Assembly (NCBI GenBank): GCA_022616615.1
Contig: JAKEER010000585.1
Location: forward strand, 1-46,164
Reading direction: 5' to 3'
Source of the DNA: Acidobacteriota bacterium
Lineage (GTDB): Bacteria > Acidobacteriota > Terriglobia > Versatilivoradales > Versatilivoraceae
Length of the DNA stretch: 46,164 nt
Within the stretch, counting starts at the first letter, position 1. Every line of letters starts with the position of its first letter. The notes under the pieces are model-generated. The model worked only from the letters and a program-made list of their open reading frames with translations, was not told the DNA's origin and did no database searches. Both the position numbers and the translations under genes were made by a program. Of this stretch, positions 1 to 46,164 are shown one piece after another.

Positions 1-33
1 CGACATTTGCCTTCCGCACTTCGACATTCGTAT

Positions 34-2631
34 TTACACAACGACGTTGACCAGCTTCCCTGGAACGTAGATCACCTTTCGCGGCGCCTTGCCATCCAGG
101 TGACGCAGCACAGATTCGTTCTCGAGAGCCACACCACGCGCCTGCTCCTCGGTCAGACCAGCCGGCATCGTGATGCGGCCCCGAACTTTTCCATTAACCT
201 GCAGCACCAGGGTGATGAATTCATCGGCAGCCAAAGCAACGTCGAACGCGGGCCAGGTCTGCTGGTGAATCGAATACGGGCGACCCTTAAGCGCCCAGAT
301 CTCTTCGGCCATGAAGGGGGCCACCGGCGCCAGCATCAGCAGTAGGGCATCTGTCGCTTCCTGAAAGGCCGCATCGCTTACAGGATGCCGCTGTGCTTCA
401 AAGAGCGTGTTGGTAAACTCCATCAGCGACGAAATGACCGTGTTGAAGCGAAACCCTTCGATATCCTGCGAGACCTTCCGGATCGTCTTGTGGGTCCAAC
501 GCCGCAGATCCCGGTCGGCTTGTTCGGTTATCGCATCGGCAGGCGGGCGCAGCGCCGGGTTGAGGATGACGTCCCAAGCACGCCGCAGCCACTTATGCGT
601 TCCCGCCAGTCCATTCGAGTTCCAAGGTGTCGCCATTTCAAAATCGCTGATAAACATTTCATAGGCACGCAGCGCGTCGGCCCCCCACTCGGCCACGGTC
701 TCATCGGGAGTGATCACATTGCCTTTGCTCTTCGACATCTTCTCCTTGCCGTCCGGCGCCAGAATCATGCCTTGGTTTCTCAGCCGCTTGAACGGTTCGA
801 CAAATGGCACATAACCCAAATCGTGGAGGGCTTTGGTCCAGAACCGCGCATAAAGGAGGTGCATCACCGCATGCTCAGCGCCGCCTACATACATGTCCAC
901 GGGCAGCCAATACGCCACCTGGTCCTTATCAAACGCGGCGTGGCTGTTGTGCGGATCGGCAAACCGCAGGTAATACCATGCCGAACAGGCAAACGTGCCC
1001 ATCGTGTCGGTTTCGCGCTTGCCAACCGGCGTGTTGACGAATTCCGGAATCGCGGCCAGCGGCGATTCGCCCGTGCCGGTGGGCTCATAATGCTGAACGT
1101 CGGGCAGTGTGACCGGAAGGTCCGCAGGCTCTTCGCCTTTGGCAGTGTGGATGATGGGAATAGGCGTGCCCCAATAGCGCTGGCGGCTGATGCCCCAGTC
1201 GCGCAGCTTGTAGTTGATGCGCCGTCGGCCTTTGCCCGATCCGTCCAGCCACTCGGTGACCTTTGGCGCGGAAATATCCGTGGGCGTGCCGTCAAACGAG
1301 CCGGAGTTCACCATCCGGCCTTCGCCGGGCCAGGCTTCGCTCATGGCTTCAGCACTCAGTGATTCTTGGGATGCCGGCTGAATCACCACGCGGATGGGAA
1401 GGCTGAATTTGCGGGCAAACTCAAAGTCGCGCTGGTCGTGTGCTGGAACTGCCATAATGGCGCCGGTGCCGTAGCCCATCAGGACGTAATCCGCCACCCA
1501 GATCGGAACCTTCTCACCATTGACAGGGTTCTCCGCGTAGGCGCCGGTGAACACGCCGCTCTTCTCTTTTCCTTCGGCCGTGCGGTCGATGTCGCTCTTC
1601 TTCCTCGCCTCGGCCACATAGGCCCGCACTTCGGCTTGCCTTTCTGGAGATGTCAGTTGAGAAACGAAGGGATGCTCCGGCGCGAGAACCATGAACGTGG
1701 CTCCCCACAACGTATCCGGACGCGTCGTGAAAACGCGCAAGCCACCTGCCTGCGTGTCAAAGATCACCTCGGCGCCTTCGCTGCGCCCAATCCAGTTGGC
1801 CTGCATCAGCTTGATATTCTCCGGCCAGTCGAGTCCTTCCAGATCGGCCAGCAATTGGTCTGCATAGGCGGTGATGCGGAAGAACCACTGCATCAAAGTC
1901 TTCTTCTCCACCAGCTCGCCGCTCCGCCAACCCCGCCCGTCAATAACCTCTTCGTTCGCCAGCACAGTTTTTTCCACCGGGTCCCAGTTCACTGTCGAAG
2001 CGGCGCGGTAGGCCAAGCGAAAGTTGCTGAGAAACTCTTTGCACTTGAGAGGCTCGTGCAGTTCCCAGTGCTTCCAGTTGTCACTCGAGAAGTCGCTGGG
2101 CGCACCGGGGATTCCAAAAGTTCCCTTCGTTTGAAGTTCGGATATCAACTCTTCAATGGGGCGGGCGCATTTCTTTCGTGGGTCGTGCCAGGAGTTGTAA
2201 AGCTGCAGGAAGATCCACTGTGTCCACCGGTAGTACTCGGGTGTCGACGAGTTGATCTCCCGCGTCCAGTCAAAGGAAATGCCAATCAGGCGGAATTGTC
2301 GTTTGTAGTTTGCTGAAAACTGAGCGATCAGTTTCGCTGGGTTGGTCTTTCTCTCAATCGCCGCATTCTCCGCCGGCAGGCCGAAGGCGTCCCATCCCAT
2401 CGGATGCAACACGTTGTAACCGTGCATGCGATAGTAACGGCTCAACACGTCGGTGGGCACATAGTTGCGGCAATGCCCCACGCTGAGGCCATCTCCGGAT
2501 GGATAGGGAAAGAAGTCGAGGATGTACGCCTTGGGACGCTGGTCGGCTGGCTCCGTCCGATAAAGCTCGTCGGCTTCCCAACGCTCGGCCCACTTCGCTT
2601 CAAACTGCTTCGGATCGTAACGCTCAGCCAT
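34..2631 (-). CDS. leuS: Leucyl-tRNA synthetase
   Basis: Cytoplasmic class Ia synthetase that charges tRNA-Leu with leucine. The N-terminus carries the FPYPSG stretch followed by SVGH, the counterpart of HIGH with the first His replaced by Ser. The catalytic lysine loop KMSKSKGNV lies in the C-terminal half. A CP1 editing domain sits between them, and the protein ends in the usual LVLQVNGKVRGR-type C-terminal domain, so it is full length. The zinc-knuckle region keeps the fold context (VNWDP, LANEEV) but lacks the paired cysteines seen in many LeuRS. An in-frame ATG lies further upstream at 2697, but the start at 2631 (MAERYDPKQ) has an AAGGAA about 11 nt ahead and matches where the family begins. 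It is the first gene in the window and reads leftward with no clear operon partner. Confidence 0.97.
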   Translation of the reverse strand: MAERYDPKQFEAKWAERWEADELYRTEPADQRPKAYILDFFPYPSGDGLSVGHCRNYVPTDVLSRYYRMHGYNVLHPMGWDAFGLPAENAAIERKTNPAKLIAQFSANYKRQFRLIGISFDWTREINSSTPEYYRWTQWIFLQLYNSWHDPRKKCARPIEELISELQTKGTFGIPGAPSDFSSDNWKHWELHEPLKCKEFLSNFRLAYRAASTVNWDPVEKTVLANEEVIDGRGWRSGELVEKKTLMQWFFRITAYADQLLADLEGLDWPENIKLMQANWIGRSEGAEVIFDTQAGGLRVFTTRPDTLWGATFMVLAPEHPFVSQLTSPERQAEVRAYVAEARKKSDIDRTAEGKEKSGVFTGAYAENPVNGEKVPIWVADYVLMGYGTGAIMAVPAHDQRDFEFARKFSLPIRVVIQPASQESLSAEAMSEAWPGEGRMVNSGSFDGTPTDISAPKVTEWLDGSGKGRRRINYKLRDWGISRQRYWGTPIPIIHTAKGEEPADLPVTLPDVQHYEPTGTGESPLAAIPEFVNTPVGKRETDTMGTFACSAWYYLRFADPHNSHAAFDKDQVAYWLPVDMYVGGAEHAVMHLLYARFWTKALHDLGYVPFVEPFKRLRNQGMILAPDGKEKMSKSKGNVITPDETVAEWGADALRAYEMFISDFEMATPWNSNGLAGTHKWLRRAWDVILNPALRPPADAITEQADRDLRRWTHKTIRKVSQDIEGFRFNTVISSLMEFTNTLFEAQRHPVSDAAFQEATDALLLMLAPVAPFMAEEIWALKGRPYSIHQQTWPAFDVALAADEFITLVLQVNGKVRGRITMPAGLTEEQARGVALENESVLRHLDGKAPRKVIYVPGKLVNVVV

Positions 2632-2771
2632 TGGATCGCAGGTTCCTTGGAAGGCCGCTGAATCATGGGAAGGGGTCACAACCACGGAAACCCTCATCCT
2701 GCAAGGGTTTCCAGCTCTTCAGCAAGGGCAGCATGTTACAGGGGATTCCGTGAAGCGTCAAGCCGATTTAG

Positions 2772-2960
2772 CCTGAATTCCGAAGTTGAGGACCTGTGAT
2801 TCCGCGCCAATCCATGTGGGGCAGGCCTTCTGGCCTGCCGGTTCGCCGGACTTTCCAGTCCGGCCTCGGGGCGACTGGAAAGTCGCCCCGACTGGCAGGC
2901 AAGAATGTCTGCCCCACGCAAGCAGCTTTGCAATGCCGCTGCCCAACTTCGGAATTCAGG
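2772..2960. repeat. 189-bp nested palindromic element
   Basis: Perfect 17-bp terminal inverted repeats (2772-2788 and 2944-2960) enclose a second pair built on TGGGGCAG/TGCCCCA and three inner hairpins: 2821-2827 with 2832-2838, 2846-2851 with 2858-2863, and 2868-2876 with 2881-2889 (GGAA loop). The inner hairpins reuse the core CTGGAAAG or its complement. The element lies between the divergent leuS and Uma2 genes and explains the short ORFs seen there. It codes for nothing recognisable. It is probably a non-autonomous dispersed repeat, since the same core recurs at 36201-36235. Confidence 0.8.
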
Positions 2961-3073
2961 TTTAGGACAGACGATTTAGGACACGCCGGAGAAACCCCGG
3001 ACCGAGTGGGTTTGCAACCGCACTCGATGTGCTAGGATAATCGCGTTATCTCCGATTTTGTTTGGAGGACATC

Positions 3074-3637
3074 ATGTCGCCGCCCCAGATTGAAGAGCCG
3101 CAAGTTCACCTGTGGACCCGTGAGGAAACGTACCGGATGGAAGATGTCGGTCTGTTTCAAGACAAGCGTGTGGAATTACTGGAAGGACGGATATTCGAAA
3201 TGCCGCCAATGAAAACTCCTCATGCCACGAGTCTGCTGACTACCGAGGAGCAGCTTCGGGCCGTGTTGCCACCGAACTGCCATCTTCGGAGTCAAATGCC
3301 TCTCACTCTTAGTGCGTTTGACGAGCCTTTTCCAGATCTGGCGGTAGTACCGGGAAGCTGGCGTGATTATCCGGATCAACACCCTTCCTTTGCCTACTTG
3401 GTTGTTGAGGTGGCAGACACGAGCCTTGCCTTTGATCGCACCAAAAAGGCGCTTGCGTATGCTTCGGCTGGCATTCCGGAATATTGGATCATCAATTTGC
3501 TACACCGCGTGCTTGAGGTGCACCGCGTCCCCTCGGAGAATGAATATTCCTCCAAGCAATCTATTCCTGAGTCAGGCACTATCACGCCGTTATTCGCACC
3601 GGCGACTTCAATCTCGGTTAAGGACCTCCTACCGTAA
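3074..3637 (+). CDS. Uma2 family (DUF820) endonuclease-like protein
   Basis: Member of the Uma2/DUF820 family, which has a PD-(D/E)XK nuclease fold and usually occurs in many copies per genome with no defined role. Visible family features are the N-terminal [11 protein letters not shown] segment, [11 protein letters not shown], the central PDLAVVPG (Asp), the VVEVAD motif (catalytic Glu context), and then [19 protein letters not shown]. At about 187 residues it has the usual length. A TTG-initiated reading would begin at 3062, but GGAGG at 3065-3069 lies inside that extension and is correctly spaced for the ATG at 3074. It stands alone, divergent from leuS across a repeat. A second member lies at 22142. 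Confidence 0.9.
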
Positions 3638-3689
3638 GATCTCAAGAAAAGCGGAGAGTTGTGAAGCTTGCATTTGGAGGCGCCACTCG

Positions 3690-3960
3690 AAGGAACCTTG
3701 TCGGGATCAGGCCTTGAATATCCGGCGAGCTGCTGAATGGCAAACCGATCGTAAGGCATGTTCGAGTTGAACGCCTCGATCACCCAATCTCTATAGCGCC
3801 AGGCATTGCCGATAAGACCGTCTCCCTCCAGCCCTGTCGTATCGCCATAGCGAGCTAGATCCTACCAATGGCGGCCCCAGCGCTCGCCATAGCGGCGGTC
3901 GACCAGCAACCGGTCGACGAGACTCTCAAGACCCGGCAGGTTGTCCAACTCACTTCGCAA
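3690..3960 (-). pseudogene. Relic of a DUF1549 (planctomycete-type cytochrome-associated) gene
   Basis: Reading leftward, the minus strand gives SLVDRLLVDRRYGERWGRHW, then an in-frame stop (TAG, complement of 3862-3864), then [25 protein letters not shown] and [13 protein letters not shown] in the same frame. These are the hallmark segments of the DUF1549 domain found in large secreted PSD1-type proteins of Planctomycetota, Verrucomicrobiota and Acidobacteriota. The stop replaces the residue, usually hydrophobic, that follows GRHW. Only about 90 codons of a gene normally several hundred codons long remain. Homology fades after AGYSRP near 3700, and upstream of 3930 the translation no longer resembles the family. 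The fragment has therefore lost both ends and carries a nonsense codon. Confidence 0.75.
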
Positions 3961-4144
3961 GAATGGACACCGAATACAGCCGCTGCCGACCGCGGATTCG
4001 CGATAGTGCTGGAGCGACTCAGGCTTCCTTGATGAACCAGCCGATTACTAAGGGTCCAAGCTTTTTCCCTGAGAGTTCCCATGCCGCGACCGATGAAAAT
4101 TACCGGTCGATTTTCAAGAGCATTAATCGGTGGAAGACACGCAG

Positions 4145-4411
4145 CTACTTGAACGTGACGCTCTTTGGCGGACTTTGCGAGCAGGCAATGCTGTCGGTCA
4201 CGCCTGAAGAGATCTGAGCGCAGGCCGTGTCGCTAGCGGTGCGCTGCGCTTCCTCGCGGGTAGTTCCGGCAGCTGTGGCACAAGCGGTTTGTCCGCGGAA
4301 CTCCATGCAGACTTCACATCGGAATTGGTCAAGGCCCATTGAGGAGTAGATCACGTAGCCGAAAAAGAGAGCTGTTCCCAGTCCTATCAGTATCTTGGTT
4401 GTCTTGTTCAT
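4145..4411 (-). CDS. Small membrane-anchored cysteine-rich protein
   Basis: 88 residues. The N-terminus (MNKTTK then ILIGLGTALFFGYVIYSS) is a single membrane segment or signal anchor. The remainder is a compact outer domain with CEVCMEF, a Cys in QTAC, a Cys in DTACAQ and a final Cys in SIAC, spaced as for a metal site or disulfides. The TTREEAQRTA segment is helical. I believe I have seen similar proteins in Acidobacteriota but cannot name a function. There is no Shine-Dalgarno in front of the ATG; instead a perfect TATAAT ends 7 nt upstream, which suggests a leaderless mRNA. It stands alone between the DUF1549 relic and the gltB leader, on the opposite strand to gltB. Confidence 0.75.
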   Translation of the reverse strand: MNKTTKILIGLGTALFFGYVIYSSMGLDQFRCEVCMEFRGQTACATAAGTTREEAQRTASDTACAQISSGVTDSIACSQSPPKSVTFK

Positions 4412-4418
4412 GGCCGGG

Positions 4419-4424
4419 ATTATA
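4419..4424 (-). promoter_or_regulatory. -10 element directly upstream of the small Cys protein
   Basis: The minus strand reads TATAAT here, 7 nt before the ATG at 4411, with a weak TTCGCG 16 nt further upstream as a possible -35. Transcription would start at or within a base or two of the ATG, which fits the missing ribosome-binding site. The match to the -10 consensus is exact; the -35 is poor. Confidence 0.5.
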
Positions 4425-4575
4425 GGACAGGCTTGGCGTTCGCGAATACAAGATTTCCCGATCTTGCCCGACGAGGAATGAGTATTCGGCTTTTTCCGCC
4501 AGCAGAAGGGCGAACACTTGGGTGTGCCCGGGTTTCAGACGATTCAGGCGGCCCCCCACCTCTATGCTTTTGTGC

Positions 4576-4624
4576 GTCATTCCCGCGGGAGCGGGAATCC
4601 ACAGGGAAACACTGGATTCCCGCG
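4576..4624. repeat. Copy of the GTCATTCCCGC dispersed repeat
   Basis: Contains GTCATTCCCGCG followed by GAGCGGGAATCC and, after a short spacer, TGGATTCCCGCG. This is a palindromic repeat type common in many bacterial genomes. A related copy lies at 14965-15036. It sits in the roughly 530-bp stretch between the small Cys protein and gltB, which otherwise holds no gene. Confidence 0.7.
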
Positions 4625-4863
4625 TTATCGGCCACCTGGCTACCCATCAGGCAACATAAAGGCTTTTTATCAAACTCATAAAAAATATAAATTTAGCTGG
4701 CAGGGCCAATTTCAACTAAAATCTCATTTGTCCTTTTCCCGGATCAAGCCTCTAGAGCCTTTTGAGTTAGCGTCACCTGGTAACGATAACCAACGAAGTC
4801 CTGAGCCTTCTGAACTGAGTTCTCCCAAACAGATCCATCAGCCAGGCCAGTGCCGGCCAGGCA

Positions 4864-4913
4864 ACGGGGCTTCCGGATTGAAAATTTTGCAAGCCCGTGG
4901 GTGATGTTTACCC
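4864..4913 (+). other. Hairpins in the gltB 5' leader
   Basis: Two short stems lie just ahead of gltB: 4864-4872 with 4891-4898 (one bulged G, 18-nt loop) and GGGT 4899-4902 with ACCC 4910-4913. They could affect translation of gltB. No known riboswitch class is recognised, and the stems are short enough to be chance. Confidence 0.25.
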
Positions 4914-4946
4914 ATTCGATATCGCTCCGAGACGAGGATGTTCATC

Positions 4947-9503
<4,557 letters not shown>

Positions 9504-9535
9504 CTTCGAAGCCGCGATCGTGAGTTGGTCTTGAG

Positions 9536-9686
9536 GATTGAGGATCGAAGATCGAGGATTGCAGAAGCTATTGGTATCCTCTATCTTCTATCCTCGATCA
9601 TCGGCGAGTCTTATCGTACTCGTCCTCGTACTCGTCGTCCTCGGCTCTTGGGTCGAGGACGAGCACGAGTATGACGACGAGTACGA
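9536..9686. repeat. Low-complexity hairpin block between gltB and gltD
   Basis: The segment begins with GAGGATTGAGGATCGAAGAT-type direct repeats that can pair with the TCTATCTTCTATCCTCGATC region downstream. A second, longer imperfect inverted repeat follows: 9614-9643 (TCGTACTCGTCCTCG units) with 9654-9686. Both are built from short GAGGAT or GAGGACGAGTAC units. It fills most of the 200 bp between gltB and gltD and would form strong hairpins in the transcript, perhaps setting the subunit ratio. Confidence 0.7.
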
Positions 9687-9703
9687 TTGCTATTGGAGAC
9701 TGA

Positions 9704-11140
9704 ATGGGAAAGGTAACGGGATTTCTGGAAATTCAGCGGGAGATGGCGGCTCGCCGTCCCGTGGAAGAGCGGCTCAAAGACTGGTTTCAGGTCTATCGCG
9801 ATCCGGACGACCAGCTCGTTCAATCGCAGGGCGCGCGCTGCATGGACTGCGGCATCCCGTTTTGCCACACCGGCTGTCCCCTCGGCAATATCATCCCCGA
9901 CTGGAACGATCTCGTTTATCGCGACCGCTGGCAGGAAGCCATTGTCATTCTTCACAAGACCAACAACTTTCCGGAATTCACCGGCTGGGTTTGTCCCGCT
10001 CCGTGCGAAGCGGCCTGCGTTCTGGGAATCAACGACAATCCCGTCACCATCAAACAGATTGAGTTGAGCGTCATCAGCCATGCTTTTCGCGAGGGCTGGA
10101 TCAAGCCTGAGCCTCCCAAACTCCGCACTGGGAAGAAGGTCGCCGTCATTGGATCTGGCCCAGCGGGCTTGGCCTGTGCAGCGCAGCTGAACAAAGTGGG
10201 CCACACCGTCACCGTTTTCGAGCGTGCCGACCGCATCGGCGGCTTGCTCACCTATGGAATTCCCGATTTCAAGCTCGAGAAGCCGATTGTGAAGCGGCGG
10301 CTCGACGTGATGGCGGAGGAAGGCATCATCTTCAAGACCAACGCCAACGTAGGTTTTAACCTGTCTGTCGAAGAGTTGCGGCAAAATTTCGACGCGCTTG
10401 TCCTGGCTGGCGGCGCCACGCAGGCACGCGACCTGCCCGTGCCGGGTCGTGAGCTTGACGGTATTCACTTCGCCATGGACTATCTGCCCCAGCAGAACCG
10501 GCGCGTCGCCGGCGACGCCATTACGGACAAAGAAATCACCGCCACGGGCAAGCATGTGATTATTCTTGGCGGCGGTGACACCGGCTCAGACTGCCACGGA
10601 ACGGCGCTGCGGCAAGGCGCCGTTTCAGTCAGCTCCTGGGAACTACTGCCGAAACCCCCGGACGAGCGCACCGACTCCATGCCCTGGCCCTATTGGCCCA
10701 TGATTCTGCGGACCTCAAGCTCGCACGAAGAAGGCGGCTTCCGCGATTGGAGTGTCAATACCAAACGTTTCTCCGGCGCTAATGGCAAGGTCGAGACGTT
10801 GCACGCCGTGCGCGTTGAGTTCAGCGCGCCCGATGCCAGCGGACGGCGCCAGATGTCGGAAGTACCCGGCTCCGAATTTGAGGTGAAGGCCGATCTGGTG
10901 CTGCTGGCGCTCGGCTTCCTCGGCCCGGAAAAGAACGGCATGATCGAGCAGCTTGGCGCGAAACTGGATGCCCGCAGCAACGTTGTTGCAGACAAGGACT
11001 ACATGACCAGCGTCCCCGGCATCTTTGCCGCGGGCGACATGCGCCGCGGCCAATCACTGGTCGTCTGGGCCATCATGGAAGGCCGTCAGGCCGCCCGAGG
11101 CGTGGACAAGTACTTAATGGGCTCTTCCGATTTGCCGTAA
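9704..11140 (+). CDS. gltD: Glutamate synthase, small (beta) subunit
   Basis: FAD-containing NAD(P)H oxidoreductase that passes electrons to GltB. The N-terminal part carries Cys46, 49, 54 and 58 ([13 protein letters not shown]) and then Cys97, 101 and 105 ([11 protein letters not shown]) for iron-sulfur clusters. Next comes an FAD-binding Rossmann motif ([14 protein letters not shown], about residues 146-159) and a second nucleotide-binding motif ([14 protein letters not shown]). It ends in the ATG-like motif [21 protein letters not shown]. 478 residues is the usual length. The start at 9704 has GGAG a few bases upstream and gives the family N-terminus (MGKVTGF). It lies downstream of gltB in the same direction, separated by hairpin repeats. 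I see no strong terminator after it. Confidence 0.97.
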
Positions 11141-11303
11141 CCCATATGCCTTCCGAGTGCCAGTCGGTGCTTCTCCCAAGTAGCGTCGGCGATGCGTAGA
11201 GCCTTAGCACAGTCGGTCGTTCGTAGAAATTTCTACCTTCTGGCCAGAGCCCTTCGCCAAAGTCGCCCAAAGTCCGTACCAGACAAGCCTTGGCATAAAC
11301 CGC

Positions 11304-11332
11304 TTGACAGTGGTCTATTCCGGCGATAGCTT
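11304..11332 (+). promoter_or_regulatory. Possible sigma-70 promoter for the Fdh pair
   Basis: TTGACA at 11304-11309, a 17-nt spacer, then TAGCTT at 11327-11332. The -35 is exact and the -10 matches only partly. It would give a leader of about 100 nt before 11437. The rest of 11141-11436 shows no gene that I recognise. Confidence 0.4.
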
Positions 11333-11436
11333 TTTCACAACACAATTAAGAAGAAAATTAGCAACCCAGTGGTCCCTATGCTCCCTAGTCGCCGGGAAGT
11401 TCAGGAACAAATGTTTGGATCACCTAGAGTGAGAAC

Positions 11437-12231
11437 ATGAGCCTCCCTCACACAGTAGCAAAACTCATCGATACTTCTTCCTGTATTGGCTGCAAGGCCT
11501 GCGAGGTGGCCTGCCAGGAATGGAACGATCAGGAGTTTACCCTCGGGGCGGGCGGTTCTTATCAAACCATGCCCGACTTGACCCACAATTTCTGGAACCT
11601 GATCAAGTTCAATGAGTCCGAGCACAACGGACGGCTCACCTGGAACATGGCCAAGTACCAGTGCATGCACTGCGTCGATCCCGGCTGTCTGCGTGCCTGC
11701 CCAGCTCCTGGTGCTATTGTGGTTCTGGCGAATGGCACCGTTGACTTCAATCACGATAACTGCATAGGCTGTGGTTATTGCATCACAGGATGTCCGTTTG
11801 ATGTGCCTCGCTTGAGCCCCAAGACGTCTAAGGTCTATAAATGCACACTGTGTTCAGATCGGACCGCAGTTGGTCTGGAACCGGCTTGCATCAAGGCTTG
11901 CCCAACGCACTGCTTGAGCTTCGGGCGTCGTGAGGACATGCTCCATAAAGCAGAGGGTAGGGCCGAGCAGTTGCGCGGCGATGGGTTTCTCCAATCCGGC
12001 GTCTACAATCCTGGCGGTGTGGGCGGGACAAACGTGATCTACGTCCTCGCTCGCGCCGACCGTCCAGAAGCCTATGGGCTTCCGCGAGACCCGCGGATTC
12101 CTTGGACCGTGTGGTTCTGGAAAGGTCCGTTGAAGTGGATAGGCAACCTCGTGCTGTTGGGAGGAATTCTGGGCACGTTCCTTCATTACGTTCGCTATGG
12201 TCCCCGGAGAGTTCATGATGATCAGGAATGA
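11437..12231 (+). CDS. Formate dehydrogenase-type iron-sulfur (beta) subunit
   Basis: FdnH/FdoH/FdhB-like electron-transfer subunit. Four cysteine clusters bind 4Fe-4S centres: CIGCKACEVAC, then CMHCVDPGCLRAC, then CIGCGYCITGC, then CTLCSDR with a later Cys pair (CIKACP). The C-terminal WTVWFWKGPLKW followed by a hydrophobic stretch (LVLLGGILGTFLHYV) is the membrane anchor typical of the formate dehydrogenase beta subunit. In this family the subunit passes electrons from a molybdenum/tungsten catalytic subunit to the cytochrome b subunit. The cytochrome gene follows and overlaps this one, but no catalytic alpha subunit lies upstream; gltD does. The partner must be encoded elsewhere, or the pair serves another oxidoreductase. 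The formate specificity is inferred. Confidence 0.88.
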   Translation: MSLPHTVAKLIDTSSCIGCKACEVACQEWNDQEFTLGAGGSYQTMPDLTHNFWNLIKFNESEHNGRLTWNMAKYQCMHCVDPGCLRACPAPGAIVVLANGTVDFNHDNCIGCGYCITGCPFDVPRLSPKTSKVYKCTLCSDRTAVGLEPACIKACPTHCLSFGRREDMLHKAEGRAEQLRGDGFLQSGVYNPGGVGGTNVIYVLARADRPEAYGLPRDPRIPWTVWFWKGPLKWIGNLVLLGGILGTFLHYVRYGPRRVHDDQE

Positions 12232-12838
12232 AGAGCGGGTGGCACGCTTCAGCTTCGAGGAGCGTGCCATCCATTGGCTGGCCGCGCTTAGTTTTCTCTA
12301 CGCTGCGTTGACGGGCTTGGCGCTCTGGTCGCCGCGGTTGTTCTGGCTGGCTTCGATCTTTGGAGGAGGTAACACCGTACGTGGCTGGCATCCGTGGGGT
12401 GGGGTTATCTTCTCGCTGACTCTCGGTTTCATGTTTCGAAACTGGGCAAGACAAATGCGGCTGGACGCCGAGGACCGCGCATGGCTCCGGCAGGCGCATC
12501 GCTATGCCATGCATGATGAGGAGGGACTACCCGAGGCAGGCCGCTTTAATGCCGGGCAGAAGATGCTTTTCTGGACTCAGTCCACCTCCGCGCTGATTCT
12601 GTTTTTCAGTGGCATCATTCTCTGGTTTCCCGAAACGATGCCCCGCTCGCTGCGGCTGTCGGCCGTCTTGATTCATCCTATCGCTGCCATCATCTCGATC
12701 GGCGGCATCATTGTCCATATCTACATGGGCACAGCCGCAGTTCCAGAGGCATTTCGCGGCATGATTCAGGGATGGGTGCGGCCAGGCTGGGCAGCCTCAC
12801 ACCACCCCAAGTGGTATCGCGAGATCAAGAGACGATGA
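12215..12838 (+). CDS. Formate dehydrogenase-type cytochrome b (gamma) subunit
   Basis: FdnI/FdoI-like integral membrane protein of four helices that binds two b haems and reduces quinone. Candidate haem ligands are His in the first helix (RAIHWLAAL), His in the second (GWHPWGGVIF), and two His in the fourth (LIHPIAAI and GIIVHIYMG). The third helix is STSALILFFSGIILW. 208 residues is typical. Of several in-frame starts, 12215 (MMIRNEERV) is preferred because CGGAGAG lies 6-10 nt before it. It overlaps the end of the iron-sulfur subunit by 17 nt, consistent with translational coupling. The reading ends before a convergent dehydrogenase gene. Confidence 0.88.
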   Translation: MMIRNEERVARFSFEERAIHWLAALSFLYAALTGLALWSPRLFWLASIFGGGNTVRGWHPWGGVIFSLTLGFMFRNWARQMRLDAEDRAWLRQAHRYAMHDEEGLPEAGRFNAGQKMLFWTQSTSALILFFSGIILWFPETMPRSLRLSAVLIHPIAAIISIGGIIVHIYMGTAAVPEAFRGMIQGWVRPGWAASHHPKWYREIKRR

Positions 12839-12951
12839 GTCTGAAACCCAGGATTCGGCGCCAGGTTCCAGGTGCCAGGAGTGCTCCGTAACTCAAACGA
12901 ACTCCTCCAACCCCATTGAACGAAGACCTCTGGATACTCACCACGAAAAGC

Positions 12952-12980
12952 CGCAGACCCGCAAACCACGCGGGTCTGCG
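12952..12980 (-). terminator. Hairpin at the 3' end of the dehydrogenase gene
   Basis: Perfect 11-bp stem (12952-12962 with 12970-12980, 7-nt loop) abutting the stop codon at 12981. On the minus strand it is followed by GGCTTTTCG, a short T run. It separates the convergent Fdh pair and the dehydrogenase operon. Confidence 0.55.
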
Positions 12981-14024
12981 CTACAGGTTAGGGTTCAGCA
13001 CAGCCTTCACGTACTCCCCCGACTGCATCTTCTCAAAACAATTCTCCCAATCAGGCAGGCCAGCAACTCGGCTGATGATGCGGTCGAGGTTGATCTGGCC
13101 GGTCGCGATCATTTGAATCACTCTTTCCCAGATCGGCCAGTTGTGAGAGAAGCTTCCCTGCACGGTGACCGCTTTCTGCACCATGGGATCGAGATTGTAG
13201 CCCAAAGGCTGAGGTCCCCAGCCCACCTTGATGATCTGGCCAGCCGGCCTGACCACCTGCATCGCCATCTGAAACGTTGCCGAAACGCCCGCCGCATCGA
13301 TCACGACATCGACACCGTAACCATCACCCAGACTCTTCACGTATTCGACCACGCGGCCGTCCAACGCGGCATCAGCACCGAGTTGCTTGGCGACAGCCAG
13401 TCTTCCAGCGTCAGCGGGCAAGCCTGCAACCATCAGATGGCCAGCCCCGTCCAGCTTGGCCATCAAAGCGCACAACAACCCGATCGGGCCAGGCCCGATG
13501 ACCAGCACCGAGTCCCCCGGCCGGATGTGGGCATTCATGCAAACGGCGTTATAGGCCACGCAACAGGGCTCGGTAAGCGCCGCTTTTTCGAAGGTGAGTT
13601 GAGCGGGCATTGCGTGCAGGCATCGCTCCGGAACCCTGGCGTAGTGCGTCATGGCGCCGTTGACGCCGTAACCGAAACCGAGTCGATTGGGATCCAGGTT
13701 GTAGAGTCCGCGCCGAGTGTAAGGTGAGAACTCATCAATGACTGCGGCGGTTTCGCTCACGACGCGATCGCCTTCCTTGAAATTCTTCACTCGACCTCCG
13801 GCCTGGGTGATCGTGCCACAAAACTCGTGTCCCAGAATACAGGGGTAGTTCACTTTCCAACTGTGCGTGCCGTGCCATTGATGCAGGTCGCTGCCGCAGA
13901 TGCTGACGGCTTCTACTTTCAGCAAGACATCCTGTTCGCCGATTTTCGGCGGCAGGACCTCCCGCAATTCTACGCTTCCTGGTTCAGGCGCGTAGTTGAC
14001 CAACCCTGGCATGGTCTTTGCCAT
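12981..14024 (-). CDS. Zinc-dependent medium-chain alcohol/polyol dehydrogenase
   Basis: NAD(P)-dependent dehydrogenase of the threonine/sorbitol dehydrogenase group. Catalytic zinc ligands are visible as Cys43 (SICGSD) and His66-Glu67 (GHE), with a further Glu in LTEPCCVAYNA. The Rossmann motif is VLVIGPGPIGLL. The structural zinc loop, which normally carries four cysteines, is present in outline (ETAAVIDEFSPYTRRGLYNL) but has none of them, so this enzyme appears to bind only catalytic zinc. ATG at 14024 (MAKTMPG) is preferred over a TTG at 14030 because GGAAAGGGG lies upstream. It begins 2 nt after the stop of the hexulose-phosphate-synthase-like gene, so the two are co-translated and probably act on one sugar or polyol. 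The substrate is unknown. Confidence 0.92.
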   Translation of the reverse strand: MAKTMPGLVNYAPEPGSVELREVLPPKIGEQDVLLKVEAVSICGSDLHQWHGTHSWKVNYPCILGHEFCGTITQAGGRVKNFKEGDRVVSETAAVIDEFSPYTRRGLYNLDPNRLGFGYGVNGAMTHYARVPERCLHAMPAQLTFEKAALTEPCCVAYNAVCMNAHIRPGDSVLVIGPGPIGLLCALMAKLDGAGHLMVAGLPADAGRLAVAKQLGADAALDGRVVEYVKSLGDGYGVDVVIDAAGVSATFQMAMQVVRPAGQIIKVGWGPQPLGYNLDPMVQKAVTVQGSFSHNWPIWERVIQMIATGQINLDRIISRVAGLPDWENCFEKMQSGEYVKAVLNPNL

Positions 14025-14026
14025 CC

Positions 14027-14737
14027 TCAATGCCCCTTTCCTGTTGGCACATCACCGTAGGCGTGCACACGTTCACAGATCCGCCGCAATACATCCTCAA
14101 CATCGCCGCCGGCATTGCGAAATGCCTTGGCGTCGATCGCCAGCGGTGCTCCAATCACGACCAAGGGCGCGCCGTATTTGGGCGTTTCAATAGCCTGTTC
14201 GATCGTGAGACCACCCACCGCCTGGACGGGCACCTTCACCGCATGAACAACGTCGCGCAACTGGTCCAGCGGACTGGGGAACGGCTTTCCTTGTTCCTTC
14301 AGCACGGTGCGCAAATCATAAGCGATGTGGTGGATGACATAATCGCAGCCGGCATCCTCGAGCAGGCGCGCGCCTGCGACCATATCGGACATGCCGAGAT
14401 TGTCGCCCATCACTTTGATCCCCAGATCTCTTCCCGCCCGCGCCACCAGCTCGACGGTCTCGCGGTGTGCCTGACCCATCACCACAACGAGATTCGCTCC
14501 GGCCTTGGCCATCAACTCGGCTTCGAGCCACCCGCCGTCCATCGTTTTGAGATCCGCTACAATCGGCGTCGTCGGAAACTCGGCGCGCAACGCTCTGACA
14601 CCGTTCATTCCCTCCGCAATGATGAGGGGTGTTCCAGCCTCGAGCCAATCCACACCGGCACGCATGGCCATGTGGGCGGTTTCAAGAGCTTCGGGGACGC
14701 TAGTGAGGTCAAGGGAAACCTGGACGATGGGTGTCAT
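14027..14737 (-). CDS. 3-hexulose-6-phosphate synthase / keto-gulonate-phosphate decarboxylase family enzyme
   Basis: Member of the orotidine-monophosphate-decarboxylase superfamily. The family active-site signature is seen at residues 61-69 (ADLKTMDGG, with D62, K64 and D67). Other barrel segments are VDWLEAGTPLI near residue 30 and VQAVGGLTIEQA near the C-terminus, the phosphate-binding GG. 236 residues fits a single (beta/alpha)8 domain. Close relatives either condense formaldehyde with ribulose 5-phosphate or decarboxylate 3-keto-L-gulonate 6-phosphate. The sequence alone does not decide, and no phosphohexuloisomerase lies nearby to support formaldehyde fixation. It is the first gene of a two-gene operon with the downstream dehydrogenase. 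A highly structured 133-nt segment ends 15 nt upstream of its ATG. Confidence 0.85.
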   Translation of the reverse strand: MTPIVQVSLDLTSVPEALETAHMAMRAGVDWLEAGTPLIIAEGMNGVRALRAEFPTTPIVADLKTMDGGWLEAELMAKAGANLVVVMGQAHRETVELVARAGRDLGIKVMGDNLGMSDMVAGARLLEDAGCDYVIHHIAYDLRTVLKEQGKPFPSPLDQLRDVVHAVKVPVQAVGGLTIEQAIETPKYGAPLVVIGAPLAIDAKAFRNAGGDVEDVLRRICERVHAYGDVPTGKGH

Positions 14738-14752
14738 GCGGGCACAAGAAAA

Positions 14753-14885
14753 GGGTGAGAGGCGTCACAATCAGATCAGGCGCTCCCGATGATCGGGATT
14801 AGAGATCCACTAAGTGGATATGTCCTGACGCCCCGGCACGCGGATCTGTAAAGCCGGTACTTGGACCAGTGCTCACCTCTCACCC
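14753..14885 (-). ncRNA. Candidate structured leader RNA (possible riboswitch)
   Basis: The segment is bounded by a perfect 10-bp inverted repeat, GGGTGAGAGG at 14753-14762 with CCTCTCACCC at 14876-14885. Read on the minus strand, it contains a CCGGC/GCCGG hairpin, then a 7-bp helix (GGCGTCA with TGACGCC, 14826-14832 and 14761-14767). That helix encloses two compact hairpins, ATCCAC-TTA-GTGGAT and CCCGA-TCA-TCGGG, and a further TCAGG/CCTGA pairing that would extend or compete with it. The whole forms a closed multi-branch structure ending 15 nt before the ATG of the synthase-like gene. I do not recognise a known riboswitch class. A short mobile repeat with terminal inverted repeats is the alternative, but I see no target-site duplication. 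Confidence 0.5.
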
Positions 14886-14964
14886 ATGATGAGAGACTAG
14901 CAAATTCGCGGCGAGTGTGAAAATAGAAAAATCATCAAGCCGGAGTGTCGGAACCGAGGATTTC

Positions 14965-15036
14965 TGTCAATCCAGCGAAAGCGGGAATTCAGGCTTTCCC
15001 GACTGATGGCTGGATTCCCGCTTCCGCGGGAATGAC
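14965..15036. repeat. Degenerate GTCATTCCCGC repeat, paired arms
   Basis: Left arm GTCAATCCAGCGAAAGCGGG and right arm CCCGCTTCCGCGGGAATGAC are diverged versions of the palindromic repeat seen at 4576-4624. Together they form an imperfect hairpin of about 70 bp. The stretch between the structured leader and the 58-codon ORF holds nothing else. Confidence 0.65.
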
Positions 15037-15108
15037 ACACAAGGGTTCTCAGAAGTCACCAGTTTTCCATGACCCCAGCTCGGGGGAGCTTGGTTAACGT
15101 GGCATGCT

Positions 15109-15285
15109 TCACTTCATCGCCTTCAGAATCTCCAGACACTCGATCATCGCCCGGCCGTTGTGATAGCCGGCCTCCCACATCTGCGCCTTGTCGCCCAGTG
15201 CGTTTTCCGTCTGGCGTAAGGACAGGCCTTCGCTCGAATGACGCTTTGCCGGCACGCTTGGTTCTGAAGCCTCTAGGTTAGGCAT
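15109..15285 (-). CDS. Possible small protein, 58 residues
   Basis: A minus-strand ORF starts at ATG 15285, with AAGGA 7 nt upstream, and ends at TGA 15109-15111. The first 20 residues are polar and low in structure (MPNLEASEPS). The last 35 look like one or two amphipathic helices (LGDKAQMWEAGYHNGRAMIE then CLEILKAMK). It lies 109 bp downstream of hemDE on the same strand and could share its transcript. I do not recognise a family. The C-terminal half could also be the tail of a lost larger gene, because the upstream bases contain short CATTCGTCATT direct repeats. Confidence 0.35.
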   Translation of the reverse strand: MPNLEASEPSVPAKRHSSEGLSLRQTENALGDKAQMWEAGYHNGRAMIECLEILKAMK

Positions 15286-15394
15286 TCGTCATTCCTTCGT
15301 CATTAGAGCCTTGTCATTCGTCATTTGTTCACGGGTGCAGGGTCAGGATCAGGTTTTTCCTGCTCGTGCTTTTTCCCGTCCTTCGTGGACACGC

Positions 15395-17392
15395 TCATCG
15401 CTGGCTCATCTCGTGCACGGCATCCACCAGTGCCAGCACATGATCCACCGGTGTCTCTGGAAGAATCCCGTGCCCCAGGTTGAAGATGTAGCCTGGCCGC
15501 CGCGCCGCCTTCTCCAGGAGTTGTCTGGCCTTCTCGCGGATCGTGGCAGGATCTGCAAAAAGGATCAGCGGATCGAGATTCCCCTGAATGCCTTTGTCAA
15601 AGCCGATCCGCGACCAGGCATCACCCAAGTCCACCCGCCAATCGACACCGATCACGTCTCCGCCCGCCTCGCGCACGAGTTCCAGGTAACTGCTCGTCCC
15701 CGTAGAAAAGTTGATCACCGGAACTCCCGGCTTCACTCCTTCGATCACCTGCCGCGTATGAGGGAGCACAAACTCTCGATAGTCGTCAGGACTCAGGCAG
15801 CCCACCCAACTATCGAAGAGTTGCAGTGCCTGGGCGCCTGCGGCAATCTGGCCGTTGAGATACTTCACCAGGCTGCGTGCAATGCTGGCCATCATGTCAT
15901 GCCACGCACTCGGTTCTCGATACATGAGCGCCTTCGTGTGCCGGTAATTTTTCGAAGCGCCGCCTTCAACAATGTACGACGCGAGCGTGAAGGGCGCTCC
16001 AGCAAAGCCAATCAAAGGAATATCCGGCCGCAGCCCGGCACGGGTCTTTCGAACGGCATCAAACACGTAGCTCAGCGACTCTTCGGGTTCGACTTCGCGC
16101 AGGCGGCCGACGTCTGCGTGGGTTCGAATCATTCCCTCGATCGACGGCCCGTCTCCCTTTTCGAAGCGCAGCCCCAGCCCCATGGGCTCCACAATCAGGA
16201 GAATGTCAGCAAAGATGATTGCCGCATCCACTCCCAACCGATGTGCCGCCGTCACAGCGACCTCTGCCGCAAGGTCTGAATTCTTGCAGAGATCCAAAAA
16301 GGAGTTCTTTGCGCGAATCTCTCGATACTCGGGCATGTAGCGTCCGGCTTGGCGCATCAGCCAGATGGGTGTGTAGTCTGCCGGCAACCGCCGGCAGGCG
16401 CGCATAAAGGCGCTCGATTCGAGCTTGTCCAGAAACTTTTCGTCAGCCTCAACACCAGACGCCTGCACGGACAGAGAGACTTCTACCCGGTGTCTGGCTC
16501 CAGACGTCCTCTTTCGGGCGAGCAACGCCTGTGCTTGATCGGCAGCTTCGGCGACAAGTTGTCCCATCTTGGGGTGCTGCGGCTCCAGATCAACGGAAAC
16601 ACCTAGTTCGCGCAGGGCCTGGCTGGAGAGCGGTCCCACCGAGGCCACCACGACACGCGACAAGGCTTCTCTGAGCCGCTCGGAAACACCCATCTGCACG
16701 GCTATCTGAAACAGATGGGACGCTTGCATCGCATTCGTAAACAGCGCCACTTCGCAGTTGCCCAGGATCACATTCTCAATCGCTTGCTTCAAAGGAGAGG
16801 TGTCTTCAGGCAGTGTCCAGCGGTAAACGGGAACCTGCAAGACCTCGGCGCCGCGTTTCCTGAGCCCCTGGATGAGTTCGCTATTGGGCACGCCATACTC
16901 CTGCACGGCCACAGTCAACCTATTCAAGGCAGGACATTGCTCACTCGCATCCAGCGTCTCCAGGAGCTCTCGCCACGTGTTCGGCTCAGGCACGGCCAAT
17001 GAAATAGGCACGCCGAAACTCCGCAGCGCGGCCACTGGTTTGGGTCCTCGCGCCACCACGGTCGAACCGCTCAGCGCGGCCACGATCTGCTCGCGGGGGT
17101 GGCGCGTTTCCATGACCTTGAAAAGCGCCCGGGTTCCCACGCCGGTGAGGAATATCACTACCCTCAGCTCGCCTCGCAGCAAACGATCCGCAAACTCGAA
17201 AGCGCTGACGTTTTGCTCTAGTGGCACTTCCGCCATCGAAGGGGCTACGAAGGGTTGGCCGCCATGGTTTGAAATGAGTCTTGCCATCTCATTAGCAAAA
17301 CGAGCCTCAAAGGCGGCGACGCGTAATCCACCAAAACCTTTGGTGCTTGAAACGGCTTCGGTGCTCTGATCGCCTGAAGATGCTGTGTTCAT
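15395..17392 (-). CDS. hemDE: Fused uroporphyrinogen-III synthase / uroporphyrinogen decarboxylase
   Basis: Two consecutive haem-pathway enzymes in one 665-residue chain. The N-terminal part, roughly residues 20-290, is HemD-like (LRVAAFEARFANEMARLI, VVIFLTGVGTRAL, LTVAVQEYGVPN, VALFTNAMQASHLF) and would cyclise hydroxymethylbilane to uroporphyrinogen III. After a linker rich in Ala, Ser and Glu, residues from about 315 to the end are HemE, with the signature WLMRQAGRYMPEYR, the substrate Asp in IIFADILLI, the Tyr in LASYIVEGG, and the C-terminal NLGHGILPETP. Both parts look complete, so this is a true fusion rather than read-through. ATG 17392 (MNTASS) is chosen over 17446 because AGGGGG lies about 8 nt ahead. 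A TATAAT lies about 90 bp upstream. Confidence 0.93.
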   Translation of the reverse strand: MNTASSGDQSTEAVSSTKGFGGLRVAAFEARFANEMARLISNHGGQPFVAPSMAEVPLEQNVSAFEFADRLLRGELRVVIFLTGVGTRALFKVMETRHPREQIVAALSGSTVVARGPKPVAALRSFGVPISLAVPEPNTWRELLETLDASEQCPALNRLTVAVQEYGVPNSELIQGLRKRGAEVLQVPVYRWTLPEDTSPLKQAIENVILGNCEVALFTNAMQASHLFQIAVQMGVSERLREALSRVVVASVGPLSSQALRELGVSVDLEPQHPKMGQLVAEAADQAQALLARKRTSGARHRVEVSLSVQASGVEADEKFLDKLESSAFMRACRRLPADYTPIWLMRQAGRYMPEYREIRAKNSFLDLCKNSDLAAEVAVTAAHRLGVDAAIIFADILLIVEPMGLGLRFEKGDGPSIEGMIRTHADVGRLREVEPEESLSYVFDAVRKTRAGLRPDIPLIGFAGAPFTLASYIVEGGASKNYRHTKALMYREPSAWHDMMASIARSLVKYLNGQIAAGAQALQLFDSWVGCLSPDDYREFVLPHTRQVIEGVKPGVPVINFSTGTSSYLELVREAGGDVIGVDWRVDLGDAWSRIGFDKGIQGNLDPLILFADPATIREKARQLLEKAARRPGYIFNLGHGILPETPVDHVLALVDAVHEMSQR

Positions 17393-17480
17393 CCAAGCCC
17401 CCTGTCGTGATGGCTGAAGATAACAGAAGGCGAAATCGGCAAGCAAGCTTGGTCCTTGGCTGGCTTACTGAGCATTGCGA

Positions 17481-17486
17481 ATTATA
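17481..17486 (-). promoter_or_regulatory. -10 element upstream of hemDE
   Basis: Exact TATAAT on the minus strand (ATTATA at 17481-17486 on the plus strand). A usable -35 is not clear; CAGACA lies 19 nt away. The start of transcription would be near 17474, about 80 nt ahead of the hemDE ATG. Confidence 0.4.
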
Positions 17487-17540
17487 GTGACACGACTGCG
17501 CGCTTTGTCTGATTGCGCTCAAAGTTCTCTAGAACCGGCT

Positions 17541-17728
17541 CCCCTCGCCCCAACGCGGGAGAGGGGTTGGGGGTGAGGGGAGGGTGAGGGGGGGTGAGGG
17601 GGATCCTCGTCGGCGGATTCAGCGTCCGAACCCAGTGCTGGATGCTTGTCTCAGAACTCTTGCGAGAGCGTTCAACGGTGTGCTTGCCCCCTTACCCCTG
17701 GCCCCTCTCCCACGTTGGGGCGAGGGGA
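17541..17728. repeat. Inverted pair of the CCCCTC-CCAACG-GAGAGGGG repeat
   Basis: The left copy at 17541-17580 reads CCCCTCGCCCCAACGCGGGA, then GAGGGGTTGGGGGTGAGGGG. A near-identical copy lies in inverse orientation at 17688-17728. The two roughly 40-bp arms enclose about 105 bp without a recognisable gene. A third copy lies at 45994-46034. The repeat type is widespread in bacterial genomes with high repeat loads. Confidence 0.8.
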
Positions 17729-17794
17729 ACCAAAGTTTGTTTAGCCGGTTATGTACGTTACAACGAGAATTTTGTTCTCGTTTCCGCGATGTCT

Positions 17795-17855
17795 GAAAGC
17801 CCGAAGCGCCAGCGAGGGCCAGTTGCCATTACCCTCGCTGGCGCTTCGGGCTTTC
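17795..17855. repeat. Perfect 24-bp inverted repeat, 13-bp loop
   Basis: Arms 17795-17818 (GAAAGCCCGAAGCGCCAGCG plus AGGG) and 17832-17855 are exact reverse complements. When translated, such copies give spurious peptides with ARSASEG and SLALRAF, seen here in both directions. It lies in the roughly 660-bp gap between hemDE and the DUF1080 gene; the rest of the gap holds only the repeat at 17541 and possible promoters. Confidence 0.85.
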
Positions 17856-18059
17856 AAGGTCACTGCCATGGGGATATCAAGGGCGAAGCCTTTGGCTTTG
17901 TATTGGACGAAGAGTGTCGTCACTATATTCTGTCATCCTCAATAGTTGTGAGACGCAGCCTCACAAGTTTGCCGCCAACGTGTCGCGTTGCCAACTAACA
18001 CCGGCCACGTTCTTCTGCTACAATCCGTCAACCACTGCATAGCTTAGAGGAGGAACTCG

Positions 18060-19259
18060 ATGATGAAATGGATTTCCTGGTGCCTGGGTTTGTTTCTCTG
18101 CGCAATGGCCATCCCGGAGATGCTGGCGCAGTCGAAGCCAAATGCCCTGACCCCAAAAGAAGTTGCCGAAGGCTGGATACTTTTGTGGGACGGAGAAACG
18201 ATGTTTGGCTGTGAATCACTCGGAAGAGCTGAGTGGAAGATTGCAGATGGCGTGATCTCTGCCTCTTCCGGCGACAGCGGCTGGCTCTCCACCAATACGC
18301 AATTTGCCAACTTCGTCCTGAAGGCCGACTATCGAACAGGCGCCGACGGCAACAGCGGTCTGTTCTTGCGATCCACAAAAGACGGGCAGCCACACCAGAC
18401 GGGCTATGAGCTGCAAATCTTCGACGCCCACAAGGAGTACACTACGGGCAGTCTGGTAAACCATCTCAAAGCCAAGAAAGTGAAACCCACTCCTAACCAG
18501 TGGCACAGCTATGAAGTCCGAGCCGAAGGTGGCCTGTTCCTTGTCAAGCTCGATGGGAAGACACTGGTCAAAGGCAAAGACAATACCCATGCGGTCGGTC
18601 ACATCGGCTTGCAGTACAACAAGGACAAGAAAATTGAGTTTCGCAATCTCAAACTGAAGCCGCTCGGACTGCAGCCAATCTTCAACGGCAAGGATCTCAG
18701 CGGTTGGAGCAAGGTGAACAGCCCTGATCTGAGCCGCGGAACCCCGGAGTGGTCTGTGCGGCAAGGAACCCTGCACGTAGAGCGCGGCCCCGGGCAGCTC
18801 GAGACCGAAAACAGCTACCAGGATTTCATTCTCCAGCTCGATATTCGCACGAACCCCCGCGACAGCAAGCACCACCCGAACAGTGGCGTCTTCTTTCGGG
18901 GAGACAAGAACGGCTACTGGACAGGCTATGAGTCGCAGATTCGGAACGAGTTCAAGGGAGAGGATCGGACTCAGCCGGTGGACTTCGGAACGGGCGGAGT
19001 TTACCACTACCAGCCCACCCGGCGAGTGATTCCAAGCGACGGGGAATTTTTCACGAAGACGATCGTTGCGAACGGCCGTCACATCGCCATCTGGATCAAT
19101 GGCATTCAAGTGAGCGACTACACCGATGATCGTCCCGAAGGAACCAATGCACGCAGGGAAGCAAGACTCACCGCAGGCACGTTGAGCTTGCAAGCGCATG
19201 ATCCATCAACCAACTTGGATTTTCGAAACTTGAGCATCGTGTCACTTCCGAAGCGGTGA
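18060..19259 (+). CDS. Secreted protein with two DUF1080 (3-keto-disaccharide hydrolase-type) domains
   Basis: A signal peptide (residues 1-23, cut after MLAQ) is followed by two tandem DUF1080 domains, about residues 35-205 and 207-398. Each has the lectin-like jelly-roll signature: GWILLWDGETMFG with NSGLFLRS in the first, and IFNGKDLSGWSKV with NSGVFFRG in the second. Family members act as 3-keto-glycoside hydrolases or bind glycans outside the cytoplasm and are abundant in Planctomycetota, Verrucomicrobiota and Acidobacteriota. The duplication within one chain is less common than single-domain proteins. AGAGGAGG 6-8 nt upstream supports ATG 18060. It stands alone and is followed by an S9 peptidase after about 160 bp. 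Confidence 0.9.
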   Translation: MMKWISWCLGLFLCAMAIPEMLAQSKPNALTPKEVAEGWILLWDGETMFGCESLGRAEWKIADGVISASSGDSGWLSTNTQFANFVLKADYRTGADGNSGLFLRSTKDGQPHQTGYELQIFDAHKEYTTGSLVNHLKAKKVKPTPNQWHSYEVRAEGGLFLVKLDGKTLVKGKDNTHAVGHIGLQYNKDKKIEFRNLKLKPLGLQPIFNGKDLSGWSKVNSPDLSRGTPEWSVRQGTLHVERGPGQLETENSYQDFILQLDIRTNPRDSKHHPNSGVFFRGDKNGYWTGYESQIRNEFKGEDRTQPVDFGTGGVYHYQPTRRVIPSDGEFFTKTIVANGRHIAIWINGIQVSDYTDDRPEGTNARREARLTAGTLSLQAHDPSTNLDFRNLSIVSLPKR

Positions 19260-19270
19260 ACTCTAGAAAG

Positions 19271-19310
19271 CCAACCGCAGAGACGCAGAGGCATGGAGAG
19301 TGAATCGGAG
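19271..19310. repeat. CAGAGACGCAGAGG-type dispersed repeat
   Basis: CCAACCGCAGAGACGCAGAG, then GCATGGAGAGTGAATCGGAG, is closely matched by 45876-45906 (CCAACCACAGAGACCCGGAG and onward). This is a common intergenic repeat type. No gene is present between the DUF1080 protein and the S9 peptidase. Confidence 0.65.
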
Positions 19311-19422
19311 CCCCAAAGACAATTCAACGATAGCATGGTGCGTTGTCAGCTCACTTCACCGATTGCTGGCCTTCCAAACTTTGAAAAAAACCGCCTGAAG
19401 AAGATGGCGTAAAGAATAAGAA

Positions 19423-21888
19423 ATGAATCGGGTACCACCTGCTCCTCTAGCACGAATCGCGGTCTCTCTGCTTCTAGGCCTTGCTGTCATTGCTGAGTCT
19501 CGCGAGGAAGGTCAGCAGCCCGAGAACAATGAGCCTCGTGCCCCGACCCAGGTAAGAAAGATTGAGAAAGACCTCTTTGAGCGGACCAAGCATCCAATAA
19601 AACAGCTCGACCTCGACCTCATCATGCTGGGGCCGGACTTTTCCGGAACTGCTCCGAGTGAAGTCAGCTGGGCCGGGGACAACTCGAGGTTGTGGTTTCG
19701 CTGGAAGAAACCTGGCGAGAAGGAACCAGGCATCTTCGAAGTTCCTCGAACGGGAGGCGCCCCCCGGCGATTGACCAAAGACGAGGAAGCCGCTGCGCCG
19801 CCATCCGCAGCCGATCGCGAGCTTGCAGGCCGCTGGGCGGTTTATGCCTTCGAAGGCGACATCTACCTGCTTGACACTCATTCGGGAAAATTCAGAAAGA
19901 TTACCGAGACACCAGAATCCGAAAGCGATCCTGCTTTTACTGGCGATGAAAAGAAGATTGTTTTCCGAAGGGGCGACAACCTCTTTCTCATCTCTCTTGC
20001 CGGAGAGTCATCGCTTCGGCAGTTGACGGACATCCGTCCAGGCAAAGACCCCGAGCTTGAAAAGGAGAAAAAAGAGAAGGAGGGCCAGCGCCGGTTCCTA
20101 AAAGACCAGCAAGAGGAGTTGTTTGCTGTCCTGGAAAAAAAGGCCCGGAAGCAGAAGGAAGAGGAGGAGCGCAAGAAGGCGAGTCGTCCCCAGCCACTGT
20201 TCATTGGTGATAAGAAGGTCGAGAGGCTGTCCTTGTCGGCTGACGAGCAATTTGCCGCTGTCGAGCTCGCTGAAGAACCCAAAGATCAGCAGGTCCCTCG
20301 GGTACCTGACTACGTGACGCTTTCCGGATTCACTGCCGAGCTGAAAGCCCGGGTCAAAGTAGGCGATCTTCCGAAACGCTACGCGTTGACCCTTTTGAAT
20401 CTGGCGACGAGCCAGGCGATCGAGTTGAAGCTCCCAAATTCCGAACCTTCTCAGCAGCCTTCCGATCCCCAGCCGGACGATGATGCGAAGAAGGCAAAAT
20501 CCCCAGACGTTTTCAACCCCGTTTGGTCGAAGAAGGGTCATCGTCTTCTCGTCACGATGCGGGCTCCCAATAACAAAGATCAGTGGTTGGCGGGTATTGA
20601 CGCGGAAACAAGCGAGACGCGAATACTGAATCACGAACACGATGACGCATGGGTTCTCAACGACGACGATGCTCCATCGCTGAGCCTGTTGGAATCCGGT
20701 TTCCTCGAAGAGAGCCGTCAGGTATGGTTTCTCTCGGAGCGCACCGGCTTTCGCCACCTCTATAAGATGCCGTGGGACGGCGGACCCGCCAAGGCCCAAA
20801 CGGAGGGAAAGTTTGAAGTTTGGAATACCAGGCTGTCGAAAGATGAGGGCACGTTTTATTTCCAATCAAACCAGGACGGGCCCGAGGTCATGCAGTTCTA
20901 CGCCCTGGCTGCAGCCGGCGGAGCACCGCAGAAGCTAACCTCCGAGATTGGAAACCATCAGGTGACGCTCTCACCAGACGAAAGCTTCCTTGCAGATGTT
21001 TATTCTTTCAGCAATAAACCCTGGGAACTCTATGTCCAGCCGCGCCAAGCGCCTGGGCAACGCCTGGCGCTGACAGACAGTCCCGCGGCTGCGTTCAAAA
21101 CTTACTCATGGATCGAACCCAAACTGATCAAAGTTCGCGCCCGCGACGGCGTGGACGTACCTGCCCGGCTTTACGTTCCTCCCAAACCGCACCTTTCCAA
21201 ACCAGCGGTCATCTTCGTTCATGGAGCCGGCTATTTGCAGAATGTTCATCGCTGGTGGTCGGAGTACTTTCGCGAGTACATGTTCCATCACTTTCTACTG
21301 GAGCATGGTTACACCATTCTCGACTTGGACTATCGGGGCAGCGCCGGCTATGGGCGGAACTGGAGGACAGCCATCTACCGGCACATGGGAGGCAAGGATC
21401 TCACGGATCAGATCGACGCAGCGGATTACCTCATTAAACAGCATGGCGCCAAAGCGGAGCGCATTGGTATTTACGGCGGCAGTTATGGCGGCTTTGTTAC
21501 GCTGATGGCGCTATTCACGGCGCCCAAGAGTTTCGGCGCCGGCGCTGCCCTGCGCCCGGTGGCCGACTGGGCGCATTACAATCATCCTTACACTTCCAAT
21601 ATCCTGAACCAGCCGCAAGAAGACGAAGAAGCGTTTCGACGCAGTTCTCCAATCTATTTTGCCGAAGGGCTGGAAGACCCGCTGCTGATCTGCCACGGCA
21701 TCGTTGATGTTAATGTCCACGTCCAGGACACGATCCGGCTCGCGCAGCGCCTGATTGAATTGCGCAAGCCAAACTTTGAACTGATGCTCTATCCAGTGGA
21801 GGATCACGCCTTCAAAGAAGCCAGCAGTTGGGCGGACGCGTACAAGCGGATCTTCAGGCTGTTCGAACAAAGCTTGAAAAGCAGGTAG
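19423..21888 (+). CDS. Prolyl oligopeptidase family (S9) serine peptidase
   Basis: Exported peptidase of the DPP-IV/acylaminoacyl-peptidase type. A hydrophobic N-terminal segment (LARIAVSLLLGLAVIAE) acts as signal peptide. A beta-propeller with PD40-like repeats follows (DNSRLWFRWKK, DEKKIVFRRGDN), interrupted near residues 206-255 by a highly charged, Lys/Glu-rich coiled-coil insertion. The C-terminal alpha/beta hydrolase domain carries the triad Ser687 (GGSYGG), Asp762 (DVNVHVQD) and His795 (VEDHAF). 821 residues is on the long side for the family. ATG 19423 has only a weak purine-rich stretch upstream (AAGAATAAGAA). It probably degrades peptides in the periplasm. It is monocistronic, with a perfect inverted repeat directly downstream that may end the transcript. 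Confidence 0.93.
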   Translation: MNRVPPAPLARIAVSLLLGLAVIAESREEGQQPENNEPRAPTQVRKIEKDLFERTKHPIKQLDLDLIMLGPDFSGTAPSEVSWAGDNSRLWFRWKKPGEKEPGIFEVPRTGGAPRRLTKDEEAAAPPSAADRELAGRWAVYAFEGDIYLLDTHSGKFRKITETPESESDPAFTGDEKKIVFRRGDNLFLISLAGESSLRQLTDIRPGKDPELEKEKKEKEGQRRFLKDQQEELFAVLEKKARKQKEEEERKKASRPQPLFIGDKKVERLSLSADEQFAAVELAEEPKDQQVPRVPDYVTLSGFTAELKARVKVGDLPKRYALTLLNLATSQAIELKLPNSEPSQQPSDPQPDDDAKKAKSPDVFNPVWSKKGHRLLVTMRAPNNKDQWLAGIDAETSETRILNHEHDDAWVLNDDDAPSLSLLESGFLEESRQVWFLSERTGFRHLYKMPWDGGPAKAQTEGKFEVWNTRLSKDEGTFYFQSNQDGPEVMQFYALAAAGGAPQKLTSEIGNHQVTLSPDESFLADVYSFSNKPWELYVQPRQAPGQRLALTDSPAAAFKTYSWIEPKLIKVRARDGVDVPARLYVPPKPHLSKPAVIFVHGAGYLQNVHRWWSEYFREYMFHHFLLEHGYTILDLDYRGSAGYGRNWRTAIYRHMGGKDLTDQIDAADYLIKQHGAKAERIGIYGGSYGGFVTLMALFTAPKSFGAGAALRPVADWAHYNHPYTSNILNQPQEDEEAFRRSSPIYFAEGLEDPLLICHGIVDVNVHVQDTIRLAQRLIELRKPNFELMLYPVEDHAFKEASSWADAYKRIFRLFEQSLKSR

Positions 21889-21915
21889 GAGGAGGGGCCA
21901 AAGGTCAGAGAACTG

Positions 21916-21982
21916 GCGGAATTCGCCAGAATTCCGGCGGAGCCAAATCCCGCGGGATGGCCGGAATTCTGGCGAATTCCGC
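21916..21982. repeat. Perfect 23-bp inverted repeat downstream of the S9 peptidase
   Basis: Arms 21916-21938 (GCGGAATTCGCCAGAATTCC plus GGC) and 21960-21982 are exact reverse complements around a 21-nt loop that itself contains CCCGCGGG. It lies 27 nt after the S9 stop codon. There is no T run, so it is more likely a repeat element than an ordinary terminator, though it could stabilise the mRNA 3' end. Confidence 0.85.
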
Positions 21983-22141
21983 TACCCTAGGCGCGGAGGC
22001 CAAGTCAGTAACCCGCGCGTCAGCAAGAGCTAAATTGCGATTCAATCACTTTCGGGACTTTGACGGGCGCCTGCACCAATCGTGGCTACCTCTTGAGTCC
22101 GATGATACAATCCTGTTGCCTCTCGAAGGTCGATTCTGATC

Positions 22142-22735
22142 ATGTCCAGCCATCCCAAGTTTCGCGTAACACCCGAGCAGTACCTTGCGCTCGACCGGAA
22201 GGCCGAAGGCAAGAGTGAGTACTATGACGGTGAGCTGTTTCTGATGACCGGCGCCAGCCGCCGACATAACCTCATTGTGTTGAACGTCGGGAGTGAGCTT
22301 CGCGCCCAGCTTAAGTCCCGGCAGTGTGAAGTGTATCCAAGCGACATGCGGGTCCGAATTCCCAATCACACTCGGTATGTCTATCCAGATATCTCTGTGG
22401 TGTGTGCAACACCGAACTTTGAAGACGATCAGGATGACATTCTGCTGAATCCAACCGTGGTGATCGAAGTGCTCTCGGCCTCGACCGAAGCCTACGATCG
22501 AGGCCGGAAGTTCGACGATTACCGCCGCATCCCGTCCCTGCAGGAGTATCTGCTCATTGCGCAAGACGAACGCCGAGCGCTTCTGAACAGCCGCCGTCTT
22601 GACGGACAATGGCTGCTTTCCGAAGCATCCCAGCCAGACGATATCATTGATCTTGTCTCGATCTCTTGCCGCCTTTCCTTCACCGAAATTTACAGCAAAG
22701 TAAATGTGAATCAGCCATCGCCGGACAATGAGTAG
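22142..22735 (+). CDS. Uma2 family (DUF820) endonuclease-like protein
   Basis: Second Uma2/DUF820 protein in the window, 197 residues. It shows the family pattern: VTPEQYLALDRKAEGKSEYY, DGELFLMTGAS, a central YPDISVVC (Asp), VVIEVLSASTEAYDRGRKF with the catalytic Glu and Lys context, and YRRIPSLQEYLLI. It is only distantly similar to the copy at 3074, so it is not a recent duplication. GAAGG lies about 12 nt before the ATG. The biological role of these nuclease-fold proteins is not established. It ends 15 bp before the convergent gene at 22751 with no obvious terminator. Confidence 0.92.
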   Translation: MSSHPKFRVTPEQYLALDRKAEGKSEYYDGELFLMTGASRRHNLIVLNVGSELRAQLKSRQCEVYPSDMRVRIPNHTRYVYPDISVVCATPNFEDDQDDILLNPTVVIEVLSASTEAYDRGRKFDDYRRIPSLQEYLLIAQDERRALLNSRRLDGQWLLSEASQPDDIIDLVSISCRLSFTEIYSKVNVNQPSPDNE

Positions 22736-22750
22736 CCTCTGCCGTGGTGC

Positions 22751-23935
22751 TTACATCTTCTTGAAGGTAATCCCCGGCCTGATCATTTCTGCGGTCGTGA
22801 GTCCCATCCAGGCCGTCGAGATGGGATGAAGAAGCACGCCGAAGGATTGGGCATGGACTGGGTTTGACAGGTTCTGCCAAAACTTGTCGAGCGATTGCGG
22901 AATGGTTTCGTCTCCTTTGAAACTCAAGTAATGCCAGGCCAGCAGTGTGGCTACGCCTGAGGAGCCTCGGCGGTCAGCGCCCTCGCCCCAGAGTCCGCTC
23001 TCTTCCTGGATGCGCATCACCCGGCGGACCGTATTGTCTAACTCACGCCCTAAGCGCTGATTGAAAGAGGCATCGTCCAACAGGTAATAAACCGACTGGA
23101 TCGCTTCCCCGCACAACGCTAGGGTGGTGAATGGGTCTGCCTCCGACTCTGCACCATCAATGAAGTTTGGCATCTCTCCAGTCGGGCGCCGAGACTTCAG
23201 AATCCACTCGACGGCCTGCACCGCAGCATCCCGATGTTGCCGTTCGCGCGACAGGGCGTAAAGCTGGGCAAGAAAGGCCGCACCCGCTGCTGTGGATGCT
23301 GTTGAAGGCTTAAGTGACGCCACGTCCTTCTTGAATCCGCCTCCAATCGCACCGTCGCTTCCCCCCTGCAGCAGCCAACCTGCAACAGATGGACGCTGAC
23401 CTGTCTCAGCCCTCACGCCTTCCAATAGAAACCGGCCATAGCGTTCCAGCGCCTGTCGGTAGCTCTTTCTTCGACTTCCATCGGCATAAGCATGTCCGCG
23501 CGCCAGGGCCACAGCCGCCATGCTGTTTTCGCTAAGATCGACATCTGGACCTTCCCCGGTGGACCAGCAGCCCCCTTCGCTTCCAAGGGAAGTTGAAACC
23601 CGTTGCTGCCGCGCTGCAAACGCATCGCACCAGCGTAAGGCTTCTTCCATACACTTCGTGTTGTTCTTCGTCAGTTCCGAGCCTGCCAGCAACACGCGCG
23701 CCAGGTTGCCTTGGAGAGATCGCGGATTGTTTGCCACGGACTGAATCTTTCCATCACGGGACGCCTGCTCTCGGGCCAGTATCCATTGACAGATGTCGTC
23801 CAGGTAAACCCTGAGCTGTTTCTTGGCAGTTTTGTCGAAGATCTTGGCGGGAAACAATGCCCTGGTAGGCAGAAGCGCGATGAGCAATGAAATGAGAGCA
23901 AGCGGAATGGCACGTTTCTTCACGAGGGTCTCCAT
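22751..23935 (-). CDS. Secreted alpha-helical (toroid-like) protein of unknown function
   Basis: 394 residues. The N-terminus (KKRAIPLALISLLIALLPTRA) is a signal peptide. The rest is mostly helical, with repeated segments that end in aromatic or Gly-rich turns (EGGCWSTGEGPDVD, VAGWLLQGGSDGAIGGGF, EESGLWGEGADRRGSSGVA). This pattern resembles an alpha/alpha barrel such as those of unsaturated glycosyl hydrolases, pectate lyases or terpene-cyclase-like proteins. I cannot assign a family or a catalytic residue with confidence. It lies downstream of the glycosidase-like gene at 24077 on the same strand, separated by a perfect 28-bp inverted repeat, so the two may act on the same polymer. Confidence 0.8.
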   Translation of the reverse strand: METLVKKRAIPLALISLLIALLPTRALFPAKIFDKTAKKQLRVYLDDICQWILAREQASRDGKIQSVANNPRSLQGNLARVLLAGSELTKNNTKCMEEALRWCDAFAARQQRVSTSLGSEGGCWSTGEGPDVDLSENSMAAVALARGHAYADGSRRKSYRQALERYGRFLLEGVRAETGQRPSVAGWLLQGGSDGAIGGGFKKDVASLKPSTASTAAGAAFLAQLYALSRERQHRDAAVQAVEWILKSRRPTGEMPNFIDGAESEADPFTTLALCGEAIQSVYYLLDDASFNQRLGRELDNTVRRVMRIQEESGLWGEGADRRGSSGVATLLAWHYLSFKGDETIPQSLDKFWQNLSNPVHAQSFGVLLHPISTAWMGLTTAEMIRPGITFKKM

Positions 23936-23951
23936 CAGTTAGCTGAGCCAC

Positions 23952-24076
23952 CCCTGGGAGCGCGGGCGTCCCGCCCGCACAGGTGTTGATTCCAATGACG
24001 AGGATGCGGGAATTGCTCAAACAGCCGTTCTGGCCTCCCCTCCTTCGTTGCGGGCGGGACGCCCGCGCTCCCAGGG
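23952..24076. repeat. Perfect 28-bp inverted repeat (GGGCGGGACGCCCGC type)
   Basis: Arms 23952-23979 (CCCTGGGAGCGCGGGCGTCC and onward) and 24049-24076 are exact reverse complements around a 69-nt spacer. It fills the gap between two minus-strand genes; the right arm ends at the stop codon of the upstream gene. A shorter relative (CACGGGCGGGACGCCCGTG) lies at 46096. Confidence 0.85.
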
Positions 24077-25900
24077 TTACTTCTTCAGTTTTTCGACATA
24101 CTGAATCAGCCGGTTCCAACGCTCCTTCCCGCTGCGGTCTGATACTTCGGCCGCCTGCCGGGCCAAACGAAGAGCCTCATCATAGTTTGCGGGTAGCATG
24201 CCTGTTTCGTCTTCCAACAACTGGACGATCTTCATGAGTCTCCGGGCAGGCTCCTCGCCTCCATAAAGACGCGACACCCTGAAACGGAAGAATTCATCGA
24301 GATCGGCCGCCGGGTTGAAAGCGAGCTCGGAAAAGATCAGGTAGCTGAGCTCAATGTTTGGCCTGTCAGGCGAGAGTTCGCCGTACATCGCCAACCCCTC
24401 GAGATTGCTCGAGATTGCCTGATGCGCGACTGCTTCGACTCGCTTCCAGTAGAGCTCATGCTGCGACTTTGCAGCAGCAGTACCCCAACGCAATAGCCCG
24501 AGGCCATGTTTGCCGGGCGCTTTGAACGGGGACGGCCAGCTTCCTGCCTTAAGCATCGGTTCCAGCTCCCACTGAGCCAGGGCAAACTCGGGTATCCTTT
24601 GAATGAACTCCGGAGGAAAGGCTGCAGCTCCCTGCCCGACCGGCATCGCGCCTCGGGCTGAAGTCTGGATCGATTCGACGTCAAAGCCGGTGCCGGTGAG
24701 ATAGGAAACCCAGCTCTTCGGGTCCAGCTTACGGACCTCCTCGGCGACGAATCCCGTGAGGCGAGCCAGATCTTTGGAGTAGTCCGGATCGTTTCCGCCC
24801 ATCGCCTGCCGCGCCTTTTTGCAGTCCTCGGAATGGCAGACAAAGGATGGTCCCAGTTCCAAGCTGATGCCGCCGATGCGGAAATTCTGATACAGCCATT
24901 GCAACCCCTCGCGGTACCACTGCCGATTCTGCGGCTTCTCCAGGCAGAGAGTTCCATCAAGGAAGTTACCGGCCCTGTCTACGGCGCGCAATTCTGGATG
25001 GGCCTTAGTCCAGGCATTGAAGTTGAACGCATGATCTCCTTCCGAAAAGATGCCTCCGTAGCCCGTCACTCCAATTCCCGGCAGAATCCGCACACCGCGC
25101 TCTGCTGCATAGCGGCAAAGTTCCTGGGCTGCAGCAACTCCGCCATGCGAGTCGCGGAGAAAACCCCAAAGCGTCAAGCCATTCAGCCGGCGCTCGCTCA
25201 TGACGTCAACGGTCTTTTTCAGATCCCGAAGATAGGCGTCGGGGGTGTTCCGATAAGGATCCGGCTTTGCGGGATCTGCGGACTCTGAACCAGAGCCGCT
25301 GCCAGCACCCGCAAGTTCCCAGTTTGTCCGGTAGTCCCAGTTGCGGAACCAGCGGTACTTGAGCTGAGCGCGTTCCGCGAGGTTGAGCTCGTTGAGCAGC
25401 ACTCGCCCCATTTCGACGCGCAGGTAATAATTCTTCAAATCGTGAGTCGCGTAAAGCGTTCCAAGCCGGTCTTTGCCTGTGACAAAGACCGTCGTTTTGC
25501 CCTCCTTGCGAAAGGTTTTCAGAAGAAAGCTGCCTTCCGTGAGGGCGTCCCAGTTCAGGCTGTAGCCTAGCGACTTGAACGTCTTGGCGCTGGGAGGGTT
25601 TGCTTCAAAGTTTCCAACGTAAATCACGAGATCGTCGTTGCGCGGCTTGCTGCCTTTGGCCGGAATTGTCTTGATGCCTTTCAGGTGGGGCTTCAGAAAC
25701 TCCAACAGCAGGTTGGCAGCAAATTCGTCTTCTTCGCCGTAGACGATAGAAGCCGTGATGCCGTAGAGCTCCACCAAGCCCATCACACGAGCGTTCTCTT
25801 TCTTCTGTGCCAGCAAGAGTGGCGCGGCCAACGCAAGCAAAATCAAAGCTCGAAAGGCCAATGCACGTTGATATGAAAGAATGTCAGGTTTCAAAAACAT
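24077..25900 (-). CDS. Secreted glycoside-hydrolase-like TIM-barrel protein
   Basis: 607 residues. After a signal peptide (FRALILLALAAPLLLAQ) comes an N-terminal domain like that of GH20/GH67 enzymes (VELYGITASIVYGEEDEFAA, then a nucleotide-like beta-alpha segment, VFVTGKDRLGTLYATHDL). A barrel follows with segments such as RRLNGLTLWGFL, GVRILPGIGVTGYGG, GISLELGPSF and GLAMYGELSPDRPNIE. Glu in ISLELG or in MYGELS would be candidate catalytic residues. A Ser-Gly-rich linker (GAGSGSGSESAD) occurs near residue 200. I cannot assign a GH family. A longer reading to 25975 is rejected because it runs through a terminator; AAGGG lies 8 nt before the ATG at 25900. Confidence 0.82.
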   Translation of the reverse strand: MFLKPDILSYQRALAFRALILLALAAPLLLAQKKENARVMGLVELYGITASIVYGEEDEFAANLLLEFLKPHLKGIKTIPAKGSKPRNDDLVIYVGNFEANPPSAKTFKSLGYSLNWDALTEGSFLLKTFRKEGKTTVFVTGKDRLGTLYATHDLKNYYLRVEMGRVLLNELNLAERAQLKYRWFRNWDYRTNWELAGAGSGSGSESADPAKPDPYRNTPDAYLRDLKKTVDVMSERRLNGLTLWGFLRDSHGGVAAAQELCRYAAERGVRILPGIGVTGYGGIFSEGDHAFNFNAWTKAHPELRAVDRAGNFLDGTLCLEKPQNRQWYREGLQWLYQNFRIGGISLELGPSFVCHSEDCKKARQAMGGNDPDYSKDLARLTGFVAEEVRKLDPKSWVSYLTGTGFDVESIQTSARGAMPVGQGAAAFPPEFIQRIPEFALAQWELEPMLKAGSWPSPFKAPGKHGLGLLRWGTAAAKSQHELYWKRVEAVAHQAISSNLEGLAMYGELSPDRPNIELSYLIFSELAFNPAADLDEFFRFRVSRLYGGEEPARRLMKIVQLLEDETGMLPANYDEALRLARQAAEVSDRSGKERWNRLIQYVEKLKK

Positions 25901-25961
25901 TACAGAAGCCCTTGGCACAGCCTCTTCTGCGGCGCAGGTCGCATTCACGCCAGACAACAAA

Positions 25962-25986
25962 AAAGCCTGGCTCATGACCAGGCTTT
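25962..25986 (-). terminator. Rho-independent terminator after the STAS gene
   Basis: 9-bp perfect stem (25962-25970 with 25978-25986, 7-nt loop), followed on the minus strand by TTTTTTGTTG. It lies 38 bp past the STAS stop codon and rules out an upstream start for the glycosidase-like gene. Confidence 0.85.
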
Positions 25987-26024
25987 CTCTTCGGCAATGA
26001 TCTCACGATCCGGACAGCCAGAAG

Positions 26025-26378
26025 CTATTTTTTCGCCGCAAAGCTCTTGGCTCCCTCCGTCTCATTCTCGTAGACATCAAAGACAGTGAGCAGCTTTGTG
26101 ACAAGCAGGATGTCCTTCACTCGTTGGCTCAAGTTCGAGAGCTTCATTTGCCCGCCTTGATTGCGGATGGTCGTGAATGATCCGACCAGCGCGCCTACTC
26201 CCGTACTATCGATATAAGAGACATTGGCAAGATTGATGAGGATGTTTTTGTTTCCCGCCTCGAGCAACTCCTTGATCTTCTCGCGCAGGGCACCCACTTC
26301 GTCGCCGATGACGATCTTGCCTTCAGGGCTCAGCACACAGACATCACCTGCATTCTTGGTTTGAAAAGAAACTGCCAT
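26025..26378 (-). CDS. STAS-domain anti-sigma factor antagonist
   Basis: 117 residues spanning a single STAS domain of the SpoIIAA/RsbV type. The phosphorylatable serine is Ser58 in YIDSTGVGAL, preceded by the ILINLANV strand. In this family an anti-sigma kinase phosphorylates the serine, and the dephosphorylated form sequesters that kinase. AGGGGGG on the minus strand lies 7-9 nt before the ATG. It stands alone: no kinase, phosphatase or sigma factor gene lies nearby, so its partner is unknown. It has its own terminator downstream. The 263 bp upstream hold no gene I can support. Confidence 0.93.
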   Translation of the reverse strand: MAVSFQTKNAGDVCVLSPEGKIVIGDEVGALREKIKELLEAGNKNILINLANVSYIDSTGVGALVGSFTTIRNQGGQMKLSNLSQRVKDILLVTKLLTVFDVYENETEGAKSFAAKK

Positions 26379-26641
26379 GTATTTTCCCCCCTGTCTTTCC
26401 GTGAAGTGTATTTACTGAAACTCTCCGACTTGCCAAAATTGTTTCCAAACTATAAAACATTCCACACCACAAGGCAAAATCTAAGGTGGCTCTACGACCG
26501 GTTCTTAGACGTAGATTCCAAAGAGCGCTTTTCCGCCTTTTCATCCGTCCACTGAAAATCAACCGCCTCCAACTGCGTTCATCTACGACATCCGGTCTGC
26601 GTCCACAAAACAGACGTAGTCTCCGCGGCCTTGTTCCTTCC

Positions 26642-27436
26642 TTATTCGCCAGCTTTCCAGGTGGAGAAGGTGACTTCGCCAAATCGCGAAGGCGTGTGGA
26701 ATGAGGGCTTTAGTGTTGGCGACCAGGCAATGTACTGTTCCAGGGGCTTGCGCTCGATGCGATAGAGGTTCAGACGCCATTTGTCTCCGTCTTTGGGTGG
26801 CAGGTTTGGGGCTGTCACAGCTTCTTTCAGCGGCAGCGACAGCTCAACAGTCCAGCCCTTGTCGCGGTCGGAGGAATTCTTGATCGTTCCATCAACCTTC
26901 ACTGCCCATTTGGCCGGAATATTGTAGCTTTCAAACGGAATTGGAACCACCGGCGTTAGTACGAAGAGATCGATAAACGTTCCCAGCGGGTTGACTTCCA
27001 GCTCGATGTAATTCTTTTCGTCGCCGTCGGGATCGACAAAGATTTCTACCACCTCCTCTTGCCACAGATGCTCGTCGCGCTTCGTCATCGTGGCTGAAAG
27101 GTCAGAATCGTCGCACTCGAAGGCAAAGTACAAGTTCTGCTCATCCCAGAGCATTTTCGCTTCGACGCGGCTTGGCGGAGAACCTGAGCCGTCGTTCAAG
27201 CGAAAAGGTCCCGTGCTCGCGGCCGCCCGCCAGGAAGGCTCATCGAACACGCCGTCGATCTTGATCGGTCCCAGGGTTCGCTTCACGGTGTAACGGCTGA
27301 TGCCCAAGTTGGCTGGGGCGGGCGCCGCTTGCCTCCGCCAGTGCACCATCACTCCGGCTGCCATCAGGAGCACGCTACAGACAAACAACACGCCCGACTT
27401 GTGTTTCCAGCTCATTTCCACTGCCTCGTTCATCAT
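26642..27436 (-). CDS. CBM9-like carbohydrate-binding protein, membrane-anchored
   Basis: 264 residues. An N-terminal hydrophobic helix (SGVLFVCSVLLMAAGVMVHW) followed by Arg residues is a signal or anchor. The rest matches the family-9 carbohydrate-binding fold seen in carbohydrate-binding family 9-like proteins: GPIKIDGVFDEPSWRAA, LWDEQNLYFAFEC, VVEIFVDPDGDEKNYIELEV and GWTVELSLPL. It lacks any catalytic domain. The start is uncertain. ATG 27436 overlaps the preceding stop as ATGA, a classic coupling signal, but the ATG at 27415 has GAGG 8 nt upstream and gives a better signal peptide. It is the second gene of an operon with the secreted protein at 27433. Confidence 0.87.
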   Translation of the reverse strand: MMNEAVEMSWKHKSGVLFVCSVLLMAAGVMVHWRRQAAPAPANLGISRYTVKRTLGPIKIDGVFDEPSWRAAASTGPFRLNDGSGSPPSRVEAKMLWDEQNLYFAFECDDSDLSATMTKRDEHLWQEEVVEIFVDPDGDEKNYIELEVNPLGTFIDLFVLTPVVPIPFESYNIPAKWAVKVDGTIKNSSDRDKGWTVELSLPLKEAVTAPNLPPKDGDKWRLNLYRIERKPLEQYIAWSPTLKPSFHTPSRFGEVTFSTWKAGE

Positions 27437-28008
27437 TTCTTTAGCACCATCCGATCCAGCAGCTTCCGGAAACGCTCCTTCTCAGCCGGACCGATCTGGG
27501 CATCGGCCATAGTTGCGGTGGCTTGGCCGCCGCTCACGGTAATCTTTTCCTTACGATAGACGTCTTGGGTCTTGCTGTCGCCCTGCTTCACATAGCCCAG
27601 TTCGCCAAAACCACTCTTGACCATCTTCTCGATGACAAAACCGTCGGTCGTCTTTGTGTCGAGTGTGACCTGGCGATTCCAATAATCGTCGTCCGAAATC
27701 GACCAGTTAAAGTAGGACAGAACGACTTCGACATCCTCTTCAGTCTTGTCCTGTTTGTACTTCTCCTTGGCGGTCAGCTTCGTGGCTTTTTTCTCATCCA
27801 GGGCTTGGTAAACCTGCACCATGAAGTCGTCCTTGGGCGCTTTGGGCACCTCCGCGTCTTTCTTTTCCTCCTGTGGCGGAGCCTGCTGTGCCTGCCCCTT
27901 GGCCTGATTTGGGAGAGCCGTGAAAGGAGGGCACAGGCTGACGATCCCGCACACCATAGCCCCGACAAGCACAAGCCTCCGCAAGCGATCCGATAGATGG
28001 TTGCTCAT
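27433..28008 (-). CDS. Secreted protein of unknown function
   Basis: 191 residues. The first 35 (RRLVLVGAMVCGIVSLCP) form a signal peptide. A Gln/Pro/Glu/Lys-rich linker (QAQQAPPQEEKKDAEVPKAP) and then a mixed charged domain follow (VQVYQALDEKKATKLTAKEK, VVLSYFNWSISDDDYWNRQV). I do not recognise the family. A strong AAGGAGG lies about 6 nt before the ATG, and a TTGCAG-16-TATAAT promoter lies 93 bp upstream. Its stop codon overlaps the ATG of the CBM9-like gene, so the two are co-translated and probably exported together. Confidence 0.85.
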   Translation of the reverse strand: MSNHLSDRLRRLVLVGAMVCGIVSLCPPFTALPNQAKGQAQQAPPQEEKKDAEVPKAPKDDFMVQVYQALDEKKATKLTAKEKYKQDKTEEDVEVVLSYFNWSISDDDYWNRQVTLDTKTTDGFVIEKMVKSGFGELGYVKQGDSKTQDVYRKEKITVSGGQATATMADAQIGPAEKERFRKLLDRMVLKK

Positions 28009-28100
28009 ACGGATACCTCCTTAACCGTGAAAAGACCCTTCCACTTTTTGCAATGGTAGACATGCCTGAAACTCAGGCGCAATGTAAAGTGATTGAGTGC

Positions 28101-28128
28101 ATTATAGTCCCGCCGCCAAGCGCTGCAA
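28101..28128 (-). promoter_or_regulatory. Sigma-70-like promoter for the secreted protein/CBM9 operon
   Basis: On the minus strand, TTGCAG (28123-28128), a 16-nt spacer and an exact TATAAT (28101-28106). It would start transcription near 28094. The 287-bp divergent intergenic region contains no other clear signal. Confidence 0.6.
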
Positions 28129-28295
28129 CACATTTTGTTTTGATCTGGCGAATCGTTTGTTAGGAAGCTTCACCATGGTAAACGGCAAGAGACAAGCAGG
28201 TCATTGTGCCAGCAACGGCCAGTCATGGAATTTTTGGAATGCAGATGCTACATTGGAAGGGTGTGAATATCCGCTCTCGCAGAGAGGAACGCAGA

Positions 28296-29510
28296 ATGAT
28301 CGAGCGCAAATGGCTCTTGGTTTTAGTCTCCCTGGCGTGGTTGGCTGCACCTAACGTCATGGCCCAGCCGAGGGAGGCTTACGAAAGCGCGCTGCAGCGC
28401 GCCGTGGCTACGATGTACGCCATTGACTACGACCGGGCAGCCCAGCAGTTTGAGGAAGCCATTCGCATTGACCCACAGAATCCCAGAGCCTACCTGTACC
28501 TAGCGACGAGTTACTGGATGAAGACGCTTTACAGTCAAAACAGTCTACTGACAACCGCCTTTGGCCTGCCTCCAGATCCGTATTCCCTCTCTCCGAAAAC
28601 GGAATTCCCTCCCGAACTTCGCACCAGGTTTGAGGCTGCCATTCGCCGTATGAAGGAGAAAGCCGGCGCAATAGTTGCCGCCCAGCCTCAGAATGCTGAA
28701 GGACACTTTTGGACGGGAATGGCTGAAGGTAGCGAGAGCGTGTTCATCGCCTCGGTCGACAAGAAATATCTGGCGGCCAAGGGCCCGGCGGATCGTTCTT
28801 TCGACGGAATGGAGAAGGCTGCCAAACTCGATCCCAAGTTCAAAGATCCGTATTTTTCAATGGGAATGCACATGCATCTGCTCGGCACCCGCGGTTTCTT
28901 CACGCGGGTGCTGCTGAAGATAATGGGATACCGAGTGTCGAAAGAGGAAGGGCGAAAATATGTGGAGCTGGCGATCCGCGAGGGGCGTTATGTGAGCGAC
29001 GATGCCCGCCTCGGCCTGGTTCTCTGCCACATTCGGGAAGAGAACTGGAAGGAAGCGGTCTCGATGGCCGGACAAATCCTGCAGAAGTATCCGCAGGATT
29101 CGCTGCTGGCGCTGGTGGTGGGTCGCATCCAGAGCGCCATTGGCGATCACCAGGGCGCCACGATAACCTTTCGTCAAATCGTGAAGCGGATTAAAGAGAA
29201 GCACCCAGGTTACGATGTCCTGTCTCCAGGGGAGATCCGTCTCCGACTGGCGCTGGCGCTTCTCAACGGCGGGCAGCCACGCGAGGCGGTATTTGAGGCT
29301 GAACAAGCCTCGCAGGACGCCAGAGCCATTCCGCTGGTCAGAGCTGCCTCTCATCTCACACTCGGCCAGGCGCGCGACCTACTGAAAAATCGGGCTGGCG
29401 CTGTGGCGGCTTACCAAGCTACGCTGGCTCTCAGCCCAAACACTCCCAGTCACGAAAAGGCCCGACAGTTCTTGAATCACCCCTACGACGGTAAGCTGCC
29501 GCCAGGATAG
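28296..29510 (+). CDS. Secreted TPR-repeat protein
   Basis: 404 residues. A signal peptide (MIERKWLLVLVSLAWLAAPN, cut after VMAQ) precedes helical repeats of the tetratricopeptide type, clearest as YDRAAQQFEEAIRIDPQNPR near residue 45, NWKEAVSMAGQILQKYPQDS and AVAAYQATLALSP near the C-terminus. It probably acts as a periplasmic or outer-membrane scaffold; partners are not evident. Longer readings begin at 28206, but GAGAGG lies 8 nt before the ATG at 28296 and the signal peptide starts there, so this start is preferred. It ends about 120 bp before the convergent response-regulator gene. Confidence 0.88.
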   Translation: MIERKWLLVLVSLAWLAAPNVMAQPREAYESALQRAVATMYAIDYDRAAQQFEEAIRIDPQNPRAYLYLATSYWMKTLYSQNSLLTTAFGLPPDPYSLSPKTEFPPELRTRFEAAIRRMKEKAGAIVAAQPQNAEGHFWTGMAEGSESVFIASVDKKYLAAKGPADRSFDGMEKAAKLDPKFKDPYFSMGMHMHLLGTRGFFTRVLLKIMGYRVSKEEGRKYVELAIREGRYVSDDARLGLVLCHIREENWKEAVSMAGQILQKYPQDSLLALVVGRIQSAIGDHQGATITFRQIVKRIKEKHPGYDVLSPGEIRLRLALALLNGGQPREAVFEAEQASQDARAIPLVRAASHLTLGQARDLLKNRAGAVAAYQATLALSPNTPSHEKARQFLNHPYDGKLPPG

Positions 29511-29633
29511 CAAAGCGCACAGGCAGGAAGAGCCGCCCCGCCGCGCTGGCAATTCCACAATGCCAGGCGGCGATAGCTGCCTCACATTTACCCCCGTCGT
29601 CGTCCAGACACCGGCTGCCACATTCAAAACTCC

Positions 29634-31013
29634 TTACTCCTCTTCCTCCAGCCCGTACTCTTTGATCTTGTTTAACAGCGTCTTGTAACCTACGCCAAGA
29701 GCCTCCGCTGCCTTGGTCTTGTTCCATTTTGCCTGGCGCAGGGCTTGCGCGATTTTGGCCTTCTCCACAAGAGTCATCGCACGCAAGCTCGCCTCAGACA
29801 GAGTTCCAGATAAATCGAATCCTTCGGGTGCTTCGGCCGCCGTCTGGGCGGAATGAAACGCCAGGTTGAGGTCCTTCGGGAAGATCTCCGTCCCTTCGCA
29901 CATGATGACGGCGCGCTCCATGCAGTTTTGTAGCTCGCGGATGTTTCCCGGCCATCGGTAACTTTCCAGGAATTTGAGTGCCGAGTCCGATAGGCTGAGA
30001 TTTTCCTTCTGGAACTCGCGGCCGAACCGCTTCAGAAAATAACGCGCCAGCAGTCGCAGATCGCCCTGCCGCTCTCGCAATGGCGGAATCATGACAGGCA
30101 CCACGGATAATCGGAAAAACAGGTCTTCCCTGAAACGCTTTTGCAACACAGCCTCCTGCAGATCACGGTTGGTGGCAGCCACAATGCGGGCGTCAGCCTC
30201 CTGGGTTTGCACGCTCCCGATCCGCTCGAAGATCTTCGTTTCCAGCACGCGCAGGATCTTCGCTTGTACCTGAAGGGGCAACTCGCCAATCTCGTCGAGG
30301 AAGAGCGTCCCTTTGTGAGCCAGCTCAAACTTGCCGATGCGCCGCGAATCGGCGCCGGTGTAGGCGCCTTTCTCATGGCCGAAGAGCTCATTCTCGATGA
30401 GCGTCTCAGGGATTGCGGCACAATTGACCGCAACAAAGGGATGCTGCGCGCGGGCGCTGAGCTGATGGATGGCTCGGGCAAAGAGTTCCTTGCCTGTTCC
30501 CGACTCACCCTGAATCAACACCGTGGCCTCGGTCCGCGCCACTTTTTGGATCTCCCGCTCAATATTCTTAATGCTCTCATCCTCGCTAATGATCTCAGGG
30601 AACCCATAGGCCTGCTGAAACGCCTCGCGCAGCAGAATATTTTCGCGGACAATCCGCTCCTGCTCTAGCGCCCGTTCGATCAACAAGCGGAGGTGGTCCA
30701 AATCCACGGGCTTCTGAATGAAGTCGAACGCGCCACGCTTCATCGCTGCAACGGCCTCTTCGATTGTTCCGTAAGCCGTCATGACGATCACCGGAATGGC
30801 ATCATCCAGCTCTCTGCAATAGTTCAAGACTTCCAGCCCTGAGCCTTTGGGCAAACGAAGGTCCGTCAGGATTAGAGCATACCTTCGTTGCTTAATCTTC
30901 TGCTGCGCCTGCGGCCCGTCCTCCGCAGCATCGACTGTGAAACCCATCTTTTCCACTGCTGCCGTCAACATCTGCCGCAGGGTCTCTTTGTCTTCAACAA
31001 TAAGTATGTGCAT
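29634..31013 (-). CDS. NtrC/PilR-type sigma-54 response regulator
   Basis: 459 residues in three domains. The receiver domain (1-120) has acidic residues E7/D8, phospho-acceptor D51 (LTDLRLPKG) and Lys101. The AAA+ domain has Walker A GESGTGKE (169-176), the sigma-54 contact loop GAYTGA (216-221) in place of GAFTGA, and Walker B LFLDEIGEL. A Fis-type helix-turn-helix ends the protein (KTKAAEALGVGYKTLLNKIK). It activates transcription from -24/-12 promoters. It diverges from the first minor-pilin set, whose upstream region carries such a promoter, and a PAS-type histidine kinase lies at 38781, so a PilS/PilR-like pair is likely. That pairing is inference. Confidence 0.95.
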   Translation of the reverse strand: MHILIVEDKETLRQMLTAAVEKMGFTVDAAEDGPQAQQKIKQRRYALILTDLRLPKGSGLEVLNYCRELDDAIPVIVMTAYGTIEEAVAAMKRGAFDFIQKPVDLDHLRLLIERALEQERIVRENILLREAFQQAYGFPEIISEDESIKNIEREIQKVARTEATVLIQGESGTGKELFARAIHQLSARAQHPFVAVNCAAIPETLIENELFGHEKGAYTGADSRRIGKFELAHKGTLFLDEIGELPLQVQAKILRVLETKIFERIGSVQTQEADARIVAATNRDLQEAVLQKRFREDLFFRLSVVPVMIPPLRERQGDLRLLARYFLKRFGREFQKENLSLSDSALKFLESYRWPGNIRELQNCMERAVIMCEGTEIFPKDLNLAFHSAQTAAEAPEGFDLSGTLSEASLRAMTLVEKAKIAQALRQAKWNKTKAAEALGVGYKTLLNKIKEYGLEEEE

Positions 31014-31160
31014 TGGGTTGTCGAAAACCTAATTGGTAACGAATCGTAACATGCCCTGGACCCCAGCTTCTACGAGTGGCCGGCCGTGAAGGCCAATAGA
31101 CTGTCCGGCAAACTCCTTCACGAATGGTACTTATCAATTCACTGCACTTGCCTTCGCACC

Positions 31161-31177
31161 CTGGCCTCAACTTTGCT
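31161..31177 (+). promoter_or_regulatory. Sigma-54 (-24/-12) promoter for the first minor-pilin set
   Basis: CTGGCCTCAACTTTGCT fits the sigma-54 consensus YTGGCACG-N4-TTGCW, with GG and GC separated by exactly 10 nt (63-64 and 75-76 of 31100). Transcription would start near 31188, 43 bp before the FimT-like ATG. A sigma-54 activator is encoded on the other side of the same intergenic region. Confidence 0.7.
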
Positions 31178-31230
31178 TACTCAGAAACCGACAGAGAAAG
31201 GCGAGAAATTGCAATTGGAGCCGAAAGTCA

Positions 31231-31809
31231 ATGCGGACTCAAGACAATAAGCAAAAGGGATTCACCCTGCTGGAAGTGGTGATCGTGATGGGAATCATTA
31301 TGGCAATGACGGCCGCGGTCATTCCAAGCATCACTACGTCCATGGAGTTGTATCGGCTGAATGCTTCTGCCCAGGAAATTGTCAGCCAGCTCCAGTCGGC
31401 CCGGCTGCGGGCAGTGCGGGGCAATGTGATGTGCGCATTTCTGATGAGCGCATCGGGTAGGCAATTTGGCATCGACATGGATGGCGACGGCAACATCTCA
31501 AGCAGCACCGACGTGCTTCTTCCCCTAAAGACAAATATCAGTTTTGTTGATCTCAGCACACCGCCTGTCGCAAGCGCTGTGACTCTCAGCAACGGAACCA
31601 AGACAGGCATTGGATTCACTCCGCGCGGCACCCTGACGGCCGTTGCATCGAGCGGGCTGCCTGATTACAACCCAGCGAACTTGGCAGCGGCTGGTTATGC
31701 AATCTACCTAACGAATACTCAGGACGATTTTGTAGCTGTCAGCGTCAGCCCGATGGGACGAGTGCGGACTTGGTTGGCGGCATCTCCCAATGGGGCCACC
31801 TGGAAATAG
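31231..31809 (+). CDS. FimT/GspH-type minor pilin (set 1)
   Basis: 192 residues. The prepilin leader is nine residues (MRTQDNKQK) plus Gly, with cleavage before FTLLEVVIVMG and Glu at mature position +5, the class III signature handled by the prepilin peptidase encoded at 40191. The hydrophobic N-terminal helix is followed by the GspH/FimT-type pattern of an SAQEIVSQLQSARLRAV helix and a beta-rich C-terminal half (FGIDMDGDG). GGAG lies about 10 nt before the ATG. It is the first gene of a four-gene set (FimT, PilV, PilW, PilX types) running to 34503, downstream of a sigma-54 promoter. Members of this group form the pilus tip or priming complex. Confidence 0.9.
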   Translation: MRTQDNKQKGFTLLEVVIVMGIIMAMTAAVIPSITTSMELYRLNASAQEIVSQLQSARLRAVRGNVMCAFLMSASGRQFGIDMDGDGNISSSTDVLLPLKTNISFVDLSTPPVASAVTLSNGTKTGIGFTPRGTLTAVASSGLPDYNPANLAAAGYAIYLTNTQDDFVAVSVSPMGRVRTWLAASPNGATWK

Positions 31810-31867
31810 CAGCAAAACCTTTGGGAAGGCCGCTGAGCGAGGACCGGGATTATTAAGGAAGGTAACG

Positions 31868-32374
31868 ATGAAAACGATCAAACCTAACGGAAAGCAACTG
31901 ACTGGCAGTGAGGAAGGGTTTTCACTCATCGAACTACTGATTGCGAGCTTTATTCTCGGGATTGGCGTCCTCTCCGTGACGACTATGATCGGAACATCTC
32001 TCTCGAGAAACTTTTCCTCGAAGAACGACACCATTGCTATGGCAGCTGCCGAGCTCCTGATGGAGCAACTCAAGACCACGGACTTCACGAGTCTGACTCC
32101 TGGCGGGAGCACGCTTGAGGCTGACGGCAGGCTGTTGTTTGAAGACTCTTCGACTGGAGCCGCATATGCGGTCGTCAATAATTACTGGCGGGACATTCCC
32201 CTGGCGAACTCAGACGAAGCTGGCCAGACAGTGACTTATCAGGTGCGCTGGAACATAGCCGTCGCATTCAACGACACTCAGAACCGGCTTCTAAGAATTA
32301 CCATCGGCGCCCGGCGGCAGCCCAGCAACCTGCGCCTCCCCCCGGTGCAACTAGTGTTTATCAAAGCGGAGTAG
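31868..32374 (+). CDS. PilV-type minor pilin (set 1)
   Basis: 168 residues. An 18-residue leader ends in EEG, with cleavage before FSLIELLIASFILGIGVLSV, and Glu at +5. The C-terminal domain is short and beta-rich, typical of PilV-like proteins (VTYQVRWNIAVAFNDTQNRL). AAGGAAGG lies 5-8 nt before the ATG; a longer in-frame opening from 31790 overlaps the FimT-like gene and is not used. It lies 58 bp after the FimT-like gene and 25 bp before the PilW-like gene, so it is co-transcribed with both. Its counterpart in set 2 is at 36149. Confidence 0.9.
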   Translation: MKTIKPNGKQLTGSEEGFSLIELLIASFILGIGVLSVTTMIGTSLSRNFSSKNDTIAMAAAELLMEQLKTTDFTSLTPGGSTLEADGRLLFEDSSTGAAYAVVNNYWRDIPLANSDEAGQTVTYQVRWNIAVAFNDTQNRLLRITIGARRQPSNLRLPPVQLVFIKAE

Positions 32375-32399
32375 TTACCAAGACGACGAGGGCAAACGG

Positions 32400-33026
32400 A
32401 TGCGAACCAAACCAGGCACACCGACTCAACACGGATTCTCACTGCTGGAGCTGCTGATTGTGCTGGCCGTCTTTAGTTTTATCGTAGGCGGCATATTCAG
32501 TAATCTCAGCCAGAGCCAAGTGCGGTACCAGTTTGAGCAAGAGGTTGCAGAGGTGCAGCAGGCGGCCAGGAATGCCGTGGACATTATGGAGCGGGAGATC
32601 AAACTGGCAGGCTTCCCCAAGCCCACGTACTACGACAGCGCGCTAAACTGGACCAGCGCCAACAGCGAACGCGTTGCCGCCGGCTTCATCACCATTAATG
32701 CGACCAACGTCATCTTCGAAGCGGATGTTGAGGAGGATGGCATCGTCGACCTGGTGGAGTATCGCCTCAATAATGGAACACTAGAACGCAGCGCTCAGGA
32801 CAAACCCGCCGGCGGCGGAACACCCGCCGCGGTTTACCAGACGCTGGCCACTAACGTGACGGCATTGACCTTCAGCTACTTGAATTCCAGCGGAAGCGCG
32901 ACAACCACCGCTTCGGAAGTCCGCAGTGTGGGCATTCTGTTCAATATCAACACGACTAACGTGGACCCGCAGAATCGCAACCAGCGAACGATCACCGTTC
33001 AAACTATGGCATCCGTTCGAAACTAG
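32400..33026 (+). CDS. PilW-type minor pilin (set 1)
   Basis: 208 residues. An 11-residue leader plus Gly (MRTKPGTPTQHG) is cut before FSLLELLIVLAVFSFIVGGI, with Glu at +5. After the helix the pattern QQAARNAVDIMEREIKLAGF with PKPTYYD is shared with the set-2 protein at 36729 (TSEMRFIGFPPSSYYD), which shows the two sets are paralogous. The C-terminal half is beta-rich (VTALTFSYLNSSG). The ATG has only a weak purine tract upstream. It lies between the PilV- and PilX-like genes with gaps of about 20-25 bp. Confidence 0.9.
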   Translation: MRTKPGTPTQHGFSLLELLIVLAVFSFIVGGIFSNLSQSQVRYQFEQEVAEVQQAARNAVDIMEREIKLAGFPKPTYYDSALNWTSANSERVAAGFITINATNVIFEADVEEDGIVDLVEYRLNNGTLERSAQDKPAGGGTPAAVYQTLATNVTALTFSYLNSSGSATTTASEVRSVGILFNINTTNVDPQNRNQRTITVQTMASVRN

Positions 33027-33045
33027 CGCAAGCGAGGGAACATCT

Positions 33046-34503
33046 ATGAACAGCCTGGAGCGTGGACTGAAACGAGAGACTGGCCGGGGCCACAAAGAAG
33101 GTGGCATCGCCTTGATGGTGGCTTTATTTGCCCTTTTGATCCTGTCACTCATTGGCGTGGCGATGTTGACTCGCGCCACCACCGAAGTGCTTATTAGTGA
33201 CAATTTCAAACGCTCGAAGGGCGCGTATTTCAACGCCGAGGCGGGCACAGAGGAAGCGCGTTTTCGGCTCACCCCGGCCGCCGCCGGCAATCGCATCGAC
33301 ACGTTGTTCCCCTCTGATGGCACCGAAGCCAATACGGTGGTTTACATTCGCGCCAATACGTCGATCGTGCCGACCAACCAGAGTTCTTCCAATCTCTATC
33401 GCGATCTTGAGTACGCAAGCATCAAAACACGGAATTCGAGCGGATCGCAAACCAGCACCACGTCGACGTTGTCCGGCTATACTCCGATCTATCTCACCAG
33501 CTTGATAACAGGCAACAATCCGTACGCGTGGGTGAAGATTACGCGCAAAACCGAAGCTCTGGCCGGCCAGAATGTCGACAGTTTATCGACGAACCAGAAT
33601 TATCCGGTATTCTTCGGCTCGCTGGATCTGAACGGGAAAATCTCCCAGTATGTGAGAGACCCAGACAATACGCTCACACATAGCCTCGACCATTCCAACC
33701 CCGTTTACCTGATTACGGCCATGTCACTGGATTCGACCGGCGCCCAGCGCAAGATCCAAACCGAACTCGTCGTGATGCCGCCGATTGAAGCGAACGCAGC
33801 CGTCGACTCGTTTCAGGACGTCGATTTTCAAGGGACTTTGGATATCGACGGACACGATGAATGCCACCCTGGGGATGACAACTACTCGGTCTACGGCGTC
33901 AGTTCCGCCGGGACCATTGACAACCCGAACGGCTCTCAGGTGGTGGACGGCCAGGATCCGCCGTTGCCCGCGCCCCCGGGCAGCCCATCTTTGTGCCCAG
34001 GCTGTCCCTTTAACCATGACGTGCCATCCCTAATTGACAGGTTAAAAAGCCACCCAATGTTTCAGTCCATAACCAGCGCAGGACTCACCTGCTCAGGAAC
34101 TCCTGTAAGCTGCTCCGGTTCAAATGCCCAACTGGGAACGCCACCCACGACACCCGGAGGCTCAGATGGGACCCCGAAATATTACTATTCACCGGGCGAC
34201 TTGCGCCTGTCGGGAAATGGTACTCTCGGATATGGAATTCTGGTTGTGGACGGCGACGTCCAGTTCAATGGCGGTATCTACTTTGAAGGTATCATCATTG
34301 CCAAAGGAACTTTCAATTTTACGGGCGGAGGCGCCGATGCCATCAACATTCGCGGCGCGATCATCGCCGGTGACAGCATTAGCGATACGACGACCGATGT
34401 CGGTGGCAGCATCGATATCCAGTACAATTCCTGCTCCATCGCCAATGTCTTCACACAAATGCCGATGACCAAACTGACCTTTAAGGATCGAGCGCTGTAT
34501 TAA
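33046..34503 (+). CDS. PilX-type pilus assembly protein (set 1)
   Basis: 485 residues. A short leader ends in KEG, followed by GIALMVALFALLILSLIGVA, the PilX-type N-terminal helix. It departs from the classic pilin signature in lacking a Phe after the cleavage Gly. The large C-terminal part is beta-rich and includes a Cys cluster (CPGCPF, and further Cys at TCSGTPVSCSG) and a repetitive end, GYGILVVDGDVQFNGGIYFE followed by GIIIAKGTFNFTGGG, that suggests a small beta-helix. The same end module occurs in the set-2 protein at 37385. GAGGG lies 7 nt before ATG 33046; a longer reading from 32926 overlaps the PilW-like gene and is not used. It is the last gene of set 1. Confidence 0.88.
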   Translation: MNSLERGLKRETGRGHKEGGIALMVALFALLILSLIGVAMLTRATTEVLISDNFKRSKGAYFNAEAGTEEARFRLTPAAAGNRIDTLFPSDGTEANTVVYIRANTSIVPTNQSSSNLYRDLEYASIKTRNSSGSQTSTTSTLSGYTPIYLTSLITGNNPYAWVKITRKTEALAGQNVDSLSTNQNYPVFFGSLDLNGKISQYVRDPDNTLTHSLDHSNPVYLITAMSLDSTGAQRKIQTELVVMPPIEANAAVDSFQDVDFQGTLDIDGHDECHPGDDNYSVYGVSSAGTIDNPNGSQVVDGQDPPLPAPPGSPSLCPGCPFNHDVPSLIDRLKSHPMFQSITSAGLTCSGTPVSCSGSNAQLGTPPTTPGGSDGTPKYYYSPGDLRLSGNGTLGYGILVVDGDVQFNGGIYFEGIIIAKGTFNFTGGGADAINIRGAIIAGDSISDTTTDVGGSIDIQYNSCSIANVFTQMPMTKLTFKDRALY

Positions 34504-34714
34504 GAAGTAGGACTGGAAGTGGTCTGATGTTTGGCATTCGGTGCCAGACGGCGCCACAAAGGGAAAAAGGGCTGTGCGTAGCACGCCGCGGGCGGTTGAC
34601 CACGCCAACTGTGCCGCGGGAGCGTTATTCCCGCAAGACCGGGACTGAAAGACCAGACTGGCTTCCCTGGGTTATCACCCCTCCCAGGTGGGGATCTTTA
34701 ACAGGAGTGAGTTT

Positions 34715-35278
34715 ATGAGAAATACTTTGAGCTGGGCCGGCTTGCTGATCTTTCTCTTGGCCGCTGATTCTGCGTTCGCAGAGACTGACCCGACGAAGCC
34801 TGCCAGAACCAAGCGTGTCTTTACCAATGACGACCTGAGTAAGTTCGGCGAGAAGTACGGCTCTGACGCGGCACCAACGCAAATCCCGTCTCCGAACAAC
34901 ACAAACACAACGAGTACTGCGAAGCCGTCCGAAAAGGCTGCATCTGAGCCCAAAATTCCGGCCAGCGAGCAGCAGGCCTACTGGGTGGGAAAGCTGAAGC
35001 AAGCAGAAACAACGTTGCAGAAGGCCAAAGCAGACCAAGCAAAATACGCCGGGGCCTTAGAGAAGTTCGAACAGAAACGCCGCGATGCCCAGACTGATTT
35101 TCAGAAAAACTTGAGCCAGAATCAGGTGGCCGACTCCCTAAAGAACCTGGCCCGCGCGAGCGAAGAAGTCAAGCAGGCCGAGAAAAAAAAGGCCAAACTC
35201 CTGGCTGACATGGCGCAGAAGGGGTTCAAGCTTGAAGAGCTGGGGAAAGGCCCAGAAGCCTCAGGACAGCAAGAATAG
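34715..35278 (+). CDS. Secreted coiled-coil protein of unknown function
   Basis: 187 residues. The signal peptide is MRNTLSWAGLLIFLLAADSA with cleavage after AFA. A Pro/Thr/Asn-rich linker (PTQIPSPNNTNTTSTAKPSE) leads into a long coiled coil (YWVGKLKQAETTLQKAKADQ to KKKAKLLADMAQKG), so it may act as a periplasmic spacer or binding partner. I do not recognise a family. AGGAG lies 9 nt before ATG 34715; a longer reading from 34688 is not used. It lies between the two minor-pilin sets on the same strand as set 1, about 210 bp after it, and is followed by a good terminator. The 34504-34714 gap holds no gene. Confidence 0.82.
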   Translation: MRNTLSWAGLLIFLLAADSAFAETDPTKPARTKRVFTNDDLSKFGEKYGSDAAPTQIPSPNNTNTTSTAKPSEKAASEPKIPASEQQAYWVGKLKQAETTLQKAKADQAKYAGALEKFEQKRRDAQTDFQKNLSQNQVADSLKNLARASEEVKQAEKKKAKLLADMAQKGFKLEELGKGPEASGQQE

Positions 35279-35307
35279 ATCTTCACCAGAAACTGAAGGT
35301 AGGAAAG

Positions 35308-35345
35308 AAAAGGGGCGCGTTGTTCGGCGTCCCTTTTGCGTTTTT
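35308..35345 (+). terminator. Rho-independent terminator after the coiled-coil gene
   Basis: AAAAGGGGCGC pairs with GCGTCCCTTTT (one G-U pair, 8-nt loop) over 35308-35337, followed by GCGTTTTTG. It lies 30 bp past the stop codon at 35278. Confidence 0.8.
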
Positions 35346-35458
35346 GCGAGCTTGCTGCGGGCTCTAAGGTTCAAGATCCATGTTATTCCGGTCAAACGAA
35401 GCGCGATCCGGAATCCCGCGTGGTTTGGCGGCAATTGCCCGACAAGAAATGTTCAAAC

Positions 35459-36016
35459 TTAGTTCCATGTCTGAACACTCTTGTTCCAGCGATAGATTTT
35501 CAGGCGGCTCGCCATATTGAAGCTCAACGCAGAGGCATCGCCTGCGCTGTTCTGCAAATAGATAGTTCCCAACCCGCTGTTGACCTTTCCCGTCGGATTG
35601 AACACCACCCGGTCACTGCCAAACGTGATCGGGTCTGCCACGGCGCCGCTAGGGTTCGCAGGCGGTCCCAGCAAGCTGTTTCCGCTGAATAGAACCTGGC
35701 GCGGCAGCGAGTAACTGCCAAGAGACAGCTCTCCGGAATCCCGGGCCCCATTCCCATTCTTGTCTTCAAAGATTTCATACCACGACGCCGCCACATAGAA
35801 CTGCGCGACGGCATTGTATTTTCTGGAGATGGCTGTGTAACGGGCTACTTCAAGATTCGAAGACAACATCTGTGTCGCGGAATCCAGCTCATACAACTGC
35901 CAGTATCGGCCAATCTGCGGAAACGCCAAAGCGCTCATCGTCAGAATCACGGCGGTTCCCGCCACGACCTCAAGTAAACTTAATCCCGCATTTTCCTTCA
36001 GAATTTTGCAACACAT
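35459..36016 (-). CDS. FimT/GspH-type minor pilin (set 2)
   Basis: 185 residues. The leader ends in Gly (MCCKILKENAG) and is cut before LSLLEVVAGTAVILTMSALA, with Glu at +5. Having Leu instead of Phe at +1 is a variation on the usual signature. The remaining pattern, SATQMLSSNLEVARYTAISR and then beta strands (FYVAASWYEIFEDKNGNG), matches GspH/FimT proteins. It lies divergent from the rest of set 2, unlike set 1, where the FimT-like gene leads the operon. There is no strong ribosome-binding site. Confidence 0.85.
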   Translation of the reverse strand: MCCKILKENAGLSLLEVVAGTAVILTMSALAFPQIGRYWQLYELDSATQMLSSNLEVARYTAISRKYNAVAQFYVAASWYEIFEDKNGNGARDSGELSLGSYSLPRQVLFSGNSLLGPPANPSGAVADPITFGSDRVVFNPTGKVNSGLGTIYLQNSAGDASALSFNMASRLKIYRWNKSVQTWN

Positions 36017-36038
36017 GGCACCGGCCTCATGATTTGAT

Positions 36039-36066
36039 TTGACAATCTTAGTGATTCTCCTAAGAT
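36039..36066 (+). promoter_or_regulatory. Sigma-70-like promoter for minor-pilin set 2
   Basis: TTGACA at 36039-36044, a 16-nt spacer, then TAAGAT at 36061-36066. It would start transcription near 36073, about 75 nt before the PilV-like ATG at 36149. I found no canonical sigma-54 site in this region. Confidence 0.5.
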
Positions 36067-36148
36067 GGGGACAAGTTTATTCTGTAATTTTTTCTTCATC
36101 CCATTTTCTCTTCACCGGACGCTGTATTTGCCCTCTGAGGCCGTACTT

Positions 36149-36697
36149 ATGCGAAGCGCGTTTTCTCCTGATTCTCCCACTGCGATTGCCTTGATACGGC
36201 GGCGGCTGGAAAGCCGCCAGAACCGGCCGACTGGAAAGCCTCCCCAACGCCACTACGCACAGGAAGGATTTACGCTGGTTGAAATGCTGATCGCCTCACT
36301 GGTGTTTACCGTGGCCATCGTGTCGCTGATGTCGATGGTCTTGTTTGCGCTTGCTGCGCGATACTCTTCGCGCATCGACTCGGCGGCTCTTAAGCTGTCG
36401 CAGCAGAAGATCGAGGAACTGAAATCGCACCCGCTGGATCACGCGGCGCTGTCGATCTCAGGCAACCCGCTTGACGCCGAAGGCAAGATTGACTTTAGCG
36501 CTGCGGGGGATCCCCAAGCCACCGTCACAAATGAACTCCTGTTGAACTCGGCCCGCAACACCTACTTGAGTTTTGAGACTCGCTGGAACATCACTCCTTC
36601 CGGTCTCCGAAAGATCATTACAGTCGCGACGCGCAAGATTGGAGGCGCTCCGGCAAATGTTGAACCCGTCAACTTGAAAGTTGTGCTCGCTCCCTGA
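36149..36697 (+). CDS. PilV-type minor pilin (set 2), unusually long leader
   Basis: 182 residues. The signature is FTLVEMLIASLVFTVAIVSL after Gly40, with Glu at +5. The leader is 40 residues, against 6-25 for most type IV prepilins. Part of it, the region of RRRLESRQNRPTGKP, is encoded by bases 36201-36235, which contain a GGCGGCT-GGAA-AGCCGCC hairpin like the dispersed repeat at 2868-2889. The leader thus seems to have been lengthened by a repeat insertion. GAGG lies 8 nt before ATG 36149; a later start would lose the ribosome-binding site. The mature part matches the set-1 PilV-type protein. Confidence 0.85.
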   Translation: MRSAFSPDSPTAIALIRRRLESRQNRPTGKPPQRHYAQEGFTLVEMLIASLVFTVAIVSLMSMVLFALAARYSSRIDSAALKLSQQKIEELKSHPLDHAALSISGNPLDAEGKIDFSAAGDPQATVTNELLLNSARNTYLSFETRWNITPSGLRKIITVATRKIGGAPANVEPVNLKVVLAP

Positions 36698-36728
36698 CTT
36701 TCTTACGCCCGCTGAATCGGGAGGAAGA

Positions 36729-37373
36729 ATGAGATTCACTCGGAACCGTCAAAACACTTCGGGTTTCACCCTGGTAGAACTGCTCATTGTGCTGGCTATT
36801 TTCGGACTGCTGATGGGCGCGGTCTTTTCATCGCTGGCTGAAAGCCAGAATGCTTCTGCTATCGCCCGCGATGAGAGTGAGATGAACCAAAATCTGCAAG
36901 ACGTTGTGACTTTGATGACTTCCGAAATGCGCTTCATCGGCTTTCCGCCGTCCAGCTATTACGACCAAAGCTATCTACAGAACCCGGGCTCTGCCAAGAA
37001 TCTTGTGGCCCAGGGGATGGTGGAGGCAGGCAACAACTTCCTCAAGTTCCAAGGAGACATCAATGGCGACGACACAGTGGACTACGTTCACTATTATCTG
37101 AGTGGCGCCGCAGCGCCGTATTCGCTGCACCGGTTCGGCGGAAGTATCAACCCAGATGGGTCTTTGCCTGGCGGCTCGGCCCAAAAGATTTCGGAGCAGG
37201 TCGAGGGCTTGCAGTTTCGATATTTCGATCGTTCCGGCAACGAGACAAGTAGTCTCGCAGACATCGCCACTATTGAACTCCGGATCACGTTGCGCACAAA
37301 GCAGGTCGATCCACTGACGAAGATTTACCGAACACTGAGCGAATCTACCCGCATTCATCCCCAGAATTTGTGA
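36729..37373 (+). CDS. PilW-type minor pilin (set 2)
   Basis: 214 residues. The leader MRFTRNRQNTSG is cut before FTLVELLIVLAIFGLLMGAV, with Glu at +5. It shares MTSEMRFIGFPPSSYYD and DINGDDTVDYVHYYL-type segments with the set-1 copy at 32400, and the C-terminal VEGLQFRYFDRSGNETSS strand is conserved. GGAGGAAGA precedes the ATG. Its stop codon overlaps a GTG at 37370, but the PilX-like gene more likely begins at the ATG at 37385. The spacing to both neighbours, about 30 bp before and 11 bp after, indicates an operon. Confidence 0.9.
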   Translation: MRFTRNRQNTSGFTLVELLIVLAIFGLLMGAVFSSLAESQNASAIARDESEMNQNLQDVVTLMTSEMRFIGFPPSSYYDQSYLQNPGSAKNLVAQGMVEAGNNFLKFQGDINGDDTVDYVHYYLSGAAAPYSLHRFGGSINPDGSLPGGSAQKISEQVEGLQFRYFDRSGNETSSLADIATIELRITLRTKQVDPLTKIYRTLSESTRIHPQNL

Positions 37374-37384
37374 GGGTTAAAAAC

Positions 37385-38689
37385 ATGACCCGAGGAATTC
37401 GCGGCCGTCCGCGCCAGTCTGAAAGCGGCATCGCTTTGGCTGCATCGCTGCTGGCTTTGTCAATGCTGACGTTGATTGGCCTCGCCATGACCTTCGTCAG
37501 CTCTACCGAAGTACTCGTGAATCAGAACAACCGAATGCGGCTGGTGAACTTGTACCTGGCCGAATCTGCTGCTGAGGAAGCACGTGAGCGCATCAGGAGC
37601 TTGATTGCCGCGAACCAACTTTCTCTTTCGGATTCAGCCAAAGTTGTTTATATCGTCGCCGATCCCTCGATCAATCCAACCGCTGGCAATCTAGATTCGA
37701 ATCCCTACTTTGATCCGGATTATGCTTCGTCGCTTTCGGTATCGATCATCAACTCCAACCTGAGCGCCGTCGGTTTTGCCTGGGTCAAGCTATGGCAGAA
37801 GACCGAGGCGCGGGCGGGTTATTCCCTAACGAATGCCTCTGGCCAGACCACTGATCCCGTTTTCTACGGGTATGATCAGGTGCAACCCGATGCGCAGCTC
37901 ACGCAGTACGTTAGCGCTGGCTCTTACGCTATAAATCACATCGGTTCGCCGGTCTACCTGGTAACGGCTCTCGCCGCAAACAGCAGCGGCTACAGGCAGC
38001 GCGTAGCGACCGATATTGCCGCGCTTCCTTCCCCTCCGCTGAACGCAGCGCTGTTTTCGAAGGATGCCATTCAGGTGCTCGGATCTGGAGTGCTTGTAGA
38101 AGGAAACGACCAGAACGTCGGAAGTCCGAGTCCCCTGAATGGACTTGAGTCGGAAGGCACGATCACAGGCAATTTAACGGGTGTTACGGGGACGCCGCTT
38201 CCAGACAGGCCGCTCTCCAGCTACTCCTACAACATGAGCAGTCTCCTCAAATCCTTGAAGCCACCCTTCACCAAGGATATCGAGCAGATCGTTCCTGGCA
38301 TTACAATTCTGTCGGACGGAACCTACGTGGGGAACGGCCTCAGCTTGGGACAGCTGCCGGCCAGCGGCGACATTTCCCAGTCGACCTATGTCGATGGGCC
38401 GTTGAACATTTCGGACTCCAGCGGCCAGGGAATTCTGGTAGTTAATGGAGATCTTTCGGTGACGGGAACCTTTACGTTTTTCGGACTGATCATCGTCAAA
38501 GGAAAAGTTCATCTGAATGGCGGCGGGACGGAAGGCATCAAGATCGACGGCGCCATCGTTGCCAGTTCGGACGCAGGCAGCAGCCAGTCGATTCTTGACG
38601 GCATCGTGCAAATTCGAAACGACTCAGCCATGATTCAGAAACAATTCAACAGTCTGCAATATGCCCGGCTAGCGTTTAGGGAGATTTGA
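37385..38689 (+). CDS. PilX-type pilus assembly protein (set 2)
   Basis: 434 residues. The leader ends in SESG, followed by IALAASLLALSMLTLIGLAM, the PilX-type helix. It is followed by VNLYLAESAAEEARERIRSL, which parallels YFNAEAGTEEARFRL in set 1. The C-terminal part contains the same module as the set-1 protein: GILVVNGDLSVTGTFTFFG, then IIVKGKVHLNGGG, then IKIDGAIVASS. Unlike set 1, it has no clear Cys cluster. GAGGG lies 8 nt before ATG 37385; a GTG at 37370 overlapping the PilW stop is a less likely start. It is the last gene of set 2, converging on the histidine kinase. Confidence 0.88.
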   Translation: MTRGIRGRPRQSESGIALAASLLALSMLTLIGLAMTFVSSTEVLVNQNNRMRLVNLYLAESAAEEARERIRSLIAANQLSLSDSAKVVYIVADPSINPTAGNLDSNPYFDPDYASSLSVSIINSNLSAVGFAWVKLWQKTEARAGYSLTNASGQTTDPVFYGYDQVQPDAQLTQYVSAGSYAINHIGSPVYLVTALAANSSGYRQRVATDIAALPSPPLNAALFSKDAIQVLGSGVLVEGNDQNVGSPSPLNGLESEGTITGNLTGVTGTPLPDRPLSSYSYNMSSLLKSLKPPFTKDIEQIVPGITILSDGTYVGNGLSLGQLPASGDISQSTYVDGPLNISDSSGQGILVVNGDLSVTGTFTFFGLIIVKGKVHLNGGGTEGIKIDGAIVASSDAGSSQSILDGIVQIRNDSAMIQKQFNSLQYARLAFREI

Positions 38690-38780
38690 TAGCTCCCTGT
38701 TCGCACCGGCGTCAAGGGCCCTAGGGGCTTTTTGAGGCTGGCAAGCACTGCACCTAAGACGCCTCCTTCAACGCTGGCTT

Positions 38781-40079
38781 CTATAAATAGACGTTCACAC
38801 AGGTCCCGTCTCCAGGCTTCGACTCGATCTCAATTTTGCCATCGTGCATCAGCACCATCTTCTGCACGATCGCTAGACCCAAACCCGAGCCACTGCTCTT
38901 GCTTGTAAAGAATGGAATGAAGATTCGCTGCAGATCTTCGGACGCAACGCCGCAGCCATTGTCGATGATCTTGACCAGTGTCTTATGCGCTTTGTCGCCC
39001 ACCAGGTCGAGCAGCTTGCATGAAACCTGTCCAAGGTTTGCCTCGGGCTCAATAGCTTCAGAGGCATTGAGCAGAAGGTTGTTGAAGACGCTCCGCAGCA
39101 GTGATTCGTCGCCCGCATAAATGCGGGCGTTGCCCTCAAACGAATACTCGATGTGTTGGAAACGAATATCCCTGCGGATCTCGTCGAGGCTGTCTCGGAG
39201 CAGTTGGCCGAGATTCAGCTCTTGCCGATTCAACTGCTGAGGTTTTGCGAAGTTGAGAAACTTGTTGATGGTGCTGGTAAGCTGCGTGGTCTCTCGGCGA
39301 ATCATCTTCAAGCTGTTTTCAACCGCCGGGGCCAGCCCGTCGTTTCCCATCATTTGCACGTACCCGCTGATCGTTGCGAGTGAATTCTTGAATTCATGAG
39401 CAATTCCAGCGGACATCTCCCCCAGAAGCGCGAGCCCTTCCTTCAGCCGGACTTGCTTTTGCAACGCCGCCAGTTCCGTGAGGTCACTAATCAGACAGAC
39501 CACTCCGGAAATCTCGTCTTTGGCTGACTCGATCGGTGAAATGCTAATGCCGAGCGTCTTGTGTTGAGATCCACCCAGCAACACCTCCATTTCGACTCGA
39601 TGGAAGCGCTGGCCTGTTTTTAAGCAACTCTCGACCATCGGCGCGAAAGCTGGCGCTGCTGGTAACACCTCGCCAAATCGCATCTTTTCGAGCAGTTTTC
39701 GCTGCAGAATCTCTTTCGCAGCCGGGTTGGAGCTGCCGATGATGCCGCTCCGGTCTATCGTGATCAGCCCGGTGGGCATGTTGCGTGTAATGTTTTCGTT
39801 GATATTCTGACTGAGGTCGGCACGTTCTTTTTCGAGCCGCCGCAGGCGTTCCAGCTCCCGCTCCTGCTCCTTCTGGCGCTGGATGACGCCTTGGAATGTC
39901 GCCAGCATGAATTGCTGGTCATTCGATGAATCGACCGCCCGTGAAGGATCGCTCGAAGCAGCGCGGCGGTTGGCGGTTCTCTTGAGCATTCGGGAGAGAA
40001 CAACGATCAAGAGAACTCCGAGCACAATTCCGAAGCCGAAGACGATCCAATTGGCGGTTTGCAGAATACGGTCGTTCAC
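38781..40079 (-). CDS. PAS-domain sensor histidine kinase, probable PilS-like partner
   Basis: 432 residues. One N-terminal membrane helix (NWIVFGFGIVLGVLLIVVLS), a coiled coil (RQKEQERELERLRRLEKERA), a PAS domain (about 95-200, from TGLITIDRSGIIGSSNPAAK), and then the HisKA dimerisation domain with phospho-acceptor His228 (AGIAHEFKNSLATISGY). The ATPase domain shows N box NLLLNASEAI, G1 IDNGCGV and G2 SGSGLGLAIV. It lacks a receiver domain, so it needs a separate regulator; the sigma-54 activator at 29634 is the natural candidate. It is convergent with set 2 of the minor pilins and lies just downstream of the prepilin peptidase gene. Confidence 0.93.
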   Translation of the reverse strand: MNDRILQTANWIVFGFGIVLGVLLIVVLSRMLKRTANRRAASSDPSRAVDSSNDQQFMLATFQGVIQRQKEQERELERLRRLEKERADLSQNINENITRNMPTGLITIDRSGIIGSSNPAAKEILQRKLLEKMRFGEVLPAAPAFAPMVESCLKTGQRFHRVEMEVLLGGSQHKTLGISISPIESAKDEISGVVCLISDLTELAALQKQVRLKEGLALLGEMSAGIAHEFKNSLATISGYVQMMGNDGLAPAVENSLKMIRRETTQLTSTINKFLNFAKPQQLNRQELNLGQLLRDSLDEIRRDIRFQHIEYSFEGNARIYAGDESLLRSVFNNLLLNASEAIEPEANLGQVSCKLLDLVGDKAHKTLVKIIDNGCGVASEDLQRIFIPFFTSKSSGSGLGLAIVQKMVLMHDGKIEIESKPGDGTCVNVYL

Positions 40080-40190
40080 GGGACTGCTCTTGATTTACTT
40101 GCGAAACCGAAAGTGTAGCCGCCGAGGGCGAGTCGGGGATCCACCGGAAGCTGTCTTCTCGCGTCGATGGCTACAGAGGCTTCAGAACTG

Positions 40191-41045
40191 TCAAAAAGCT
40201 CGGAACAGATTGGTGTACTGGCCGATGACCTGTGCGCCGCGAAGAGCCGCGAGGATGGCGGCTATTCCAAGGAAGGAGCCAAAGGGCAACTCATACTGGC
40301 CGTCCTTGCCCGCAAACTTGATGTACGCGAGTCCGATCACAGCTCCCATGAAAGAGCCTAGCATGATGGTTAACAGAGCCAGGCGCAAGCCGAGGAACGC
40401 ACCCACCATCCCCATCAGCTTGATGTCGCCAAATCCAAGCCCTTCGATCTTGCGGATGCGGAAATAGGCTTCCGCCACAACCCAGAGGAATCCGCCGCAA
40501 AACAAGGCGCCAATCAGGGAATCGAAGAAAGAGAGCAGTCTCGGAGGTCCGGCCGGAAATCCCGCGACTGTTGCAATGAAGTTCGCGGTCCCATCCTCAA
40601 CTGGCGCCAGCAAGCTGAAAAGCAAACCCATGAGAGTTCCCGGCAAGGTAATGACGTCTGGAAGTATGCGGAGATTGAGGTCGATGAAAATCAGAACGAT
40701 GATGGCTGAAAAGAAAACGAGAAGAACCAGCGTTTTCAACTGAAACCCAACCAAGGCGAACGTTGCCCAAAAAGTTGCAGCCGTGAGTGCCTCGACAGCC
40801 GGATATTGCCAGGAGATGGCTCGCTTACAAGACCTGCATTTACCGCCCAGCAGCAGGTAACTGATAACCGGGATGTTGTCATAGGGTTTGATCGCTTCGC
40901 CACAGTTGGGGCAATGCGAGCTGGGAAGCACAATTGATTCGTCTTGTGGAAGCCGCGCCACGCAAACGTTCAGAAAGCTTCCGATGACGAGTCCGAGGAG
41001 AATGAAAAAGAGATGAGGCAATATGGTTGTTGATTCGATTGGCAC
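40191..41045 (-). CDS. pilD: Prepilin peptidase / N-methyltransferase
   Basis: Inner-membrane aspartyl protease that cuts type IV prepilin leaders and methylates the new N-terminus. Visible features: an N-terminal GSFLNVCVARLP segment, the cytoplasmic Cys4 loop with Cys45, 48 (CPNC), 70 and 73 (CRSC), then catalytic Asp122 in FIDLNLRILPD and Asp207 in the GFGD motif (GLGFGDIKLMG). About seven or eight hydrophobic helices follow from the composition. 284 residues is typical. It lies next to the pilin sets and the kinase, consistent with processing both sets of prepilins. The start has only a weak purine stretch upstream. Confidence 0.95.
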   Translation of the reverse strand: MPIESTTILPHLFFILLGLVIGSFLNVCVARLPQDESIVLPSSHCPNCGEAIKPYDNIPVISYLLLGGKCRSCKRAISWQYPAVEALTAATFWATFALVGFQLKTLVLLVFFSAIIVLIFIDLNLRILPDVITLPGTLMGLLFSLLAPVEDGTANFIATVAGFPAGPPRLLSFFDSLIGALFCGGFLWVVAEAYFRIRKIEGLGFGDIKLMGMVGAFLGLRLALLTIMLGSFMGAVIGLAYIKFAGKDGQYELPFGSFLGIAAILAALRGAQVIGQYTNLFRAF

Positions 41046-41159
41046 TATTGTCAGTTTTGGGAGCTTTCAGTATCGAAGCCGGGAACGAGGGCGGCGATGC
41101 GTACGATTTTCAAGGCTCGCCCACCTCCGAAGCCTCTCGCCCCAACCCCTTCATCGAAA

Positions 41160-42242
41160 TCAGCTTCGAAGGACATTAGTGTAAACTTCGCGGGTTTCCT
41201 GCACCATGCGTGCTACTGAGAATCTCTGCAAGACGGCTTCCGCGGCCGCCTTGACTAGGGCGTGAATTCGCTGGGGCGACTGTAAGGCGAGCAGCACAGA
41301 CTCGGCGATTGCTTCCGGATCGCCCGGGGTGAACAGATAACCCGTCTTGCCATCTTCGATGATCTCCGGAATGCCACCGGTGCGGCTGGCACAAACTGGA
41401 ACCTCGCAAGCCATTGCCGTCAGGAGGCTGGATCCCAGCCCTTCATGCAGCGATGGGAACACAAACAAGTCCAACCCGGACAGGGCCGTTTCAAGATCTG
41501 GGGCAAACCCAGGGAACACCACTCTTCCCTCCAGGTTGAGTTGTTGAACCAAGCTGAGATACTCGCCCTTCAACTCGCCATCACCAATCAGCATCAAGAC
41601 CGCATTTGGAATGGCCTGGCTGATCCGCCCAAATGCCCGGATGAGCAACGCATGCCCTTTTTCAGGAACGAACTGACCGGCGCATCCGATCAGGCGAGCC
41701 TCCGCCGGAATGCCGAGCCGCTGACGAGCCAGCGCCGGCACACTGGCTGCGTTCAGGTCGAAGCCATCGTAAACGACCTCGACATGCCTCCGGTCGATCC
41801 CCGAAGAAACCAGCAGGTCGCGCACAAACTGAGAGACAGCGATAATCCGGCGGGCCACCGTTTGATATTTGATCGCGCTGAGAGGGTTCCACCGCAGCGG
41901 AAAAGCCACGCGCCGGGCAGCAATGAAACGGCTGCGAGCGCCCATTGCCCGGGCTGCGGCCGCCAGCCCGAGCGTTCGCCCGTCGTGCGCGTGGACAATC
42001 TGAGGTTGAAACCTTCCGATAACGCTTCGAAGCTTGATGGCAGATACCAAGTCCGCTTCCGACCTCAACGGCAGCGTTATGTGCGGAAGCCCTGATTCGA
42101 TTGCTCGTCTGGCGAGCGCACTCCCCCGCCGCAGCACCAGTTGCTGCTCGACTCCGGCCCTTGCCAGCCCCGAGGCAAGGTAAAACACCTGCTGTTGGCC
42201 GCCGCGCCACTCCAGTCCCGAGTCCAGGTGCAATACTTTCAT
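41160..42242 (-). CDS. Glycosyltransferase family 4 protein
   Basis: 360 residues with the GT-B fold of GT4 enzymes: MKVLHLDSGLEWRGGQQQVF at the N-terminus, IVHAHDGRTLGLAAAA, the C-terminal nucleotide-sugar domain beginning near RLGIPAEARLIGCAGQFV with PEKGHALLI, and the EX7E-type region FPSLHEGLGSSLLTAMACEVPV. It transfers a sugar to a cell-envelope acceptor, LPS or another polysaccharide; neither donor nor acceptor can be named. It lies 52 bp downstream of the family 2 enzyme on the same strand, so the two are likely co-transcribed and work on the same glycan. Confidence 0.92.
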   Translation of the reverse strand: MKVLHLDSGLEWRGGQQQVFYLASGLARAGVEQQLVLRRGSALARRAIESGLPHITLPLRSEADLVSAIKLRSVIGRFQPQIVHAHDGRTLGLAAAARAMGARSRFIAARRVAFPLRWNPLSAIKYQTVARRIIAVSQFVRDLLVSSGIDRRHVEVVYDGFDLNAASVPALARQRLGIPAEARLIGCAGQFVPEKGHALLIRAFGRISQAIPNAVLMLIGDGELKGEYLSLVQQLNLEGRVVFPGFAPDLETALSGLDLFVFPSLHEGLGSSLLTAMACEVPVCASRTGGIPEIIEDGKTGYLFTPGDPEAIAESVLLALQSPQRIHALVKAAAEAVLQRFSVARMVQETREVYTNVLRS

Positions 42243-42294
42243 GGTATCGCGCGGCCTGCAGCGGCGGAGGGGAGCTGCGCGCTCCCAGGATTGA

Positions 42295-43047
42295 TCATTT
42301 GTTCCGCTGCTCCAATTCCCAGAGTTTGGCGTACTTCACAAGGTTGTAATAGCTGGCAAAACAGGAAATGAAGAAGCCTTGCATCCCGTCGCGGAACCCC
42401 TGCTTGAGCCAGTAAGTTCTTACAAACGTCGCCAGCGCCGAGCTCAGCGAGTTGGGTAGACCGCTGTGCTTCCGGTGATGCCAAAGCTCCTGGGCAGCCA
42501 GAGTGGTGTAGCGGTCGAGAGTGCGCAGATGCTCAGACACGGATTCACAGCTGAAGTGCAGCAAGTCGCCCTGCAAACGGAGGATGGGACCATCCACGCG
42601 CAATGACTCATGAACGAACTGGCCTTCCCAGCGGGCCCTGTCCTTCAAGAAGAGCCGAACCTTATGGTCGGGATACCAGCCAGAGTGCTCGATCCATCGG
42701 CCTAGATAGAAAGCCTTGCGCGGAAAGTCGAAGGCAACTGCCTGTGTGGAGTTCTTCTTCACCTGCAGGATGGCGTCACGAAGCGAGGAACTCAAGCACT
42801 CGTCCGCATCAAGGCTGAGAATCCACTCATGGGCGGCCAGCGACGCCGCAAAATTCTTCTGGTCTGAGTAATCCGTCCAGTCACGGACACAGGTCCTGGC
42901 CCCGAGTTCGGCAGCGATCTTGAGGGTTTCATCCTGGCTTCCCGAGTCCACCACAATGGCTTCATCGGCGACGCCTCGAAGCGATTCCAAACATTGGCGG
43001 ATGTGCCGCTGCTCATTCAGCGTGATAACCGTCGCAGAGATCTTCAT
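42295..43047 (-). CDS. Glycosyltransferase family 2 protein (WaaE/KdtX-like)
   Basis: 250 residues. A GT-A domain shows ISATVITLNEQRHIRQCLES, the metal-binding SLDADECLSS (DXD-type) and the acceptor region RLFLKDRARWEGQFVHESL. The N-terminal and C-terminal patterns, with a hydrophobic tail (GMQGFFISCFASYYNLVKYA), match the LPS-core beta-glucosyltransferase group (WaaE/KdtX). It probably adds a sugar to LPS core. The ATG at 43047 follows the terminator of the TolC-family gene, and the GT4 gene lies downstream. Confidence 0.9.
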   Translation of the reverse strand: MKISATVITLNEQRHIRQCLESLRGVADEAIVVDSGSQDETLKIAAELGARTCVRDWTDYSDQKNFAASLAAHEWILSLDADECLSSSLRDAILQVKKNSTQAVAFDFPRKAFYLGRWIEHSGWYPDHKVRLFLKDRARWEGQFVHESLRVDGPILRLQGDLLHFSCESVSEHLRTLDRYTTLAAQELWHHRKHSGLPNSLSSALATFVRTYWLKQGFRDGMQGFFISCFASYYNLVKYAKLWELEQRNK

Positions 43048-43057
43048 GCGCTGGAGA

Positions 43058-43097
43058 TCAAAAGAAAAGGGCCACCTCAGTGGTCTGAGACGGCCCT
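43058..43097 (-). terminator. Rho-independent terminator after the TolC-family gene
   Basis: AGGGCC pairs with GGCCCT (43068-43073 with 43092-43097), with an inner CTCAG/CTGAG stem, followed on the minus strand by TTTCTTTT. It lies about 90 bp past the TolC-family stop codon and just before the glycosyltransferase start. Confidence 0.8.
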
Positions 43098-43185
43098 AAA
43101 CCTAACACAACGCATTAGAACTTGAAAGGCGCGGCCACCCGCGAGCGCAGTCACGGCAACGTCGGGAGCCCGCACCAGTCTGCTT

Positions 43186-44943
43186 CTACGGATTCGCTCT
43201 TGCCTGGTTGGCGGATCCAGGAATCCGCTTGGGTTGGTTATCGAGGTTCCCTGATAAAGCATCCTCGACTCGAATGCTCTGGACCTCGAGAGTTTTACCG
43301 ACCGCGCGATCGAGATTGTTCTTCGCCTTAGTGAAATCCACCAGAGCCCGTACTTCGTTGGATTGGGCTATCGCCAGATTCCGCTGCTCTTCCAGCACAA
43401 ATCGGATCGTCGAGGTTCCCAGCTGAAACTTCTTTTGCTCTGCATCCAGGTTTCGCTCGGCGAGCTCACGCGACTTCTGCGCTGCCTCAATCCGGGCGCG
43501 GTTCATTTCAAGCTCGGTATGCGCATTGCGGACCTCCAGGGCGATCTGTTGTTCCAGGGCCGAGAGCCGTTTCTCGGCCTGATACTTGGAGAAATTCGCG
43601 CGCGCGAAATCTGCTTTGCCTGCCCGGTTCGTGATCGGAATCTCGACGGTCACCGCCGCACTGTAGCTTGCGAAATCGCGACCGAACAAAGTCGAGATGT
43701 TGTCGTTCCATCCCGAGCTCGGGCCAAGCGTAAAGGTGCCATCAGAGAGGAAGATACGATTCTGGCCTGCCAGCGCGCTTGTGCCATAGGTGAGGTCCAG
43801 ATTGACACTTGGCAGCAACTGGTTGCGAAAATACCTGACGTTGATTTCCTGGTTCTCCAGGTCCTTCTTCAACTGTTTGATTTCCGGCCGGGCCTCAATG
43901 GCATAACTGACTGCCTGAGCGAGATCGAAATCCTTGAAGTCGGAGGGCAAGAGTGTCTTATCGGTTGGGTCAATCGCGGCCGTGATCTTGGAAAGGTCGC
44001 TAAATGAGCTGACATACTTCTTCATTTGATCATCGTACTGCTCCAAGAGAAACTGCGCGCGAATCAATTCTTCCTTCCGGTTCGCAATTTCGGACTCTGA
44101 CTTAACCACCTCAATGGGTGCTAGGGTCCCAATTTCCACCTGGCGCTTGTTGTCTTCGTTGGTTTTCGTGGCCAAGTCTAACGAACGCTGCTTCACCTTA
44201 ATGTCTTCCCGCGCAAAGACCATATTCCAGTAAAGCGTCTGCACCTGGTTCACCAAGGCAATCAGGCGCTGGGCGAACACATAGTTGCTGATGTCTTTGT
44301 TGTTGCGCGCGATCAAGATTGGCCGCCGGTTCGGCAGGAAACCAAAGTCCCTCAATAAAGGCTGTGAAACGGTCGCCGTTAACGAAGAACTTAAGAACGG
44401 ATTTAAGAGGTTGCGCAGGTTGTTGCTCGACTGACGGAAGTTGTTATAAGCGATCGAATACCGTGTACCGGTCTGAAAGAGTTGGCTAAAGGTAAAATTT
44501 GCGGACTCGTTCAAGTTTCTTAAAGCCGCCACGCCGCTGGTCACTGTGTTCGACTGTGGTATGGTGTTTCGTCCAGCGGCTAAAGTGAACGAGAGCTTCG
44601 GATCGAAGAGAGCATATCCCCTATCAATGTCGTACTGAGCGAGCCAGGGATCATACCGGTCGGCCACTACATCCAAATTGTTCTCTAAAACCAGTCGAAT
44701 GGCATCTGCCTCGGTGAGCCCCAACTTTCCATCCTTCATCAGACTGTTCAGGAAGTCTGAGGCAGATTTTTCCTGATCCACGGTTTTGGGTCGCTTCACA
44801 TTGTCCCTAAACCAGCCTGGCAACGGAAACACAGACTGTCCGAATACGGACGGCACTTGTCCGAAAGTGAGAGTCAGAGCCAGCGCAAATGCCACCCATC
44901 GGTGTGCCAGCTTGTCAACGGCATAACGGCCATGTCGGATCAT
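43186..44943 (-). CDS. TolC-family outer-membrane efflux protein
   Basis: 585 residues. A signal peptide (WVAFALALTLTFGQVPSVFG) is followed by the two repeats of the outer-membrane efflux protein family, first at LTEADAIRLVLENNLDVVAD and again at LAQAVSYAIEARPEIKQLKK, each leading into long helices (LIRAQFLLEQYDDQMKK; ALEQQIALEVRNAHTELEMN). It forms a trimeric channel through the outer membrane for efflux pumps or type I secretion. No membrane-fusion protein or pump lies beside it. It is longer than E. coli TolC. An in-frame opening from 45036 is not used because AGGGAG lies about 11 nt before ATG 44943 and the signal peptide follows it. Confidence 0.92.
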   Translation of the reverse strand: MIRHGRYAVDKLAHRWVAFALALTLTFGQVPSVFGQSVFPLPGWFRDNVKRPKTVDQEKSASDFLNSLMKDGKLGLTEADAIRLVLENNLDVVADRYDPWLAQYDIDRGYALFDPKLSFTLAAGRNTIPQSNTVTSGVAALRNLNESANFTFSQLFQTGTRYSIAYNNFRQSSNNLRNLLNPFLSSSLTATVSQPLLRDFGFLPNRRPILIARNNKDISNYVFAQRLIALVNQVQTLYWNMVFAREDIKVKQRSLDLATKTNEDNKRQVEIGTLAPIEVVKSESEIANRKEELIRAQFLLEQYDDQMKKYVSSFSDLSKITAAIDPTDKTLLPSDFKDFDLAQAVSYAIEARPEIKQLKKDLENQEINVRYFRNQLLPSVNLDLTYGTSALAGQNRIFLSDGTFTLGPSSGWNDNISTLFGRDFASYSAAVTVEIPITNRAGKADFARANFSKYQAEKRLSALEQQIALEVRNAHTELEMNRARIEAAQKSRELAERNLDAEQKKFQLGTSTIRFVLEEQRNLAIAQSNEVRALVDFTKAKNNLDRAVGKTLEVQSIRVEDALSGNLDNQPKRIPGSANQARANP

Positions 44944-45277
44944 TTTTTGAAACTCCCTTATTGAAGAGAACGCTATGGACTGAAAACCTTCGACCAAGAA
45001 ACACTTACGAAACTTGCAGAGCTCAGGTTTCAACAATTCCTAGGAAATCTCTTCGAAATTTGTAAAGGCTGCGCTGGACCGCCCCGAGCGGCGCACTGCA
45101 CAAGTCTTTGAGCGCTGCACTGCAGACCAGAACAAGCATGTACTCTGCCAGAGCGTTTCCGAGAGTGTCAAATTGATTTATAGCTTGAGCCAGTGGTAAC
45201 ATGCGCCTCGTTTTTTTGTGCGAAACCGGCGCTTTCAACTGACCGGCAATGGGCATTGGCCCCACTGGATCAAACGC

Positions 45278-45847
45278 ATGGACTCAGCACAGATCGCGCG
45301 CATCTTCGAAGAAACGGGCGCCCTGTTGACCGGCCATTTCCTGCTCACCTCCGGACTGCACAGCGAGAACTACCTGCAATGCGCCAAAGTGCTTCAGTGG
45401 CCGCACCACGCGGAAGCCTGCGCGCAGGCTCTGGCGGCGCACTTCGCTGCCGAGAAACCCGGCTTGGTGATTGCACCGGCCATCGGCGGCATCGTCATCG
45501 GCCAGGAGGTCGGCCGGGCACTGGGTTGCCGCGCAATCTTTGCCGAGCGGGAGAGCGGCGCGCTGTGTCTCCGCCGAGGATTTGTCATCGGTCCCGGAGA
45601 GCGTGCCGTGGTCGTGGAAGATGTCATCACAACCGGCGGGTCGACGCGGGAAACGATGGAAGTCGTTAGAGCCCACGGTGGGAAAGTTCTTGGTGCGCTC
45701 TCTGTGATTGACCGCAGCGGAGGAGAGGCTGCATTGGGTGCACGCTACCACAGCCTTTGGACCCTCTACATCCCCACCTACAAGGCTGAGGAATGTCCGC
45801 TATGCAAAGCAGGATCGTCACCGGTCAAGCCAGGCAGCCGGAAATGA
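45278..45847 (+). CDS. pyrE: Orotate phosphoribosyltransferase
   Basis: Transfers phosphoribose from PRPP to orotate, making orotidine 5'-phosphate in pyrimidine synthesis. 189 residues. Seen are the N-terminal IFEETGALLTGHFLLTSGLH with SENYLQC, the PRPP-binding loop VVVEDVITTGGSTRE, and the orotate-contact FAERESGALCLRRGF. The C-terminal part has two cysteines (CPLCKAG) of unclear role. ATG 45278 (MDSAQIARIF) is chosen over a reading from 45218, which adds 20 residues not found in the family; there is only a weak purine run ahead of it. It diverges from the TolC-family gene across about 330 bp that hold no gene. Confidence 0.95.
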   Translation: MDSAQIARIFEETGALLTGHFLLTSGLHSENYLQCAKVLQWPHHAEACAQALAAHFAAEKPGLVIAPAIGGIVIGQEVGRALGCRAIFAERESGALCLRRGFVIGPGERAVVVEDVITTGGSTRETMEVVRAHGGKVLGALSVIDRSGGEAALGARYHSLWTLYIPTYKAEECPLCKAGSSPVKPGSRK

Positions 45848-45875
45848 GAAAAGGCATAATTAGAGCCAACCACAG

Positions 45876-45906
45876 AGACCCGGAGGCACGGAGAATGAAT
45901 CGGAGG
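45876..45906. repeat. CACAGAGACCCGGAGG-type dispersed repeat
   Basis: Close copy of the repeat at 19271-19310 (CCAACCACAGAGACCCGGAG, then GCACGGAGAATG). It lies 28 bp after the pyrE stop in a roughly 300-bp stretch of repeats that holds no gene. Confidence 0.65.
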
Positions 45907-45993
45907 ACCGAAAAAACGCAGCGAGTGCTATTGAGGATTGCAGAATACAGTGACGAGACTCTTCCTCCCCCCCAAATGAAGCAGACTTCGGTT

Positions 45994-46034
45994 CCCCTCT
46001 CCCCAACGCGGGAGAGGGGCTAGGGGTGAGGGGG
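45994..46034. repeat. CCCCTCTCCC-CAACGC-GGGAGAGGGG repeat
   Basis: A 10-bp stem (45994-46003 with 46010-46019) followed by CTAGGGGTGAGGGGG. Nearly the same sequence occurs twice at 17541-17728. Confidence 0.75.
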
Positions 46035-46095
46035 CGAGCACGCGGTGGAATGTTCTGGCGAGTGTATTACTTTGTTAAGTCGTGAAGCCAATCTT

Positions 46096-46142
46096 CACGG
46101 GCGGGACGCCCGTGCCACGTGGCATGGGCATCTTGCCCATGC
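46096..46142. repeat. Paired hairpins of the GGGCGGGACGCCCG type
   Basis: CACGGGCG-GGA-CGCCCGTG (46096-46114) is followed by GCATGGGCA-TCT-TGCCCATGC (46122-46142). The first resembles the arms of the 28-bp repeat at 23952-24076. Confidence 0.7.
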
Positions 46143-46164
46143 GGCGCTTATGTCGTTAAAGCCC

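Follow-up and report, generated by a model that had tools for sequence, protein, structure and literature searches.

A probable new family of free-standing, doubly pseudoknotted small RNAs in Acidobacteriota, one copy of which adjoins a hexulose-phosphate-synthase-like gene

Introduction

The catalogued RNAs closest in kind to the element reported here are Acido-1 (RF01686) and Acido-Lenti-1 (RF01687), two orphan structured RNAs of Acidobacteria that were judged not to be cis-regulatory (PMC2864571). The new RNA would likewise be an orphan structured RNA of Acidobacteria, but the covariance models of these two families give no match over it, and a true Acido-Lenti-1 RNA, which lies ~300 nt downstream of the new RNA at one locus (L101 of genome G055, positions 1146–1189), is a separate feature.

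Three other kinds of RNA are useful for comparison. Free-standing regulatory RNAs such as 6S RNA have, as the new RNA appears to have, their own promoter and terminator, a closing stem and probably an action in trans. The shape of 6S RNA is one long bulged hairpin, whereas the new RNA is a predicted multi-branched double pseudoknot, is patchy rather than universal and has no Rfam 6S match over it. Riboswitch-type leaders resemble it in being compact, pseudoknotted, ~130 nt long and endowed with a conserved internal loop, and the copy with which we started lies directly 5′ of a metabolic gene; unlike such leaders, the new RNA is bracketed by promoter and terminator signals, has no consistent downstream gene and is without Rfam match. 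Lastly, self-cleaving ribozymes with nested pseudoknots, such as the HDV-like, twister and glmS ribozymes, have a core in which a distant strand pairs both with the loop of a hairpin and with an internal loop, as would be the case here. The new RNA differs from self-cleaving ribozymes in that promoter and terminator signals bracket it, no Rfam match is found and no cleavage site was identified.

Results

Position, relatives and distribution

The element was detected in a stretch of DNA of 46,164 nucleotides, the whole of which is called the window below. It consists of about 133 bases, read on the minus strand from 14885 to 14753, and ends 15 nt 5′ of an ATG at 14737, as an earlier note on this sequence had stated.

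14753–14885, minus strand: whole small RNA, from P1 to P1′ (covariance models R1–R3; 22 other copies align full length)
14027–14737, minus strand: hexulose-phosphate-synthase (HPS)-like gene of the OMPdecase/HUMPS family, 15 nt downstream of the RNA

BLAST against 100 related genomes retrieved three relatives over the full length, 71–73% identical and from another family of the same class. Three rounds of covariance-model searches together with pattern searches eventually brought the total to 23 copies in 22 genomes, the window copy scoring 113–129 bits with models R1–R3. The carriers are 18 genomes from eight families of Acidobacteriota and four genomes bearing Verrucomicrobia or Akkermansia names (L020, L021, L024 and L089). 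In the families that were closely searched, the RNA occurs in 4 of 18 and 3 of 11 genomes, in 4 of 15 according to R2 (a further one was added by R3), and in 1 of 12 genomes of the window's own family. The filters of the large scans were more stringent and few candidates were scored in each genome, so that these incidence counts are lower bounds. The highest number of copies found in any genome is two (G625), and the RNA is single-copy in its own genome (G000), the other fragments picked up there (L002–L004; E 0.4–0.7) being at chance level. The assembly of that genome amounts to 9.6 Mb in 918 contigs, with an estimated contamination of 8%, and that of a congener to 5.4 Mb; given this size and contamination, the host assignment of the window carries some doubt. 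Within genus g20 (L120, L122 and L123), blocks of ~235–406 bp around the RNA are 84–90% identical although the flanking genes are not the same, which suggests that the block may have moved as a unit.

A viral origin was considered and rejected. The sole pattern match on a viral contig (L107) is inside a coding gene and covers the core only, with 14 bits, and is for these reasons attributed to chance; a second pattern search of viral contigs gave no match, nor did BLAST of the RNA element against plasmids and phages. Ten further pattern matches (L108–L112, L114–L117 and L119) were without real covariance-model match and were likewise discarded as chance.

Nothing in Rfam 15 lies over the element at curated thresholds, and no credible match appears at E values up to 10, which upholds the view of the earlier note that this is an unrecognised, multi-branched RNA of no catalogued class. 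Our literature search, which was incomplete, retrieved no published description, though a subscription journal may hold one. On sequence comparison, the element is a real structured RNA and appears to represent a new, uncatalogued family; we rate it as a new family of free-standing structured RNA, a kind already known.

A conserved fold with two pseudoknots

The minus strand was taken as the relevant transcript because the HPS-like gene, with its start at 14737, is on that strand. Compared with shuffled sequences, folding energies are mildly low on both strands (z = -2.15 for the minus and -1.85 for the plus strand) and unremarkable on their own; it is the comparative evidence, not the folding energy, that sets the element beyond chance. 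In the consensus pairs read on the minus strand, there are 19 G-U cells against 7 A-C cells. This bias, together with promoter and T-tract signals that occur on the minus side only (see below), shows that the sense strand is the minus strand. The parts of the predicted fold, all on the minus strand, are as follows.

14874–14885, minus strand: P1 closing helix, 5′ strand GGGUGAGAGGUG, paired with 14764–14753; every P1 model pair covaries
14753–14764, minus strand: P1 closing helix, 3′ strand CGCCUCUCACCC, partner of 14874–14885
14863–14866, minus strand: P2 5′ strand GUCC, paired with GGAC 14825–14822; two-sided changes in 4 of 4 pairs
14822–14825, minus strand: P2 3′ strand GGAC, partner of GUCC 14863–14866
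14858–14862, minus strand: conserved internal-loop strand AAGUA (consensus ~ARRUN; alignments A5 and A7)
14833–14857, minus strand: P3 hairpin CCGGC/GCCGG, 14857–14853 with 14837–14833; two-sided changes in 4 of 5 pairs
14843–14848, minus strand: PK1 5′ strand CAGAUC, part of the loop of P3, paired with 14777–14772
14772–14777, minus strand: PK1 3′ strand GAUCUG, before P1′, partner of CAGAUC 14848–14843
14829–14832, minus strand: pseudoknot T 5′ strand GGCG, in the P2–P3 internal loop, paired with CGCC 14782–14779
14779–14782, minus strand: pseudoknot T 3′ strand CGCC, after hairpin B, partner of GGCG 14832–14829
14805–14819, minus strand: hairpin A, AUCCAC UUA GUGGAU; two-sided changes in 6 of 6 pairs
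14784–14798, minus strand: hairpin B, UCCCGA UCA UCGGGA; UCC/GGA base near-invariant, two-sided changes in 3 of 5 model pairs

As judged by comparison of the copies, P1 encloses P2–P3, hairpin A and hairpin B, the whole being locked by the two pseudoknots. Compensatory changes run throughout the fold, as in a conserved structured RNA. In the 23-sequence alignment, which was fitted to the covariance model, 29 of the 32 nested pairs show two-sided changes and 96.1% of the cells pair, to be compared with 71% in shuffles and 38–46% when the partner strand is slid. A MAFFT alignment of four sequences, the window copy and the three relatives, conveys the same message, with two-sided changes at eight pairs. 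The pseudoknots were counted on segments assigned by hand, so that the following counts lean toward the proposed register. For PK1, two-sided changes affect all six pairs (examples are GAGACC/GGUCUC, GAGGUC/GGCCUC and UGGACC/GGUCCC) and none of 5000 shuffles was as good. Support is weaker for pseudoknot T: 90 of 92 cells pair, but only two of the four pairs have two-sided changes, with the compensated forms GGCA/UGCC (L135) and AGCG/CGCU (L147), and 58 of 5000 shuffles did as well. Besides the helices, conservation concerns the 5′ side of the P2–P3 internal loop, which reads roughly ARRUN, and a short U-rich stretch before P1′. The loops of hairpins A and B are not conserved and the P3 loop is taken up by PK1, leaving little single strand.

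Much of what the earlier note had read from the window alone reappears in this fold: the closing helix, perfect over 10 bp (14753–14762 with 14876–14885), the CCGGC/GCCGG hairpin and the two hairpins with 3-nt loops. The 7-bp GGCGTCA/TGACGCC helix that it had also proposed is complementary in the window and is not kept in the homologues, where GGCG pairs instead with CGCC in pseudoknot T; the alternative TCAGG/CCTGA pairing, too, joins complementary words of the window that the homologues do not keep. P2 and both pseudoknots, which are conserved, had been missed.

Promoter and terminator signals

Sequences flanking P1 on either side provide a candidate promoter and a candidate terminator.

14894–14921, minus strand: candidate sigma70-like promoter, TTCACA (14921–14916), 16 nt, TAGTCT (14899–14894)
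14745–14752, minus strand: candidate intrinsic terminator, a T-rich stretch TTTTCTTG immediately 3′ of P1

Taken alone, the window promoter is weak, with 8 matches out of 12, and 19% of shuffles are as good. A sigma70 scan just 5′ of P1 at 20 loci gave a summed score of 166, against 127.2 ± 4.3 (maximum 141) for shuffles that preserve base composition only, while the mirror position on the opposite strand was without signal (122 versus 123.5 for the shuffles). Textbook promoters are present at single loci, namely TTGAAA-N17-TATAAT (L130) and TTGAAA-N18-TATAAT (L128). The evidence for an own promoter is that of the 20 loci jointly; several are individually weak, the window included, and at some Verrucomicrobia loci no promoter was found by the scan. 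At the other end, the T content reaches 53% in the 12 nt at the P1 end of the 23 loci, against 19–27% (about 22%) further on, and a P1 helix followed by a T tract, as in an intrinsic terminator, is seen at the consensus level only. Both signals are supported statistically, and the anatomy is consistent with an independent, intrinsically terminated small-RNA gene.

Further upstream in the window, ~80 nt from the RNA, there is a 28-nt imperfect inverted repeat (TGTCAATCCAGCGAAAGCGGGAATTCAG / CTGGATTCCCGCTTCCGCGGGAATGACA, 14965–15037) resembling a REP-type palindrome; a weak, sub-threshold FtrB match falls over the same repeat. Beyond it, an ORF of 683 aa (15395–17446, minus strand) combines a uroporphyrinogen-III synthase domain (HEM4) and a uroporphyrinogen decarboxylase domain, an apparent HemD-HemE fusion.

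Neighbouring genes

The best matches of the HPS-like gene are hexulose-6-phosphate-synthase models, under their equivalog cut-offs. The RNA was found at none of 88 other HPS loci. In a congener (G001, same genus as the window genome; L009, upstream of position 1501), whose HPS is 91% identical, the leader retains a similar promoter-like stretch and a remnant of hairpin B without the core, an apparent case of decay of the RNA element. These two observations indicate that control of HPS is not the conserved feature, and the gene is probably a neighbour rather than a conserved target of the RNA.

Other copies adjoin other genes. The same amidohydrolase lies 41–59 nt downstream of the RNA in four genomes of one family, which indicates that the position of the RNA was inherited in that family; a glycosyltransferase is found 76 nt downstream in two congeners and glgC 87 nt downstream in one Verrucomicrobia genome. 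The remaining copies have convergent or distant genes. No pathway is common to the genes next to the RNA, as it would be for a one-pathway riboswitch.

Upstream of the RNA, single cases of a type I-G CRISPR Csb2 gene (L160, 4815–5684) and of a MazF-like toxin gene (L139, 5369–5701) were noted, and in one Verrucomicrobia genome a group II intron match above the Rfam threshold (L149, 28–128) ends ~140 nt before it. The Csb2 gene and the intron match are isolated cases. A retron, CRISPR or intron RNA was rejected after family searches of selected neighbours and a cross-locus comparison, which revealed no consistent partner gene.

Discussion

We consider that the element is most probably a self-contained, free-standing small-RNA gene of a new family, which happens to adjoin HPS in the window genome. 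A free-standing RNA is more likely than an HPS switch because relatives with the same fold adjoin unrelated genes. The earlier note had tied the fate of its riboswitch reading to two observations taken together, homologues scattered next to unrelated genes and an absence of compensatory changes: the scattering is what we find, while the absence of compensatory changes is strongly contradicted, and scattered neighbours combined with compensatory changes point to an RNA that stands by itself. Weighing against a small-RNA gene are the weak promoter of the window copy, the Verrucomicrobia loci that are promoterless by the scan and the patchy distribution.

What else could the element be? It could be a cis-acting riboswitch or attenuator, the fold sensing a metabolite and controlling read-through into the downstream gene, with P1 and the U tract as terminator. 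The compact pseudoknotted fold and its terminator-like end would suit this role, as would the short distances to HPS, the amidohydrolase, the glycosyltransferase and glgC. But at most loci the RNA is without close sense gene or faces a convergent one, no pathway recurs, HPS genes elsewhere are without the RNA (including that of the congener, which keeps HPS and has lost the core), and promoter and terminator signals of its own seem to flank the RNA; a riboswitch of the HPS operon, as the earlier note proposed, or any other cis switch, is thus distinctly unlikely as a general account. Cis action may occur in some lineages, since for about a third of the copies a sense gene follows within 90 nt, which in four genomes of one family is the same amidohydrolase. 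Another reading is a self-cleaving ribozyme scattered through intergenic regions, with which the double-pseudoknot core, the conserved internal loop and the sporadic occurrence without gene association would all agree; that the RNA is delimited exactly at P1 by promoter and terminator signals, and that the Rfam ribozymes give no match, makes it very unlikely.

A small terminal-repeat transposable element, the rival explanation of the earlier note, would account for the terminal inverted repeat, which is perfect in the window, and for contexts that differ even within one genus. We find this hardly credible: in contrast to a MITE-like element, the RNA is single-copy in its own genome and present at most twice in any genome found, its position was inherited in one family, and the arms differ between copies and yet covary, with the promoter outside them and the T tract after them. 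More in keeping with the flanking signals is a base-pairing (antisense) regulatory small RNA, as typical trans-acting sRNAs also have their own promoter and U-tract end, and the conserved U-rich stretch before P1′ could be added in its favour. However, with the loops of hairpins A and B unconserved and that of P3 engaged in PK1, little single strand would be left for a seed, and we regard this reading as unlikely.

As for the free-standing small-RNA gene, the statistics above support transcription that starts at a promoter of its own, immediately before P1, and stops at P1 and the U tract. The product would act in trans, its rigid fold serving to bind a protein or a small ligand. Since the conserved bases belong for the most part to helices or to the internal-loop core, we prefer protein or ligand binding to antisense action through a free seed, although we put the chances of such binding at slightly under even. 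In the window genome, read-through could make the RNA a 5′ leader of HPS as well, which would be incidental. A more speculative and rather doubtful view is that of a new functional RNA class, in the form of a self-cleaving ribozyme or of a ligand sensor acting in trans, with the ARRUN/GGCG internal loop locked by the two pseudoknots as an active core common to Acidobacteriota and Verrucomicrobiota.

Two phyla that are abundant in the environment would thus gain a well-supported RNA family whose fold is unusually intricate. Its 23 aligned sequences, its two pseudoknots and its defined ends allow direct tests for a protein partner, a ligand or self-cleavage.
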